Positions 1-64,000 of a stretch of 64,000 bases of DNA are shown here, one piece after another. The DNA is from Armatimonadota bacterium (GTDB lineage Bacteria > Sysuimicrobiota > Sysuimicrobiia > Sysuimicrobiales > Humicultoraceae), in assembly GCA_031081585.1 (NCBI GenBank), contig JAVHLY010000015.1:1-64000 (forward strand), written 5' to 3'. The notes under the pieces are model-generated. The model searched no databases. It was not told where the DNA came from and saw nothing but the letters and a program-made list of their open reading frames with translations. The number at the start of each line of letters is the position of its first letter. Position 1 is the first letter of the stretch. A program made the translations under genes and the position numbers.

Positions 1-1
1 G

Positions 2-415
2 CTGAAGGACGGGGTGATCGACGCGGCCTTCATCACCGCGGGCATCCCCACCGCGGCGGTGCAGGACATCGCCGCCGTGCGCGACCTGATGCTCCTGCCC
101 ATCCCCCGGTCGGTGGTGGGGGAACTGGCCACCCGCTACCCGTACTACACGCCGGTCGTCATCCCCGCCAACACCTACCGGGGGCAGGACGCGCCGGTGG
201 AGACGGCGGCGGTGATGGCCATGCTGGTCACGCGCCAGGAGATGGCCGAGGACCTCATCTACAACCTGACCAAAGCGCTGTGGGAGAACCTGGAGCGCCT
301 GCAGGCGGCGCACGCGCGGGGCAAGGACATCAGCCCGGCCACGGCGCGGCGCGGCATGCCGATCACCATGCACGCCGGTGCGCTGCGCTACTACCGGGAG
401 CGCGGGATCCAGTGA
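2..415 (+). CDS. TAXI family TRAP transporter solute receptor, C-terminal part
   Basis: This is the last 137 codons of a gene whose start lies before the window; the frame is open from base 2. The protein would be the extracytoplasmic substrate receptor of a TAXI-type TRAP transporter, which hands organic acids or amino acids to a membrane permease driven by an ion gradient. The family is suggested by the run from 'AAFITAGIP' through the 'LLPI' and 'YPYYTPVVIPA' segments and by the C-terminal 'MPITMHAGALRYYRERG', typical of the last helix of TAXI receptors. The usual length is about 320-340 residues, so more than half is missing upstream. TAXI receptors are normally followed by a fused TRAP permease. 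Here none follows, only about 700 bases without an intact gene. Family assignment is fairly sure; the substrate is unknown. Confidence 0.8.
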   Translation: MKDGVIDAAFITAGIPTAAVQDIAAVRDLMLLPIPRSVVGELATRYPYYTPVVIPANTYRGQDAPVETAAVMAMLVTRQEMAEDLIYNLTKALWENLERLQAAHARGKDISPATARRGMPITMHAGALRYYRERGIQ

Positions 416-1125
416 GGTGAATCCCACCGCATGAAGGGCCCCTGGGCTGCCGCGCCCCTCCTCGGGGTGGGCGACGCCGTCTGGCAGCACGCCGCCGCCC
501 AGGGGCTCCAGGTGGCCGCCCCGCTGGCGGCGGCGGGGCTGGTCTGACGCGCGCGCTGGGGGTCCTGACCGCCGCCGGGTTCGTTGGCGCGGCGGTGCAG
601 GCGCTCGCGCGACCCGGGGCGAGAGCGGCACGCGGAGTGGGGTCGCCGCTCCCTGGCAGCCCCTCGCCGGCTCTGGGCACGGTGCTCGCAGGTGCCGGCG
701 GCACGCTGCTGGCCACGATCGAGGTGGCCACGGCCTCCCTGCGCTGGCTCGGGCTGTACTCGGAGGTCCGTGGGCCTCGTCAGGCTCGCGGGGACGGTGC
801 TGGTAGGCGCAGCCCCCTTCCTGGCGCCGCCCGGTGCGGCCGCTTCCGCCAGGCTCGCCCCGCGGGCTGTCCGGAGCCCGGCCACGTCCACACCGTCGCG
901 CAGGCGCCGCCCTACACCGTGGACGGTGGGGCCGTCCTCACGCCCACCCGTCCTGCCTGCACGGCTGCGCGCCCTCCAGTACTAGCCATGCTCGGCGGGG
1001 CGGCTTGAGGGCCGGCGGAGGGACACGGCCTCCCCGGATGGAAGATCGTCTCGACCCGGATGCCAGACTCGCCGTCCCGGACCCGGTCGGTGGCTGACGG
1101 GGCGGCGGCCAAAGGGGGGAAGGGC
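416..1125. other. Region without a convincing gene
   Basis: About 700 bases between the TAXI receptor and the ACT-domain gene. Open frames exist on both strands, as expected at this base composition, but none has a good ribosome site plus a protein-like composition. A 38-codon frame at 431-547 and short hydrophobic stretches in two plus-strand frames (around 550-640 and 770-840) could be the worn-down remains of a TRAP permease or of its small companion protein. That is only a position-based suspicion. Confidence 0.3.
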
Positions 1126-1497
1126 ATGCCGACGGATCTCACGGTCGTCGTAGAAGACCGTCCCGGCCGGCTGGCCGACGTGGGCGAGGCGCTGGGGCGT
1201 GCGGGCGTGAACATCGAGGGGCTCGCCGCCACTACCGGGGGAGGGCAGGGCACCATTCACCTCCTCGTCGAGGACGCTGCCGCCGCTCGCCGGGCGCTGG
1301 AGCAGGCCGGGATCCCCGTCCAGTCGTCGCGGGAGGTGCTGGTCGTGGAGGTGGTCGACCGGCCGGGGGCGCTGGGGGAGCTGGCGCGGCGCATCGCCAA
1401 CGCCGGGGTGAACATCGACCTGGCCTACCTGGCCACCCGCACGCGCCTGGTGCTCGGGTCCCCGGACCTGGAGCGGATGCGCGCGGCCATCAGGTGA
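1126..1497 (+). CDS. Small protein with two ACT-like domains
   Basis: A 123-residue cytoplasmic protein. The first half, beginning 'TDLTVVVEDRPGRLADVGEAL', and the second, with 'VVDRPGALGELARRIANAGVNI', both have the D-R-P-G-x-L pattern of ACT ligand-binding domains, so it is an ACT-ACT protein with no attached enzyme. Such proteins usually bind amino acids and act as regulators or sensors. I chose the ATG at 1126, preceded by a GGGGGAAGGG ribosome site; an in-frame ATG at 1060 would add 22 residues unlike the family. The last codons are part of a 14-base direct repeat that is copied just beyond the stop. No partner enzyme lies next to it, so the ligand cannot be named. Confidence 0.75.
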   Translation: MPTDLTVVVEDRPGRLADVGEALGRAGVNIEGLAATTGGGQGTIHLLVEDAAAARRALEQAGIPVQSSREVLVVEVVDRPGALGELARRIANAGVNIDLAYLATRTRLVLGSPDLERMRAAIR

Positions 1498-1517
1498 ACG
1501 GGGGCGGCCATCAGGTG
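1483..1517. repeat. 14-base direct repeat across the ACT gene stop codon
   Basis: GCGGCCATCAGGTG occurs at 1483-1496 and again at 1504-1517, a period of 21 bases. The first copy holds the last codons and the first two bases of the stop of the ACT-domain gene; the second lies in the short gap before the glutaredoxin gene. It looks like a small tandem duplication of a gene end. Confidence 0.75.
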
Positions 1518-1562
1518 GACAGGTGAGGAACGGCTGACAACCGGGGAAACATTCTGGATGCG

Positions 1563-1850
1563 ATGGGGCTTGCGGTCACGATCTACCGTCAGCCGGGGTG
1601 CACCTTCTGCGACCAGGCGCGCGCCTGGCTCCAGGCGCATCAGGTCCCGTTTGCCGAGCGGGACCTGACCCAGGACCCGCTGGCCCGCAGCGAGCTGGCG
1701 CGCATGGGGGTCTTCGACGGTCCGGCGATCGTCGTGGCGGGACAGGTTTTCCTGTCCTTCGACCCCGACGCACTGAGGGCGGCCCTGAGCCAGGACGTGC
1801 GCGGCACCCCCGCGGAGCGGCGGGCGGCCCGCACCGACCAGGGGCCCTGA
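1563..1850 (+). CDS. Glutaredoxin-like protein
   Basis: A 95-residue protein with a thioredoxin fold of the glutaredoxin/NrdH type. It begins with a beta strand and the redox motif C13-T-F-C16 in 'QPGCTFCDQAR', followed by a helix, then the 'FDGPAIVV' strand with the cis-proline of the fold. It probably reduces disulfides or glutathionylated and bacillithiolated thiols in the cytoplasm. The C-terminal 20 residues are a charged tail beyond the domain. The gene stands alone on the plus strand between the ACT gene and a convergent broken STAS gene, so its reductant and target cannot be inferred from context. Confidence 0.8.
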   Translation: MGLAVTIYRQPGCTFCDQARAWLQAHQVPFAERDLTQDPLARSELARMGVFDGPAIVVAGQVFLSFDPDALRAALSQDVRGTPAERRAARTDQGP

Positions 1851-1868
1851 CGCAGCACCGTCGCCGCC

Positions 1869-2236
1869 TCACGATGCCGTGGCCGGGGGCTCGACTCCGC
1901 CCTCGCGCCGCAGTTCGGTCAGGGCCTCCGCCTGCGATGACGCGACGGGAGCGATGCGGGCGAAGCCGACCACGTCCAGCACGCGCCGGACGCCAGTAGG
2001 GGCGGCGCACACGGCGACGGGCACGCGCAGGCGCCGGCAGGTCTGGCAGAACTCCTCCAGGACGCGTACCCCTCTGGCGTCCAGGTAGTCGATCCCGCTC
2101 AGATCCAGGAGGATCGGGCGACTGCGATCCAGCCCGTCCAGGACGTGGCGGAGGAGGGGGCGCTCGTCATGTCGATCTCCCCCTCGATGACGAGGACGGT
2201 GACCTCCTCGACCTGCTCGGTCCGCCAGCGCAGCAT
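1869..2236 (-). pseudogene. STAS-domain anti-anti-sigma-like gene with a frameshift
   Basis: Reading from the ATG at 2236, the first frame gives a STAS N-terminus (residues such as 'VTVLVIEGEIDMTSAP'). The frame must then shift by one base, near the five-G run at 2156-2160, to continue as 'LLRHVLDGLDRSRPILLDL' and 'SGIDYLDARGVRVLEEF', which carry the conserved strand-D-x-S/G-x-x-x-L-D core of anti-sigma-factor antagonists. The second frame ends at 1869. One added base would give an intact protein of about 122 residues, the normal size for a SpoIIAA-like protein. It would take part in partner switching with an anti-sigma factor kinase. Either the gene is inactivated or one base was lost from the homopolymer in sequencing. 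No kinase or phosphatase partner lies nearby. Confidence 0.75.
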
Positions 2237-2328
2237 CTGCCTGTTCCGGGGAACACGGTCATTGTGCGCCGCACGCTCTCCCCCGTCCTAGCCCGGAGAA
2301 CCGGCTACCTTCCTCGAGCGACGGCGAC

Positions 2329-2437
2329 CGGCCACGGGCGCGGGGCTCGGCCACCGGCGCGGTCCAGCCACCGGCACGGGGCCGGCCACTGGCTGGCGCG
2401 GCCCGGCCACGAGCGCGGGCTCGGTCACGGGCGCGAC
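2329..2437. repeat. Degenerate tandem repeat, about 18-20 bases per unit
   Basis: About six imperfect copies of a CGGCCACSGGCGCGG-like unit stand in the gap between the broken STAS gene and the Na/Pi-like gene. The copies vary in length by a few bases, so no protein frame is kept. The rest of the 2237-2592 gap shows no gene. Confidence 0.6.
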
Positions 2438-2592
2438 GAGGGGAAAGCCTCACCGGGGACGGAGACACGGTGGCGCTCGAGCACGAGCTCCATCACGACG
2501 TCGCAGCGGTCTTCCGCACGTGTGGCTGCGAGGACGTGCGGACGGTTGGACCGGTAGCGCGCCGCCGGAGTCCCAGCGGCCGCGGGGGCCGG

Positions 2593-3528
2593 CTAGAGCA
2601 GCAGCAGCGCCAGCGGGACCAGGGCGAGGGTCGCCACGAAGAGGGAGAAGCGCAGCCGGCTCGTCGTCACCCGTTTGTTGAAGGCCAGCAGCGCGTCCCG
2701 GTAGGGACGGAACCCCAGCACCAGGACCGCCAGCGAGACCAGCGCCACCGAGACCATCTCCGTCAGGACGATGGTGAAGGCCACCGGCGTGCGGACAAGC
2801 AGCGAGGCGAAGGGCGTGTCCACGAAGGTGGAGATGTTCGCGCCCATGATGTAGGGGATGACGTGCCCACGCCTGATGTACCCTCGGGCGGCGAGCGGGA
2901 CGAGCAGGGAGAGGGAGACCGAGACGGAAAGGGTCACCGAGGTCACCAGCAGGCCGAGCGCAAAGGTGGTGAAGGGGCGGGCGAGCCACCGGCCCCACCG
3001 CTGCTCGACGATGTCGCTACGGACCTCGGGGAGCACGCGGTCGAACAGGCGAAAGGCTCCCAGCATCGTGGCGAACCCCAGGGCGAAGACCGCCAGGCCG
3101 GGCAGCTGGGCACGGGCTGAGGCGGTGAGCGGGTCGAAGAGGAGGTCGATCACGGAGGCGAGGAGGACCGGCGAGCCGAAGCGCACGCCGTCCAGCCATC
3201 CCGCCCGCAGGGCGAGGGCTCCCAGCGCCATCGCCGGCAGGTAGATCGTGGCCGTCGTGACCATGGAGATCACCCACCCGAAGCCCAGGACGTTGGCCAC
3301 GCCGTGGACGGACAGCCCCTGGAGGATACCGGTCAGGCCGCGGGCCCCGGTCTTCAGCAGCTCGATCGCCAGGATGAAGAGGAAGAAGGCCCCGGCGCCG
3401 AGCAGCAGGCCCGTCAGCCGGCGGAGGGTGCCGGTCGGCGCCGCCGGGACCTCGACCGGGGGACAGGTGAGGGGGCGGACCGCCAGGCGGGCGCGCCGGA
3501 CGGCGCTGGCACGGGCCGGCAGGTGCAT
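2593..3528 (-). CDS. Na+/Pi-cotransporter-like membrane protein, possibly internally shortened
   Basis: A 311-residue integral membrane protein with about seven to eight hydrophobic segments. The stretch 'YIMGANISTFVDTPFAS' (about residues 228-244) resembles the G-A-N-I/T core repeat of sodium:phosphate symporters (PF02690). The N-terminal third ('FLFILAIELLKTGARGL') also fits that family. The family normally has two inverted core repeats. Here the segment between 'LGFGWVISMV' and 'TTATIYLPAM' seems too short to hold the first one, so I suspect an internal deletion of some tens of residues; that is from memory of the family, not an alignment. It would move phosphate or another anion across the inner membrane if functional. 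It stands alone. Confidence 0.55.
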   Translation of the reverse strand: MHLPARASAVRRARLAVRPLTCPPVEVPAAPTGTLRRLTGLLLGAGAFFLFILAIELLKTGARGLTGILQGLSVHGVANVLGFGWVISMVTTATIYLPAMALGALALRAGWLDGVRFGSPVLLASVIDLLFDPLTASARAQLPGLAVFALGFATMLGAFRLFDRVLPEVRSDIVEQRWGRWLARPFTTFALGLLVTSVTLSVSVSLSLLVPLAARGYIRRGHVIPYIMGANISTFVDTPFASLLVRTPVAFTIVLTEMVSVALVSLAVLVLGFRPYRDALLAFNKRVTTSRLRFSLFVATLALVPLALLLL

Positions 3529-3747
3529 ACGTCGGGTAGCGTAGCGGCGCGGCAGGGAGGCTCCCCCTCACCCGTCCGGCCGATCTTGCTCCTCCCGCCA
3601 GGCAGGGTTCACCTGGCAGCGTAGGACTCGCCGGGCGCCGCCCGGGAGGCATCGGCTCGATCGCGACCACGCGGGCGGGGAGCGGCCCGCCCAGCCGCCT
3701 CGGACGACGACAGGGAGCGGGGCGGTGTCTGACGAACACACCACCGC

Positions 3748-4044
3748 ATGATCGTCGTGCGCACCTGGTTCCGCACCAAGTGGGGCGCGGCCAGCACCGT
3801 CGTCGAGCTCCTCAAGGGTCTCTCCGTGACGATGGCCGACGAGCGGCGTGCCCGCATCTACACCGACCTCTCCGGGGAGCTCTTCACCGTGACCTGGGAG
3901 ACCGAGTGGCCGAGCCTCGCCGCCTATGAGGAGGCCTTCGAGGCGCTGCGCCAGCAGGAGGAGTACCGCGACCTGATGGTGGAGATCGCGGACCTGGTCG
4001 AGGTGGGGGGCCGGGACTTCCTCCTGCGCCGGTGGCCCGAGTAG
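3748..4044 (+). CDS. Small alpha/beta-barrel-type protein of unknown function
   Basis: A 98-residue protein. The pattern of a first strand ('IVVRTWFRTKWG'), a helix ('STVVELLKGL'), then 'ELFTVTWETEWPSLAAYEEAFEAL' followed by a charged helix resembles small dimeric ferredoxin-like barrel proteins (NIPSNAP / antibiotic-biosynthesis monooxygenase type). These range from stress proteins to cofactor-free oxygenases. No catalytic residue is evident. The gene is followed after 22 bases by the metallopeptidase gene and may be co-transcribed with it and the MBL hydrolase. I do not know its function. Confidence 0.6.
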   Translation: MIVVRTWFRTKWGAASTVVELLKGLSVTMADERRARIYTDLSGELFTVTWETEWPSLAAYEEAFEALRQQEEYRDLMVEIADLVEVGGRDFLLRRWPE

Positions 4045-4066
4045 GTCGCGGCCCCGGTGGGTCCGC

Positions 4067-4447
4067 ATGGGGCTCCGGTTGAGCCGGCGGCGCTTCGAGC
4101 AGCTCGTCCTGGAGGCCCTGGAGAGCATCCCGCTCCCTCTGCGGCAGCGGATGGAGAACGTGGCGGTCGTGGTGGAGGCCTGGCCCACGCCCGAGCAGCT
4201 GGCCAGCGTGGGGCTGGGGCCGGACGACCTCCTGTTCGGCCTGTACGAGGGGACGCCGCTCGTGGAGCGGGGCGTGCTGGCCGAGCCGCTGCTGCCCGAC
4301 CGGATCACCATCTTCCAGGGGCCGCTGGAGGAGGCCTGCGACACGGAGGAGGAGATCCGCGAGGAGGTCCGCACGACCATCATCCACGAGGTCGCCCACC
4401 ACTTCGGCTTCGACGAGGAACGGCTCGCCGAGCTCGGGTACGAGTAG
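4067..4447 (+). CDS. Minimal zincin metallopeptidase family protein (DUF1025 type)
   Basis: A 126-residue protein of the PF06262 family, a small protease-like fold. The zinc site H107-E-V-A-H111 followed by 'HFGFDEERL' matches the HExxHxxGxxD pattern of the family. The N-terminal 'RRRFEQLVLEALESIPLPLRQ' is also typical. Family members are near this length, so the gene is complete. The biological substrate of the family is not established. The 3' end around 4432-4467 shows a weak 20-base tandem similarity across its stop codon. The gene lies between two short plus-strand genes and 30 bases before the MBL hydrolase. Confidence 0.85.
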   Translation: MGLRLSRRRFEQLVLEALESIPLPLRQRMENVAVVVEAWPTPEQLASVGLGPDDLLFGLYEGTPLVERGVLAEPLLPDRITIFQGPLEEACDTEEEIREEVRTTIIHEVAHHFGFDEERLAELGYE

Positions 4448-4477
4448 CCGGGCTCGGGGACGGGTGAGGGAGGCGGC

Positions 4478-5245
4478 GTGCTCGTCAAGGTCCTGCGCAG
4501 CGGCAGCGGCGGGAATGCCTGCTACGTCGAGCTGGGCGGCACCCGCCTCCTGGTGGACGCCGGCGTGCCGCTCGAGGTCGTCGCGCGCGAGCTGGCCCCG
4601 CTGCACATCACCCCGGCGGACCTGGACGCGGTGCTGCTGACCCACGAGCACGACGACCACGCCCGGGGCGCGGGCGCCGTGGCCCGCCTAGCCGCCGCCC
4701 CCGTGCTGGCCACCGCAGCGACGTTGCAGGCGGCGGCGCGCTTCCTCACCGGCGATCTGGGCGAGCCGATCCAGGCCGGTGGCGCCCTGCGCGTGGGCGC
4801 GTTGACGGTGGAGGCCTTCCCGGTCCCGCACGATGCCGCCGACCCGGTGGGGTTCCGGCTGACCGGGCCTGACGGCGTGGTGGTGATCGCCGTGGACCTG
4901 GGCGCGCCCACCGGGGCGCTGCGCGAGCGCGTGGCCGACGCGGACGTCCTGGTGCTGGAGGCCAACTACGACCTGCGCCTGCTGGGCGTGAGCGGCTACC
5001 CCTGGTTCCTGAAGAACCGCATCATCGCCCCCACGGGACACCTCTCCAACGAAGGCGCCGCCCTGGCGGCTTCCTGGGCGCCGCGCGCCCGTGCCGTCGT
5101 GCTCACCCACCTGAGCGAGGTGAACAACCTGGCCCCGCTGGCGCGTGACGTCGTCCTCGAGGCCCGGAGGCGCGAGGGGCTGCCGGCCGCGCGCGTCGAG
5201 GCGGTCCGCCCCAACGCCGCCGGCCCGCCGATCGCCCTGGCCTGA
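4478..5245 (+). CDS. MBL-fold metallohydrolase of the YycJ/WalJ type
   Basis: A 255-residue cytoplasmic metallo-beta-lactamase-fold protein. The N-terminal 'VKVLRSGSGGNACYVELG' and the metal motif T-H56-E-H58-D-D60-H61 are characteristic, as are 'GHLSNEGAA' and 'LTHLSEVNN' near the C-terminus, the signature that sets the YycJ family apart from other MBL hydrolases. In Firmicutes YycJ has been linked to DNA repair and exonuclease activity and to the WalK/WalR locus; no walKR genes are present here. Translation starts at GTG 4478 after a GGGAGGCGG ribosome site. The enzyme class is secure, the substrate inferred only from the family. Confidence 0.85.
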   Translation: MLVKVLRSGSGGNACYVELGGTRLLVDAGVPLEVVARELAPLHITPADLDAVLLTHEHDDHARGAGAVARLAAAPVLATAATLQAAARFLTGDLGEPIQAGGALRVGALTVEAFPVPHDAADPVGFRLTGPDGVVVIAVDLGAPTGALRERVADADVLVLEANYDLRLLGVSGYPWFLKNRIIAPTGHLSNEGAALAASWAPRARAVVLTHLSEVNNLAPLARDVVLEARRREGLPAARVEAVRPNAAGPPIALA

Positions 5246-5296
5246 GGGTCCCCCCGGCATCGTGCCGTCCCGCACCGGACCTGCGCTCCGGGGATC

Positions 5297-5363
5297 GGCG
5301 GGAACTGAGAGCGGGGTCGACGGTGGGAACTGAGAGGACGGCGGGAACCGAGAGGGGGTCGAC
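5297..5363. repeat. Tandem repeat before the glycerate kinase gene
   Basis: Three imperfect copies of GGCGGGAACTGAGAG..GGTCGAC lie at 5297-5321, 5322-5339 (shortened) and 5340-5363. The purine-rich part of the last copy serves as the probable ribosome site for the next gene. An in-frame GTG at 5323 lies inside the repeat and is unlikely to be the real start. Confidence 0.75.
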
Positions 5364-5367
5364 GGCG

Positions 5368-6804
5368 GTGGCTGATCGGCGGCAGATGCGCGCCCTCCCG
5401 CACACTTTCTTCCAGGGCCGCCAGACGGCCGGACTGCGCCGGGACGCCGTCGCGGTGCTCTGGGCCGCCCTCGACGCCGCCGACGCCGGCGGTGCGGTGC
5501 GGCGGGCGCTCGTGCGGGAAGGAGGCCGCCTCGACGCCGCCGGCGAGGTCCTCGACCTCGACGCGGTGCGGCACGTCTGGGTCACCGGCGGCGGCAAGGC
5601 GGCGGCGGCGATGGCCGCGGCCGTCGAGGAGGTCCTGGAGGACCGGCTCAGCGGCGGCGTCGTGGCCGTGAAGTACGGCCACGTCGTCCCCACCCGCCGG
5701 GTGCGCGTCCTGGAGGCCGGACACCCTCACCCTGATGCCGCCGGCGTCGCCGCGGGGGAAGCGGTGATCCGCCTGGCGCGGCAGGCGGATGCCGACGACC
5801 TGGTCCTGGTGCTCCTCTCCGGCGGCGGGTCGGCCCTGCTGACCGCACCCGCCCCCGGCGTCACGCTGGAGGACAAGCGGGAGGTCACCGACCTCCTCCT
5901 GCGGGCCGGCGCGCCGATCGGCGAGCTCAACGCCGTCCGCAAGCACCTCTCCCGCCTGAAAGGCGGCTGGCTGGCCCGGCACCTCGCCCCGGCGCGGTCG
6001 GTGACGCTCGCCCTCTCCGACGTGCTCGGCAACCCGCTGGACGTGATCGCCTCGGGCCCGACCGTCCCCGACCCCACCACCTTCGCCGATGCCCTCGAGG
6101 TCCTCTCCCGACGGGGCGTGCTCCAGCGCGTGCCCCTCGGGGCGCGCGCCTACCTGGAGAGCGGCCGGGCGGGACGCCACCCCGAGACGCCCAAGCCCGG
6201 CGACCCCGTCTTCGCCCTGGCGCGGGCCGCCGTCGTCGCGGACCTCCGGCGGGCGGTCGAGGCCGCCGCCAGACGGGCCGGCGAGCTCGGCTATCTCACC
6301 TCGGTCCTCTCGGTCACCGTCGAGGGGGAGGCCCGGGAGGCCGGGCGCGCCTTCGGGCGGCTCCTGCGCGCCGTGCGCGAGGGACGTGCGCCTCCAGGTG
6401 ATCGGGAGGGTGGCCGGTGGGAAAGGAGAGAGGGGCGGCCGGTCTGCCTGCTCCAGGGCGGGGAGACCACCGTCACGGTGCGCGGGCCCGGCCGGGGCGG
6501 GCGGAACCAGGAGTTCGCGCTGGGTGCCGCCCTGGAGCTCGACGGCCTCCCCGGCGTGCTCGTGCTGGCCGCGGGGACCGACGGCACCGACGGTCCCACC
6601 GACGCCGCGGGCGCGGTGGCCGACGGCACGACCCTGGCCCGCGCGCGGGCCCGCGGGCTCGACCCGCTGGCCGCCCTGGAGCGGAACGACGCTTATCCCT
6701 TCTTCGAGGCGCTGGGGGACCTGGTCGTCACCGGACCGACGCTCACCAACGTGAACGACCTGATGGTGGGGCTGGTGGAGCCGGTCGACATTGACGATAG
6801 GTAA
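5368..6804 (+). CDS. Glycerate 2-kinase, MOFRL family
   Basis: A 478-residue enzyme that phosphorylates D-glycerate with ATP to 2-phosphoglycerate, the exit step of glyoxylate/tartronate-semialdehyde routes. Family marks are 'GGGKAAAAMA' near the N-terminus, 'VLLSGGGSALL', 'NAVRKHLSRLKGG', 'LSDVLGNPLDVIASGPT', and in the MOFRL C-terminal domain 'RGGRNQEFALG' and 'GTDGTDGPTDAAGA'. I chose GTG 5368, eight bases after GAGAGGGGG; ATG 5386 is also possible. A stretch of about 15 residues near 345-360 ('PPGDREGGRWERRE') looks inserted between conserved blocks. Its relevance grows with the glycolate oxidase and malate synthase genes 30 kb away, which also handle glyoxylate. GlgA follows 24 bases downstream. 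Confidence 0.9.
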   Translation: MADRRQMRALPHTFFQGRQTAGLRRDAVAVLWAALDAADAGGAVRRALVREGGRLDAAGEVLDLDAVRHVWVTGGGKAAAAMAAAVEEVLEDRLSGGVVAVKYGHVVPTRRVRVLEAGHPHPDAAGVAAGEAVIRLARQADADDLVLVLLSGGGSALLTAPAPGVTLEDKREVTDLLLRAGAPIGELNAVRKHLSRLKGGWLARHLAPARSVTLALSDVLGNPLDVIASGPTVPDPTTFADALEVLSRRGVLQRVPLGARAYLESGRAGRHPETPKPGDPVFALARAAVVADLRRAVEAAARRAGELGYLTSVLSVTVEGEAREAGRAFGRLLRAVREGRAPPGDREGGRWERREGRPVCLLQGGETTVTVRGPGRGGRNQEFALGAALELDGLPGVLVLAAGTDGTDGPTDAAGAVADGTTLARARARGLDPLAALERNDAYPFFEALGDLVVTGPTLTNVNDLMVGLVEPVDIDDR

Positions 6805-6828
6805 ACGCGACCGATACCCTGGGGAGCA

Positions 6829-8289
6829 GTGAAGGTCCTCTTCGCGGTCGCCGAGGCCGTCCCTTACGTGAAAACCGGCGGGCTGGCCGACGTCGCGGGG
6901 GCGCTGCCCGCGGCCCTGCGGGGGCTGGGGCACGACGTCCGCCTGGTCCTGCCCCGCTACCGGGCCGTCTCACCGGCGGGGCTGGACCGGGCGCAGCCGT
7001 TGCGCCTGCCCATCGGCGGTCGCACCGTCGAGGGGGCGGTGCTCACCACCACGTCGCCCGCCGGCGTGCCCGTCTACTTCGTCGACTGCCCGCCGTTCTT
7101 CGACCGCCCCGGGGTGTACGGCGACGGCGTGCGCGACTACGAGGACAACCTCGTGCGCTTCGCCTTCTTCAGCCAGGCGGCGCTGGTGGTGGCCGAGACG
7201 CTCTTCGCCCCCGACCTGGTCCACGCGCACGACTGGCACGCCGCGCTCGTGGCCGCCTACGTCCACCGGCGGCGCTGCACCCGCCAGCCCGCCTGGCCGG
7301 TGCTCTTCACGGTCCACAACGTGGCGATGCAGGGGGTCTTCCCCGGCGAGCAGTTCGGCTTCCTCGGGCTGCCCGCCGAGTACTTCACTCCGGAGGGGCT
7401 GGAGTTCTGGGGCCAGGTGAACTGTCTCAAGGCGGGGCTCGTCTACGCCGATGTGCTCAGCACGGTGAGCGAGACCTACGCGCGGGAGATCCAGACGCCG
7501 GAGTACGGGGCCGGGCTCGACGGGGTTCTGCGGCGGCGCAGCGCCGACCTCTTCGGCGTCCTCAACGGCGTCGACTACACCCGCTGGGACCCGCGGGTGG
7601 CCCCCCACCTGCCGGCCCGGTACGGCCCCGACGACCTGGAGGGTAAGCGGCGGTGCAAACGGGCGCTGCAACGCGAGCGCGGCCTGCGTCCTCTGCCCTA
7701 CGCCCCGCTGGTGGGGATGGTCAGCCGCCTCACCGAGCAGAAGGGCTGCGATCTCGTCACGGCCGTGCTCCCCTGGCTCGTGGCGCAGGGAGCGCAGTTC
7801 GTCCTCCTGGGCACCGGTGAAGCCCGCTACCAGGAGCGGTTCGAGGCGCTGGCGCGCGCCCACCCCCGTCGCGTCGCCGTGGCCTTCGGCTTCGACGAGC
7901 CGCTGGCCCACCGCATCGAGGCCGGGGCGGACTTTTTCCTCATGCCCTCGCGCTTCGAACCGTCGGGGTTGAACCAGCTCTACAGCATGCGCTACGGGAC
8001 GCTGCCCGTGGTGCGGCGCACCGGCGGGCTGGCGGACTCGGTGGTCGATGCGACCCCCGACGCCGTGGCCCAGGGGCGGGCGACCGGGTTCGTCTTCGAC
8101 GCCTACGCCCCGGAGGCGCTGCAGACCGCGCTGAGCCGGGCCCTGGCGGCCTACCGCGACGGGCCCACCTGGTACCGGCTGCAGCAGACGGCCATGCGGC
8201 AGGACTTCTCCTGGGACCGGAGCGCCCGGCGCTACGCCGACCTCTACGCGCTGACGGTCGAGCGGGCGCAGGCGGCCGCGCTCCACTGA
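6829..8289 (+). CDS. glgA: Glycogen (starch) synthase GlgA
   Basis: A 486-residue GT5 glycosyltransferase that adds glucose from ADP- or UDP-glucose to a growing alpha-1,4-glucan. The substrate-binding K15-T-G-G-L motif is present, and the protein keeps 'HAHDWHAALVAAY', 'GVLNGVDYTRWDP' and, in the second Rossmann domain, 'MPSRFEPSGLNQLYSMRYG' with the catalytic glutamate. The length is that of bacterial GlgA. The GTG start at 6829 follows a GGGGAG site. It is followed at 42 bases by alpha-glucan phosphorylase, so synthesis and breakdown of the same polymer are paired. No ADP-glucose pyrophosphorylase (GlgC) is in the window. Confidence 0.95.
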   Translation: MKVLFAVAEAVPYVKTGGLADVAGALPAALRGLGHDVRLVLPRYRAVSPAGLDRAQPLRLPIGGRTVEGAVLTTTSPAGVPVYFVDCPPFFDRPGVYGDGVRDYEDNLVRFAFFSQAALVVAETLFAPDLVHAHDWHAALVAAYVHRRRCTRQPAWPVLFTVHNVAMQGVFPGEQFGFLGLPAEYFTPEGLEFWGQVNCLKAGLVYADVLSTVSETYAREIQTPEYGAGLDGVLRRRSADLFGVLNGVDYTRWDPRVAPHLPARYGPDDLEGKRRCKRALQRERGLRPLPYAPLVGMVSRLTEQKGCDLVTAVLPWLVAQGAQFVLLGTGEARYQERFEALARAHPRRVAVAFGFDEPLAHRIEAGADFFLMPSRFEPSGLNQLYSMRYGTLPVVRRTGGLADSVVDATPDAVAQGRATGFVFDAYAPEALQTALSRALAAYRDGPTWYRLQQTAMRQDFSWDRSARRYADLYALTVERAQAAALH

Positions 8290-8331
8290 GCGTCCCGGGG
8301 CTCACACCCAGCGAGAGCGAGGTGGCGTGCC

Positions 8332-10467
8332 TTGAGCGACTGGACGCCCTCTACGACCACGCCCGTCCGCCCGCGGCGGCTGCCGGCCGGCCTCTCCGGC
8401 CTGTGGGACCTGGCGTACAACCTGTGGTGGGCGTGGCATCCGGAGGCTTCCCGCCTCTTCGCGCAGCTCGATCCCGAGTGCTGGGCGCGCTCGCGCCACA
8501 ACCCGGTGGCGGTGCTCCGCGAGGTGGAGGAGGAGCGCCTCCGGGCGGCGGCAGAGGACCCCGCCTTCCAGGCGGCCTGCACCGAGGTCCTGGCGGCGTT
8601 CCAGGCGGCGGTGCGCCCGCCCGCCGTGTCTGCCGGCGACGGCGCGCGCGCGCCCGGTGTCGTCGCCTACGCGTCCGCGGAGTTCGCCCTGGCGCCCTGT
8701 CTGCCCACCTACGCCGGGGGGTTGGGCGTGCTGGCCGGCGACGTGCTCAAGTCCGCCAGCGACCTGGGCCTCCCGGTGGTCGGCGTCACCCTCCTCTACC
8801 GCGAGGGGTACTTCCGGCAGGTCCTCGACGCGGCAGGCCGCCAGCACGAGGCCTACGATCCCGTCGATCCCGGGACGCTGCCGCTGGAGCCCGTCCGCGG
8901 GGCCGACGGGGGGTCCGTCATCGTCACCGTGCCCTTCCCCGGCCGCGAGGTGGCGTTGCAGATCTGGCAGGCGCGGGTGGGGCGGGCCACCCTGCTCCTG
9001 CTCGACGCCGCGCTCCCCCAGAACACGCCCGAGGACCGGCGGATCGCCGCCCGCCTCTACGACGGAGACCAGGAGACCCGTCTCCAGCAGGAGCTGCTGC
9101 TCGGGGTGGGCGGCCACCGCGCCCTGGCCGCGCTGGGCGTCAGGGCGGAGGTCTTCCACCTGAACGAAGGGCACTCCGCCCTGCTCGTCCTGGAGCGGCT
9201 GCGGGCGTGGCGCGAGGTGGGCCTGCCCTTCGAGGAGGCCTGCCGCCGCTCCGCCGCTTCCGTGGTCTTCACCACGCACACGCCGGTGCCCGCCGGCCAC
9301 GACCTCTTCCCGCCCGACCTGGCGCACCGCTACCTGGGGCCGCTGGCCGTCGCGGCGGGGGTGGAGCCGGACGCCCTGGTGGCCCTGGGCCGCGTCGACC
9401 CCGCCGACCCCCGCGAGCCCTTCTCGATGACCGCCCTGGCCATGCGCTGCTCGGCCCGCCGCACGGCGGTGAGCCCGCTGCACGAGGCCGTCACGCGGCG
9501 CATGTGGCGTCGGCTCTGGCCCGAGGTGGGGGAGGCGGAGGTGCCCATCGGGCACGTGACGAACGGCGTCCACCTCGCCTCCTGGGTCGGCCCGGCGATG
9601 GCGCGCCTCTTCGACGCCCACCTGGGGGCGGCGTGGCGCCACCGTCCGCACGACCCCGAGGTGTGGCGGCCGCTGGCGGCGGTGCCCGACGAGGCGCTGT
9701 GGGAGGCCCGGGCCGCACAGCGCCGCGCGCTCGTCGACCTGGTGAACGCCCGTCTGGCCCGCGGCGAGGGCGCCGTCGCCCTACGCCCCCTCGACCCCGA
9801 GACCTTCACGATCGGCTTCGCCCGCCGCTTCGCCACCTACAAGCGCGCCACGCTGCTCCTGCGCGACCCCGAGCGGCTGGCGCGGCTCCTGGGCGACCCC
9901 GCGCGGCCTGTTCAGGTCGTCTTCGCCGGCAAGGCCCACCCGCGCCATGAGGAAGGGAAGGCGCTGGTCCAGGAGGTCGTGGCGCGCGCGCGGGACGAGC
10001 GCTTCCGGGGCCGGGTGGTCTTCCTGGAGGAGTACGACCTGGCCCTGGCCGCGGCGCTGGTGCAGGGCGCCGACCTGTGGCTCAACACGCCGCGGCGTCC
10101 CGAGGAGGCCAGCGGGACCAGCGGCATGAAGGCCGTGGCGAACGGCGCCCTCCACCTGAGCACCCTGGACGGGTGGTGGGAGGAGGCGGTGCGGCTCGTC
10201 CCCGAGGACGCCATCGGCTGGGCCCTGCCGGTCACGGACGGCCTGGGGGTCGAGGAGCAGGACGCGCGCGACGCCGACGCGTTGCTGCGCCTGCTGGAGC
10301 AGGAGGTGGTGCCGCTCTTCTACGACCGCGACGGGGCGCTGCCGCGCCGCTGGCTCGCCCGGGTCAAGACCGCGATCCGCCGGCTCTGCCCGCGCTACAA
10401 CACCCACCGGGTGCTGGAGGAGTACGTGGGCCAGCTCTATGCGCCCGCCGTCCGAGGACGAGCGTGA
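8332..10467 (+). CDS. glgP: Alpha-glucan phosphorylase (GT35)
   Basis: A 711-residue PLP enzyme releasing glucose-1-phosphate from the non-reducing ends of alpha-1,4-glucan. It belongs to the shorter bacterial/archaeal phosphorylase group, recognisable by the N-terminal 'LWDLAYNLWWAWHPEA' and 'LPTYAGGLGVLAGD'. Further conserved blocks are 'HLNEGHSALL', 'TTHTPVPAGHD', 'IGFARRFATYKRA' and 'EEASGTSGMKAVANG', where the lysine carries PLP. The start is TTG 8332, after a GAGAGCGAGG site. It shares the plus strand with glgA and may be one transcript with glycerate kinase and glgA. The next gene converges on it, with 65 bases between stops and no strong terminator. Confidence 0.93.
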   Translation: MSDWTPSTTTPVRPRRLPAGLSGLWDLAYNLWWAWHPEASRLFAQLDPECWARSRHNPVAVLREVEEERLRAAAEDPAFQAACTEVLAAFQAAVRPPAVSAGDGARAPGVVAYASAEFALAPCLPTYAGGLGVLAGDVLKSASDLGLPVVGVTLLYREGYFRQVLDAAGRQHEAYDPVDPGTLPLEPVRGADGGSVIVTVPFPGREVALQIWQARVGRATLLLLDAALPQNTPEDRRIAARLYDGDQETRLQQELLLGVGGHRALAALGVRAEVFHLNEGHSALLVLERLRAWREVGLPFEEACRRSAASVVFTTHTPVPAGHDLFPPDLAHRYLGPLAVAAGVEPDALVALGRVDPADPREPFSMTALAMRCSARRTAVSPLHEAVTRRMWRRLWPEVGEAEVPIGHVTNGVHLASWVGPAMARLFDAHLGAAWRHRPHDPEVWRPLAAVPDEALWEARAAQRRALVDLVNARLARGEGAVALRPLDPETFTIGFARRFATYKRATLLLRDPERLARLLGDPARPVQVVFAGKAHPRHEEGKALVQEVVARARDERFRGRVVFLEEYDLALAAALVQGADLWLNTPRRPEEASGTSGMKAVANGALHLSTLDGWWEEAVRLVPEDAIGWALPVTDGLGVEEQDARDADALLRLLEQEVVPLFYDRDGALPRRWLARVKTAIRRLCPRYNTHRVLEEYVGQLYAPAVRGRA

Positions 10468-10532
10468 AGGACACCGGCCCGGCGCGGCCCGACCTGGAGG
10501 GGGTGACCAGCGCGGGTACGGTGCCCCGCAGG

Positions 10533-11768
10533 TCAGCCGGCACGGCGACCCTGCCGCTCTTCCTCGGCCAGGATCAGCGTGAGCGCTGCATAGGCGAGGG
10601 CCGCATCGTATAACTCGGCGGTCGGGACATGCTCGTCGTCCGCGTGGGCCACCGCCAGGTCTCCTGGGCCGCAGACGATGGTCGGCGTCCCGGCAGCCTG
10701 GAGGAGGGCTGCATCCGTGAAGGCGGGGAGGACGGCGAGGTCCGGTTGGACGCCCCGGACTTCGCCGAGAGCGGCTAGTGCAGCTCCCACGAGAGGGTGA
10801 TTGCGGGGGAGGTCGAGCGGTGGATGCGGGATGCGCTCGAACTCGGGCTCGCGGGCCACCTCCGCCCATCCACACCCGATGGTCTCCTGGATGACGCGCT
10901 CCAGGTCGGCCCGGATGGACTCCGGCGCGTCCCCGGGTAGCCACCGCTTTTCCACCTGAAACACGCACCGGTCGGGGACGGCGTTCCGGCTGATCCCTCC
11001 CTGAATCGTCCCAATGTTCAGGGTGGCCGTCCCGAGCAGGGGGTGGCGCTGTGCGGCCCAGGCATCCCGCAGGCGTTCCTCGATGGCCACAATGACTCGG
11101 GCGGCCTGCACGATGGCGTTCACCCCTCGCTCGGGGGTGCTACCGTGGGCCGCCCGTCCCCGAACCGTTACCCGATAGCGATCGACCCCCTTGTGGGCGG
11201 TGACCACGTGGAGCCGCGTCGGCTCCCCTACGACCGCCGCCCGCGCAGGCGGCCCGGCGCGCACGAGAGCCGCCGTCCCGAGGTTCCCCGTTTCCTCCGC
11301 GGCGACCGCCGTCAGGACCACGGGGCTCAGGGGGCGGAAGCCGGACCGCCGGAGGGCGACCAGTGCGCAGGTCATGGCCGCCAGGCCGCCTTTCATGTCG
11401 GCGGCACCCCGGCCCCACAGGCGTCCGTCCTCGACGACGGCGGCAAAGGGGGGTCGGGTCATCTGGGCCGAGGGAGGTACGGTGTCCATGTGGCCGTTGA
11501 GCAGCAAGAGAGCGGGACCCTCGGCTTCGCCCGGCAACACCGCCAGCAGGTTACGTCGCCCCTGGCCGATTGGCTGCTCTCGGACGGTCAGACCGGCCGC
11601 CTGGCACACGTCCTCGAGGATGCCCGCGATCGACGCCTCCCACCCGGTCTCGGGGCCCCAGCTCGGGGAGGCCACCAGGCGGGCGGCCAGGCGCTCCACC
11701 TCCGCGGGGTCCAGCCGGCCACGGACGTCGTCGAGGTGCAATGTGCCGTAGGCGGCCCTCAGGCTCAT
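10533..11768 (-). CDS. M20 family metallopeptidase (ArgE/DapE/carboxypeptidase type)
   Basis: A 411-residue zinc hydrolase that removes an acyl or amino-acid group from an amide. Metal and catalytic residues are visible: H93-M-D95 in 'LLNGHMDTVP', D124 in 'GRGAADMKGG', E158-E159 in 'AVAAEETGN', plus a later zinc ligand region near 'HADDEHVP'. The dimerisation domain sits around residues 190-290. The start ATG 11768 overlaps the upstream MBL stop by four bases (ATGA), so it is translationally coupled and the last gene of the eight-gene operon starting at the GntR gene. It probably hydrolyses the compound imported by the operon's ABC system, but the substrate is unknown. Confidence 0.88.
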   Translation of the reverse strand: MSLRAAYGTLHLDDVRGRLDPAEVERLAARLVASPSWGPETGWEASIAGILEDVCQAAGLTVREQPIGQGRRNLLAVLPGEAEGPALLLLNGHMDTVPPSAQMTRPPFAAVVEDGRLWGRGAADMKGGLAAMTCALVALRRSGFRPLSPVVLTAVAAEETGNLGTAALVRAGPPARAAVVGEPTRLHVVTAHKGVDRYRVTVRGRAAHGSTPERGVNAIVQAARVIVAIEERLRDAWAAQRHPLLGTATLNIGTIQGGISRNAVPDRCVFQVEKRWLPGDAPESIRADLERVIQETIGCGWAEVAREPEFERIPHPPLDLPRNHPLVGAALAALGEVRGVQPDLAVLPAFTDAALLQAAGTPTIVCGPGDLAVAHADDEHVPTAELYDAALAYAALTLILAEEERQGRRAG

Positions 11769-12538
11769 CTTCGGTAGACCTCCGGGATGACCTTGGGACA
11801 TAAGGCGGCGAAATTCGGCGGCACGGCCAGCTCGCGGAGCGCGGCCACCGCCCGGTCCAGGTGCTCCTGGCCGCAGCGGAGCACGAAGATCCCGTGCCCG
11901 GGCAGCAGGACGTCGACGCCGAGCCCCGCCAGCTTTCCAATGTCGCGTCGGTAGGCGTCGAGACTGCACCCCGGGGTGTTCTGGAGGAGCAGGCTCCCAC
12001 CGTAGAGCACCGCGTCGCCGGAGAAGAGGACGCGCCGCCCGTCCAGGTCTGTCAGGTAGCAGGTGTGGTGGGGCGTGTGGCCCGCCACCTCCAGCGCCTG
12101 CAACCGCACGTCCCCGAAGTCCAGCGTCTCCCCATCGCCCACGCCTCGGTCCACCGTGACGGTGGGGAACACGTAGTCGGACGGGTAGAGGCCGGCACGT
12201 TTCGCCTGCTCGAGGACGGCACTCTGGTCGACGATGCCCTCAACGACCGCGCGCTCCCCGGCGGGCGCCACCAGCCGGCAGCCGGTCCGGTCTTTCCACC
12301 CGCGGGCACCGCCAGCATGGTCGGCGTGGGCGTGGGTAAGGACGACAGTGTGGATCGCCGACGGGTCGAACCCATCGCGCCGCAAGTTGGCCGCGATGAG
12401 CTCCGGTTCCAGGCCGCACCCGGCGTCGACCAGCACCGTCCCTGCGGCTGTTTCGACCGCATAGACACTACAGTCGTACGGGTTGCTGAGACCAAAACGG
12501 CTGCTCCCCACAAGGGCGATCCGGTCGAGGATGCGCAT
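11765..12538 (-). CDS. MBL-fold metallohydrolase
   Basis: A 257-residue metallo-beta-lactamase-fold hydrolase with the motif T-H69-A-H71-A-D73-H74 and later metal ligands in 'GHTPHHT' and 'LPGHG'. It has the general layout of the glyoxalase II/MBL superfamily with no extra domain. I chose ATG 12538, eleven bases past the stop of the previous gene, with GAGGA upstream; an earlier in-frame ATG at 12598 would overlap the oxidase gene by about 50 bases. It overlaps the M20 gene by four bases. In this operon it may cut an ester, thioester or lactone in the imported compound; that role is inferred from position only. Confidence 0.85.
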   Translation of the reverse strand: MRILDRIALVGSSRFGLSNPYDCSVYAVETAAGTVLVDAGCGLEPELIAANLRRDGFDPSAIHTVVLTHAHADHAGGARGWKDRTGCRLVAPAGERAVVEGIVDQSAVLEQAKRAGLYPSDYVFPTVTVDRGVGDGETLDFGDVRLQALEVAGHTPHHTCYLTDLDGRRVLFSGDAVLYGGSLLLQNTPGCSLDAYRRDIGKLAGLGVDVLLPGHGIFVLRCGQEHLDRAVAALRELAVPPNFAALCPKVIPEVYRR

Positions 12539-12549
12539 GTCCCTGTCCT

Positions 12550-13047
12550 CTACGCCCGGTACCGCCGGGCCCACTCGGTCCCGGTCCAGGTCCGCCATCG
12601 CCGGGGCACGATCCGGATCAGGTAGCGGGGACGTCCCATGGTGCGTTCGGCGTACTCGAGCCCACGCTCCCCCATGTAGCGGCGCGCCAACTGCATGGCC
12701 ACTGCGCGCAGGCGGGGATGGTCCCGGGGCGCCACGGGGCCCTCGACGACCTCGGCCGTTCCTTCCACCAGGACGCGGGTGTGCTCGAGGTGGGCGTCGT
12801 CGGCGATGTGCACGGCCACGGCCGGGTGGTGTCGGATGTGCTCGACGTAAGCGGCACGTGCCCGGGCCACCACGTAGAACACCCGTTCGGCCGGATCGAA
12901 CTGATACCAGACCGGCACGACGTAGGGGGTTCCCTGGGGGGTGATGGTGGCCAGACGGGCATTCCAGGGCTCCGCCAAGAAAGCGTCGAGTTCCCTCCGG
13001 CTCAACCCCCCGACCTTGGCCGGCGATACGACCTGTTTGGGCTTCAC
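12550..13047 (-). CDS. Pyridoxamine 5'-phosphate oxidase family (split-barrel flavin) protein
   Basis: A 165-residue split-barrel protein of the PNPOx-like superfamily. It starts with a helix and 'WNARLATITPQGTPYVVPVWYQF', the usual first strands, followed by 'HPAVAVHIAD' and a C-terminal 'RYLIRIVPRRWRTW'. Members bind FMN or F420 and reduce diverse substrates. This one has the short domain without the extra PdxH dimerisation region, so vitamin B6 synthesis is unlikely. It overlaps the stop of the oxidoreductase gene by four bases (ATGA at 13044-13047). In this catabolic operon it is probably a redox step on the imported substrate, or a detoxification protein. Confidence 0.8.
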   Translation of the reverse strand: MKPKQVVSPAKVGGLSRRELDAFLAEPWNARLATITPQGTPYVVPVWYQFDPAERVFYVVARARAAYVEHIRHHPAVAVHIADDAHLEHTRVLVEGTAEVVEGPVAPRDHPRLRAVAMQLARRYMGERGLEYAERTMGRPRYLIRIVPRRWRTWTGTEWARRYRA

Positions 13048-14078
13048 CGCCCCTCCTCGACCTCAGTCAGGCTCCCCGTCTCGGCGGCGGCGACCAGCGC
13101 GGCAGCGACGGCCACCGCGTGCACGTGCTCGTCGAGGGCCGCGGTGCTCGGGGCATGACGTCCTGCCACGCAGGCCGTAAAGTGTTCCAGCTCGGCGCGG
13201 AGGGCGCCGTCGATCCGACCACCGACGGCAGGGACGACCAACGTATCCGGCGCATACGCCCCCTCGTCCGTCCACAGCTCCAGGCCGGCGCCCTCGTCGA
13301 CCCGCCCCAGGCCTCCGCTCCCCACCACCTCCAGGAGTCCGCGCCGGGTGCCGGGCCGCTCGGGCGGAAGCATGGTGCTCGGAAACGCGGCGGGCACGAG
13401 GAAGTGCGTCTCGACGCTGGCCGTTGCGCCCGAGCGCAGCCAGAGCAATGCCGCCAGGGCGGCGGGGCGACCCTCTTCCGGGAGCGGGTGGGCCGCAGCC
13501 GCCACGCGGACGACGCGGGAGCGGGTCAGCCACAGCACCTGGTCGATGTCGTGGATGGCAGCCCGATAGGCCAGGTGGACCGATGTCCGCGTGAGCCACT
13601 CACGGCTGATCCAGCGGATCGCGCGGACGTGGAGCACTGCGCCGAGTCGCCCCGCGTGGACGGCTCCGGCCAGCTGGCGGTGCGGCACGCTGAAGCGGAG
13701 GACGGTCCCCACGTGGACCACCCGGCCTGTCCGGCGGGCCGCCTCCCGCACCGCCCGGGCTTCCAGCAACGAGGGCGCCAGCGGTTTCTCGACCAGGACG
13801 TCCCACCCGCGCTCCATGGCCGCCACCGCCTGCGCGGCGTGCTCCGTCTCGGGGGTGGCCAGGACCACGGCGTCCACTTCCGCCCGCTCCAGCGTCTCCG
13901 CGAACGAGGCGAAGAGCGGCACGTCAGGGAAAGCGACGGCGGCGGCGTGGCGCCGCGCCTCGTCGGGCTCGCACAGGGCAGCGAGGCGCGCGCCAGGGAG
14001 GTCGCGCAATGCCGCTGCATGGAGGCGACCAAAGTGGCCCACCCCCACCACGCCCACGCGCACCACCTCCTCCTTCAT
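13044..14078 (-). CDS. Gfo/Idh/MocA family NAD(P)-dependent oxidoreductase
   Basis: A 344-residue two-domain dehydrogenase. The N-terminal Rossmann fold has 'VGVVGVGHFGRLHAAAL', an NAD(P)-binding glycine motif, and 'VLVEKPLAPS' carries the E-K-P motif of the family. The second, alpha/beta domain begins near residue 125. Family members oxidise sugars, inositols, opines or amino-acid derivatives at a hydroxyl or imino carbon. It lies between the permease genes and the hydrolases of the operon, overlapping both neighbours by four bases, which ties it to breakdown of the imported solute. The exact substrate cannot be read from the sequence. Confidence 0.88.
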   Translation of the reverse strand: MKEEVVRVGVVGVGHFGRLHAAALRDLPGARLAALCEPDEARRHAAAVAFPDVPLFASFAETLERAEVDAVVLATPETEHAAQAVAAMERGWDVLVEKPLAPSLLEARAVREAARRTGRVVHVGTVLRFSVPHRQLAGAVHAGRLGAVLHVRAIRWISREWLTRTSVHLAYRAAIHDIDQVLWLTRSRVVRVAAAAHPLPEEGRPAALAALLWLRSGATASVETHFLVPAAFPSTMLPPERPGTRRGLLEVVGSGGLGRVDEGAGLELWTDEGAYAPDTLVVPAVGGRIDGALRAELEHFTACVAGRHAPSTAALDEHVHAVAVAAALVAAAETGSLTEVEEGR

Positions 14079-14965
14079 GGGCGGAGCCGCGGGTCGAGGT
14101 AGTCACGCAGGGCGTCTCCCACGAGGTTCAGCGCCAGCACCGACAGCATGATGAAGAGCCCGGGGAAGAGCGAGATCCATGGGGAGATCGGCAGGAACTC
14201 CTTTCCCTCGTTGAGGATGGTGCCCCAGGACGGCGTGGGGGGCTGGACGCCCACACCAAGGTAGCTGAGCGCCGACTCGATGAGGATGGCATAGGAGAGG
14301 GAGACGGCCACTTGCACGATCATGGGGGAGAGCACGTTCCGCAGGATGTGGCGCCGCATGATGAGCAGCGGCCCGGCGCCCATCGCCATCGCCGCTTCGA
14401 CGTAGGCGAGGCGTTTCTCCGCGAGCACGCTCGCCCGCATCACCCGGAAGAACAGGGGGGTGTAGACAACGGCGATGGCGATGATGACGGTCGTCGCCCC
14501 GGCCCCGAGGACCGCCGAGATCCCCAGCGCCAGCAGCACCGACGGGAATGCGAAGAAGATGTCCATGACGCGTCCCAAGACCAGGTCGGTGAGGCGCTCC
14601 CAGAATCCGGCCAGGAGCCCGAGGAGGCCGCCGACGAGGGCGGCGATGGTGATAGCGGCGCACGCGATCCCCAGCGAAACCCGAGCGCCGAAAATCACAC
14701 GACTCAGCAGATCGCGCCCGAAGCGGTCCGTCCCGAAGGGGTGCGCGCGAGAAGGCGCCTGGAACATGCGCTCGGCGTCGATGGCGGTGGGGCCGTAGGG
14801 GGCAAACACCGGGGCCAGGAGCGCCACGACCGCCAGCGCGGCGAGCAGGGTCAGGCCAACAGCGAAGAGCGTGTTCCGCCCAAGGTGGCTTGCCCAACGG
14901 GTCAGCGGGCGGGCAGCCACCGCCAGCGCGGGCGAGGGCGGAATGGCGCGGATGGCGCGGGCCAT
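14075..14965 (-). CDS. ABC transporter permease, DppC type
   Basis: A 296-residue inner-membrane permease subunit of the peptide/opine/nickel importer class. Typical pieces are 'HPFGTDRFGRDLLSRVIFGARVSL' (shown by its first residues), 'YVEAAMAMGAG', the EAA-loop region after it that contacts the ATPase, and the C-terminal 'YLGVGVQPPTPSWGTIL' and 'NLVGDALRDYLDPRLR'. About six membrane segments are predicted by eye. The start ATG 14965 shares one base with the stop of the DppB gene. A 9-base tandem repeat (14943-14960) encodes a doubled Arg-Ala-Ile at its N-terminus. It pairs with the DppB-type protein just upstream. Confidence 0.92.
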   Translation of the reverse strand: MARAIRAIPPSPALAVAARPLTRWASHLGRNTLFAVGLTLLAALAVVALLAPVFAPYGPTAIDAERMFQAPSRAHPFGTDRFGRDLLSRVIFGARVSLGIACAAITIAALVGGLLGLLAGFWERLTDLVLGRVMDIFFAFPSVLLALGISAVLGAGATTVIIAIAVVYTPLFFRVMRASVLAEKRLAYVEAAMAMGAGPLLIMRRHILRNVLSPMIVQVAVSLSYAILIESALSYLGVGVQPPTPSWGTILNEGKEFLPISPWISLFPGLFIMLSVLALNLVGDALRDYLDPRLRP

Positions 14966-15879
14966 CACTGGTACTGGATCCGCGGGTCGATGACCGCGTA
15001 GAGGAGATCGACGGTGAAGTTGAGCAGCATGAAGAGCGCTGCGCCCACGAGGATCGTGCCCTGCACGACAGGGTAGTCCCGCTGGAAGATGGCGTCCAGC
15101 AGGAGGCGGCCGACCCCGGGGAGGCTGAAGACGTCCTCGACCACGACAATGCCACCCAGGATGTATCCCATCTGGACTCCAGCCACGGTGATGATGGGGA
15201 TGAGCGCGTTGCGCAAAGCGTGGCGGAGCAGCACGCGCTGAGGCCCAAGGCCCTTCGCCCGAGCGGTGCGGACGTAGTCCTGTCCCAGCACGTCGAGCAT
15301 CGCCGATCGCGTCATTCGGCTGATCATGGCGGCCGTGGCCGTCCCCAGCGTGAGCGCGGGGAGCGCCATGATGCTGAGGTTGCCCAGGGGATCCTGGGTG
15401 AACGGGATCCACTGCAGCGACGGCATCCACTGCAGGTAGACCGAGAAGAGCAGGATGAGCAGCGTTCCCTGCCAGAAGGCGGGTACGGAGAGGCCTAGGG
15501 TCGAGACGATCCGCACGAAGCCGTCCGCTGAGCCCCGTCGGACGGCGCCCACGATCCCGAGCGGGATCCCGATGATCAACGACCAGGCGACGCTCAGGAC
15601 GGCCAACTCCGCCGAGACTGGCAGCCGGGAGAGGATCAGCGCGGCCACAGGCCGATCGCTCCGCCACGAGTGACCGAGGTCTCCGCGAAGCAGTCCCCAC
15701 GCCCATTCGCCGAACTGCACGTACCAGGGGCGGTCAAGCCCGAAGAACACACGGAGGCTGCGGAGCGTCTCCTCGGTGATCAGCGCACTCTGCCCCAGGA
15801 GCTGCTCGACCACCGTGCCGGGGATCAGCCGCATCAGCCCGAAGACGATGAGGCTGACCCCCAGCAGCGTGGCCAGCAT
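14965..15879 (-). CDS. ABC transporter permease, DppB type
   Basis: A permease subunit of 304 residues from ATG 15879, homologous to DppB/OppB. It has the N-terminal segment 'GVSLIVFGLMRLIPG', the periplasmic 'LGLDRPW'-like region, 'DYVRTARAKGLGPQRVLLRHALRNALIP' (EAA loop, begun here in part) and the C-terminal 'LYAVIDPRIQY'. In-frame codons upstream of this ATG read L-R-A-Y-V-L-R-R-L-L-A, exactly the usual start of this family, but offer no ATG, GTG or TTG before a stop, only a CTG at 15912. Either translation starts at CTG or the protein has a shortened N-terminus. It follows the binding-protein gene by about 40 bases. Confidence 0.9.
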   Translation of the reverse strand: MLATLLGVSLIVFGLMRLIPGTVVEQLLGQSALITEETLRSLRVFFGLDRPWYVQFGEWAWGLLRGDLGHSWRSDRPVAALILSRLPVSAELAVLSVAWSLIIGIPLGIVGAVRRGSADGFVRIVSTLGLSVPAFWQGTLLILLFSVYLQWMPSLQWIPFTQDPLGNLSIMALPALTLGTATAAMISRMTRSAMLDVLGQDYVRTARAKGLGPQRVLLRHALRNALIPIITVAGVQMGYILGGIVVVEDVFSLPGVGRLLLDAIFQRDYPVVQGTILVGAALFMLLNFTVDLLYAVIDPRIQYQ

Positions 15880-15919
15880 CGCCAGGAGTCGCCGGAGAAC
15901 GTACGCCCGCAGCGCCTAC

Positions 15920-17524
15920 CTACTCCTCGATCCAGACGAACCGCAGCCCGTACAGGAAGCCCGTCGGGTACGGACGAAATCCTTGAATTTTTCGGTTCAA
16001 GCTGTACAGCAGATGAGGGGCGTAGAGCGGAACGCTGATGGGGTCATCCGCCAGCATCGTCTGCACCCGGTCGTAGATGGCCTTCCGGCGGTTCCGGTCG
16101 AGGGTACGACGTCCCTCATCCAGCAGTCGGTCCACCTCGGGGTTCCCCCAGCGCCGGAAGTCCACCCCCTGCGGGGGCTGTCGGTAGTGGCGGTAGAAGG
16201 CCTGGTCGGGATCCACGAACCCGCCCCACTCGTTCACCGTCGACGGGGATTGGCGGGCGATCCAGTCCTTGATCCAGACGCCGATGTCGACCGTCTCCAC
16301 CTTGACCTCGAAGCCAGCCTCTCTGAGGTTGTCGGCGATGACCTGGATGGAGGCGGCGAGGGAGGGGAAGCCGACGATGTTCCGGATCGTCAGCGGCACG
16401 GGCGGCCGCAGCCCCGCGCGCTGCAGCAGCTCCCGCGCCCGGGCGACGTCGCGCTTCTGGTTGGGGAGGCGATCCACCGGCATGGCCCAGAAGGTCATGG
16501 CGGGTGGGAGGACGCCCAGCCGCTGCCCCAGCCCGTTGCCCGCGATGCGCAGGACGGCGTCCCGGTCGATGGCCAGCGCCACCGCGCGCCGCACGTCGGG
16601 GTTCTTCGTCGGCTCCATGTCTCCCGCCAGGTCGAGGACCACCCACCGGATCCCGGGTGCCTGGATGTTGTTCAACGCCCGCAAGTGCCGGACGAGCTGG
16701 AAGTTGGCGCCACTCTCGAACTGCACCATGTCGATCTGGCCGGCGCGGAGTCCGGCCACCAGCGAGGACTCGTCCGGGATCGCCTGAAACGTGATGCCAT
16801 CGAGGTAGGGCCTCCCGCGGTCCCAGTAGTCGTCGAACCGCCGCAGGACGAGACGTCGATTGGGCTCGAACCCCTCGACCCGGAATGGGCCGGTCCCGAC
16901 GGCCGCCTGCTGGAGTTCCCGGCCAGTGCGAACGGCGTCCTTAGGGATGACCGCGTTGTACTTCCCGGCCAGGTTGATGAGAAACGTCGCGTTCGGCTCG
17001 TGGAGGGTGAAGCGGAGGGTGTAGCGGTCGACCACGTCGATGGACCGGATCATGATCAGATCCCCACGCCCGCCCGAGCCGGTCTTCGGGTCGAGGACCC
17101 GTTCGTAGCTGTACTTCACATCCTCGGCGTCCATCTCCTTGCCGTTATGGAACTTGACCCCGCGCCGGAGATGGAAGATGTACTCCGTTGGGGAGCGCTC
17201 CTCCCAGCGTTCGGCCAGCATGGGCCGGGGGACCAAGTCGAAGTCCACCCAGGTGAGCGTCTCGTAGAAGAGCGGCTTACGCCGCTGGTAGATGTCGGCC
17301 CCCTCCAGGTGGGGCTCGATGCTGGCCGGGAGGGCCGCGCTCCCGAAGGTGATCTGCCCCCCCCGGCGCGGCGTGGCCCCGGGAGCCGCCGCCGCCGTCC
17401 AGAGGTGCCGCGGGACCCCGAGTCCGGTGACCGCAAGCCCTACCCCGACGCCTCCCGCGGCCTTCAGGAACTCCCGCCGGGTCACCCCCATCCGGTCACG
17501 TGCGTAGCTGTCGTCGCTACCCAT
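15920..17524 (-). CDS. ABC transporter substrate-binding protein, family 5
   Basis: A 534-residue exported binding protein for a peptide, opine or similar organic solute. The N-terminus has a twin-arginine signal (T-R-R-E-F-L-K followed by a hydrophobic stretch), so it is exported folded. The family 5 hallmarks are 'RRGVKFHNGKEMDAEDVKYSYERV' (in part), 'VGTGPFRVEGFEPNRRLVL' and 'DRDAVLRIAGNGLG'. It overlaps the GntR gene end by eight bases and precedes the two permease genes. The importer has no ATPase gene in the window, so it must borrow DppD/DppF-type subunits encoded elsewhere. Confidence 0.93.
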   Translation of the reverse strand: MGSDDSYARDRMGVTRREFLKAAGGVGVGLAVTGLGVPRHLWTAAAAPGATPRRGGQITFGSAALPASIEPHLEGADIYQRRKPLFYETLTWVDFDLVPRPMLAERWEERSPTEYIFHLRRGVKFHNGKEMDAEDVKYSYERVLDPKTGSGGRGDLIMIRSIDVVDRYTLRFTLHEPNATFLINLAGKYNAVIPKDAVRTGRELQQAAVGTGPFRVEGFEPNRRLVLRRFDDYWDRGRPYLDGITFQAIPDESSLVAGLRAGQIDMVQFESGANFQLVRHLRALNNIQAPGIRWVVLDLAGDMEPTKNPDVRRAVALAIDRDAVLRIAGNGLGQRLGVLPPAMTFWAMPVDRLPNQKRDVARARELLQRAGLRPPVPLTIRNIVGFPSLAASIQVIADNLREAGFEVKVETVDIGVWIKDWIARQSPSTVNEWGGFVDPDQAFYRHYRQPPQGVDFRRWGNPEVDRLLDEGRRTLDRNRRKAIYDRVQTMLADDPISVPLYAPHLLYSLNRKIQGFRPYPTGFLYGLRFVWIEE

Positions 17525-18254
17525 CCGGTCTCCCCCCTCGTGCTCTCGCCCTCGTCCGCGTCCTGGGGCCTCTCGCCGTGAAGAAGCGGCGCATCAGGTG
17601 TTCGCGGGTCGTGCGCAGGTGGTCCCGCATGCCGGCCTCCGCCCCCTCCGGGTCGCCCTCTCGAAGGGCTGAGAGGATTCGAAGGTGCGCGGCGTACGAC
17701 TCCCGCTCGATCTCAAAGCGCTGCCTCGTCAGGGCGCGCACGAGGGCCGACTGGTTCCGGAGGATCGCGTACATCTGCTGGAGGTAGGAGTTCCCGCACG
17801 CCCGGACGACGTGGTCGTGCAGGCGCCGGCCGGCCGCCACCAGCGCAGCCCGGGCGTCGGGGGTGTCCTCGAGCCGGAGGGCCGCGAACTCCCGCGTCAG
17901 CCGGTCGAGGGCGGGGTGGTCCGGAAAGGCTGCCGCCAGGCGCGCGGCGATGGGTTCGACCGCTTCCCGGGCGTCGAAGATTTCCAGGATGTGGCGGGTC
18001 TCCAGCTGGCGGACGAAGGCACCCCGCCGCGGGTAGAGCACCACGAGCTGCTCATGGTGGAGCCGGTGGAGGATCTCGCGGATGGGCGTACGGCTGAGCC
18101 GGTAGCGCTGGGCCAGCGCGCGCTCCGCGATGGGCGCGCCGGGACGCAGCGCACCGGAGAGGATGGCCCGCTTCAGGTGCGCGTACGCGACCTCCTTCGA
18201 CCCATTCCTGCTGCTCACGGGAACGGCCGCCGCCACCTTTGATGTGTGTACCAT
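17517..18254 (-). CDS. GntR family regulator with FCD domain
   Basis: A 245-residue DNA-binding regulator. The winged helix covers about residues 20-85 ('LKRAILSGALRPGAPI', 'RYRLSRTPIREILHRL'), and the C-terminal helical FCD ligand domain follows, with metal-binding type histidines in 'RRLHDHVVRACGN' and 'HLRILSALREGD'. It heads the eight-gene operon and most likely represses it until the substrate or a breakdown product binds. A perfect 12-base palindrome overlaps the first base of the ATG at 18254, the kind of site FCD regulators bind. No ribosome site precedes this ATG; GTG 18218 is an alternative start that would leave the palindrome in the leader. Confidence 0.9.
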   Translation of the reverse strand: MVHTSKVAAAVPVSSRNGSKEVAYAHLKRAILSGALRPGAPIAERALAQRYRLSRTPIREILHRLHHEQLVVLYPRRGAFVRQLETRHILEIFDAREAVEPIAARLAAAFPDHPALDRLTREFAALRLEDTPDARAALVAAGRRLHDHVVRACGNSYLQQMYAILRNQSALVRALTRQRFEIERESYAAHLRILSALREGDPEGAEAGMRDHLRTTREHLMRRFFTARGPRTRTRARARGGRPDG

Positions 18255-18265
18255 TGGTATACCAA
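18254..18265. promoter_or_regulatory. Probable GntR/FCD operator at the operon start
   Basis: TTGGTATACCAA is a perfect inverted repeat touching the GntR start codon. FCD-subfamily regulators typically bind short palindromes with this T-x-G-T..A-C-x-A layout. Its place at the promoter/start of the regulator's own gene suggests autoregulation of the whole operon. It also stands out as an AT-rich island in GC-rich DNA. Confidence 0.7.
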
Positions 18266-18399
18266 ATCCACGGGACGGATTCCTTCCCCGGCCGGCCAGC
18301 CGTTGCGCCGGCGGCGGGACAGGGCTGCCGCCTCTCAGGAGTCGAGTCCTGCTTTCAATGGGGCTCCAGGGCTCCGGTCGATCGAAGGGAGGGGAGGCG

Positions 18400-20541
18400 T
18401 CACGACAATTCCTCGATCAGCATGACGTGGACCTCCCCCGGGCCGTGCACGCCCGACACGTAGGTCAGGCCGATGTCCGCCGTGCCGCTTGGCCCGGAGA
18501 TGCAGGTCCAGGCCGAGGGCGGCTCCTCCCGCTCCAGGACGGCGAAGAGCGCGGGGAGGGTGGGGAGCACGGCCCCGGCGGGCACCAGCGCCAGGTGGAC
18601 CGGCGGCAGGAGCGAGAAGGCGCGCGGCTGGTCCGCTGAGGCCCGCTCCACGAGCGTGCCGGTCTCCGCCACGGCGTAGTCCGCGACGGTGAGGCCGGCC
18701 TGCGCCCCAGCCAGGGCGTCGCGCGTGGCCGTCGCGGGGTCCAGCACCCTGTCCGCCACCTGTGAGACGGCTGCCCGGAGGCCGAGCCGCTCGACCAGCG
18801 GCCGCGCTGTGAGGGCCACCGTGAAGGCCCCTTCCGGGGCGCGTGCCCGCACCTCCTGGAGCAGAGCGGCCACCAGGTCCCCGACCTGCTCCGGCCTGAC
18901 CCGGTGGAAGTGCGCCGCCGTGCGCCGCCACCGTGCCGCCAGCGCCTCCACTGGGTCCTCTGGGACCGACTCGTGGGAGGCCGGGTGATTCGCGTGCGTT
19001 GCCGCGCCGGGGCCCATTGCCGCGCCGGGGCCCGGGGGACCACCAGGCGGCTCGTGCGGCCCGGGGCGGGGCGCCGCGCCGGGCGCGTCCGGTGCGGCCT
19101 CGATCGGCGGCTGCGAGGGGCGCCCGGCGCCCGGGGCTGTTGCGCGCGCCACCGTCGAGCCCGCCGGGTGGTCCCGCCATGCCGCAGGCGGCGGGGCCGG
19201 GAAGTCCCGGCTGGCGGTCCAGCCCCCAAGCGGCGGGGGCAGCCATCGCACCGCCCCGTCCCGGACGAGCGGACGCAGGGCCGCGCGCAGGGCCCGCCCG
19301 GCCAGGCCCCACCGGTTCGGGTCCGCGGCGGCTGCCGCGTAGAGCCGGACGGCCACCCGCTCCAGCCAGGCCACCTGTCCCGCCTCCACTGCACGCCGCC
19401 GCAGGACCAGCAGCAGCCGTGGCAGGTCGATGCCCACCGGGCAGACCTCGGCGCACCGGCCGCACAGCGTGCTGGCGAAGGGGAGCTGCCCCGCCCGGTC
19501 GATTCCCTGGAGGAGCGGGGTGACGACGGCACCGATGGGGCCGGAGTAGATCGAGCCGTAGGCGTGGCCGCCGGCGCGCTCGTAGACCGGGCAGGCGTTC
19601 AGGCAGGCCCCGCAGCGGATGCAGCGGAGCGCCTCACGCACCTCGGGGTCGGCCAGGATGCGGCGCCGGCCGTTGTCGAGCAGGACCAGGTGCAAGGCCT
19701 CGGGACCATCGTGCTCGTCCGGTCGTCGCGGGCCGGTGAGCAGCGAGACGTACTCCGCCGCGCGCGTGCCCACGGCACTGGGGGCCAGGACGCGCAGCAG
19801 GAGAGCCAGGTCGGTCAGGCGCGGGATCACCTTCTCGATGCCCATCACCGCCACGTGCACCCGCGGCAGCGTGGTGGTGAGGCGGGCGTTGCCCTCGTTC
19901 TCCACCAGGACGAGCGTCCCGGTGTCCGCGGCGGCGAAGTTCACGCCGGTGATCCCCAGGTCGGCGCCCAGGAAGACCGCGCGCAGGTGGGCGCGGGCGC
20001 GCCGGGTCAGGTCTTCGGGGGCCGCGGCGGGCGGCGTGCCCAACCGCTCGGCGAAGAGGCGCGCCACCTGTCCGGCGGACTTGTGGAAGGCCGGCGCGAC
20101 GAAGTGCACGGGGCGCTCGCCGGCGAGCTGCACGATGAACTCGCCGAGATCAGTCTCCGTGACCTCGGCGCCGGCGGCCTCGAGGGCCGGGTTGAGGTCG
20201 ATCTCCTCGGTGGTGGAGGACTTGCTCTTCACGATGCGCCGGGCGCCGTAGCGCCGCACCAGGTCCACGATGAGGGCGCGGGCCGCCGTCGCATCAGGGG
20301 CGTGGTGGACCTCGCCGCCCGCGTGGCGGACCGCCCTCTCCAGCCGGTCCAGGTGGCCCTCCAGGTCGGCCAGCGCCGCCTCCCGTACCGCCGCCGCCCG
20401 CGCCCGCCACGCCGGCCACTCCGGGAGGGTGGCCACGAGCGCGTCCCGGCGCTCGCGCACCGTCCGCACCGCCCCGCCGAGCGCCGTCTGGAGCTCGGGG
20501 TCGGCCAGGGCGCGCCGGGCGCCGTCCAGGAAGTCGATCAC
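18400..20541 (-). CDS. Fused LutB-LutC L-lactate utilisation protein
   Basis: A 713-residue fusion of two Lut subunits. Residues about 1-470 match LutB: an LUD domain ('KSKSSTTEEIDLNPALEAAGAEV' in part, 'GADLGITGVNFAAADTGTLVLVENEGN' in part) followed by two iron-sulfur motifs, C-I-R-C-G-A-C-x3-C-P and C-G-R-C-x3-C-P. After a low-complexity Pro/Gly/Ala linker (about 490-560), residues about 570-713 form a second LUD domain as in LutC ('VADYAVAETGTLVE'). With LutA it oxidises L-lactate to pyruvate at the membrane, passing electrons to the quinone pool. In Bacillus LutB and LutC are separate. The GTG start at 20541 overlaps the LutA stop by four bases. Confidence 0.9.
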   Translation of the reverse strand: MIDFLDGARRALADPELQTALGGAVRTVRERRDALVATLPEWPAWRARAAAVREAALADLEGHLDRLERAVRHAGGEVHHAPDATAARALIVDLVRRYGARRIVKSKSSTTEEIDLNPALEAAGAEVTETDLGEFIVQLAGERPVHFVAPAFHKSAGQVARLFAERLGTPPAAAPEDLTRRARAHLRAVFLGADLGITGVNFAAADTGTLVLVENEGNARLTTTLPRVHVAVMGIEKVIPRLTDLALLLRVLAPSAVGTRAAEYVSLLTGPRRPDEHDGPEALHLVLLDNGRRRILADPEVREALRCIRCGACLNACPVYERAGGHAYGSIYSGPIGAVVTPLLQGIDRAGQLPFASTLCGRCAEVCPVGIDLPRLLLVLRRRAVEAGQVAWLERVAVRLYAAAAADPNRWGLAGRALRAALRPLVRDGAVRWLPPPLGGWTASRDFPAPPPAAWRDHPAGSTVARATAPGAGRPSQPPIEAAPDAPGAAPRPGPHEPPGGPPGPGAAMGPGAATHANHPASHESVPEDPVEALAARWRRTAAHFHRVRPEQVGDLVAALLQEVRARAPEGAFTVALTARPLVERLGLRAAVSQVADRVLDPATATRDALAGAQAGLTVADYAVAETGTLVERASADQPRAFSLLPPVHLALVPAGAVLPTLPALFAVLEREEPPSAWTCISGPSGTADIGLTYVSGVHGPGEVHVMLIEELS
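18999..19033. repeat. 17-base direct repeat in the LutB-LutC linker
   Basis: TTGCCGCGCCGGGGCCC occurs at 18999-19015 and 19017-19033, an 18-base period that keeps the reading frame and doubles a six-residue Gly-Pro-Gly-Ala-Ala-type unit in the flexible linker. Confidence 0.85.
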
Positions 20542-21260
20542 GGGGACCGGGAGGCCAGGATCTCGGCGATGTGCACGGCCCGGACGGGGGAGCCGCGGCG
20601 CCGCAGCCCGCCGGCGACGTGCATCAGGCAGGAGACGTCCGTCCCCGTGACGACCTCCGCTCCGCTGGCCTCGACCGCCCGGAGCTTGGCCTCCAGCATG
20701 CTGGCGGACAGATCTGTCATCTTCACCGCAAAGGCCCCGCCAAACCCGCAGCACTCCTCGATGCGGGGCAGCGGCCGCAGCTCCAGTCCCCGCACGGCGC
20801 GCAGCAACCCGAGCGGTAGGGCGCCCAGGCCGAGCTCCCGGTAGCCGTGGCAGGAGGCCAGGTAGGTGACGCGGTGGGGGAAGACCGCATCGATGCCGGT
20901 GACGCCGAGCCGCCTCACCAGGAACTCGCACAGCTCGTACGTCCGCCCGGCCACGGCCTCGGCCCGGTCGCGGTCTGGTCCCGCCTCGAGGAGCCGCGGG
21001 TACCAGTGGCGGACCATGGCGGTGCAGGAGCCGGAGGGGATGACGACGGCGTCGGCCTCCGCCAGCAGGGCCAGGTGGCGCCGGGCCAGCGCGCGCGCCT
21101 CCGGCCAGAAGCCGTCGTTGAGGGGGAGCTGCCCACAGCAGGTCTGCGCCGGGTCGTAGCGCACCGCCACCCCGGCGCGCCGCAGCACCTCCACCGTCGC
21201 CGCCGCCACCTGCGGGGCCAGGTGGTCGACGAGGCAGGTGGTGAAGAGGGCGACGCGCAC
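20538..21260 (-). CDS. lutA: LutA, L-lactate oxidation Fe-S/CCG protein
   Basis: A 240-residue protein with two cysteine-rich CCG domains: 'TCCGQLPLNDG' in the first half and 'EECCGFGGAFAVK' in the second, with 'LASCHGYRELG' between. This is the LutA/YkgE pattern, like the C-terminal half of GlcF; each CCG site holds a redox cofactor such as a non-cubane Fe-S cluster. The start GTG 21260 lies 20 bases after the aldehyde dehydrogenase stop. Order ALDH-LutA-LutBC with four-base overlap to the next gene marks one operon. The upstream dehydrogenase suggests the lactate may be made from lactaldehyde; that link is inferred. Confidence 0.9.
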   Translation of the reverse strand: MRVALFTTCLVDHLAPQVAAATVEVLRRAGVAVRYDPAQTCCGQLPLNDGFWPEARALARRHLALLAEADAVVIPSGSCTAMVRHWYPRLLEAGPDRDRAEAVAGRTYELCEFLVRRLGVTGIDAVFPHRVTYLASCHGYRELGLGALPLGLLRAVRGLELRPLPRIEECCGFGGAFAVKMTDLSASMLEAKLRAVEASGAEVVTGTDVSCLMHVAGGLRRRGSPVRAVHIAEILASRSP

Positions 21261-21280
21261 CGGGGCGTTGGGCGGGGCCG

Positions 21281-22777
21281 CTAGATGAAGCGGGCGTCGC
21301 GGCGCGCCCCGGTGTAGTCCATGTAGACCACCAGCTCCTCCGAGAAGAACTCGATGGCCGCGCGCCCCTGCTCCTTCCACCCCGCCCCGGAGGCCTTCCG
21401 CCCGCCGAAGGGCGCCTGCACCTCGCCGCCCAGGGTGGGCGCGTTGATGTGCACCATGGCCACGTCCACCCGGTCGGTGAAGCGCATGGCGGCGTTCACG
21501 TCGCTGGTGTACAGCGCCGCTTTGAAGCCGTAGGCGCTGTCGTTCACGATGGCGATCGCCTCGTCCAGGTCGCGGCAGGTGAGGACGGCCAGCACCGGGC
21601 CGAAGATCTCCTCCTGGGCCAGCCGCATCCGCGGCTGGACCCCGTCGAAGACGGTGGGCGCCACGAAGTAGCCCTCCTCCAGGCCGGCCGGGCGCACCCG
21701 CTCCCCCCCGGCCAGCACGCGCGCGCCCTCCGCCCGTCCCACCGCCACGTAGCCCAGGACCTTCTCCAGCTGAGCGGCGCTGGCCAGCGGCCCCATGTCC
21801 GCCTGCGGGTCCATGGGGTCGCCGACGCGCAGGGCGCGCACCCGGGCCACCAGGCGCTCGAGGAAGGCCTCCCGCACGGCCCGGTGCACCACCACGCGGC
21901 TCGTGGCCGTGCAGCGCTGGCCGCAAAAGCCGAAGGCGCCCTGCACCGTGGCCTCGACGGCCAGGTCCAGGTCGGCGTCGGGCAGGACCACCAGGGCGTT
22001 CTTGCCGCCCATCTCGCACTGGACGCGCCGCAACCCCGCGCTGGCCCGCCCGTAGAGGGCGCTGCCGACCTCGGTGGAGCCGGTGAAGGAGACCGCCCGG
22101 ACCTGCGGGTGGGTGACGAGGCGGTCCCCGACCGTCCCGCCGGGTCCGGTGACGACGTTGAGGACGCCCGGGGGCAGGCCGGCGTCGGCGAACAGCTCGG
22201 CGATGCGCAGGGCGCACAGCGGGGTGGTGGTGGCCGGCTTGAGGACGACGGTGTTCCCACAGAGCAGCGCCGGGGCCACCTTCCACATGGGGATGGCGAT
22301 GGGGAAGTTCCAGGGGGTGATGAGGGCGACCACCCCGAGCGGCCGCCGCCGGGTGAAGATCAGGTTCTGGGGCAGCTCGGAGGGGATCGTCTCCCCGCCC
22401 AGCCGGCGCCCTTCTCCGGCCATGAACTCCAGGACGTTGAGGGCGCGGCGCACCTCGCCGCGGGCGTCGGTGATCACCTTGCCGGTCTCGCGGGTGAGGG
22501 TCTCGGCGAACGCCTCGGCCCGTTCCCGCAGCCGCAGCCAGGCCTCCAGGAGGACGGCGCCGCGCCGGGGCGGCGGGGTGGCCGCCCACTCGGGGAGGGC
22601 GGCGGCAGCCGCGGCGACGGCGTCGTCCACGTCCTCGGGGGTGGAGCGCTGGAAGCGCCCGATCACCTCGCCCGGCCGTGCCGGGTTCACCGTGGTGTAG
22701 GTCTCGCCGCTGCGGCCCGGCACCCAGCGGCCGCCGATGGCGTTTCCGTACGTCCGGGTGGTCTCCTGGACGAGCAT
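21281..22777 (-). CDS. NAD(P)-dependent aldehyde dehydrogenase
   Basis: A 498-residue enzyme of the ALDH superfamily oxidising an aldehyde to an acid. It has the '[14 protein letters not shown]' cofactor-binding segment, '[10 protein letters not shown]', the general-base glutamate in 'CEMGGKN', the nucleophilic cysteine in '[12 protein letters not shown]' and the C-terminal '[10 protein letters not shown]'. Sequence style is closest to alpha-ketoglutaric semialdehyde or succinate/lactaldehyde-type dehydrogenases; I cannot choose between them. The ATG at 22777 follows GAGGGAGG. It is the first gene of the lut operon, so an aldehyde leading to lactate or another 2-hydroxy acid is a reasonable substrate. 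Confidence 0.9.
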
Positions 22778-23029
22778 GGCGGGCCTCCCTCGGGGTGGCG
22801 TTGCGGGAGCCTTCTCCGCAGGCGCAGGGCGACTCCTTCCCCCGACCCGGTGGTGGGTGGGCTGCGTCGCGGGCGGCGGGTGCCGCTGACGGGTGAGGCG
22901 CTGGAGGGGTGGGGGACGGTGATGGCGAAGGGCGAAGCAACTCGCGGCTGGAGGCGCCCTGGGCGGAGGGAGGTGAGCCATCGGGAGCACGAGGGGCCGG
23001 GGCGCACGGTCGGCAGAGGGGGGAGAGCA
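22778..23029. promoter_or_regulatory. Divergent spacer between the aldehyde dehydrogenase and the binding-protein gene
   Basis: Two genes are read away from each other from this 252-base stretch, so it should hold both promoters. I see good ribosome sites at both ends (GAGGGAGG for the dehydrogenase, GGGGGGAGAG for the binding protein) but no clear -35/-10 pair and no inverted repeat that stands out. Confidence 0.5.
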
Positions 23030-24406
23030 ATGGGTCAGCAGGAGGTCAGTCGGCGGGAGTTCCTGAAAGCGCTCGGGGTCTCCGTCGGCGCCGCGGCGGT
23101 CGGGGGCCTGGCCACGTCGCAACTGGTCGCCCCCGAGCGTGCCGAGGCGCAGGCGCCCCCCCGGGGGCGCATCCCGGACACGCCGCTCCGGGTCGGGCAC
23201 ATGACCTTCCTCTCGGGCCCGGCGGCGGTGCTGGGCGCGCCCATGCTCAAGGGACACCTGCTGGCGGCTGAGGAGATCAACGCCAAAGGCGGTATCCTGG
23301 GCCGGCGCAAGATCGAGACGCTGCAGGCCGACGAGGCCGCCGGCACCGACGCCAACGTCAAGGAGTTCAAGCGGATGAAGCTCGAGGGGAAGATCGACCT
23401 CTTCACCGGGATCACCTCGAGCGGCAACACCCCGGCCATCGGTCCGGTGGCGGAGGACCTGAAGGTCCTGACGCTCTTCGCCGACGGGTGCACCGACTTC
23501 CTGTTCGACAAGGCGGTGCCGAACCCCAAGTACGTCTTCCGCATCACCAACATCCAGTCCGCCGACGGCGTCATGGCGGCCATCGCCGTGGCCATGACCT
23601 GGCCGGACGTGCGGAAGATCGCCCACATCCACCCCGACTACGCCTACGGGCGGAACGCCTTCGACCACTTCACCATCGCCCTCAGCAAGCTGCTCCCCGG
23701 CGTGGAGGTGGTCTCGGAGGCCTGGCCGCGGTTGGGGACCACCGACTTCACCGCCCACATCACCAAGACCATCTCGGCCAAGCCCGACCTGCTGGTCTCG
23801 TCAGTCTGGGGCGGCGACTACATCGCCATGTACAAGCAGGCGCTGGGCTACGGCCTGTTCAAGCAGATGAAGTTCGCCAGCACCATCGCTTTCGGCGTGG
23901 CGCCGCACGCCATCGGCAAGGACCACCCGGAGGGGGTCATCGCCGGCGTGCACGCCAACTACTACTGGAACTTCCCGCCGGGCAACAAGTGGCCGCTGAA
24001 CAACATCTTCGTGCGCAAGTACTTCAACCGCTGGAAGGAGTACCCCAACTTCGAGGCGGAGGGGGCCTATACCGCGCTGCACATGTACCGCCTGGCGGTG
24101 GAGCGGGCCAACCGCCTCACCGGCGGCTGGCCGGACGACGAGGCGATCATCAGCCAGCTGGAGGGGCTCTCCTGGCAGGCCCCGGCCGGCTACATCTACA
24201 TCCGGCCGGACAACCACCAGGCGTACAAGGACGCGGTCACCGGGTTTGCCTACAACGACCGCAACTACAACTTCATGGTCCTCAACCCCAACACGATGAT
24301 CACCGTACCCATCCGCAACATCACCGCGCCGCCGGGGTGGCCGAAGGGCGAGCCCACCTCCACGTACACGTGGATCGACAAGACCTGGCCGAAGGTCCGC
24401 GCCTAG
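23030..24406 (+). CDS. Branched-chain amino acid-type ABC transporter substrate-binding protein
   Basis: A 458-residue exported receptor of the LivK/type I periplasmic binding class. It starts with a twin-arginine signal (S-R-R-E-F-L-K, hydrophobic stretch, cleavage after A-E-A-Q-A). The mature protein shows 'TFLSGPAAVLGAPMLKGHLLAAEEIN' in part, the glycine-rich 'NAKGGILGRRKIE', 'ADEAAGTDANVKEFKRM', and 'PDYAYGRNAFDHFTIALSKLLPG' in part, all typical. It probably collects amides, urea-like compounds or amino acids. The matching permease and ATPase genes (livH, livM, livG, livF) are on the other strand about 6-10 kb further, which makes it a good partner for them. The ATG follows GGGGGGAGAG. 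Confidence 0.92.
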   Translation: MGQQEVSRREFLKALGVSVGAAAVGGLATSQLVAPERAEAQAPPRGRIPDTPLRVGHMTFLSGPAAVLGAPMLKGHLLAAEEINAKGGILGRRKIETLQADEAAGTDANVKEFKRMKLEGKIDLFTGITSSGNTPAIGPVAEDLKVLTLFADGCTDFLFDKAVPNPKYVFRITNIQSADGVMAAIAVAMTWPDVRKIAHIHPDYAYGRNAFDHFTIALSKLLPGVEVVSEAWPRLGTTDFTAHITKTISAKPDLLVSSVWGGDYIAMYKQALGYGLFKQMKFASTIAFGVAPHAIGKDHPEGVIAGVHANYYWNFPPGNKWPLNNIFVRKYFNRWKEYPNFEAEGAYTALHMYRLAVERANRLTGGWPDDEAIISQLEGLSWQAPAGYIYIRPDNHQAYKDAVTGFAYNDRNYNFMVLNPNTMITVPIRNITAPPGWPKGEPTSTYTWIDKTWPKVRA

Positions 24407-24430
24407 GCCAGACGCGCGTCCGTGCGCGGG

Positions 24431-24458
24431 GGGGCACGGTCCGATGGGGCCGTGCCCC
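24431..24458 (+). terminator. Hairpin after the binding-protein gene
   Basis: A nine-base stem GGGGCACGG / CCGTGCCCC with a ten-base loop lies 25 bases after the stop. No T-run follows, so a classical intrinsic terminator is not certain in this GC-rich genome, but position and strength fit transcription termination. Confidence 0.55.
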
Positions 24459-24519
24459 TCTGCTCCTGCGCCGACCAGGCCCGGTCTGTGCGTCCTCGCG
24501 CCGGCGGGTCCGCGCCGTT

Positions 24520-26835
24520 GTGCGTTTGCGCCGGTTCGGCGCGCTTGCAGCGCTGGCCGCTCTCGGTGCCGTCGCCCTTCCCCTGGCATCGGCGCACGCG
24601 GGGCACGAGGCCACGGCGTATCCCGCCTTCTACCCGCAGGAGATCCGGCTGGAGGTCCTGCCTCCGGTTCAGGCCGCCCGAGAAATCGCCAGCGGCCGCC
24701 TGCACGCCTTCGTGGGGGGCGACCCGCTCGCGGCCGGGGCCCTGCGCGGCGGCGCACCGACCGCCGTGGTCCGCTCCCTGGCAGCGTACCGCATCGTGCG
24801 CCTCACCCCCGAGGCGGCGCGCCAGCCGCGCGCCGACCGCTGCCGGCGCCTGGACGCCGCCCTCTCCGCCCTGGGCCGGCGCGCCGCCCGCGGGCGAGAC
24901 GGGTTCGTCTTCCACCCCTATCCGGTCACGCCGTACCACGAGGACTTCCTGGCCCACGTGGACCGGGCCCGGGCCGCCCGGACGGCGGCCACGGCCCGGC
25001 TCATGGCCGGCGCGTCGGGCGTGGTGCTCGAGGAGGTGGCCGTGGCCGACCTGACCGACCCGCCGCCCCTGGGCTGGGTGGCCGGTGGCGCCCTCCCATG
25101 GCGGTCTGCGGGCTGGTTCCACGCCTACCGCCTGCTGGAGCGGTGGGCGGGGGCGGCACGGGAGGAGGCGGCGACCATCTTCCGGCACCTGACGCTGGGG
25201 GCTCCGCTCCCTCCCGATGCCTCCCAGTCCCCCGGGGAAGCCCTGTCGGCCGGCGGCCGAAGCGACCTCGCCCGGCGCCTCAACCTGGAGCGACACCTGG
25301 TGGCCCTGCTGCAACGGGAGTGCCTGGCCCGCGTCGCCGGCTACACGCTGCGGCGGGAGGTCCTCACCACGCACTTCTCCGCCGGAGTGGAGAACGTCGG
25401 CTTCGACGCCCACGCCGGCCTGGCCTCGCCGACCTTCGTGCGCACGGTGAAGCTCAAGGAGTTTCCCTGGAATGGGTGGTTGCGCCTGGGGGTGGCGGCT
25501 GGCCCCGCTGCGGCCTGGAATCCGGTGGCCGGCTTCACCGACCCCTTCGGGACGCTCGTGTGGGCCGCGGTGGGCGACCCGGCGCTGCTCCCCGCTCCCT
25601 ATGGGTCGGGGTGGGTGGAGAACCGCGTGCGGGTGGCGGTGCTGGAGCGCCGGGGAGTCCTGGATCGCCTGCTCGGCTGGCTACGTCGTGGCCGCCCGAC
25701 CGGCGGCGAGGTGGCGGTGCCGGGCGACGCCCTGCTGCCCGACGCCACCGGTGCCCTTCACGCGGTGGGGCGGGGCAGGCGCGCCGCCCTGGCCCTGCGC
25801 TACCGGGTGCGCACCTCACACTTCCACGACGGGACGGCGATGACGGCGGCCGACCTCCTGGCCGCCTACGCCTTCGCCTTCCGGTGGGGGGCACCGGCGG
25901 ACGGCGCGTCCGACCGCGCGGTGGTGGAGCGGACGGCGCTGTTGCGCGAGTGGTTGGCCGGCGTGCGGCCTGCGGGGACCGAGCTGGAGCGGCGGCAGGT
26001 CGGCGACCGGGACGTGGACGTGGCGGTCCCGGTGGTCGAGGTCTACCTCCGTCGTCACCTCCCGCCCGAGCAGGCCGCCGTGGTGGCGCCCCCCTGGACC
26101 CCGGTCCCCTGGACGGTGCTGGTCCTGATGGACGAAGCGGTCCGGCGCGGGCTGGCCGCTTTCTCGCGGGTGGAGGCGGCGCGCCGCGGCATCCCCTGGC
26201 TCGACCTGGTGCGCAACCCCATCCTCCGCCGCCGCCTCCTCGACCTGGCGGGGACGTTCGAACGGGAGGCGTACGTGCCGCCGGCGCTGCAGCCCTTCGT
26301 CACCACCGAGGAGGCGCGCGCCCGCTGGCGGGCCCTGCGGCGGTTCGGCGGGCGGCACGGGCACCTGCTCGTCGCCAACGGCCCCTACCGCCTGACCCGC
26401 TGGACGCCGCACACCGCCGTCCTCACGGTCTGGCGCGACCTGAGCTACCCCATCACCATCGGCACCTACGACCGGTTCGCCGACCCCCGCCACGCCTACG
26501 TCACCGAGGTGCACGTCTCCGGGCGCCGGGTGGAGCTCCGCGGCGAGGTGGAGCGCGTGGTGCGCTACCAGCGCACGACCGAGCTGGTGCGCCACCTGAT
26601 CGGGGACCTCAGCATCCCCGTCACCGAGGCGCCGCCGGAGTGCCGCTATGTGGTCGTGGACCCGCAGGGTCGGGTGACCGCAGCGGGGATCTGCAGATAT
26701 GCGGGTGATGGCCTGTACCAGGCGGATCTGCCGGCCAAGGGCACAACCCCGGTCGCCACCCTATACCTCGCCCTGCTCGTTGACGGCAACGCCGTGCATC
26801 CCCCAATCAAGTCCACACTGCTCTCTGGCCCCTGA
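24520..26835 (+). CDS. Large exported protein of unknown function with a family-5-binding-protein-like middle
   Basis: A 771-residue protein from GTG 24520 with a signal peptide (Arg-rich start, 'FGALAALAALGAVALPLASAHA'-type core) and mature start 'GHEATAYPAF'. I do not recognise the whole. Residues about 436-447 read F-H-D-G-T-A-M-T-A-A-D-L and about 620-628 N-G-P-Y-R-L-T-R-W, both close to signatures of family 5 solute-binding proteins, but they are spaced about as far apart as in that family only if large insertions are allowed. The N-terminal 400 residues look unlike any binding protein I know, and the last 100 residues look beta-rich. It lies after a binding protein and before a toxin-antitoxin pair and seems to be transcribed alone. 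Function unknown; perhaps a periplasmic receptor. Confidence 0.65.
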   Translation: MRLRRFGALAALAALGAVALPLASAHAGHEATAYPAFYPQEIRLEVLPPVQAAREIASGRLHAFVGGDPLAAGALRGGAPTAVVRSLAAYRIVRLTPEAARQPRADRCRRLDAALSALGRRAARGRDGFVFHPYPVTPYHEDFLAHVDRARAARTAATARLMAGASGVVLEEVAVADLTDPPPLGWVAGGALPWRSAGWFHAYRLLERWAGAAREEAATIFRHLTLGAPLPPDASQSPGEALSAGGRSDLARRLNLERHLVALLQRECLARVAGYTLRREVLTTHFSAGVENVGFDAHAGLASPTFVRTVKLKEFPWNGWLRLGVAAGPAAAWNPVAGFTDPFGTLVWAAVGDPALLPAPYGSGWVENRVRVAVLERRGVLDRLLGWLRRGRPTGGEVAVPGDALLPDATGALHAVGRGRRAALALRYRVRTSHFHDGTAMTAADLLAAYAFAFRWGAPADGASDRAVVERTALLREWLAGVRPAGTELERRQVGDRDVDVAVPVVEVYLRRHLPPEQAAVVAPPWTPVPWTVLVLMDEAVRRGLAAFSRVEAARRGIPWLDLVRNPILRRRLLDLAGTFEREAYVPPALQPFVTTEEARARWRALRRFGGRHGHLLVANGPYRLTRWTPHTAVLTVWRDLSYPITIGTYDRFADPRHAYVTEVHVSGRRVELRGEVERVVRYQRTTELVRHLIGDLSIPVTEAPPECRYVVVDPQGRVTAAGICRYAGDGLYQADLPAKGTTPVATLYLALLVDGNAVHPPIKSTLLSGP

Positions 26836-26964
26836 GCTGTGTCCTCCAAGGCCCAAATGGTGTCAGAGGGGAGAGGGCGCGGGTCGCAGGATATTGACTT
26901 TGTATGATATGCTTTACTGAGGTTACCAAAGCAAGTATTACCAAGCATGATAACCTTACCAATC
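26836..26964 (+). promoter_or_regulatory. AT-rich promoter/operator of the toxin-antitoxin pair
   Basis: The DNA turns abruptly AT-rich here. A TTGACT hexamer lies at 26894-26899 and TATGAT at 26903-26908, not at standard spacing to each other. The heptamer TTACCAA is repeated three times at 26923-26929, 26938-26944 and 26956-26962, the last copy just before the antitoxin ATG. AbrB-type antitoxins bind repeated elements in their own promoters, so these are good candidate sites. Confidence 0.55.
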
Positions 26965-27225
26965 ATGTCTACCGCGACCGTTAGCAGCAAGTTGCAGATT
27001 ACCATCCCTGCCACGATCCGGAGGGCGCTGGGGATCAAGCCAGGAGACCGTCTGGAGCTCACTGTCCGGGGAGATCACGCGGAACTGCGGAAGGTCCGTC
27101 CGAATCCCGCAGAGGTCGTGAGAGCGCTGCTTCAGGAACTCGACCTCCGGGCCTTGCACGAGGAAACGGGCGGAGATGCCGTGAAGCACGTCCGGCGCCT
27201 GCGCTGGGGCGATGACGAGCCTTGA
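26965..27225 (+). CDS. AbrB/SpoVT-fold antitoxin
   Basis: An 86-residue antitoxin. The N-terminal 45 residues are a swapped-hairpin AbrB domain: 'ATVSSKLQITIPATIRRALGIKPGD' (shown by its opening residues) followed by 'RLELTVRGDHAEL'. The C-terminal part is a charged helix that would wrap the toxin. An in-frame ATG at 26947 would add six residues but would place part of the operator repeats inside the gene, so I prefer 26965. It overlaps the PIN toxin gene by 14 bases. The pair likely represses itself through the TTACCAA repeats. Confidence 0.85.
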   Translation: MSTATVSSKLQITIPATIRRALGIKPGDRLELTVRGDHAELRKVRPNPAEVVRALLQELDLRALHEETGGDAVKHVRRLRWGDDEP

Positions 27226-27616
27226 CACCAATGTGATCCTGGCCGCCTTCGATCCTCAGGACGCCTCGCACCAGGCTGCCCTGACACTACTGGATCGGGT
27301 TGGAGCGGGGGGCGTGGTGCTTTGCCCGGTGGTCTACGCGGAGCTGGCGGCCTCCCAAGCGTGGGAGGCCCTCAAGACCTTCCTGCAGCGCACGGAGGCG
27401 GAGGTCCTCTGGGAGATGCCGCAGGCCGTGTGGGAACGGGCGGGGAGTGCGATGGGTGCGTATGCCCGGATGCGACGACACGGGGCGCTCCCGAGGCGCA
27501 TCGCTGCCGATTTTCTGATTGGCGCCCACGCAGAACACCATGGGCTTCGGCTCGCCACGCTGGACCCGGTGATCTACCGAACGGTCTTCGAGGGCGTGCC
27601 GCTGCTGCGCCCCTGA
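27212..27616 (+). CDS. PIN-domain ribonuclease toxin (VapC-like)
   Basis: A 134-residue PIN-domain toxin that would cleave RNA when freed from its antitoxin. The four acidic residues of the metal site are visible: D5 in 'SLDTNVIL', E44 in 'VYAELA', D100 in 'RIAADFLIGAHA' and D118 in 'ATLDPVIY'. The length and order behind an AbrB antitoxin match chromosomal VapBC modules. Its 3' end runs 43 bases into the convergent acyl-CoA synthetase gene. The module may serve stress response or simply persist as a mobile accessory. Confidence 0.88.
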   Translation: MTSLDTNVILAAFDPQDASHQAALTLLDRVGAGGVVLCPVVYAELAASQAWEALKTFLQRTEAEVLWEMPQAVWERAGSAMGAYARMRRHGALPRRIAADFLIGAHAEHHGLRLATLDPVIYRTVFEGVPLLRP

Positions 27617-29295
27617 CCCGCCACCAGCGCGCGCAGCTCGGCGCGGCGGATCTTCCCCGTCGTCGTCATCGGCATCGCCTCCAGGAACTCCACCCGCCGA
27701 GGGTAGGCGTAGGCGGCCAGGCGCCGCTTCACGTGCGCCTGGATCTCGGCGGCCAGCGCCGGTGACGGCGTGTAACCGGGGCGCAGCGTGACGAAGGCGG
27801 TCACCACCTGCCCGCGCACCGCGTCGGGCGCCCCCACCACGGCCGCCTCCGCCACGGCCGGGTGGGTGAGGAGACTCGCCTCCACCTCGGCCGGCCCGAT
27901 GCGGTAGGCGCCGCTCGTGATCAGGTCGTCGGTGCGGCCCTCGAAGGTGAAGTAGCCCTCCGCGTCCCGGCGGGCCACGTCGCCGGTGCGCAGCCAGCCG
28001 TCCCGCACCTTCTCGCGGGTGGCCTCGGGGTTCCGCCAGTAGCCCAGGAAGACCACCGGGTCGCCGTCCGCCCGTACGGCCACCTCCCCGGGCTCCCCCA
28101 CCGCAGCCGGGGTGCCGTCCTCGCGCAGGACCGTCACCTCGTGCCCGGGGAAGGGGCGCCCCATCGACCCGGGGCGCACGGGGAAGAGGCGGACGCAGTT
28201 GCCGCAGACCAGGTTGGCCTCGGTCTGGCCGTAGATCTCGTGCAGCGGCACCCCCGGCAGCGTCTCCGCCGCCCACTCCAGGATGGCCGGGCTCACCGGC
28301 TCCCCGCCGCTCATCACCGCCCGCAGGGCCAGGGCGCGGACGAGCGGGGCGCCCGGCCGCACCACCGGCATGGCCATCTTGAGCGCGGTGGGCGGCAGGA
28401 AGACGTGGGTGACGCGGTAGCGGGCCATCAGGGCGACGGCGCGCTCGGGGTCGAAGCGGGTGGTCTCGAAGGCCACCACGGGCCCGCCCAGGCGCAGGCC
28501 GGGGAAGAGGAGGTCGTAGGCCCCGCCGATCCAGGCCCAGTCGGCGGGCGTCCAGTACACCTCGCCGCCCTGCGGGACGAAGTCGAAGTAGAGCTGCACC
28601 GAGGGGAGGTGGCCGAGCAGGACGCGGTGGCCGTGCAGGGCACCCTTGGGCGGCCCCGTCGTCCCCGAGGTGTAGATGATCAGGGCGGGGTCGTCGGGCG
28701 AGGTCACCACCGGCGTGAAGCGCTCGGAGGCCTCCGCCAGGAGACGGCTCCAGCGCAGGTGGCGGGGGCGTGTCGCACCGTCCCCCTCCGGCAGCTCGAC
28801 CGCGCGGCCGCCGTCCGCCACGATGACCGTGCGCAGCGCCGGGAGGCGGTCGCGCACCTCGCTGAGGGCCGGGAGGACCATGGGGTCGGCGATCGCCACG
28901 GTGCAGCCGCTGTGGTCGAGACGGTAGGCCAGCGCGTCCGGCCCGAACATGCGCGTGAGCGGGACCGCCACCGCCCCCATCCGGTAGCAGGCCAGGTGGC
29001 TGACCGCCGTCTCGACGCGCTGGTGCAGGATGACGGCCACGCGGTCTCCGCGCCCGACCCCCAGGGCCGCCAGGGCGTTGGCCAGGCGGTTGGCCTCGCG
29101 GCGCAGCTGGCCGTAGGTCCAGGTGGCGCTCTCCCCCTCGGACGACTCGTAGAGGATGGCCGGCCGCTCGGGGTCGACGTCGGCCCAGCGGTCGCAGACG
29201 TCCAGGGCGATGTTGTAGGGATGGGGGACCGCCCAGCGAAAGGCCGCCCGCGCTTCCTCGTAGGGCCGGCCGATGAAGTCCTCCGGGCGGATCAT
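27574..29295 (-). CDS. Acyl-CoA synthetase (AMP-forming)
   Basis: A 573-residue adenylating ligase that joins a carboxylic acid to CoA. It has the P-loop 'IIYTSGTTGPPKGA', the 'EIYGQTEANL' motif, 'DGWLRTGDVARRDAEGYF' in part, and the C-terminal lysine in 'TTTGKIRRAEL'. Overall it fits acetyl/medium-chain acyl-CoA synthetases related to the MACS group. It is the last gene of a long minus-strand series starting at glcD or livH, and may activate the acid made by breakdown of the transported compound. Its final 14 residues, beyond the lysine motif, overlap the toxin gene on the other strand and may be a recent extension. Confidence 0.9.
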   Translation of the reverse strand: MIRPEDFIGRPYEEARAAFRWAVPHPYNIALDVCDRWADVDPERPAILYESSEGESATWTYGQLRREANRLANALAALGVGRGDRVAVILHQRVETAVSHLACYRMGAVAVPLTRMFGPDALAYRLDHSGCTVAIADPMVLPALSEVRDRLPALRTVIVADGGRAVELPEGDGATRPRHLRWSRLLAEASERFTPVVTSPDDPALIIYTSGTTGPPKGALHGHRVLLGHLPSVQLYFDFVPQGGEVYWTPADWAWIGGAYDLLFPGLRLGGPVVAFETTRFDPERAVALMARYRVTHVFLPPTALKMAMPVVRPGAPLVRALALRAVMSGGEPVSPAILEWAAETLPGVPLHEIYGQTEANLVCGNCVRLFPVRPGSMGRPFPGHEVTVLREDGTPAAVGEPGEVAVRADGDPVVFLGYWRNPEATREKVRDGWLRTGDVARRDAEGYFTFEGRTDDLITSGAYRIGPAEVEASLLTHPAVAEAAVVGAPDAVRGQVVTAFVTLRPGYTPSPALAAEIQAHVKRRLAAYAYPRRVEFLEAMPMTTTGKIRRAELRALVAGQGRSSGTPSKTVR

Positions 29296-29317
29296 CCCGC
29301 GCGCGGCGGCCGCAGCC

Positions 29318-30037
29318 CTACCCTGCGGGCACGGCGCCGGAGGGAGAGGGGCTCCGGTGCGGGGGCGCCGCGGCGCCTGCCGCGGCGACCTGGCGGGCCA
29401 GCACCCACACCGCCGCCACGACGGCGGCCAGCACCACCCAGATCAGCACGCGGGAGAGGCCGGAGATCAGCGAGATCGTCCCGCTGCTGAGTCCGGTGAG
29501 GGCCAGCCCCAGGACCGGCAGGACCGGAGCGCCGCACCCCGCCACGCTGCACGGCATGGTGGAGAAGCCCAGCGTGGAGAGCACCGCGCCGGCCGTCCCG
29601 GCCGGGCCGCCGCGCCGGCCGGCGCCCGCCACGCCCGCGCGCAGCTGGGCGCGGCGCTCCAGCCACAGGGCGGTGTAGGCGCCGAAGAGCACGCCCATGA
29701 GCAGCCACCGTCCCACGTCGCGGGTGGTCACCGTGAAGCCCCACTCGGCGGCGTCGTACTCGCCCGAGGCGACGAACCACAGCAGCGCCGCGTTGGCCAG
29801 GAAGCGCGCCTTCTCCGTCCAGGGGGCGGGGTCGTCGCGCAGCCAGGCGGGGACGCGGCGCAGCCAGGGGTTGAGCGAGATGTGGTCGGCGGGCTTGCGG
29901 GCCACGGAGAGGACGAGCGGCGGCAGGATCAGGTTCAGGGCCAGGATGGCCAGGACCACGAGGAAGACCGTCCCGCGGCGGCGCCGGACCGCGCCGACCG
30001 CGGCGGAGCCGATCTGACGCAGCGGCACGCCACGCAT
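29318..30037 (-). CDS. Membrane protein of unknown function with a CxxxxC motif in a helix
   Basis: A 239-residue inner-membrane protein with about five hydrophobic segments and a Pro/Ala-rich C-terminal tail. I do not recognise it. One segment near residues 160-180 has the pattern P-C-S-V-A-G-C-G-A-P-V-L-P-V-L-G, with two cysteines and prolines as in redox-active or metal-binding membrane proteins (DsbD-like helices have Cys beside Pro). A soluble loop of about 45 residues after the first helix contains 'DHISLNPWLRRVPAWL'. It lies four bases after livF, with AGGGGG before its ATG, so it is made together with the LIV-type transporter. It could be an accessory subunit. Confidence 0.6.
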   Translation of the reverse strand: MRGVPLRQIGSAAVGAVRRRRGTVFLVVLAILALNLILPPLVLSVARKPADHISLNPWLRRVPAWLRDDPAPWTEKARFLANAALLWFVASGEYDAAEWGFTVTTRDVGRWLLMGVLFGAYTALWLERRAQLRAGVAGAGRRGGPAGTAGAVLSTLGFSTMPCSVAGCGAPVLPVLGLALTGLSSGTISLISGLSRVLIWVVLAAVVAAVWVLARQVAAAGAAAPPHRSPSPSGAVPAG

Positions 30038-30041
30038 GGTG

Positions 30042-30779
30042 CTACCCCCTGATCGTGCGCATCACCTCGGCGTCCTCGAACGCCTGCTGCGGGCTGCCCT
30101 CGAAGATGATCTCACCGCGGTCGATCACGTACAAGCGCTGGGCCACCCGGCTGGCGGTCATGACGTTGGACTCGGCGACGAGCAGCGAGACCCCCATGGC
30201 CCGGATCTGCAGGACGGCGTCGGCGAAGCGCTGCACCACCACCGGGGCGAGCCCCTCGAAGGACTCGTCCAGGAGGAGCAGGCGCGGCCCCAGGGCCATG
30301 GCCCGGGCGATGGCCAGCATCTTCTTCTCCCCGCCGCTCAGGTGGAGCCCGCGCCGGTCCAGCAGCGCCTCCAGGTGCGGGAAGAGCTGGAAGACCTGGC
30401 GTCGGCGGTCCGGCGCGTCCGCGGCCTCCTGACCGTCGCCGCGCGGTGCGCCCCCCAGCCACAGGCCCAGGCTCAGGTTCTCGGCCACGGTCAGGTCCGG
30501 GAAGACCCCGGCGTCCTCGGGGGCGTAGGCCAGGCCCAGGCGGGCCCGCTCGTGGGGCCCCAGGCGGGTGAGATCGCGCCCGGCGAAGGTGATGCGCCCG
30601 GCGCGCACCGGCAGCAGGCCCATGATGCTCTCCATGGTGGTGGTCTTGCCGGCCCCGTTGCGGCCCACCAGCGCCACCACCTCGCCCGCTCCCACATGCA
30701 GCGAGACGCCGCGCAGGACGTGGGCGTTCCCGCGGTAGGTGTGCACGTCACGGACGTCGAGCAGGACGTCGGCGACCAT
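30042..30779 (-). CDS. livF: ABC transporter ATP-binding protein LivF
   Basis: A 245-residue ATPase subunit of a branched-chain-amino-acid-type importer. Walker A is G-R-N-G-A-G-K-T-T, the signature 'LSGGEKKMLAIARAM' precedes Walker B 'LLLLDESFEGLAP', which is the LivF style. After Walker B the usual H-loop/Q residues are replaced: 'LLVAESNVMTAS' has no histidine where LivF family members have 'VEQN', as is normal for this subunit. It shares one base with the livG stop (TGATG), indicating coupled translation. Confidence 0.93.
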   Translation of the reverse strand: MVADVLLDVRDVHTYRGNAHVLRGVSLHVGAGEVVALVGRNGAGKTTTMESIMGLLPVRAGRITFAGRDLTRLGPHERARLGLAYAPEDAGVFPDLTVAENLSLGLWLGGAPRGDGQEAADAPDRRRQVFQLFPHLEALLDRRGLHLSGGEKKMLAIARAMALGPRLLLLDESFEGLAPVVVQRFADAVLQIRAMGVSLLVAESNVMTASRVAQRLYVIDRGEIIFEGSPQQAFEDAEVMRTIRG

Positions 30780-31525
30780 CAGGCGTGCCCCAGCAGCGTC
30801 TCCGCCACCCGCGGGTCGGCGCGGATGGCCTCGGGCGCGCCGTCGGCGAGGATGCGCCCCTGGTGCATCACCACGATGCGGTCGGAATAGCGGAAGACGA
30901 TGTCCATGTCGTGCTCGACGATCACCGCGGCCAGGCCCAGCTCACGCACCACCCCGGCGACGATGTCCATGATCGCCCCCTTCTCCCGCGTCCCCACGCC
31001 GCTGGTGGGCTCGTCCAGGAAGATGAGGGTGGGCCGCAGCGCGTAGGCCACGGCCACGTCCAGGAGCTTGCGCTCCCCCTGGGCCAGGTCGGCCGCCGGG
31101 GTGCGCCACTTGGCCTCCAGCCCGAAGTCCCGCAGGACGCGGAAGGCCTCCTCCTGCACCGCCCGGTCGCGGTCGGCCAGGGCCAGGCCGCGCCGGATGG
31201 TGCCTTCGCGGGCGAAGATGGCCAGCCGCACGTTGTCCAGGGCGGAGAGCTGGTCGAAGAGGTTGACCAGCTGGAAGCTGCGGGCGATGCCGGCGCGGAT
31301 GCGCGACTGCACCGGCAGGTGGGTGATGTCGCGCTCCTGGAAGAGGATGCGCCCGTCGTCCGGGGGCAGCAGCCCGCTGATGAGGTTCACCAGGGTGGTC
31401 TTGCCGGCGCCGTTGGAGCCGATCAGCGAGAGGAACTCCTTCGGCTCGACGCGGAAATCCACCCCGTCCACGGCGGCCAGCGCACCGAAGCGCTTGCGCA
31501 GCCCCTGCGTCTGCAGGAGCGCCAT
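30779..31525 (-). CDS. livG: ABC transporter ATP-binding protein LivG
   Basis: A 248-residue ATPase subunit. Walker A G-S-N-G-A-G-K-T-T, then 'GIARSFQLVNLFDQLSALDNV' in part as in LivG, a signature that departs slightly from consensus ('LAQGERKLLDVAVA'), Walker B 'LIFLDEPTSGVG' and the switch histidine in 'VEHDMDIVF'. The ATG 31525 has GGGAGGGGA upstream, supplied by the second unit of a 29-base tandem duplication. It works with LivF, LivH and LivM to import amino acids or amides. Confidence 0.93.
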   Translation of the reverse strand: MALLQTQGLRKRFGALAAVDGVDFRVEPKEFLSLIGSNGAGKTTLVNLISGLLPPDDGRILFQERDITHLPVQSRIRAGIARSFQLVNLFDQLSALDNVRLAIFAREGTIRRGLALADRDRAVQEEAFRVLRDFGLEAKWRTPAADLAQGERKLLDVAVAYALRPTLIFLDEPTSGVGTREKGAIMDIVAGVVRELGLAAVIVEHDMDIVFRYSDRIVVMHQGRILADGAPEAIRADPRVAETLLGHA

Positions 31526-31580
31526 CACGTCCCCTCCCGGGCGCGCCGCCGCATCACGCCCCCTCCCGGGCCCGCCGGCG
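31523..31580. repeat. 29-base tandem duplication at the livM-livG junction
   Basis: Two adjacent 29-base units (31523-31551 and 31552-31580) match at 26 positions. The unit at 31552-31580 encodes the end of LivM and its stop; the other carries the ribosome site and ATG of livG. Between them a nine-codon frame repeats the LivM tail (M-R-R-R-A-R-E-G-T). Confidence 0.9.
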
Positions 31581-32588
31581 CAACCACCCCAGCGCCCCGA
31601 TGATCCCCTGCGGCATGACCAGCACGAGCGCCACCAGGATCACGCCCAGCAGCCCCTGCCAGTACTGCGTCGTCTTGATGACGTAGGTCTCCAGGTAGTT
31701 GTAGGCCACCCCGCCCACCATGGGACCGGCGAAGCTCTTGAAGCCGCCCAGCACCGCCATGAAGACGATGCGGCCGGAGAACGGCCAGTAGAGGATGTCG
31801 GGGGTGACCAGCCCGTTGAGCGGCGCCCACAGCGTCCCCGCCAGCCCCGTGACGCCGCCGGAGACGACGAAGGCCAGGTAGCGGTACCGCCGCACCGGGA
31901 TGCCCACGAAGCGCGCCCGCACCTCGTTGTCGCGGATGGCCTGCAGCGCGTAGCCGAAGGGCGAGTGGGTGAGGACCCACAGCAGTCCCACCGCGGCGAA
32001 GAAGAGCAGGAGGACGTAATAATAGTAGGTCGTGGCCAGGAAGGCGAGCTTGTCCTCGGTCCGCACGAGCCCGCCCAGCAGCCCGGGCGTGGGGATGCGC
32101 AGCCCGTCGGTCCCGTTGGTGATCCAGAAGAACTTGAGCGCCAGCGCCCACAGCACCTGCGAGAGCGCCAGCATCAGGATGGAGAAGAAGATGCGCGTGT
32201 ACCGGACAGTGACGAGGCCGAAGACCGCCGCCAGCAGCACCGTGGCCGCGACGCCAGCCGCCAGCCAGAGCTCCATGGTCGTGACGCCCAGGTAGCGCAC
32301 CAGGAAGCCCACCGTGTAGGCGGCGCCGCCGAAGAAGGCGGAGTGGCCGAACGAGAGCAGGCCGGTGTAGCCCAGCAGCAGGTTGAAGCCCAGCGCGGCG
32401 ATGCCGAAGATCAGCCCGTAGGTCATCTGGATGCGCTGGAACGGGGAGGCCAGCACCCCGACGAGCGGCACGCCCTCCAGGAGGGGCAGGAGCAGGAGGA
32501 GCAGGGCCAGCGGCCCGAGCGCCCAGGCCGCCGCCGGGCGGCGCGCCGTCGGCACCGGAGGGGCCAGGGTGGGTTGGGCCTCGTTCAC
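31554..32588 (-). CDS. livM: ABC transporter permease LivM
   Basis: A 344-residue inner-membrane permease with about nine to ten hydrophobic segments. Family marks are 'GYTGLLSFGHSAFFGGAAY' in part, 'LALSQVLWALALKF', 'SPFGYALQAIRDNEVRA' in part (the cytoplasmic coupling loop), and 'FGGRI'-like 'GRIVFMAVLGGFKS'. The GTG start at 32588 overlaps the livH stop by four bases (GTGA). The end of the gene is part of a 29-base tandem duplication. It pairs with LivH to form the channel. Confidence 0.93.
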   Translation of the reverse strand: MNEAQPTLAPPVPTARRPAAAWALGPLALLLLLLPLLEGVPLVGVLASPFQRIQMTYGLIFGIAALGFNLLLGYTGLLSFGHSAFFGGAAYTVGFLVRYLGVTTMELWLAAGVAATVLLAAVFGLVTVRYTRIFFSILMLALSQVLWALALKFFWITNGTDGLRIPTPGLLGGLVRTEDKLAFLATTYYYYVLLLFFAAVGLLWVLTHSPFGYALQAIRDNEVRARFVGIPVRRYRYLAFVVSGGVTGLAGTLWAPLNGLVTPDILYWPFSGRIVFMAVLGGFKSFAGPMVGGVAYNYLETYVIKTTQYWQGLLGVILVALVLVMPQGIIGALGWLRRRAREGA

Positions 32589-33481
32589 GCCCGTCCCAAC
32601 AGCCCCGCCGGCCGCGTGACCAGCACGGCCGCGGCGATGAGGTAGAGGACAGCCAGCTCCAGCTCCGGGAAGTACTGGATGGCCACGGTGCGCACGATGC
32701 CCACGATCAGCGCTCCGGCCAGCGCCCCCTCCAGGCTGCCGAGCCCGCCGATGACCACGACGACGAAGGCCAGCACCAGGGCGTCCACGCCCATGCCGAG
32801 CACCGCGCCCTGGATGGGCACGATCACCGCGCCGGCCAGCCCGGCCATGAGCGTGCCCAGCGCGAAGGCCAGGACGTAGGTGCGGCCCACGTCGATGCCC
32901 ATGGCCGCGGCCATGCGCCGGTCCTGCGAGGTGGCGCGCAGCACCACCCCGAAGCGGGTGCGGTAGACCACCGCCCACAGCAGCGCCGCCACGGCCAGCC
33001 CCAGCACGATCACCAGGAGGTTGTAGCGGGGGTAGACGGCCCCCAGCACATTGGCGCTGCCGAACGCCGCCCACAGCCCGCTGGCGGACAGCGGTGTCGC
33101 CCCCCAGAGGATGCGCATGACGTCCTCCAGGATGAGCAGCAGCCCGAAGGTGATGAGCAGCTGGTACTCCTCGGCGCGGCGGTAGAGGGGGCGCAGCAGG
33201 GTGGGCTCCATTACCGCGCCCACCACGGCCACGACCGCCGCCGCCACCGGCAGCAGCAGGACCAGGAGGGGCGGGGCGGTCCCGGGGATGCCGCCGCTGA
33301 GCGAGGCGCCGGCGACCCCCACCGCCCAGGCCATCACGTAGGCCCCCAGCGCGTAAAGGTTGCCGTGGGCCAGGTTCACGATGCGCATGACGCCGTAGAT
33401 CAGGCTCAGCCCGCCGGCGATGAGGAAGAGCACCGCCGCGTAGAGCAGGGCGTTGAGGACCTGGACGGCCAGGACGTCCAT
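32585..33481 (-). CDS. livH: ABC transporter permease LivH
   Basis: A 298-residue permease of the branched-chain amino acid importer class with about eight membrane segments. Conserved pieces are 'GLSLIYGVMRIVNLAHGNLYALGAY' in part, 'YRTRFGVVLRATSQDRRMAAAMGI' in part and 'VVIGGLGSLEGALAGALIVG' in part. It starts the liv block, 51 bases after the alcohol dehydrogenase stop, so it may be transcribed with the glc genes as well. The binding protein that matches it is encoded at 23.0 kb on the other strand. Confidence 0.93.
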   Translation of the reverse strand: MDVLAVQVLNALLYAAVLFLIAGGLSLIYGVMRIVNLAHGNLYALGAYVMAWAVGVAGASLSGGIPGTAPPLLVLLLPVAAAVVAVVGAVMEPTLLRPLYRRAEEYQLLITFGLLLILEDVMRILWGATPLSASGLWAAFGSANVLGAVYPRYNLLVIVLGLAVAALLWAVVYRTRFGVVLRATSQDRRMAAAMGIDVGRTYVLAFALGTLMAGLAGAVIVPIQGAVLGMGVDALVLAFVVVVIGGLGSLEGALAGALIVGIVRTVAIQYFPELELAVLYLIAAAVLVTRPAGLLGRA

Positions 33482-33532
33482 GGATGTAGCCCTACGTTCC
33501 CCAGGCCCGGGGTCGATCCCTCCCGCAGCAGG

Positions 33533-34648
33533 TCAGGGGCCCATCACCACCACCGCACGCCCCACGATCTCCCCCCGGTCGAGGGCGGCGTAGGCCTCCG
33601 GGGCGGCCTCCAGCGGGTAGCGCCGGGTGATGGTGCGCTCCGGTCGGATGGCCGCGGCCGCCGCCAGCTGCAGGATCCGCGGCATGTCGGCGCGGACCCG
33701 CGCCCCGTAGGAGCCGATCACCCGCACGCCGCGCCGCACCAGGCGGGTGATCTCGACGGAGACCGCCGCCCGGCCCGGGGCGATACCCACCACGACGACC
33801 CGCCCCCCGTCGGCTACCGCGCCGAAGGCCTGCTGCACCGTCTCCGGGCGGCCCAGCGCCTCGAAGGCCACGTCCACCCCCCGGCCGCCGGTGAGGCGCA
33901 GGATGGCCGGGACCACCTCCTCCTCCCCGGCGTGCACGGTGTCGGTGGCGCCCAGTGCCCGCGCCGCTTCGAGCTTCTCCGCCCGCACGTCCACGGCGAT
34001 CACCTGCGCCGCGCCGACGAGGCGGGCGAGCTGGACGAGGTTCGAGCCGACGCCGCCGGTGCCGATGACCGCCGCCGTCTCGCCGGCGCGCAGGTCCGCC
34101 TGGTGACGGACGGCGCCGTAGGCTGTGAAGACAGCACAGCCGAGGATGGCGCTCTCCGGAAGCGGCAGCTCGTCAGGCAGCGGGAAGACATCGGTGGCCG
34201 GGACCACGGCGTACTCGGCCAGTCCCGCCATGCTGTACATCGCCAGCGGCGTGCCGTCGGGGCGCCGCAGCCGGGTGGTGCCGTCGTAGAGCTGGCCGCG
34301 CAGCCGGTTGAGCTCGAAGAAGGTGGCGCACAGGTCGTCGCGCCCCTGGGCGCAGAAGGCGCAGGTGCCGCACGGCATGATGAAGGCGCAGACCACGCGG
34401 TCGCCTTCGCGCACCCCGCCGACGCCCGGTCCACGCGCGGCCACCGTGCCGCTGATCTCGTGGCCCAGGACGGCGGGGGTGGGGAAGGCCACCTCGCCTT
34501 TGATGACGTGCAGGTCGGTGTGGCACACGCCGCAGGCGGCCACCCGCACCAGCACCTCCCCGGCGCGGGGCGCGGGGACCGGGACCTCCTCCACCTGCAG
34601 CGGCGCCCCGACCGCGGGCAGGACGGCGGCACGCATCATCGGTGGCAT
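33533..34648 (-). CDS. Zinc-dependent alcohol dehydrogenase
   Basis: A 371-residue medium-chain dehydrogenase. Catalytic zinc ligands are C42, H63 and E64 ('GVCHTDLH', 'VLGHEISG'); the structural zinc loop keeps four cysteines in 'PCGTCAFCAQGRDDLC'. The nucleotide fold has 'VIGTGGVGSNLVQLARLVGA' in part. It would oxidise an alcohol to an aldehyde with NAD(P). The ATG 34648 follows a G-rich site. Its position after glycolate oxidase genes suggests an alcohol-aldehyde-acid route, for example from a glycol or a 2-hydroxy compound; the substrate is not defined. Confidence 0.92.
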   Translation of the reverse strand: MPPMMRAAVLPAVGAPLQVEEVPVPAPRAGEVLVRVAACGVCHTDLHVIKGEVAFPTPAVLGHEISGTVAARGPGVGGVREGDRVVCAFIMPCGTCAFCAQGRDDLCATFFELNRLRGQLYDGTTRLRRPDGTPLAMYSMAGLAEYAVVPATDVFPLPDELPLPESAILGCAVFTAYGAVRHQADLRAGETAAVIGTGGVGSNLVQLARLVGAAQVIAVDVRAEKLEAARALGATDTVHAGEEEVVPAILRLTGGRGVDVAFEALGRPETVQQAFGAVADGGRVVVVGIAPGRAAVSVEITRLVRRGVRVIGSYGARVRADMPRILQLAAAAAIRPERTITRRYPLEAAPEAYAALDRGEIVGRAVVVMGP

Positions 34649-34772
34649 GGCCCACCCCCGGATCGGCAGGTGCGCGGTTTGTGACGGAGAGCTGGCGGCC
34701 TGGGAGGATCGGTCCACCTGAAGCTCCTCCTCGACACCCACGTCCTCTGGTGAGCCCCGACGCCGGCCCCGC
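34649..34772. other. Short gap between the alcohol dehydrogenase and glcF
   Basis: No intact gene. On the plus strand, 34719-34754 reads L-K-L-L-L-D-T-H-V-L-W then stop, the classical first residues of a PIN-domain toxin of the 'LLLDTHxLLW' type. It is probably the remnant of a lost toxin gene. Confidence 0.45.
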
Positions 34773-36044
34773 TCACGCGGGCGGCGCTCCCCGGTAGGCC
34801 AGGTCGAGGAGCTCCACCGTGTGGCGGACCGGCAGGGGGATGCCGGCCCGGGCCAGCGCCGCGCGCAGCTGCACCAGGCAGCCGATGTTGCCCGAGGCCA
34901 CCACCGCCGCCCCGGTGGCACGGATGGCCGCGGCCTGGCGGTCGCCCAGCGCGCGGGCGATCGCCGGCTCCTCCAGGTTGTAGATCCCGGCCGAGCCGCA
35001 GCACGCCTCGCCGCCGGTCACCTCCACCACCTGCGCGTTGTCCACCGCGGCCAGCAGCCGGCACGGCGCTGCACGGATCCCCTGGGCCTGCGCCAGGTGG
35101 CAGGCGTGGTGGTAAGCCACGCGCACCGGTGCCGGAAAGCGCGCGCCCGGGATGAGGCCGAGGCCGTCGAGCACCTCGCTGACGTCGCGCACGCGCCGGG
35201 CGAAGGCCTCCGCGCCGGCTCCCTCGCCGTCGCCGGCAAAGAGCAGCGGGTAGGCCTTCATGGCCGAGCCGCACCCCGCCGCGGTGGTGACGACGGCGTC
35301 GACGTCGCGGGGGACGGCGGCCAGGAGCTGTCTGGCCAGCGTCCGGGCCTGGCCGTCGGCCCCGGCGTGCATGGGGAGCGCCCCACAGCACCCCTGGGCG
35401 GGCGGGACCAGGACCTCAACGCCGTTGCGGGTCAGCACGCGTACGGCCGCGGCCGTGATCGCCGGCGCCAGCACCTGCTGCACGCACCCCACGAGCAGGG
35501 CCACGCGCGCCCGCCGTCGGCCCTCGGCCGGGACAACGGCCGGCAGCGGCACCGGTGGCGGCAGGTGGTCGGGGAGGAGCTCCAGCATGGCGGCCAGCGG
35601 CATCGGCAGCAGGCCTCGCAGCGGCCGTGCCAGCAGCCCCGCGCGCGCCGCCGCGCGGAATCGGCCGGGGTAGGGCAGCGTGCGCAGGGCCAGCGCGCGG
35701 ACCGCGCGCGCCAGCAGCGGCCGGCGGCGGCGGCGCTCCGCGTGCGCCCGGAAGGGGACCACCAGCGCCTCGTAGTGCACGCCCGACGGGCAGACCGCCT
35801 GGCAGGCCAGGCATCCCAGGCAGCGGTCCACGTACTGCAGCGTGGCCTCGTCCGACGGGAGGCGCCCCTCCAGCACGTCCTTCATCAGGAAGATGCGCCC
35901 GCGCGGCGAGTCCATCTCCTCGCCCAGCAGCTGGTAGGTGGGGCAGGCCGGGAGACACAGGCCGCAGTGGATGCAGGTCTCGATGGCACGGACCATGCCC
36001 GCGCCGTGTGGGCCGAGGGTGGCTGCGGGGATCTGGTGGTGCAC
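34773..36044 (-). CDS. glcF: Glycolate oxidase iron-sulfur subunit GlcF
   Basis: A 423-residue electron-transfer subunit of glycolate (or D-2-hydroxy acid) oxidase. The N-terminal part has two 4Fe-4S motifs, C-I-H-C-G-L-C-x3-C-P and C-L-G-C-L-A-C-x3-C-P; the C-terminal part has two CCG domains ('GCCGALPMHAG', 'ACCGSAGIYN'). It passes electrons from the GlcD flavin towards quinone. It starts with GTG 36044 directly after the GlcE stop. The length matches the family. Confidence 0.92.
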   Translation of the reverse strand: MHHQIPAATLGPHGAGMVRAIETCIHCGLCLPACPTYQLLGEEMDSPRGRIFLMKDVLEGRLPSDEATLQYVDRCLGCLACQAVCPSGVHYEALVVPFRAHAERRRRRPLLARAVRALALRTLPYPGRFRAAARAGLLARPLRGLLPMPLAAMLELLPDHLPPPVPLPAVVPAEGRRRARVALLVGCVQQVLAPAITAAAVRVLTRNGVEVLVPPAQGCCGALPMHAGADGQARTLARQLLAAVPRDVDAVVTTAAGCGSAMKAYPLLFAGDGEGAGAEAFARRVRDVSEVLDGLGLIPGARFPAPVRVAYHHACHLAQAQGIRAAPCRLLAAVDNAQVVEVTGGEACCGSAGIYNLEEPAIARALGDRQAAAIRATGAAVVASGNIGCLVQLRAALARAGIPLPVRHTVELLDLAYRGAPPA

Positions 36045-37232
36045 TCAAGCCACCTCGGGGAAGCGGCCGTGGGGGTCGAGGGCCGCCTTCACCCGCCGCA
36101 GGAAGGCCTGCTCCAGCGGCGCGCCCAGCAGGAGGCGCGCCGGCGGCCGGGGTGCGCGGATGACGAGGCCGCGCAGGCCCAGCCCGGCGAGCAGGTCGTG
36201 CAGGGTCTCGAGGTCTTGGGGCCAGGCCACCCAGGCCACCTGGCCGCCGGCGCTGTAGCGCCGCGTGGGCGCAGCGGCCGGCGATGTGCCTGCGGCGCCC
36301 GTGGGGTGGTTGCCCGCGGCCGGATGGGCTGCCTGCCGCTCCAGCGCGGCCTCCAGCGGAGGGATGCGGAGCGGGGTGAGCGGGACCTTCACCAGGGCCG
36401 CATCGGGCGGCGCCCAGGTAAACTCGCGCGCCTCGTCCCACAGGCGCTCCTCCTCCCGGGGGACCACCTCGCCGCCTCCCAGGAAGGCGCGCAGCCGGTC
36501 GATCCTGGCGCCAAGCGCCGAGGCGTTCCCGCCGAGCCGCAGCCACAGGCGCCCGGGCGGCTCCAGGTCCACGGCCTCCAGATCGAAGGGTGCCCGCCCC
36601 AGGCGCACCAGGGCGTCGAGCGCCTCCGGCAGCGCGGGACGGTCGAGCCGCACCGTGGCGGTGGCCTCGGGACGCGGGAAGACCTTCAGGCTCACCTCGA
36701 CCAGCACGCCGAGCCGCCCCAGGCTCCCCACCATGAGCTTGGGCAGGTCGAACCCCGCGGCGTTCTTCACCACCCGGCCGCCGCCGCGCACCAGCGCCCC
36801 CGTGCCGTCCACGAAGCGCACGCCGATGACGAAGTCGCGCACCCCGCCGTAGCGGTGGCGGCCCGGGCCGCTCAGCCCGGCGGCGACGGTGCCGCCCAGG
36901 GTCGCGCCGCCTGGCGCGAAGGGCGGGTCGAAGGGGAGGTACTGCCCGGCGCGGCCGAGCAGTGCCTGGACCTCGGCGAGCGGTGTCCCGGCCAGCGCGG
37001 TGAGGGTGTACTCGGCGGGGTCGTACTCGACGACGCCGCGCAGCCCGCGCAGGTCGAGGGCGGCGGCGCCCGCGGGTGGCGCACACAGCGGGGGCTTGGT
37101 GGCGCCGCCGCGGGGCAGGAGGCGGGCGTGTGCACGGACGGCCTCGGCGGCCTCCTCGGGAGAGCGGACCACCAAAGGCGCCGGGTGGATGACCCCGGCG
37201 GGCTCAGCCGACCAGGGCGGGGACCGGTTCAC
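36045..37232 (-). CDS. glcE: Glycolate oxidase FAD-binding subunit GlcE
   Basis: A 395-residue FAD-binding subunit. The N-terminal PCMH-type FAD fold shows '[16 protein letters not shown]', '[19 protein letters not shown]' and '[23 protein letters not shown]' in part, the last being diagnostic of GlcE. A low-complexity Ala/Pro/Thr stretch near residues 310-325 is unusual. The gene begins at GTG 37232 inside the end of glcD (29-base overlap) and abuts glcF. It is not catalytic alone but is needed for the oxidase complex. Confidence 0.92.
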
Positions 37233-38604
37233 CGAGCACCTTCCCCCGGTTGGCCAGCTCGCGCGGGTCCATGGCGCGGCGCAGGCGGCGCATCAGCGCC
37301 AGGTCATCGGGGCCGAACATGCGCGGGAGGAAGTCGCGCTTCTCCATCCCCACGCCGTGCTCGCCGGTGATGGAGCCGCCCAGGCGGATGCACAGCTCCA
37401 GGATCTCCCCCGCCAGCGCCTCCGCCCGCTCCAGCTCCCCGGGACGGCGGCCGTCGTAGAGCACCAGCGGGTGGAGGTTGCCGTCGCCGGCGTGGAAGAC
37501 GTTGGCCACGCGCAGGCCGTAGCGGGCGCTGAGGCGCTCGATCTCGGCCAGCGCCTCCGCCAGGCGGGTGCGGGGGACGACCCCGTCCCCGGTGATGTAG
37601 TCGGTGCTGAGGCGGCCCACCGCCGAGAAGGTCTCCTTGCGCCCCTTCCAGATGCGTGCCCGCTCTTCGGCGTCGCGGGCCACGCGGATTTCCGTGGCGC
37701 CCGAGGCCTGCACCACCGCGTGCAGCCGGGCAAACTCGGCGTCGGTCTCCGGGGCTTCGCCTTCCACCTCGACGATCAGGATGGCCGCCGCATCGGTGGG
37801 GTAGCCCGCCCCCACCGCCGCCTCGGCCGCTTCGATGGCCAGGCGGTCCATGATCTCGATCGCCCCCGGCAGGATCCCCGCAGCTACGATGCGCGCCACC
37901 GCCTCGCCGGCGGCGGCCAGCGAGACGTAGCTCGCCAGCAGGGTGCGGTAGGCCTCCGGACGGGGCAGGAGCCGCAGCGTCACCTCCAGGGCGATGCCGA
38001 AGAGCCCCTCGGAGCCGACGAAGAGGCCCACCAGGTCGGGGCCCACCGCCTCCAGGCTCTCCCCGCCGAGCTGCACCACCTCGCCGTCGGCCAGCACCGC
38101 CTCCAACCCCAGCACGTGGTTGGCGGTCATGCCGTACTTCAGGCAGTGCGCCCCGCCGGAGTTGAAGGCCACGTTGCCGCCGATGGTGCAGACGGGCTGG
38201 CTGGAGGGGTCGGGAGCGTAGTACAGGCCAAAGCGCGCGGCGGCGTGCGAGACCTGCAGGTTGATGACGCCCGGCTCTACCACGGCCAGCCGCTCGTCCG
38301 GGTCGATGCGCAGGATGCGGTTCAGGCGGTTGAGGGCGATGACCAGGCCTTCCGGGACGGGCAGGCTGCCCCCGGAGAGGCTGGTGCCGCTGCCCCGGGC
38401 GACGAAGGGGACCCCGTGGCGGTGGCAGAGGCGCACCGCCTCCACCACCTCCGCCTTCGTGTCGGCCAGCAGCACGGCCGCAGGACGGGCACGGAACCCC
38501 GTCAGCGCGTCCGACTCGTAGGGCGCGAGCGCCGCCGGGTGGGTGAGCAGGCGCTCCCGCGGGACGCGCCGCGCCAGCTCCTGGAGCCAGGCCGGGTGCG
38601 GCAT
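37204..38604 (-). CDS. glcD: Glycolate oxidase / D-2-hydroxy acid dehydrogenase subunit GlcD
   Basis: A 466-residue flavoprotein carrying the active site that oxidises glycolate to glyoxylate or D-lactate to pyruvate. It shows the FAD-binding '[16 protein letters not shown]', '[21 protein letters not shown]' in part, and the C-terminal '[12 protein letters not shown]' and '[18 protein letters not shown]' with the metal-binding histidines. I set the start at ATG 38604; earlier in-frame codons give an Arg/Gly-rich stretch unlike the family. With glcE and glcF it makes a complete oxidase, and malate synthase is read divergently from the same spacer. Confidence 0.93.
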
Positions 38605-38718
38605 CGCGTCGCTGTGCCCTTCGCGTCGCCCCGGACGGGCTCCTCCTCGTACGCCCACCGAGGGGAGCGCGCCGCTCGGGTGGAACTCTCCTCGTAGTTC
38701 ATCTGGAGGTTACGAACC
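38605..38718. promoter_or_regulatory. Divergent promoter region glcD / malate synthase
   Basis: A 114-base spacer between two start codons read in opposite directions. It should hold both promoters and perhaps a shared operator for a glycolate/glyoxylate regulator. I see a direct repeat CTCCTCGTA (38642-38650, 38689-38697) and a strong ribosome site TGGAGGT before malate synthase, but no confident -35/-10 pair. Confidence 0.55.
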
Positions 38719-40279
<1,561 letters not shown>

Positions 40280-40296
<17 letters not shown>

Positions 40297-42643
40297 CGGC
40301 CCCATCCGGGACCTCCCGCCCGCCGGAGCGCTGCCGCCGGCCGCTATTCCGCGCCGGCGCGACGCGGTGGCCCACGTCCTCCGCGCGCGCCTGCCGGGGC
40401 GGCAGCTCGTCGTCGTCAGCAACCGCGAGCCCTACGTCCACCGGCGCACGCCGCGCGGGCTGGAGGTGGAGCGGCCGCCGGGCGGGCTGGTCGAGGCCCT
40501 CGACCCGGTGATGCAGGTCCTCGGGGGCGTGTGGGTGGCCTGGGGGAGCGGCAGCGGCGACCGGGAGGCGGTGGACGTCCACGACCGCGTGGCCGTTCCC
40601 CCGGAGGCGCCGCGCTACCTGCTGCGCCGGGTCTGGCTCCCCGAGCGCGTGGTGGAGACCTCCTATTACGGCTACGCCAACCAGGCGCTGTGGCCGCTGT
40701 GCCACCTGGCGGTGACGAAGGCGCGCTTCCTGCGCCGCTACTGGGAGGGCTACGTCGAGGCCAACCGCCTCTTCGCCGCCGCGGCGGCCGAGGAGGCGGA
40801 GCCGCGCGCCTTCGTCTGGGCGCAGGACTACCACCTGGCCCTCTTCCCCGCCCTCCTGCGCGCCCAGCGCCCCGACCTCTTCCTGGCGCACTTCTGGCAC
40901 ATCCCCTGGCCGGCCTGGGACGTCTTCCGCGCCATGCCGGCCGCGCAGCGGGCGCCGCTGCTGCGGGGCCTGCTGGGCAACGACCTGCTCGGCTTCCACC
41001 TGGAGCGCTTCCGCGAGACCTTCCTGGAGTGTGTGGAGCGGGAACTGCCCGACGCCGACGTGGACTTCGCCAACGGCGTCGTCGACCTGGAGGGGCACCG
41101 CACCACGGTGCGCGTCTTCCCCATCAGCATCGACGTGGAGCGCTTCGAGGAGCTGGCCGCCTCCGCCGCGGGGCGGCGCTGGATGGCGCGGTGGCGGGCC
41201 CGCCCCGAGGTGGGCGACCGCGCGGTGGTGGCGGCGGTGGACCGCCTCGACTACTCCAAGGGCATCCCCGAGCGCCTGCGCGGGGTGGACCGCTTCCTGC
41301 GCCGCCACCCCGAGTGGCGCGAGCGCGTGGTCTTCGTGCAGAAGGCGGCGCCCACCCGCACGCGCATCAAGGCCTACCAGGAGCTGCAGGCCGAGGTGGA
41401 GCGGCTGGTGGGGGAGATCAACGCCCGCTACGGAGCGCCGGCGTGGACGCCGGTCCTCTACCTCCCCGAGCCGATGCCGCGCGTGGCCGTGGCGGCGCTC
41501 TACCGCCTGGCCGACGTCGCCGTGGTCAGCTCCCTCCAGGACGGGATGAACCTGGTGGCCAAGGAGTTCATCGCCGCGCAGGTGGACGAGCGCGGCGTGC
41601 TCATCCTCAGCGAGCTCTCCGGGGCGGCCGAGGAGATGGCCCACGCCCTCATCATCAACCCCTACGACGAAGAGGGCTTCGCCGAGGCGCTGCGCCGGGC
41701 GCTGGAGATGCCGCTGGAGGAGCGGCGGGCCCGGCTGCGGCCGATGCGCGCCTACCTGCGCCAGCACGACGTCTACTGGTGGATGGAGGAGATCGTGGCC
41801 GCCGCGGCCCGGCTCATCGCCCGCCGCCAGGAGACCCGCCACCTGCTCGGGGACCTCGCCCGGCTGCGCGCGCTCTTCCAGCGGCGCCGCCCGGCGCTCT
41901 TCCTCGACTACGACGGGACCCTCGTCCCCATCGCCCCCCGGCCCGCCGACGCGGTGGCCGGCCCGGAGGTGCGGCGGGTCCTGCAGGACCTGGTGGCCGC
42001 CGGGATCGAGGTGGCCATCGTCACCGGCCGGGCCGTCGCGGAGATCCGCCGCCTGCTGGGGGTCGAGGGGGTGCTGTACTTCGGCAACCACGGCCTGGAG
42101 GTGGAGGGGCCGGCGCAGCCGCCGGTGGCCGAGGCGGCGGAGCGGCTGCGCGGGCAGATCCGCGACCTGACCGCCCAGCTCCGTGAGGCGCTGGCAGAGA
42201 TCCCCGGGGTGATCGTCGAGGAGAAGGGTTTCGGCAGCAGCGTGCACTACCGGCTTGTGGCCCCCGAGCAGGTGGACCGGGTGAAGCAGGTGGTGGGGGC
42301 GCTGGTGGCCCGGGCGCGCCCGTGGGTGCGGCTGACCCGCGGGAAGAAGGTGCTGGAGCTGCGGCTGAGCCTGCCGTGGGACAAGGGGCGAGCGGTGCTC
42401 TGGTGGCTCCACCACCGCTACGGGCCGGAGTGGGACCGGCAGGTCGTCCCCATCTACATCGGGGACGACCGCACCGACGAGGACGCCTTCGGCGCGCTGC
42501 TGGCCCGCGGCATCACCGTGACGGTGGCGCCGGAGGCGCCCACGGCGGCGGCCTACTACCTGCGCGACACCGACGAGGTGCTGGCTTTCCTGCGCGACCT
42601 CCCGGGGCTCACCGCCCCGGAGTCGGCCGTGGTGGCCGGCTGA
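40280..42643 (+). CDS. Fused trehalose-6-phosphate synthase / phosphatase
   Basis: A 787-residue bifunctional enzyme. Residues about 25-500 form a GT20 synthase: '[15 protein letters not shown]', '[14 protein letters not shown]', '[17 protein letters not shown]' in part, '[20 protein letters not shown]' in part, and '[14 protein letters not shown]'. Residues about 535-780 are a HAD-type phosphatase beginning D543-Y-D545-G-T-L, with '[10 protein letters not shown]' and '[12 protein letters not shown]'. It would make trehalose from a sugar nucleotide and glucose-6-phosphate in one chain, as in yeast Tps or some bacterial fusions. It overlaps malate synthase by 17 bases and lies just before tldD. 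This is a second trehalose route next to TreS. Confidence 0.93.
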
Positions 42644-42649
42644 GGAGGG

Positions 42650-44050
42650 ATGGGCGTGCTGGACGAGACGCTCGTCCGCGAGGTGCTGGCACGGGCGCGG
42701 CGCGGCGGCAGCGACTTCGCCGAGGTGTACGCCGAGCGCTGGCGCCGGCGCACGCTGCGGGTGCTGAACGGCGAGGTGAAGGAGGCCGCCAGCGGCCTGG
42801 AGTACGGGGCGGGGCTCCGCCTCTTCCACGGCACAGAGGTCACCTACGGCTACACCAACGACCTGACCCCCCAGGGGCTGCTGGCGCTGGCGGCCTCCCT
42901 CACCGCGCTGCGGGGCCAGGCCGGGCGGGTGGACGAGCGTGGCGGCGGCGGGCTCGATTTCCGCCGCGCCCGCGCCCGGGGCCTGCACACCCCGCGGGTG
43001 CCTTTCGACGCCCATCCCCGCCGCTACCGCCTGGAGCGGCTGCTGGAAGCGGACGGCGCCGCCCGCGTGGCCCCCGAGGTGCGGCAGGTGGAGAGCGTCC
43101 TGGAGGAGTGGGAGCAGGAGGTGCTGGTGGCCAACACCGAGGGGGCCTGGGTGGAGGACCGCCGCGTGCGCACGCGTCTGCGCGTGACGGCCATCGCCGA
43201 GGACGCCGGGGTGGTGCAGACCGGCGTGGCCTGGCAGGGGCTCAGCGTGGGGCTGGAGCTGCTGGAGACCCACCCCCCGGCGGTGCTGGGGCGTCGCGCC
43301 GGCGAGCAGGCCATGACCAACCTGCGCGCCCGTCCCGCGCCCGCCGGCACGATGCCGGTGGTGCTGGGGCCGGGCTTCGGCGGGGTGATCTTCCACGAGG
43401 CGGTGGGCCACCTGCTGGAGACCACCGCGGTAGCGAAGCGGGCCTCGGTCCTGGCCGACCGCCTGGGGGAGCCGGTGGCCAGCCCCGTGGTCACCTACGT
43501 CGACGACGGCACCGTCCCGCACGCCTGGGGGAGCAGCGAGTTCGACGACGAGGGCGCCCCCACCGAGCGCACCGTGCTCATCGAGCGCGGCATCCTGCGC
43601 AGCTACCTGGTGGACCGCTGGGGCGCGCTGCGCACCGGCTACCGCCCTACCGGCTCCGGACGGCGGCAGGACTACACCTTCGCCCCCACCTCGCGCATGC
43701 GCAACACCTTCATCGCCCCCGGCACGACGCCGCTGCGGGACCTCTTCGCCCAGGTGGACGACGGCCTCTACGCCGTGGGCTTCCGCGGCGGCCAGGTGCG
43801 GCCCGGGTCGGGCGAGTACAACTTCGGGGTCCAGGAGGCCTACCGCATCCGGCGGGGCGAGGTCGCCGAGCCGGTGCGCGGCGCCATGCTGGTGGGCAAG
43901 GGGCCGGAGACGATCATGCGCGTGGTGGCGGTCTCGGACGACCTGGCCCTGGGTGCGGGGATGTGCGGCTCGCTCTCCGGCTCCATCCCCACCGAGGTGG
44001 GACAGCCGCACGTCCTGGTCTCGGCGATCGTCGTGGGCGGCGAGGCATGA
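42650..44050 (+). CDS. tldD: TldD metallopeptidase subunit
   Basis: A 466-residue subunit of the TldD/TldE protease. The zinc motif is H249-E-A-V-G-H254, in 'GGVIFHEAVGHLLE', followed by the family's 'GTVPHAWGSSEFDDEG' and 'GSGRRQDYTFAPTSRMRNTF' in part. TldD carries the active site and, with TldE, cleaves unfolded peptides and is used to mature some peptide natural products. The ATG follows GAGGAGGG six bases after the trehalose enzyme. No RiPP precursor or modification gene is visible near it, so a general proteolytic role is more likely. Confidence 0.93.
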   Translation: MGVLDETLVREVLARARRGGSDFAEVYAERWRRRTLRVLNGEVKEAASGLEYGAGLRLFHGTEVTYGYTNDLTPQGLLALAASLTALRGQAGRVDERGGGGLDFRRARARGLHTPRVPFDAHPRRYRLERLLEADGAARVAPEVRQVESVLEEWEQEVLVANTEGAWVEDRRVRTRLRVTAIAEDAGVVQTGVAWQGLSVGLELLETHPPAVLGRRAGEQAMTNLRARPAPAGTMPVVLGPGFGGVIFHEAVGHLLETTAVAKRASVLADRLGEPVASPVVTYVDDGTVPHAWGSSEFDDEGAPTERTVLIERGILRSYLVDRWGALRTGYRPTGSGRRQDYTFAPTSRMRNTFIAPGTTPLRDLFAQVDDGLYAVGFRGGQVRPGSGEYNFGVQEAYRIRRGEVAEPVRGAMLVGKGPETIMRVVAVSDDLALGAGMCGSLSGSIPTEVGQPHVLVSAIVVGGEA

Positions 44051-45369
44051 CCGTCGACGAGGCGACGCGCTACGTGCTGGAGCGGGCCCGCGCCCGGGGG
44101 GTGGCCGTGGAGGTCCTGGGCACCCGCGCGCGCGAGACCTCGGTGCGCGCCTTCCAGGGGCGTGTGGAGCAGCTCACCGAGGCGGTCCGCGGGGGGCTCG
44201 GCCTGCGCGTCGTGGTGGACGGGCGCGTCGGTTACGCCTACAGCGAGGAGCTCACTCCGGCGGCGCTGGAGTGGGCGCTGGCCGAGGCGCTGGAGAACGC
44301 CGCCCTCCAGCCGCCCGGCCAGGGCTTCCTCCCGGTGGGCGGGGCGGTGGGGGAGCACGACCTGGTCGGGGACCGCCTGCAGGCGCCGCTGGCGGCCAAG
44401 ATCGGCGCGGCGCTGGGGTTCGAGGGGACGCTGCGCGAGGACGCGCGGGTGAAGCAGGTGGTGCTGGCCGGCTACGTGGAGCGTGAGCAGGAGGTGCGAT
44501 TGGCCAGCACGGCGGGGAGGAGCGGGGCCTACCGGCGCGGGCTGGTGGGGACCGTCGGCTCCGTGGTGATGCAGCAGGGGAGCAGCCTGAAGCAGGCCTG
44601 GGAGGCGCGGTTCGTCACCGACGTGGCCGCGCTCGACCCCGGGCGCACGGCCCTCGACCTGACGGAGCGCACGGCGCGGCTGCTCGGCGCGCGCCCGCTG
44701 CGCACGGGGCGCTACCCGGCCTACCTCGAGCCACGACCCCTCGCAGCGCTGCTGGCGGCGTTCTGGCCGATGTGGAGCGGCAAGATGGTGCAGGAGGGGA
44801 AGAGCCGCCTGCGCGGCCGGCTGGGCGAGCGCGTCGCCTCGCCGCTGGTGACGCTGGTGGACGACCCCACGCTGCCCGACGGCCTGGCCACGCGCCCCTT
44901 CGACGCCGAAGGCACGCCGGCCCGTCCCCTCACCCTGGTCGAGGACGGCGTCCTGCAGGCCTTCCTGACCAACAGCGAGACGGCGCGGGCGCTCGGCCTG
45001 CCCAACACCGGCCACGCCGCGCGGAGCTACCGCGGCGTGCTGGGGGTGGCGCCCTCCAACCTCTACCTGGCGCCGCGCGGGCCGCTGCCGCTCGCGCAGG
45101 GGGTGCTGGTGGCCGAGGTCATGGGCGTGCACGCGGGGACGAACCCGGTCACCGGCGAGTTCTCGGTGCAGGCGCTGGGGCTGTGGGTGGAGGACGGCGC
45201 CGTGGCCTACCCGCTGGAGAACTTCACGGTGGCGGGGGACTTCCTCGACCTGCTGGCCCACGTCGTGGGCGTCGGCGACGGGCTGCGGTGGGAGCTGGAG
45301 GGGCCCTCGGCCTTCGGCGCCCCGGGCCTGGTGGCCGTGGAGTCCCTCTCCTTCGCGGGGGAGTCCTAG
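44047..45369 (+). CDS. tldE: TldE (PmbA) metallopeptidase subunit
   Basis: A 440-residue partner of TldD without the zinc motif. It has the family start with 'ARGVAVEVLGTRARETSVRAFQG' in part, 'GLGLRVVVDGRVGYAYSEELT' in part, and the C-terminal 'LVAEVMGVHAGTNPVTGEFSVQALG' in part, close to the P-V-T-G-x-F-S pattern of PmbA. It overlaps the TldD stop by four bases (ATGA). Its stop codon TAG shares the four bases CTAG with the stop of the convergent BrkB-type gene. Confidence 0.93.
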   Translation: MTVDEATRYVLERARARGVAVEVLGTRARETSVRAFQGRVEQLTEAVRGGLGLRVVVDGRVGYAYSEELTPAALEWALAEALENAALQPPGQGFLPVGGAVGEHDLVGDRLQAPLAAKIGAALGFEGTLREDARVKQVVLAGYVEREQEVRLASTAGRSGAYRRGLVGTVGSVVMQQGSSLKQAWEARFVTDVAALDPGRTALDLTERTARLLGARPLRTGRYPAYLEPRPLAALLAAFWPMWSGKMVQEGKSRLRGRLGERVASPLVTLVDDPTLPDGLATRPFDAEGTPARPLTLVEDGVLQAFLTNSETARALGLPNTGHAARSYRGVLGVAPSNLYLAPRGPLPLAQGVLVAEVMGVHAGTNPVTGEFSVQALGLWVEDGAVAYPLENFTVAGDFLDLLAHVVGVGDGLRWELEGPSAFGAPGLVAVESLSFAGES

Positions 45370-46244
45370 TCCCCCGGTCCCTCCTGCGGTGTCGGCCGGC
45401 CCACCTGGTAGGCCAGCTCCGCCCCGAAGAGCAGGATGACCGCCGAGACGTACAGCCAGACCAGGAAGACGATGATGCCGGTGAGCGAGCCGTAGACGAT
45501 CTCGTAGCGGGCGAAGCTCTCCAGGTACCAGAAGAACGCCCGCTTGGTCACCTCGAAGAGGACCCCGCCCATCACCGCGCCCGCCACGGCGTTGCGCCAG
45601 GGGATGAGGACGTTGGGCAGGTAACGGTAGATGACCAGCAGGGCCAGGGTGCTCAGCAGCACCGGAGCCAGGAGACCCAGGAGCGCGGACAACCCCCACC
45701 CATGGAACCGGCTCACCGCCGGGGACATTCCCGGGTAGGCGCTCAGCACGCGCAGTGCGGCTGAGCCGATCAGCGACGTCATGAGGAAGAGGCCCCCGGC
45801 GGCCACCAGCGCCAGCTCCACGAGCTTCCGGAAGAGGAAGGGGCGGGGCTGCTGCACCCCCCAGATGCGGTTGAGGGTGTGGCGCACCATCGCCGCCACG
45901 GACGTCGCGCTCCAGAACAGGCCCAGGATGGCCACCACCCCGAAGGTCCCGCGCGCCCGCAGCACCTCCGCGATGTTGCGGTCGACGAACGCGGCGGTCT
46001 CCGGCGGCAGGTAGCCGGCCAGGGTGGCCATGAGGGCCTGCCGCACCTGGGCCTGGTCGACGAAGAGGCTGACGACGGCGATGACCCCCAGCAGCAGCGG
46101 GAAGACGGAGAAGAGCGCCGAGTAGGCGATGGCCCCGGCCATGGGCAGGGCGTCGTCGCGCAGGAACTTCTGGTACGCCTCCCAGACGAGCCAGGCGGGA
46201 CGGACGCGCGGCAGGGCGAGGGGGCGGTGCAGCGAGAGACGCAC
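45366..46244 (-). CDS. YihY/BrkB-type membrane protein
   Basis: A 292-residue inner-membrane protein with about six hydrophobic segments. The N-terminal 'DDALPMAGAIAYSALFSVFPLLLGVIAV' in part, 'LFWSATSVAAMVRHTLNRIWG' in part and the C-terminal 'LYVSAVILLFGAELAYQ' identify the family, once mis-annotated as ribonuclease BN. Its function is unclear; it may be a transporter or envelope protein. GTG 46244 is the most likely start, and a TACAAT hexamer only nine bases upstream hints at a nearly leaderless transcript. Confidence 0.9.
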   Translation of the reverse strand: MRLSLHRPLALPRVRPAWLVWEAYQKFLRDDALPMAGAIAYSALFSVFPLLLGVIAVVSLFVDQAQVRQALMATLAGYLPPETAAFVDRNIAEVLRARGTFGVVAILGLFWSATSVAAMVRHTLNRIWGVQQPRPFLFRKLVELALVAAGGLFLMTSLIGSAALRVLSAYPGMSPAVSRFHGWGLSALLGLLAPVLLSTLALLVIYRYLPNVLIPWRNAVAGAVMGGVLFEVTKRAFFWYLESFARYEIVYGSLTGIIVFLVWLYVSAVILLFGAELAYQVGRPTPQEGPGD

Positions 46245-46253
46245 GACCCGCCC

Positions 46254-46283
46254 ATTGTACCAGAGCGGGTGTACCAGAGCGGG
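46254..46283 (-). promoter_or_regulatory. -10-like hexamer and 13-base direct repeat before the BrkB-type gene
   Basis: On the minus strand TACAAT lies at 46254-46259, nine bases before the GTG. The plus-strand sequence GTACCAGAGCGGG is repeated at 46257-46269 and 46271-46283, a 14-base period, partly overlapping the hexamer. No good -35 is visible at 16-18 bases. Confidence 0.45.
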
Positions 46284-46291
46284 CGGACCGG

Positions 46292-47074
46292 TCAGCCTCC
46301 CCCGACCCGTGGTGGCCTGTCGCCGGCGTGTCGTGTTTGCGCCACCTTGACGGCACGCACCGTAAGACTGTAGAGCTCCCCACCGCTGCGCGCGAGGACC
46401 TCCACCGTGGCGAAGCCGGCCCGGGTGATCCGCTCCAGATAGGCGGTCTCCGGCTCCGCACCGTCGAGGCACGCCGCCCACCGGGCGGGATCCGCGGGGC
46501 CGATGCGCTGGCCGCGCCGCACCATGTCCGACACCACCAGCCGCCCCCCCGGCCGCAGGACGCGGAAGGCCTCGGCGAAGGCGCGGTCCTTGTCGGGGAC
46601 CAGGTTGATCACACAGTTGCTGATGACGACGTCGGCGGAGGCGTCCGGCAGCGGCAGGTGCTCGATCTCCCCCAGCCGGAACTCGACCTGCCCGATCCCC
46701 AGCCGGCGGGCGTCCTCCCGGGCCGCCCACACCATCTCGGGGGTCATGTCCACACCGATGACCCGCCCGCTCGGGCCCACCCGCTGCGCGGCACGGAAGG
46801 CGTCCAGCCCGCGCCCGGAGCCCAGGTCCACCACCGTCTCACCGGGGCGCAGCGCCGCCGCCTCCACCGGGGAGCCGCATCCGAGCGAGGGGATGGCCGT
46901 CTCCGGGGCTCCGTCGGCCGTGGAGTACACAGACGCCGAGCCGCAGCCGTCGCCCGGGCCGCAGGGCTCAGCGGGGCTGGAGCCGCAACAGCCGCCTCCC
47001 GCGGCCCGCGCGTAGTGTTCGCGCACGGCCGCTTTGATGGCGCGCTCCGACGGTGCCTGATCCGCCACGCTCAT
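46292..47074 (-). CDS. arsM: Arsenite S-adenosylmethionine methyltransferase ArsM
   Basis: A 260-residue methyltransferase that converts arsenite to methylated arsenicals. The SAM site is 'VVDLGSGRGLDAFRAAQ'. The three cysteines that bind arsenite in the family are present: C66 ('SLGCGSP'), C154 ('ISNCVINL') and C202 ('WAACLDGAE'). The N-terminus adds Cys29, 30, 38 and 44, which may help capture As(III). The ATG follows GGAGGTGG. It is the third gene of the arsR-arsN2-arsM unit. Confidence 0.93.
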   Translation of the reverse strand: MSVADQAPSERAIKAAVREHYARAAGGGCCGSSPAEPCGPGDGCGSASVYSTADGAPETAIPSLGCGSPVEAAALRPGETVVDLGSGRGLDAFRAAQRVGPSGRVIGVDMTPEMVWAAREDARRLGIGQVEFRLGEIEHLPLPDASADVVISNCVINLVPDKDRAFAEAFRVLRPGGRLVVSDMVRRGQRIGPADPARWAACLDGAEPETAYLERITRAGFATVEVLARSGGELYSLTVRAVKVAQTRHAGDRPPRVGGG

Positions 47075-47142
47075 CGATCCACCTCCTCGCCCCGGACCCG
47101 GCTCCCCCGCTCTTCGTTGAGCGTTGGGTTCCTCCGTTCGTC

Positions 47143-47583
47143 TCATTTCTCGTCCAGCCGCAGGTGCATCGCCGTGGCGCTGGCGCAGCAACCCTCACGG
47201 CACTCCGGCGATGCCTGGACGCGAGGGTCGAGGCTGTCCCGGTCCACCTCGCGGAAGCCGAGTCGACGGAAGTAGGGTGCGGCCGTGGTGGTCAGCAGGA
47301 CGACCTCCTGCACGCCGGTCTCCCGGCCCCGCGCCAGGGCCGCTCGGACGAGCCGCTCCCCCAACCCGCAGCCGCGGTGGGCAGGATCCACACAGACGGA
47401 GCGGAGGAGCCCGACCTCGCCGTAGGCCTCGAGCCCGGCACACCCCACGACGCGACCACCAGCCTCGGCCACCAGGAAGGCCTCGAGGCGCTCGGCCACC
47501 CCGACGCGCGGCAGGTCGGCAGCAGCCAGCAGCTGCAGCAGCGCAGGCAGGTCCCCCGGCCGGGCCGCCCGCAGGTAATACAT
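47143..47583 (-). CDS. ArsN2-like GNAT acetyltransferase
   Basis: A 146-residue N-acetyltransferase. The acetyl-CoA loop is 'AHRGCGLGERLVRAAL' and the fold runs from 'YYLRAARPGDLPALLQLL' to 'APYFRRLGFREVDRDSL'. The C-terminal 'PECREGCCASATAMHL' with three cysteines is characteristic of ArsN2, found in arsenic operons but of unproven role. An ATG at 47607 would put the start inside an operator-like box, so I prefer ATG 47583. It lies between arsR and arsM. Confidence 0.85.
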   Translation of the reverse strand: MYYLRAARPGDLPALLQLLAAADLPRVGVAERLEAFLVAEAGGRVVGCAGLEAYGEVGLLRSVCVDPAHRGCGLGERLVRAALARGRETGVQEVVLLTTTAAPYFRRLGFREVDRDSLDPRVQASPECREGCCASATAMHLRLDEK

Positions 47584-47592
47584 CGATGCATC

Positions 47593-47612
47593 TCGATTAA
47601 ATGACATTCTAT
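47593..47612 (-). promoter_or_regulatory. Second ArsR-like box before arsN2
   Basis: TCGATTAAATGACATTCTAT on the plus strand resembles the arsR promoter box: the minus strand reads ATAGAATGTCATTT, against ATAGATTGACATTT at arsR. It may let ArsR also bind inside the operon. Confidence 0.5.
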
Positions 47613-47634
47613 GGTGATCCCTATACGTGATGCC

Positions 47635-48003
47635 TCAGAGGAGCTCGAGCAGCCCTTCCACGGCTGCTTTCACCGCCGGCCGAACCAGCCGGTAGTAGGC
47701 CCACGTGCCCCGCCGCTCCGACGTGACGAGCCCGGCTTCCCGCAGGACGCGCAGGTGGTGGGAGATGGTGGGCTGGGCTACCTCAAAGGCGGCCTCGATC
47801 TCGCAGACGCAAAGGCTCTCATGGCGGGCCAGCAAGTGCATGATGCGCAGGCGGACCGGATCGGCCAGGGCCTCGAGGCGGGCCTGCTGCCGGGCGAGGG
47901 TGGCGTCGTCGAACTGCGTGCGGGCCACCTCCTGCAGGCAGTCAGTGGCGCAGCAGCTCCGCCGCTTCTCAGGAGACACTGCTGTCATCGTCCCCATGGC
48001 CAT
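47635..48003 (-). CDS. arsR: ArsR family metalloregulator
   Basis: A 122-residue repressor with a winged helix ('PTISHHLRVLREAGLVTSERRG' in part). The As(III)-binding site of classical ArsR, C65-V-C67 in 'ESLCVCEIEAAF', sits at the start of the recognition region; extra cysteines C17, C18 and C22 lie at the N-terminus and may supply the third ligand. It would leave DNA when arsenite binds. A good promoter with an overlapping inverted repeat precedes it. The ATG follows GGAGGGGGTGGGGG. Confidence 0.92.
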   Translation of the reverse strand: MAMGTMTAVSPEKRRSCCATDCLQEVARTQFDDATLARQQARLEALADPVRLRIMHLLARHESLCVCEIEAAFEVAQPTISHHLRVLREAGLVTSERRGTWAYYRLVRPAVKAAVEGLLELL

Positions 48004-48033
48004 GTGACCCCCACCCCCTCCGGCTCGCTTTTA

Positions 48034-48075
48034 ATCGACAAATGTCAATCTATGACCCGCCGACCCGCCTGTCAA
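48034..48075 (-). promoter_or_regulatory. Promoter and operator of the ars operon
   Basis: On the minus strand TTGACA (48070-48075), 17 bases, then TAGATT (48047-48052) form a good sigma-70 type promoter. An inverted repeat ATCGACA-AA-TGTCAAT at 48034-48049 (one mismatch between arms) overlaps the -10 and start region, the right place for ArsR repression. Confidence 0.8.
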
Positions 48076-48256
48076 GGGGTTCCTGCCCCGGCGGTCCCGG
48101 CCGCCAGCATCGACTTGCCAGGCCACACTAAGCTCCCAGGGTGATGGCGCCGCGCATCCCAAAGCCATCGTGCGCTGCCACATGGCGAAGTCATCACGCC
48201 TGCGCACTCCAAGGCCGCCGCGCCTGCGGCGCAGGCGACTTGACCTGGAGCAAGAG

Positions 48257-48282
48257 GCGAACTCGGCCCGGGCCGAGTTCGC
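48257..48282. promoter_or_regulatory. Perfect 26-base palindrome before the DNA ligase gene
   Basis: GCGAACTCGGCCC followed by its exact reverse complement, with no loop. A smaller perfect hairpin (CGCCTGC-GGC-GCAGGCG) lies at 48221-48237. The remaining sequence between 48076 and 48476 holds no gene I can support. The palindrome could be an operator for a dimeric regulator or a strong cruciform; its role is unknown. Confidence 0.6.
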
Positions 48283-48476
48283 GCGACTCGTCGGCATCGA
48301 CCTCGCGCTGGCGGGGCCGCTGGGAGGTATGCTCGAACGTGGGAGCCATGGCAGGAGACGGCGACGGCCGGACCTGCCGCCATGCCGGCGCAACCACGGA
48401 GGATCCCGCGACGATGACGCCACGTGGGAAGGTGAAGGCCACGCCCCAGGAACCCGCCGCCAGGACGGAGGCGGCC

Positions 48477-50237
48477 ATGCCGTACCGCCTGCTGGCCGAG
48501 ACTTACCGCCGCCTCGAGCAGACGGCCGCGCGATTGGAGATCATCGAGATCCTGGCCGGCCTCTTCCGCCAGACCCCTCCCGACCTGCTGCCGCGGGTGG
48601 TCTACCTCTGCCAGGGCAAGATCGCGCCGGACTTCGCCGGCGTGGAGATCGGCCTGGCGGAGAAGCTGGCCGCGCGCGCCGTGGCCGACGCCACCGGGAC
48701 GGCGGTCACCCGCGTCGCCGAGGAGCTGCGCCGCCAGGGCGACCTGGGCACCGTGGCCGAGGGGCTGCTCGGCCGCCGGCGGGGCGCCCCGCAGGCGCTC
48801 ACGGTCGACGAGGTCTTCGACCGCCTCCAGGCCGCCGCCCAGGCCGCCGGCAAGGGGGCGCAGGGACAGAAGATCGCCATCCTGGCCGACCTGCTGCGCC
48901 GCGCCGCGCCGCTGGAGGCCCGCTACCTGGTCCGCACCGTGACGGGGAAGCTGCGCCTGGGCGTGGGCGACGCCTCCATCCTGGACGCGCTGGCCGAGGT
49001 GCACGCCGGCGGCCGGGCGAAGCGCCCCGTGCTGGAGCGCGCCTACAACATCTGCTCCGACCTGGGGCTCGTGGCCGAGACGCTGGTGCGCGGCGGGCTG
49101 GCCGCCGTGGAGGGCATGGAGGTCCGCCCCGGGCACCCCGTGCGGCCCATGCTGGCGCAGCGGCTGGCCACCGCGGAGGAGATCCTGGCCAAGCTCGGCG
49201 GGCGGTGTGCCGTCGAGTACAAGTACGACGGCGAGCGGGTGCAGGTGCACCGGCTCGCCGGCACCTTCCAGCTCTACTCGCGGCGCCTGGAGAACATCAC
49301 CGCGCAGTTCCCCGACGTGGTGGCCCTCCTGGAGCGGGGGCTGCGGCCGCGCCGCGCCATCCTGGAGGCGGAGATCGTGGCCGTCGAGCCGGACACGGGG
49401 GAGCTGCGTCCCTTCCAGGACCTGATGCAGCGCCGCCGCAAGTACGGGATCGCGGAGGCGATGGCGCGCATCCCCGCCGGGCTGTTCGCCTTCGACCTCC
49501 TCTACGCCGACGGGGAGGACCTGACCCGCCGCCCCTACCCCGAGCGGCGGGAGGCGCTGGTGCGGGCCGTGGCCACAAGCGAGCGGCTGCAGCTCGTGAC
49601 CTGGACGCTCGTCGACAGCGCCGAGGCGCTGGAGCGGTTCTTCGAGCAGGCCGTGGCCGACGGGTGCGAGGGGGTCATCTGCAAGGCGGTGGGGCCGGAG
49701 GCCGTCTACCAGGCCGGGGCGCGCGGCTGGCTGTGGATCAAGCACAAGCGGGAGTACCGCACCGCCCTGCAGGACACCCTCGACCTGGTGGTGGTGGGCG
49801 CCTTCTACGGCCGGGGGCGGCGCAGCGGCACCTACGGGGCGCTGCTGGTGGCCGCCTACGACCCCGAGGAGGAGCGCTTCCCGACCTTCTGCAAGGTCGG
49901 CAGCGGCTTCTCCGACGCCGACCTGGCGGCGCTGCCGGCGCGGCTGCGGCGCTACGAGCGGCGCGACCGCCCGCCGCGGGTGGACTCGCGCCTGGAGGCG
50001 GACGTCTGGTTCGAGCCGGCGGTGGTCATCGAGGTGGTGGGCGCCGAGATCACCCTCTCGCCCATCCACACGGTGGCCTGGGGGCGGGCGCGCGAAGGGG
50101 CGGGGCTGGCGCTGCGCTTCCCGCGCTTCACGGGGCGGTGGCGCGAGGACAAGCGGCCGGAGGACGCCACCACGGTGGAGGAGATCTGGCAGCTCTACCA
50201 GCGGGCCCGGCGGCGGGCGGTGAAGGTGGAGGGGTGA
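48477..50237 (+). CDS. ATP-dependent DNA ligase, archaeal/thermophile type
   Basis: A 586-residue ligase that seals nicks using ATP. The N-terminal helical DNA-binding domain covers about residues 1-215, the adenylation domain carries K249 in 'EYKYDGERVQVH', followed by 'LYSRRLENITAQFPDVV' and 'EGVICKAVG', and the OB domain ends near 580 with 'WFEPAVVIEVVGAEIT'. This three-domain build is the normal form in archaea and occurs in only some bacteria, whose main ligase is NAD-dependent. The start ATG 48477 follows GGAGG; the open frame before it is not protein-like. It stands alone. Confidence 0.92.
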   Translation: MPYRLLAETYRRLEQTAARLEIIEILAGLFRQTPPDLLPRVVYLCQGKIAPDFAGVEIGLAEKLAARAVADATGTAVTRVAEELRRQGDLGTVAEGLLGRRRGAPQALTVDEVFDRLQAAAQAAGKGAQGQKIAILADLLRRAAPLEARYLVRTVTGKLRLGVGDASILDALAEVHAGGRAKRPVLERAYNICSDLGLVAETLVRGGLAAVEGMEVRPGHPVRPMLAQRLATAEEILAKLGGRCAVEYKYDGERVQVHRLAGTFQLYSRRLENITAQFPDVVALLERGLRPRRAILEAEIVAVEPDTGELRPFQDLMQRRRKYGIAEAMARIPAGLFAFDLLYADGEDLTRRPYPERREALVRAVATSERLQLVTWTLVDSAEALERFFEQAVADGCEGVICKAVGPEAVYQAGARGWLWIKHKREYRTALQDTLDLVVVGAFYGRGRRSGTYGALLVAAYDPEEERFPTFCKVGSGFSDADLAALPARLRRYERRDRPPRVDSRLEADVWFEPAVVIEVVGAEITLSPIHTVAWGRAREGAGLALRFPRFTGRWREDKRPEDATTVEEIWQLYQRARRRAVKVEG

Positions 50238-50268
50238 ACCGGCGGGCGGGGACGGTGGAGGGCGAGGC
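50211..50268. repeat. 29-base tandem duplication across the ligase stop codon
   Basis: Unit one (50211-50239) contains the last codons and the stop; unit two (50240-50268) repeats it with 21 of the first 23 positions the same. The period equals that of the duplication at the livM end. Confidence 0.8.
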
Positions 50269-50291
50269 GACGGGCTGAGCCGTCGGCGCCC

Positions 50292-51572
50292 TCACCAGAG
50301 GCGAGCGAACGTCCCGCCGGCCAGAGAGACCCCGAGGGCCCGGAGGCCGGGATCGGGCAGTTCGGCGAGGTCGCTCCGGAAGACCACGCCGCCCTTCATC
50401 ACCAGGCGCACCGCCCGCAGGTCCCGGATCTGCCGGTCGGGCTGGCCGGCGACGGCGATGAGGTCGGCCAGCTTCCCTGCCGTCAGCGACCCGACCTCCC
50501 GGTCGGTGCCGCACAGCCGGGCGGCGTCCAGCGTCGCGGCGCGGATCGCCGTCAGCGGCGAGAGCCCGCATGTGACCAGCAGCTCGACCTCCCGGATGGT
50601 GGCCACCGTGCCGTCGACCGGGTCGCTGGGCAGCAGGTCGGTGCCGCAGCAGAGGGTGACCCCGTGCGCCACCGCCCGCTGGATCGACGCCCGGTGCTCT
50701 TCGGCCGCCATCTGGGCCTTCGCCAGCATCCACTCCTGAACGCCGTGGCGTCGCAGGTAGTCCAGCTCCTGGGTGACGCACAGGGTGGGGACCAGGAAGG
50801 TGCCGGCCTCGGCCATCATCGCCGCGGTCTCGGCGCTGAAGCTGTAGCCGTGCTCGATGCAGTCCACGCCGAGCCGCACCGCGTCCCGCACGGCCCCGTC
50901 GCCCCCCGTGTGGGAGGCGACGCGCTTGCCGGCGGCGTGGGCGACCTCCACCACCGCCTGCACCTCCGCGTCCGTCATCTGCTTGTGCGCCGGCAGCTCG
51001 CGCGGTGTCCCGATCCCGCCGGTCAGGCAGATCTTGATCAGGTCGGCGCCAGCCCGCAGCTGCTCCCGAGCCAGCCGTCGGAAGGCATCGGGCCCGTCGC
51101 CCTCCAGGGTCCCGACGGAGTTGTGTCCGTGGCCTCCCGTCGCGATCAGGGCGTGCCCGGCACAGGTGAGGCGCGGGCCCGGCAGCAGGCCGCGGTTGAT
51201 GGCCTCGCGCACCTCGATGTCGGTGAAGGAGGGCTCCCCGACGACGCGCAGGCTGGTCGTGCCCGTGAGGATCGCCTCCAGGGCGCGCCGGTAGTTGAGC
51301 AGCACCCGGTACCCGGGGGAGAACGGATCGGTCCGCCGCTCGGGGAAGGGCAGCCGCAGGCCCAGGTGGACGTGCACGTTGAACAGGCCGGGCAGCACGG
51401 TGTGGCCGGCGAGGTCGACCACCCGGTCCTCCGGGCGGACCGCCGGCCGCTCCGGATCCGCCGCCGGACCGCACCAGAGGAGGCGCTCGCCCTCCACCAT
51501 CACCATGGCGTCCTCCACCGCCGGGCGCCCCGTGCCGTCGATCAACCGCGTGCGCGTCAGGACCGTCCGCAT
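50292..51572 (-). CDS. Amidohydrolase family protein
   Basis: A 426-residue metal-dependent hydrolase of the TIM-barrel amidohydrolase superfamily. The H-V-H motif in 'LFNVHVHLG', 'ASHTGGDG', 'IEHGYSF' and the aspartate in 'CCGTDLL' supply the metal site; the carboxylated-lysine position seems to lie in 'ADLIKICLTGG'. It resembles imidazolonepropionase/prolidase-like members that split C-N bonds in cyclic or dipeptide-like substrates. The ATG follows GGGAGGGG and it is the last gene of an operon with Dpp-type transport genes. Confidence 0.88.
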   Translation of the reverse strand: MRTVLTRTRLIDGTGRPAVEDAMVMVEGERLLWCGPAADPERPAVRPEDRVVDLAGHTVLPGLFNVHVHLGLRLPFPERRTDPFSPGYRVLLNYRRALEAILTGTTSLRVVGEPSFTDIEVREAINRGLLPGPRLTCAGHALIATGGHGHNSVGTLEGDGPDAFRRLAREQLRAGADLIKICLTGGIGTPRELPAHKQMTDAEVQAVVEVAHAAGKRVASHTGGDGAVRDAVRLGVDCIEHGYSFSAETAAMMAEAGTFLVPTLCVTQELDYLRRHGVQEWMLAKAQMAAEEHRASIQRAVAHGVTLCCGTDLLPSDPVDGTVATIREVELLVTCGLSPLTAIRAATLDAARLCGTDREVGSLTAGKLADLIAVAGQPDRQIRDLRAVRLVMKGGVVFRSDLAELPDPGLRALGVSLAGGTFARLW

Positions 51573-51586
51573 GGCCCCTCCCGTCC

Positions 51587-52462
51587 TCACTCCTGCTGGA
51601 GCCCGTCGCCGAGCAGGTTGGCGCCGATCACCAGGACCGCGATGGCCAGCCCCGGGAAGACCGTCGTCCACCAGGCAATGCCCTGGGCGGCCCGCCCCTC
51701 GCTCACCATGCTGCCCCAGGCGGGGGTGGGCGGCTGCACCCCCAGGCCCAGGTAGCTGAGCGCCGCTTCCGCCAGGATGACGCTCGACATATTCACCGCG
51801 CCCACCACCAGCAGCGGGGGCAGGATGGACGGGAGGACGTGCCGCAGCAGCACCCGGACTTCGGAGGCCCCCACCGCGCGCGCCGCCAGCACGAACTCCC
51901 GCTCCCTGACCGACAGCGTATTGGCGCGGGCGATCCGTGCGTACTGCACCCAGCTCACGAAGGCCAGCACGCCGATCAGCTTGGCCAGGCTCTGCCCCAG
52001 GGCGGCCATGATGGCGATGGCCAGGAACACCGGCGGGAAGGAGAGCTGGATGTCGATCAGACGGCTGACGGCCCGATCCACGCCACGCCCGAAGTACCCG
52101 GCGGCCAGCCCCAGCATCGTCCCCAGCCCTCCGCCCAGGAGGACGGAGAGCACCGCCACCGCGGTGGAGACCCGCGCGCCCACCATCAGCCGCGAGAGCA
52201 GGTCACGGCCCAGGCGGTCGGTCCCCAGCGGGTGGGACCAGTCCCCGCTGCGCCACACCGGGGGCTGCAGCGCCTTGAGCAGGTCCTGGTCGGCGGGGCC
52301 GTGCGGGCTGATCCAGGGCGCGAGGACGGCCACGAGCACCACCGCCCCCACGATGACCGCGCCGGCGTAGAACTGCGGCGGGCGGCGGCGCCCCCGCGCC
52401 CGGGGCGCCTGGCGGCCCGCGGGGAGGGCAGTGGGGCGGGCCAGGCGGACGTCAGCGGCCAT
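51587..52462 (-). CDS. ABC transporter permease, DppC type
   Basis: A 291-residue permease subunit with the family's 'HPLGTDRLGRDLLSRLMVGARVS' in part, 'FVLAARAVGASEVRVLLRHVLPS' in part (EAA loop) and 'YLGLGVQPPTPAWGSMV'. The C-terminus stops a little early, without the D-P-R motif usual in DppC. It overlaps the DppB gene by 11 bases and precedes the amidohydrolase by 14. Together these form the channel of a second peptide/opine-like importer. Confidence 0.92.
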   Translation of the reverse strand: MAADVRLARPTALPAGRQAPRARGRRRPPQFYAGAVIVGAVVLVAVLAPWISPHGPADQDLLKALQPPVWRSGDWSHPLGTDRLGRDLLSRLMVGARVSTAVAVLSVLLGGGLGTMLGLAAGYFGRGVDRAVSRLIDIQLSFPPVFLAIAIMAALGQSLAKLIGVLAFVSWVQYARIARANTLSVREREFVLAARAVGASEVRVLLRHVLPSILPPLLVVGAVNMSSVILAEAALSYLGLGVQPPTPAWGSMVSEGRAAQGIAWWTTVFPGLAIAVLVIGANLLGDGLQQE

Positions 52463-53378
52463 GGTCGTATCGGATGCGCGGGTCGATGAAGAGGTACAGC
52501 AGGTCCACGATCAGGTTGATCAGCACAAAGGCCGTCCCCACGACGAGCACCACCGCGCGGACGAGCGGCAGGTCGCGTGTCTGGATGCCCTGCAGCATCA
52601 GCCATCCCACGCCCGGCCAGGCGAAGACCGCCTCGACGACCACCGAGCCGCCGAGCAGGTTGCCCAGCTGCAGCCCGAGCACCGTCACCGTCGAGAGCAG
52701 GGCGTTGCGCAGGGCGTGGCGGCGCAGGACGACGGGCTCGGCCAGCCCCTTCGCCCGTGCCGTGCGGATGTAGTCCTGGCGGAGGACCGCGCGCACGTCC
52801 GCCCGGACCAGGCGGGTGATCAGCCCGGTGGTGTACACGGAGAGGGTCGCCGCCGGCAGCACCAGGTGCCGCCAGGAGTCGAAGCCCGAAGCCGGGAGGA
52901 CGCGCAGGCGGTCGGCGAACAGGAGGATGAGCAGCACCCCCAGCCAGAACGAGGGAAGGCTGATGCCCAGGAAGGTGGCCAGGGAGACGCCCCAGTCCGC
53001 AGCCGAGCCCGCCCGGGCACCGATCCACAGCCCCAGCGGGATGCCCACTGCGATGGTGACGGCCAGGGTGGTGACCGCCAGCAGCGCCGTCGCGGGGAGG
53101 CGCTGGAGGACGAGCTCGAGCGCCGGGCGCTGGTAGCGGAACGACTCCCCCAGGTCCCCCCGGAGGGCCCGACGTACGAAGTCCCAGTACTGGAGCGGGA
53201 TCGGCCGGTCGAGCCCGTAGAGCCGGCGCACCCGGGCCACGTCCTCCGGCGTGGCGTCGAGCGGGGTGAGCAGGCGGACGGGGTCGCCGCTCAGGTGGAT
53301 CAGCAGGAAGACCAGCACGCTGACCGCGAGCAGGACCCAGGCCAGGTGCCAGAGGCGCTGGGCGAGGAACCGGACCAC
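52452..53378 (-). CDS. ABC transporter permease, DppB type
   Basis: A 308-residue permease subunit starting with the typical 'MVRFLAQRLWHLAWVLLAVSVLVFLLIHL' region (in part), then 'LYGLDRPIPLQYWDFV', 'DYIRTARAKGLAEPVVLRRHALRNALL' in part and the C-terminal 'YLFIDPRIRY'. Unlike the other DppB gene in this window it has a clear ATG and full N-terminus. It follows the binding protein by 18 bases. As with the first system, no ATPase gene accompanies it. Confidence 0.93.
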   Translation of the reverse strand: MVRFLAQRLWHLAWVLLAVSVLVFLLIHLSGDPVRLLTPLDATPEDVARVRRLYGLDRPIPLQYWDFVRRALRGDLGESFRYQRPALELVLQRLPATALLAVTTLAVTIAVGIPLGLWIGARAGSAADWGVSLATFLGISLPSFWLGVLLILLFADRLRVLPASGFDSWRHLVLPAATLSVYTTGLITRLVRADVRAVLRQDYIRTARAKGLAEPVVLRRHALRNALLSTVTVLGLQLGNLLGGSVVVEAVFAWPGVGWLMLQGIQTRDLPLVRAVVLVVGTAFVLINLIVDLLYLFIDPRIRYDHGR

Positions 53379-53396
53379 GGTCGACCGCCCGGGGCG

Positions 53397-55007
53397 CTAC
53401 GCCAGGCTGATCCCTCCCAGGCGGATGATGCCGTCAGGATGCGCCACCCAGCCCTTGACGCGCTTCTGGATGGCGTAGATGCCCTGCTGGTTCCAGAGGA
53501 AGACCCAGGGGCACTCGCGGTGGAGGATCTGGTTCAGCCGCCGGTACATCTCGTTGCGCCGGCCGGGGTCCAGCGTCCGGGGGGCCTCCTGGATCAGACG
53601 GTTGGCCTCGTCATTGTGGTAGCCCTGCCAGGCCGCCCCCTTCCGCTGCGAGTCGAAATTGATGCTGGTCGTGGCGTCGAGCAGCACCCCCACCTGCTGG
53701 AAGAAGAAGGCGTCGTGGGTCTTGCCCAGCACCCCCTGGACGAAGGGGCTCCAGTCCATCACCTGCACCCGGGTGCGCACCCCGACGCGGGTCCACATCC
53801 CGGCGATCGCCTCGCTGGCCAGCCGGTCGTTCAGGTAGCGCCCCTCCGGCGTGGTGAGGGTCACCTCGAAGCCATTGGGGTAGCCCGCCTCCGCCAGCAG
53901 GCGCCGCGCGCGCTCCGGGTCGTAGGGGTAGGGCTGGAGGCTCTCGTCGTAGCCGGGGATGCCCGGCCCGAAGGCGCTGGCCAGGCGGTAGGCGGCCCCG
54001 CGCATGACGGTGCGGATGAGCGTGTCCACGTCGGTGGCGTAGTTCATGGCTTGCCGCACGCGGACGTCCTGGAAGGCGCGCACCTTCAGCATGTTCAAGA
54101 CGACGATCTGCGAAGAGAGCTGGCGGAAGGTCACGAGCTCGACGTTCCGGGTGGCCTGCAGCTCGGGGACCTGCAGCGGGTCGACCGGGGTGATCAGGTG
54201 GGCGGCGCCGGTCTTCAGCTCCACCACGCGGGTGGCGGCCTCGGGCACCGGCCGCCACACCAGGCGGCGTACCTTTGGCTGCCCGCTGAAGTGGGGTCGC
54301 TCGGCGAAGTCCATCACCATGCGCTGGTTGGGGATCCACTCCGTGAACCGGTACGGTCCGGTGCCGATGGCCTGCCGGGTGGGGTCCACCTGGCCCGACG
54401 TGATGGCGCGCGGCAGGATCTCGCAGTAGAGCGACAGGACTTCGGCCAACAGGGCAAACGGGCCGTCGGTGTGGATGCGCACGGTCAGGGGGTTGATCAC
54501 CTCGACGTCCTTCACCGGAGCGAGCTGCCCGGCATAGACGTTGCGGATGCCGGGGTGCTTGAACCGGGCGATGGTGTCCCGCACGTGCTCGGCGCTGAAC
54601 TTCTCCCCGTTGTGGAAGAAGACGTTGTCGCGCAGCCGGAACTCCCACGTCGTCTCGTTGAGCACGCGGTAGGACGTCGCCAGCCAGGGGATGATCCGCA
54701 TCTCCGGTGAGCGCTCCAGGAGCTTGTCGTACATCGCCCACATCATGCCCTTGCTGGCGCCCGAGGTCGTCACGTGCGGGTCCAGTGACTCGGCGTCCAC
54801 GCCCTGTACCAGCAGGAGGTTGCCCACCGGTGCCGGCCGGCGGGCCGGCGCGGCCAGCGCGGCCGCCCGCCCCAGGAGGGTCGGCCCCAGGAGCGCGGCT
54901 CCCGCCCCCGCCCCCGCGGTCCGGGCCGCCGCCTGGAGGAAGGCGCGCCGCGAGTAGCGAGAGACCGCGTCTCCCGCGCGCTCGAGCTCTCTGCGGTCAT
55001 CGTCCAT
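53397..55007 (-). CDS. ABC transporter substrate-binding protein, family 5
   Basis: A 536-residue exported receptor with a twin-arginine signal (S-R-R-A-F-L-Q, then an Ala/Gly-rich hydrophobic stretch). Family 5 features are 'FRLRDNVFFHNGEKFSAEHV' in part, 'AIGTGPYRFTEWIPNQRMVM' in part and 'VRQAMNYATDVDTLI'. It lies between the ATC-hydrolase-like gene (six bases upstream) and the permease genes. Given its enzyme neighbours, the ligand may be a cyclic or N-carbamoyl amino acid derivative rather than an ordinary peptide; this is inferred. Confidence 0.92.
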   Translation of the reverse strand: MDDDRRELERAGDAVSRYSRRAFLQAAARTAGAGAGAALLGPTLLGRAAALAAPARRPAPVGNLLLVQGVDAESLDPHVTTSGASKGMMWAMYDKLLERSPEMRIIPWLATSYRVLNETTWEFRLRDNVFFHNGEKFSAEHVRDTIARFKHPGIRNVYAGQLAPVKDVEVINPLTVRIHTDGPFALLAEVLSLYCEILPRAITSGQVDPTRQAIGTGPYRFTEWIPNQRMVMDFAERPHFSGQPKVRRLVWRPVPEAATRVVELKTGAAHLITPVDPLQVPELQATRNVELVTFRQLSSQIVVLNMLKVRAFQDVRVRQAMNYATDVDTLIRTVMRGAAYRLASAFGPGIPGYDESLQPYPYDPERARRLLAEAGYPNGFEVTLTTPEGRYLNDRLASEAIAGMWTRVGVRTRVQVMDWSPFVQGVLGKTHDAFFFQQVGVLLDATTSINFDSQRKGAAWQGYHNDEANRLIQEAPRTLDPGRRNEMYRRLNQILHRECPWVFLWNQQGIYAIQKRVKGWVAHPDGIIRLGGISLA

Positions 55008-55013
55008 GCGTCC

Positions 55014-55721
55014 TCATCCCTCCCCGTCCGCGCTCCGCCCCTTCCGGGGCACGAACCGGAAGTCGCAGTGGTCGTCCCCCAGCCCGATCGCCGTGGGTCG
55101 TTCCAGCCGGTGCGTGGGGTGGTCGTCCATGAAGCGCTCGTCCGTCTCACAGAAGAACGGGATCAGCTCCGGGGTCCCGGCCTCCTGCATCGCCCGCACC
55201 CAGTTACAGGCGGTGATGCGAAACCGTACCACCTCCGGGGTGTAGGTCAGCAGTTCCCCGCGGCACGAGAAGTGCTCCATGGCCCGGTCGAACTGACGGG
55301 CCAGCACGTCCTGCGGAGCGCGGAATCCCGGGGGCGGTGGGCTGGTCAGGTTGAGCGGCGGCCCGGGAGCCGCATCGGTCCACCAGTCGGCCCCCGCCGG
55401 GGTCGAGGCCATCGCCCGGCGCTGGGCGGCGGCGGCCTCCGCGTGGCTGCGCAGCCCCGACCCCACGATGGCGTCCCGCGCCACCCGCAGCGCCGTCTCC
55501 CGGTCGCTCCGGGCAAGGACGGCGCGGTACAGGTCGACGAAGGGCTGGAGTTCCCGGCGCAGGGCTGCCAGATCCCGCGGCCCGGCCGGCAGGTCCTCGG
55601 GCAGCGCGGCAATGCCCGTCTCCCGGAGGATGGCCGCGGCTGCCTCCTCGCCGAGGGCGGCCGCCACCGCCCGGCGGCAGACGGCCTTCTGGACGCGATG
55701 CGGACGCCTCGGGGTCTCCAC
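55014..55721 (-). CDS. ATC hydrolase family protein
   Basis: A 235-residue protein resembling the L-2-amino-thiazoline-4-carboxylic acid hydrolase domain (PF14196). The C-terminal half 'ACNWVRAMQEAGTPELIPFFC' (in part), then 'DERFMDDHP' and 'GDDHCDFRFV' with conserved Cys and acidic residues gives the family. In Pseudomonas the characterised member opens the thiazoline ring on the way to cysteine. As first gene of an operon with a binding protein, permeases and an amidohydrolase, it may act on an imported heterocycle. The exact substrate is unproven, and many family members are uncharacterised. Confidence 0.75.
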   Translation of the reverse strand: METPRRPHRVQKAVCRRAVAAALGEEAAAAILRETGIAALPEDLPAGPRDLAALRRELQPFVDLYRAVLARSDRETALRVARDAIVGSGLRSHAEAAAAQRRAMASTPAGADWWTDAAPGPPLNLTSPPPPGFRAPQDVLARQFDRAMEHFSCRGELLTYTPEVVRFRITACNWVRAMQEAGTPELIPFFCETDERFMDDHPTHRLERPTAIGLGDDHCDFRFVPRKGRSADGEG

Positions 55722-55804
55722 GGTGTCCAGGAGATTCTGGAGCCCGGCGAGGCTTTCCTGTGTGCACCCGCAGGGCCGGGCGGCACGGTATGCTGGTGTC
55801 CGGC

Positions 55805-56815
55805 ATGCCGCCCCGTCCCCTCCGCTTCGGCCTGCGCTTCAACAGCGCCGCCGGCCCCGTCCGCGAGGTCGTCCGCTGGGCGCAGCTCGCCGAGGCGCTG
55901 GGCTTCGACGACCTCTGGTATTGCCAGGACCTGCTGCAGCGGGACGCGTGGGTCACCCTCACCGCGGTCGCGGCGGCGACCCGGCGCATCCGGATCGGCA
56001 CCTGCATCGTCAACCCCTTCTCGGCCAGCCCCGCGGAGCTGGTCATGCGCGCGGCCACCCTGCAGGAGTTCAGCCAGGGGCGCTTCGTGCTGGGGATCGG
56101 GCCGGGCGACCCACCCGCGTTGGCCTGGATCGGCCTGCGGCAGCGGCGTCCCCTCACCGGCCTGCGCGAGGCCGTGGAGCTGATCCGGCGCCTGCTGCGG
56201 GGCGAGGAGGCCCTCGGGGAGGGGACCGTCTTCTCCGGGTGGACGCGCGACGCGCGGCTGCGCTTCCCCCTCCCCGCCGTCCCGATCCCCATCTACATCG
56301 GGGGCCAGGGACCTGGCGTGCTCGAGTACATGGGGGAAGCGGGGGACGGCGGTCTGCCCATCGTCTTCCCGCCCGAGGCGATCGACGGTGTCGTGGAGCG
56401 GGTGCGGGCGGGGGCCGCGCGGGCGGGCCGCTCCCTCGACGGGTTCGACCTGGCCGCGTGCGTCTGGTGGTCGGCGGGCGAGGCGCCGGAGGAGGCGGAG
56501 CGCGCCTTGAGACCCCTGATCGCCTACTACGGCCCCTCCCTGCGCGCCGAGGTGCTGGCACCGATCGGGCTCGTGCCCGCGGACTTCGACGAGATCCGAG
56601 CGGCCTGGCGGGCTCAGGACGCCGCGCGCGCCGCCGCGCTGGTCCAGCCGCGGATGTTTCGCCTGGCGATCGTGGGGGATCCCGCCCAGCTCGCGGAGCG
56701 CGTGCAGTGGCTGGCCGAGCGCGGGGCCACCCAGATCAACATCGGGCCGCCCCTCGGGGTGGAGAAGGAGCGCGCCCTGCGCCTGACCGGTCAGGTGATC
56801 GGGCGCTTCCGGTAG
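55805..56815 (+). CDS. LLM-class flavin-dependent oxidoreductase
   Basis: A 336-residue luciferase-like monooxygenase fold protein using FMN or F420. It has 'WAQLAEALGFDDLWYCQD', 'TRRIRIGTCIVNPFSASPAE' in part and 'FVLGIGPGDP', the pattern of coenzyme F420-dependent reductases and alkanesulfonate/nitrilotriacetate monooxygenases. I chose ATG 55805; ATG 55790 would add five residues. It is read divergently from the ATC-hydrolase operon across an 83-base spacer, so it could act on the same compound. No F420 synthesis gene is present to decide the cofactor. Confidence 0.88.
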   Translation: MPPRPLRFGLRFNSAAGPVREVVRWAQLAEALGFDDLWYCQDLLQRDAWVTLTAVAAATRRIRIGTCIVNPFSASPAELVMRAATLQEFSQGRFVLGIGPGDPPALAWIGLRQRRPLTGLREAVELIRRLLRGEEALGEGTVFSGWTRDARLRFPLPAVPIPIYIGGQGPGVLEYMGEAGDGGLPIVFPPEAIDGVVERVRAGAARAGRSLDGFDLAACVWWSAGEAPEEAERALRPLIAYYGPSLRAEVLAPIGLVPADFDEIRAAWRAQDAARAAALVQPRMFRLAIVGDPAQLAERVQWLAERGATQINIGPPLGVEKERALRLTGQVIGRFR

Positions 56816-56842
56816 CGCCCGGCCGGTCGCTCCCCTGCCTGC

Positions 56843-58510
<1,668 letters not shown>

Positions 58511-58721
58511 TCCCGTCCCTGCTCGGGCGCCGGCCGCGCCGACGAGGCCCCGGATGCGGGGACCGACGATAATAGTAGACGACCGCCGCGCCGCCGTCGG
58601 TTCCCCCGGGTCTCTTCCCCCGTCGCGTCGGGCTCAGGCCCGTTCGCCTGGACCGCGTTCCGGTCCTGCCGCGGGGGCCGCAGGGGACCGGCGAGGGTGG
58701 GCATAGAGGGAAGCGAGGGTG
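58511..58721. promoter_or_regulatory. Divergent spacer treS / glgE
   Basis: A 211-base spacer from which treS and glgE are read in opposite directions. It contains a small AT island (ATAATAGT around 58569-58576) that may be part of a promoter, and GAGGGAAGCGAGGG before glgE. I find no convincing -35/-10 pair or operator. Confidence 0.45.
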
Positions 58722-60725
58722 ATGGGAGCGTTCACCGGACTGGATGACGGGGTAGGCCGCCGCCGCGTCGTCATCGAGGGGGTCAGCCCCGAGGTCGACG
58801 CCGGCCGGTTCCCCATCAAGCGGACGGTGGGGGAGGCCGTCGTCGTGGAGGCCGACGTCTTCGCCGACGGCCACGACCTGGTGGCGGCCGTGCTCCTCCA
58901 CCGCCGGGCGGAGGAGGCGGAGTGGACCGAGACGCCGATGACGGCGCTCGGGAACGACCGCTGGCGGGCCGCCTTCACCGTCGACCACCTGGGACGCTAC
59001 CAGTACACCCTGGAGGGGTGGGTCGACCCCTTCCGCACCTGGGCGCGGGACCTGCGCCGGCGCCTGGAGGCGGGGCAGGACGTCGCGGCCGAGCTGCCCG
59101 TCGGGGCCGCACTGGTCCAGGACGCCGCCGGGCGGGCCGCCCGGGGCGACCGCGCCGTCCTGCTGGCCTACGCTGAGGCGCTGCGGCGGGGCGGGCCGGA
59201 GGCCACGCAGCAGGCCCTCGGCGAGCCCCTCGCCGCCCTGATGGACCGGTACGCCGACCGCCGCTTCGCCACCCGCTACCCCCGCGTGCTGGAGGTGGTA
59301 GTGGATCGGGAGCGGGCGCGCTTCTCGACCTGGTACGAGCTCTTCCCGCGGTCGGCCTCCCCGGAGCCGGGGCGCCACGGCACCTTCCGCGACGTGGAGG
59401 CGCGCCTGCCCTACATCGCCGGCATGGGGTTCGACGTCCTCTACCTCCCCCCCATCCACCCCATCGGCCGGACCCACCGCAAAGGGCCCAACAACGTCCC
59501 GGGCGCCGGTCCCGACGACCCCGGGAGCCCCTGGGCCATCGGCAGCGAGGAGGGCGGGCACAAGGCGGTCCACCCCCAGCTGGGCACCCTGGAGGACTTC
59601 CGGCGCCTGGTGGCCGCCGCCCGCGCCCACGGTCTGGAGGTGGCCCTCGACCTGGCTTTCCAGACCTCCCCCGACCACCCGTACGTGCGGGAGCACCCGG
59701 AGTGGTTCCGCCGCCGCCCCGACGGGACGATCCAGTACGCGGAGAATCCGCCCAAACAGTACGAGGACATCTACCCCTTCGACTTCCAGACCGAGGCCTG
59801 GCGGGCGCTGTGGGAGGAGCTGCGCAGCATCGTCCTCTTCTGGATCGCGCAGGGCGTGCGGATCTTCCGGGTGGACAACCCCCACACGAAACCCTTCGCC
59901 TTCTGGGAGTGGCTCATCGGGACGGTGAAGGCCGACCACCCCGACGTGATCTTCCTCTCCGAGGCCTTCACCCGCCCCCGGGTGATGCACTACCTGGCCA
60001 AGCTCGGCTTCACCCAGTCCTACACCTACTTCGCCTGGCGCACCACGAAGGCGGAGCTGGAGGCGTACTTCACCGAGCTCACCCGCCCGCCCGTGGTGGA
60101 GTACTTCCGGCCGCACCTGTGGCCCAACACCCCGGACATCCTCACCGAGCAGCTGCAGACCGGCGGCCGGCCGGCCTTCATTGCGCGGCTGGTGCTGGCG
60201 GCCACGCTGGGGGCCAGCTACGGGATCTACGGCCCGGCCTTCGAGCTCATGGAGGCCACGCCCCTGCGCCCCGGGAGCGAGGAGTACCTCCACTCGGAGA
60301 AGTACGAGATCCGCCACTGGCCCATCGACCATCCCGGGTCGCTCGCCCCGCTCATCGCCCGGGTGAACCGCATCCGGCGGGAGAACCCGGCGCTGCAGGC
60401 GGACCGCTCCCTGCGCTTCCACCCCATCCCCGACACCGACCAGCTCATCGCCTACAGCAAGCACACCGAGGACCGCCGCAACGTCGTCCTGGTCGTGGTG
60501 AACCTCGACCCCCACCACGTGCAGCGGGGCTGGGTGCACCTCCCGCTCGAGGCGCTGGGGCTGCCGGCCGACGCGCCCTACCAGGTCCACGACCTGCTGA
60601 CCGACGCCCGCTACCGCTGGTCGGGGCCGCGCAACTACGTTGAGCTGAACCCCCATGTCCTGCCGGCGCACATTTTCCGGGTAATCCCGCCGGAGGCGGC
60701 ACGGACGGGGGATGGGGGGCCGTGA
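58722..60725 (+). CDS. glgE: Alpha-1,4-glucan:maltose-1-phosphate maltosyltransferase GlgE
   Basis: A 667-residue GH13_3 enzyme that extends alpha-1,4-glucan with maltosyl units from maltose-1-phosphate. Marks are the N-terminal beta domain with '[22 protein letters not shown]' (in part), '[12 protein letters not shown]', '[18 protein letters not shown]' and 'PWAIGS' at the phosphate site, the nucleophile region near residue 384 ('[18 protein letters not shown]'), and the acid E near 414 ('FLSEAFTRP'). All fit characterised GlgE. An in-frame GTG lies three bases before the chosen ATG. Its stop overlaps the maltokinase start. Confidence 0.96.
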
Positions 60726-62293
60726 GCGGCCTTTTGACCGCGCCGGCGTTCGCGGACCTCTTCGGCCCGGCCGGGCGTCCCGCCCTGGCCGCGGCCCTGC
60801 TGCCCTTCCTGCAGCGGCAGCGGTGGTTCGGTGGCAAGGGGCGAACGGTGGCCGCTGTGGAGGTGGTGGACGCCGTCCCGCTGGGGCCGGCCGCAGTGCT
60901 CGCGGTCGTCCGCGTGGGCTATGCCGACAGCCGTTCGGAGCGGTACGCGGCTCCCCTGCGCTTTGCCGCGTCCGAGGAGGCGCAGGGCGCGGTCGTCCCC
61001 GCCGCGCTGGGCGGACGGCGCGGGGTGCTGGCCGACGCCATGGAGGACCCCGCGGTGGCCCGCCTGCTGCTGGCCTCCGTGCTCGAGGAGCGGCGCCTGC
61101 GGGGCGGTGGAGGCGAGGTGATCGGGCACCGGACGGTGGGTGCGCCGGGCGCCGGAGACAACCTGGAGCCGTACCTGCTCGGCACCGAACAGAGCAACAC
61201 CTCCGTGCGCTTCGGCCGCCGCTGCATCCTGAAGCTCCTCCGGCGGGTGGAGCCCGGGCCGCATCCGGACGTGGAGGTGGTGGGCTTCCTCACCGCGCGG
61301 GGCTTCCGGCACGTCCCCGCCCTCATCGGGTGGCTGGCCTACCGCCCCGCCGGTGAGCCGCCGGCGGCGCTGGCCGTGGTGCAGGCCTACGTCCCCAACC
61401 GGGGCGACGGGTGGACCTATGCGCTGGGACGGGCGCAGGCCGGGCTGCAGGGCGAGGCGGATCGGGCCTGGCCGGACGAGGCGGCGCGGCTGGGGCGCCG
61501 GACCGCGGAGCTGCACCTCACGCTGGCCGGCGGGACCGACCCGGCCTTCAGCCCGGAGCCTTTCACCGACGCCGAGGCCCGCGCGCTGCTCGGGCGCGTC
61601 GCAGCCCTGGCCGACCGGGTCCTGGCCCAGGCCCGCCGGCACCTGGGGGAGCTGCCGCCGTCGGCGCAGGTGCCGGTGCGGGCGCTGCTGGCGCGCGCCG
61701 ACGCCGTACGGGAGCGGCTGCGCCGCCCGCTCCCGGCCGGCGGGGTGCGCACGCGCGTCCACGGCGACTACCACCTCGGGCAGGTCCTGGTGACCCCGGA
61801 GGTGCCGGCCGACTTCGTCCTCATCGACTTCGAGGGCGAGCCGGCGCGGCCGCTGGCGGAGCGGCGCCGCAAGGACCTCCCGCTGCGGGACGTGGCGGGG
61901 ATGGTCCGCTCCTTCCACTATGCCGCCGAGGTCGCCCTGCGCGAGGCCGGGCGCGGAGGCCCCGCCGGGAGCGGAGCGGAGGGCGGGGTCGTGCTCCCCG
62001 AGGAGGTGCCGGCTCGGGCGAGGAGCTGGGCCGCAGAGAGCGCCAGGGCCTTCCTCGACGGATACCTGACGGTGGCGGAGAGGGCGCCCGCGGACCTCCC
62101 GCCGATCCTGCCGCCGAAAGGCGCCCGGGAGGCGCTGCTGGAGGTGTTGATGGTGGAGAAGGCCATCTACGAGCTGGGCTACGAACTCGACCACCGCCCC
62201 GGGTGGGCCGGCATCCCGGCCCGCGGGATCCTCGACATGCTGGAGGGCGGGGTGTGGGGGGAGCGTCGTGTGAGCCAGGAGGGCGACGCGTGA
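60722..62293 (+). CDS. mak: Maltokinase (Mak/Pep2)
   Basis: A 523-residue kinase that phosphorylates maltose to maltose-1-phosphate. It has the N-terminal cap ('[13 protein letters not shown]'), '[23 protein letters not shown]' in part with the ATP-binding lysine, the catalytic '[14 protein letters not shown]' and the metal aspartate in '[12 protein letters not shown]'. This is the aminoglycoside-phosphotransferase-like fold of Pep2. The GTG start at 60722 overlaps the glgE stop by four bases. Its last codons repeat the start of glgB, apparently from a small duplication. Confidence 0.94.
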
Positions 62294-62321
62294 AGGGAGG
62301 GCGCCGCGCGTGAGCCAGGAG
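62270..62321. repeat. 12-base direct repeat at the mak-glgB junction
   Basis: GTGAGCCAGGAG occurs at 62270-62281, in the end of mak, and at 62310-62321, as the start of glgB, a 40-base period. The first copy makes the mak tail read V-S-Q-E like the glgB N-terminus. Confidence 0.85.
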
Positions 62322-64000
62322 AGCACCCCGGGCCGCGGCGCGGCGGAGGCCGCCGCCGCACCGGTGCGCTACGACGTGACGCGGCTCAGCGCCGACGACC
62401 TCTTCCTCTTCAACGAAGGGAGCCACTTCCGCCTCTACGAGAAGCTCGGGGCCCACCGCATGCGCGTCGACGGCGAGGAGGGGACCTACTTCGCCGTGTG
62501 GGCGCCCAACGCGGAGCAGGTGAGCGTGATCGGCGACTTCAACCGGTGGGACCCCGCCCGGCACCCCCTGCGGCCGCGCGAGCGCTCCGGCATCTGGGAG
62601 GGGTTCGTGCCAGGGGTGGGGCGCGGACAGCGCTACAAGTACCACATCGTCTCCCGCTACCGCGGCTACCGCGTCGACAAGGCCGACCCTTTTGGCACCT
62701 ACCACGAGATCCCGCCACGCACCGCCTCCATCGTCTGGGACCTCGACTACCCCTGGGGGGACGGGGCGTGGATGGGGGAGCGCCGGCGGCGCAACGCGCT
62801 CGGGGCCCCCGTGGCCATCTACGAGGTCCACCTGGGCTCCTGGCGCCGCGTCCCCGAGGAAGGCGGGCGGTGGCTCACCTACCGCGAGCTGGGGGCGCAT
62901 CTGGCGGAGCACGTGCGGCGGCTGGGCTTCACCCACGTCGAGGTCCTGCCGGTGATGGAGCACCCGTTCTACGGCTCCTGGGGCTACCAGACCACCGGGT
63001 ACTTCGCCCCGACGAGCCGCTACGGCACCCCGCAGGACTTCATGGCCCTGGTGGACGCGCTCCACCGCCACGAGATCGGCGTCATCCTCGACTGGGTGCC
63101 CTCCCACTTCCCCACCGACGCCCACGGGCTGGCCTACTTCGACGGCACGCATCTGTACGAGCACGCCGACCCGCGGAAGGGCTTCCACCCCGACTGGCAC
63201 TCCGCCATCTTCAACTACGGCCGCAACGAGGTGCGCAGCTTCTTGATCAGCAGCGCGCTCTTCTGGCTCGACCGCTACCACGCCGACGGGCTGCGCGTGG
63301 ACGCGGTGGCCTCGATGCTCTACCTGGACTACTCGCGGCGGCCGGGGGAGTGGGTGCCCAACGTCTTCGGGGGACGGGAGAACCTGGAGGCCATCGACTT
63401 CCTGCGCCGGCTCAACGAGGAGGTCTACCAGGCCTTCCCCGACGTCCAGACCACCGCCGAGGAGTCGACCGCCTGGCCGATGGTCTCGCGCCCCACCTAC
63501 CTGGGCGGGCTGGGGTTCGGGTTGAAGTGGGACATGGGGTGGATGCACGACACCCTCCAGTACATGGCCCGGGACCCCATCCACCGGAAGTACCACCATA
63601 CCGAGCTCACCTTCCGCATGCTCTACGCCTTCAACGAGAACTTCGTCCTGCCGCTCTCCCATGACGAAGTGGTGCACGGGAAGCGCTCGCTGCTGGAGCG
63701 CATGCCCGGCGACGAGTGGCAGCAGTTCGCCAACCTGCGGCTGCTCTTCGGCTACATGTACGGGCAGCCCGGCAAGAAGCTGCTCTTCATGGGCGGGGAG
63801 TTCGGCCAGCGGCGCGAGTGGGACCACACTACGAGCCTGGACTGGCACCTCCTGGGGTTGCCGCGCCACGCCGGCGTGGCCCGCTGGGTGGCCGACCTCA
63901 ACGCGCTCTACCGGGCCCTGCCGGCCCTGCACGAGCTCGACGGCGACCCCGAGGGGTTCCGCTGGATCGACGCCTCGGACGCCGACCAGAGCGTGCTGAG
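62310..64000 (+). CDS. glgB: 1,4-alpha-glucan branching enzyme GlgB (3' end outside the window)
   Basis: The first 563 codons of a GH13 branching enzyme, which makes alpha-1,6 branches in the glucan. The start is GTG 62310 with AAGGGAGG nine bases before. The CBM48 domain has '[18 protein letters not shown]', and the catalytic part '[16 protein letters not shown]', the nucleophile D331 ('[16 protein letters not shown]'), the acid near E384 ('[15 protein letters not shown]') and '[14 protein letters not shown]'. The frame stays open to the last base. It lacks the extra N-terminal module found in longer GlgB. It completes the TreS-Mak-GlgE-GlgB set. Confidence 0.95.

Follow-up and report, generated by a model that had tools for sequence, protein, structure and literature searches.

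Eight genes lie on the minus strand of the window (the whole 64-kb stretch of DNA analysed here), running from 18254 down to 10533, and all belong to the families named for them in the initial annotation, with matches above the Pfam cut-offs. The first encodes a GntR/FCD regulator of 245 residues (17517..18254; PF00392 and PF07729), and the second a family-5 solute-binding protein of 534 residues (15920..17524; PF00496, E=1.4e-80) whose N-terminus carries RREFLK, a Tat-like leader. A DppB permease (14965..15912; PF00528) and a DppC permease of 296 residues (14075..14965; PF00528 and PF12911) follow, giving the receptor and the two permease types of an Opp/Dpp importer, each above its cut-off. 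The remaining genes encode a Gfo/Idh/MocA dehydrogenase of 344 residues (13044..14078; PF01408, E=1.3e-26), a PNPOx-like flavin/F420 split-barrel protein of 165 residues with a GTG start (12550..13047; PF01243), an MBL-fold hydrolase of 257 residues (11765..12538; PF00753), and an M20 deacylase of the ArgE/DapE family with 411 residues (10533..11768; PF01546, matched on a longer open reading frame). The downstream neighbor is a convergent phosphorylase gene (8332-10467).

The genes had been described as chained by overlaps of one, four or eight bases. From gntR to the M20 gene, this is correct for five of the seven junctions (8, 1, 4, 4 and 4 bases), while the other two are short gaps, one between the receptor and DppB genes and one of 11 bases between the split-barrel and MBL genes. 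The receptor-DppB gap measures 7 bases if DppB starts at the CTG at 15912 and 40 bases if it starts at the first ATG, at 15879; we take the CTG as the best start because the orthologue in G001, a genome of the same family but another genus, has an ATG at that residue. The upper limit previously given for the operon, 18265, proved to be the far edge of a perfect palindrome, TTGGTATACCAA (18254..18265), and not the start of the regulator gene, which is at 18254: the last base of the palindrome is the first base of the regulator's ATG. No second match to TTGGTATACCAA occurs in the 64-kb window when up to 2 mismatches are allowed (0.09 expected), and the core of the palindrome, TGGTATACCA, also sits just upstream of gntR in G001. 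The palindrome is the probable operator of the GntR/FCD regulator, which, judging from the conserved site, would bind at its own start and control the operon, with the solute or a product as the signal. A promoter scan of the region found no sigma-70-like site, and the same scan returned 1 terminator-like site against 1.9 expected. Upstream of the operon, a 145-base gap separates it from lactate-oxidation (Lut) genes; the G001 locus has no Lut genes, so a lactate link remains a hint.

To evaluate the conservation of this gene set, we surveyed 43 genomes of the window's phylum. Close relatives of the Gfo/Idh enzyme (E of 1e-40 or better) and of the receptor (1e-90) were each found in two of the 43, the window's own genome and G001. 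The search for the same set in other genomes, proposed in the initial annotation, was rewarded in G001, which keeps all but one of the eight genes, in unchanged order, with tight junctions and 60-84% identity (GntR 65%, receptor 80%, DppB 84%, DppC 74%, Gfo/Idh 60%, split barrel 75%, M20 60%). Recurrence of seven co-ordered genes in another genus indicates that the gene set is not a chance assembly, and together with the tight junctions it supports the earlier proposal of one regulated operon pairing an importer with catabolic enzymes. We conclude that the eight genes very probably form a single GntR/FCD-regulated operon. The missing member in G001 is the MBL gene, for which no relative was detected anywhere in that genome at E 1e-30. 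The MBL step is therefore dispensable, and we regard its gene as an accessory, optional member, since the related operon runs without it.

Two metagenome-assembled Chloroflexota genomes (loci L035 and L036) show a different arrangement, in which receptor (50% identity), DppB, DppC and MBL (42%) genes are followed by genes for an Oxidored_FMN protein and an amidohydrolase, with an aminotransferase gene added after the amidohydrolase in L035. Both have a LarA-family gene upstream of the receptor set, where L036 also holds PIG-L, SIS and sugar-isomerase-like genes, and both are without Gfo/Idh, split-barrel and M20 genes. Because the enzymes differ between G001, these two loci and the window, the transporter is the core of the system, with enzymes swapped around it.

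The operon contains no DppD/DppF ATPases of its own: none adjoins it, and no protein in the window scores above 100 bits against the only such pair that we found in the genome. That pair lies side by side on contig C2 and comprises both of the genome's oligo_HPY ATPases, to be set against 21 family-5 (PF00496) receptors and 17 OppC_N permeases, a count that rests on the oligo_HPY model and on a 2.88-Mb assembly in 66 contigs, 96.5% complete. By reading the stretches around the genome's receptors we located 17 DppB/DppC pairs, and in these stretches no further ATPase exceeded 140 bits to the C2 pair. Thus the initial claim that the importer must use ATPases from elsewhere can be put more strongly than it was, with one DppD/DppF pair available for 17 permease pairs. 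The imbalance extends across the phylum: of the genomes with completeness of 90% or more and contamination of 5% or less, all 28 have fewer oligo_HPY ATPases than receptors, and the lowest ATPase-to-receptor ratio (0.10) belongs to the window's own. These ratios are upper limits, since a count of about 35 receptors stands for at least that many.

A motor common to all of these permeases should keep their coupling loops similar. We found that the ATPase-coupling loop of DppB is 64% identical among the 17 DppBs of this genome, compared with 42% for the rest of the protein, while in 38 control DppBs from loci with their own ATPases the values are 50% and 42%. Note that all 17 belong to a single genome and that the controls span many phyla. 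Nowhere in DppB is the excess larger than in the coupling loop (bootstrap of the ratio difference, 0.26 to 0.43). In DppC it ranks second, nearly tied with the first (0.07 to 0.24, with 16 of the 17 sequences passing the coverage cut). This likeness fits a shared motor, and it is likely, on the strength of gene counts and loop sequences, that the C2 pair drives this permease and the genome's other Dpp-type permease pairs. The absence of other such ATPases is observed directly; the sharing of the C2 pair we infer.

Sharing of this kind has parallels. Multitask ATPases such as MsmX of Bacillus subtilis, given as a homodimer that works for at least six sugar importers, likewise provide one ATPase for several importers whose operons lack one (PMC11466899), and shared ATPases have been discussed in Staphylococcus (PMC10147376). 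In contrast to the MsmX homodimer and its sugar importers, as described in PMC11466899, the present case would involve an oligopeptide-family DppD/DppF pair and up to 17 importers. Our literature search found no report of a DppD/DppF pair shared on this scale.

The enzyme families were assigned with unequal precision. The M20 protein belongs to the ArgE/DapE deacylases, scoring 245.3 bits with TIGR01910 (cut-off 217.6); known members act on N-acyl amino acids. The split-barrel protein narrowly misses the F420-dependent oxidoreductase family TIGR03618 (75.6 bits, cut-off 79.05). The named NCBIfam families all score below cut-off for the Gfo/Idh enzyme, and for both this enzyme and the MBL hydrolase the matches to named families are far below the curated values. 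A structure model of the MBL hydrolase (pLDDT 84) has subclass B3 enzymes as its nearest solved folds, with BJP-1 at Z 23.4 and rmsd 3.9 over 222 aligned residues; despite this likeness of fold, we rejected its assignment as a subclass B3 metallo-beta-lactamase, given 102.1 bits with NF033105 against a cut-off of 240.

To narrow down the solute, we turned to the kinship of the receptor, whose structure model was poor (mean pLDDT 39.9). In a tree of 36 receptors, a chosen part of the loci, the window receptor belongs to a ten-member clade (support 98/99), together with the receptors of G001, L035, L036, two paralogues from its own genome (L251 and L249), and L037, L038, L039 and L149. The last four adjoin a gene for anhydro-N-acetylmuramic acid kinase (AnmK), and in all, five of the nine other clade members are tied to AnmK. 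Among 80 loci found by receptor similarity, the three with AnmK rank third, fourth and fifth, a placement that random ranks would give with probability 1.2e-4 (calculated post hoc). L039 combines AnmK with NagA and MurQ, both above curated cut-offs. The most telling item for the solute class is the L249 locus in the window's own genome, where a receptor of this clade heads the series SBP-DppB-DppC-serine hydrolase-AnmK-MurQ, again with no Dpp-type ATPases there. The other paralogue, L251, adjoins IclR, aconitase-family and M20 genes, and not AnmK. The window operon shares the receptor clade, DppB and DppC with these AnmK/MurQ operons (L039, L249), but it has the Gfo/Idh, split-barrel, MBL and M20 genes in place of AnmK, MurQ and NagA, none of which was detected in the window (tblastn at 1e-6). 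It also has no sugar kinase gene, and none of its enzymes is a MurNAc or GlcNAc enzyme of a known type. Because of the receptor kinship and these neighbors we favor an amino-sugar solute: from sequence comparison, we would give even odds that the solute is an N-acylated amino sugar or a cell-wall fragment.

Import of cell-wall fragments by peptide-type transporters has a precedent by description in YejBEF-YepA of Agrobacterium, a muropeptide importer that also combines a peptide-type ABC system with a special binding protein; it differs in that YepA is described as confined to Alphaproteobacteria (PMC9790009). In mycobacteria, a muramic acid route has been reported without matching genes (PMC13041923).

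We also examined the company kept by relatives of the enzymes. Of 400 Chloroflexota genomes, 40 have an MBL relative at E 1e-40, in 42 places, and we read the stretches around 40 of these, i.e. all besides L035 and L036. M20 relatives are present in 23 of the 40 MBL stretches, compared with 6 of 78 receptor-anchored control loci (Fisher p 7.5e-9), and lie within 3 kb of the MBL gene in 18. Gfo relatives (10/40 versus 1/78, p 7e-5), the split barrel (5/40 versus 0/78, p 0.004) and KDG kinase (4/40 versus 0/78, p 0.012) are also enriched, although these p values ignore the many near-copy genomes, and the controls are unmatched. Near-identical genomes contribute many of the 23 stretches with M20, in surroundings that lack amino-sugar genes. 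In one Chloroflexota stretch from the largest M20 group (L209), the MBL-M20 pair lies beside genes for dihydrolipoyl dehydrogenase and aspartate dehydrogenase, indicating that the pair is not confined to sugars. Within the window's phylum, no M20 was seen in the stretches read around the MBL relatives of three genomes (G019, G020 and G027), one of these stretches being only 3.2 kb long.

Plasmids tell a similar story for the best matches. We read 14 of 16 plasmid records with an MBL match, and the top four full-length matches (Haladaptatus, Planococcus, Arthrobacter and Shinella) have an M20 gene nearby, three of them with Gfo as well. In the remaining ten, a tblastn search at 1e-5 detected no M20 and, in a single record, a weak Gfo match; one Roseateles record (L158) has an annotated M20 gene about 2 kb from the MBL gene that tblastn missed. 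In Planococcus the row reads RidA, sugar kinase, KDPG aldolase, a small gene, sodium symporter, Gfo, MBL, M20 and a class-V PLP enzyme, and the Arthrobacter cluster is similar. A further cluster, L201, combines MBL, receptor, DppB/DppC, two ATPases, split barrel, M20, a D-serine-dehydratase-like PLP enzyme, KDG kinase and KDPG aldolase. By their gene content, these three clusters point to conversion of acidic amino sugars to KDG; the window's own genome has two KDPG aldolase-family genes. The initial annotation had named relatives whose enzymes are not linked to the transporter as evidence against its reading, and this applies in part: MBL relatives with M20 also adjoin sodium-symporter or sugar-ABC genes, so the enzymes are not tied to this transporter. 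In the M20 tree, the window protein is placed apart from the M20s of the Arthrobacter and L201 clusters. A single inherited MBL-M20 operon is not supported, since the M20s found with MBL are spread over several long-branched M20 lineages.

The ong pathway, which handles the oxidised chitin sugar GlcNAc1A (PMC9537276, PMC12017989), offers a chemical comparison. It likewise involves N-deacylation of an acidic amino sugar and then KDG (PMC9537276), and clusters related to the window's carry RidA, KDG kinase and a symporter. However, the OngB deacetylase is described as having the D-aminoacylase fold (PMC12017989), whereas the window's deacylase is an M20 enzyme, and neither Gfo/Idh nor MBL is among the ong genes described in these sources (PMC9537276, PMC12017989). 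Because OngB is not an M20 enzyme, and because a PLP deaminase and KDG kinase are absent from the eight genes, we rejected membership of the window operon in the ong group.

Taken as a whole, we propose a GntR/FCD-regulated operon in which the receptor and DppB/DppC would bring in either an N-acylated amino sugar or a cell-wall fragment that bears amino sugars, powered by the single DppD/DppF pair of the genome in common with its other Dpp-type permease pairs. Inside the cell, the Gfo/Idh enzyme would oxidise the sugar, the MBL hydrolase would open the lactone so formed or a related ester, and removal of the N-acyl group would fall to the M20 enzyme. We assign the complete proposal a probability of roughly 0.4. 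The particular order of dehydrogenase, lactonase and deacylase is doubtful. Our literature search found no description of this gene set.

The initial annotation had suggested that the solute is an opine or N-acyl amino acid, imported by the receptor, oxidised by the Gfo/Idh enzyme and cleaved at the amide by the M20 enzyme. The solved relatives of the receptor lend this some weight: they include the opine or agrocinopine receptors AgaA and AccA, with AgaA second best (E=1.3e-42), and the M20 score above the ArgE/DapE cut-off agrees with it. The same list also contains dipeptide, nickel and heme receptors, however, the receptor's clade and neighbors point to amino sugars, and the MBL hydrolase would have no obvious role with an opine. 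We therefore do not favor an opine and consider it unlikely, AgaA as a close solved relative being what keeps it under consideration. It is also rather improbable that the operon takes up a short peptide or muropeptide stem and trims it, with the M20 enzyme as a peptidase and the remaining enzymes directed at an unusual end group. The Dpp-type transporter would suit such a role, another receptor of the window's genome (L246) also adjoins an M20 gene, G001 has a gene for peptidase M19 and another receptor set upstream, and a dipeptide epimerase accompanies MBL and M20 in Haladaptatus. But neither a Gfo/Idh dehydrogenase of the sugar type nor a split barrel would be needed for peptides, and the M20 enzyme scores as an ArgE/DapE deacylase, not as a dipeptidase.

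A pathway-free origin, in which a transporter core gained unrelated passenger genes by chance in one lineage, would account for the variation of enzymes between lineages, including the missing MBL gene in G001 and the missing Gfo/Idh, split-barrel and M20 genes in L035 and L036. The seven co-ordered, tightly joined genes of G001 argue against it, as does the recurrence of Gfo, M20, split barrel and MBL near one another in other phyla, and we judge it very unlikely. The amino-sugar proposal can be extended to a cell in which the heterodimeric C2 motor serves about seventeen different importers, this operon's among them, and an undescribed oxidative route for cell-wall amino sugars (dehydrogenase, lactonase, N-deacylase) runs beside the cell's own phosphorylating AnmK/MurQ route, a combined picture that at present is quite unlikely to be right in every part.

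If the amino-sugar proposal is correct, these enzymes would provide an additional, oxidative way to use N-acylated amino sugars. If the motor is indeed shared, the lack of ATPase genes in permease operons of this phylum does not mean that these operons are broken, and a single gene pair would gate a whole set of nutrient uptake systems.

Immediately beside the operon, 145 bases upstream and on the same (minus) strand, we found a lactate-oxidation set, consisting of an apparently fused LUD/Fer4 protein of the LutB-LutC type (window 18400 to about 20500) and a CCG protein of the LutA type (window 20538 to about 21300). Lactate is the expected release product of N-acetylmuramic acid breakdown, but neither the LUD/Fer4 nor the CCG gene is present at the locus of G001, a relative from another genus of the same family. 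Within the operon, DppB seems to start at a CTG codon (15912, minus strand; the first ATG lies at 15879), which a GGAG-type ribosome site precedes by roughly ten bases; the same residue is ATG in the G001 gene.

A second receptor-DppB-DppC set occupies window 51587-55007 (minus strand), with no Dpp-type ATPase gene nearby. The sole DppD/DppF pair of the genome closes a row (contig C2:66001-86000) in which three DppB/DppC pairs accompany four family-5 receptors. A Dpp ATPase is absent from another operon of this genome (1-6480 of C1:80001-98000), in which a solute-binding protein, DppB and DppC are followed by a serine hydrolase, AnmK and MurQ; this is probably a cell-wall sugar recycling operon.

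In both archaea and bacteria, MBL, M20 and Gfo/Idh genes are grouped on plasmids, namely those of Haladaptatus (L144), Arthrobacter (L145) and Planococcus (L147), and in both bacteria the group also includes KDG kinase, KDPG aldolase and RidA. We regard these clusters as a candidate oxidative amino-sugar pathway.
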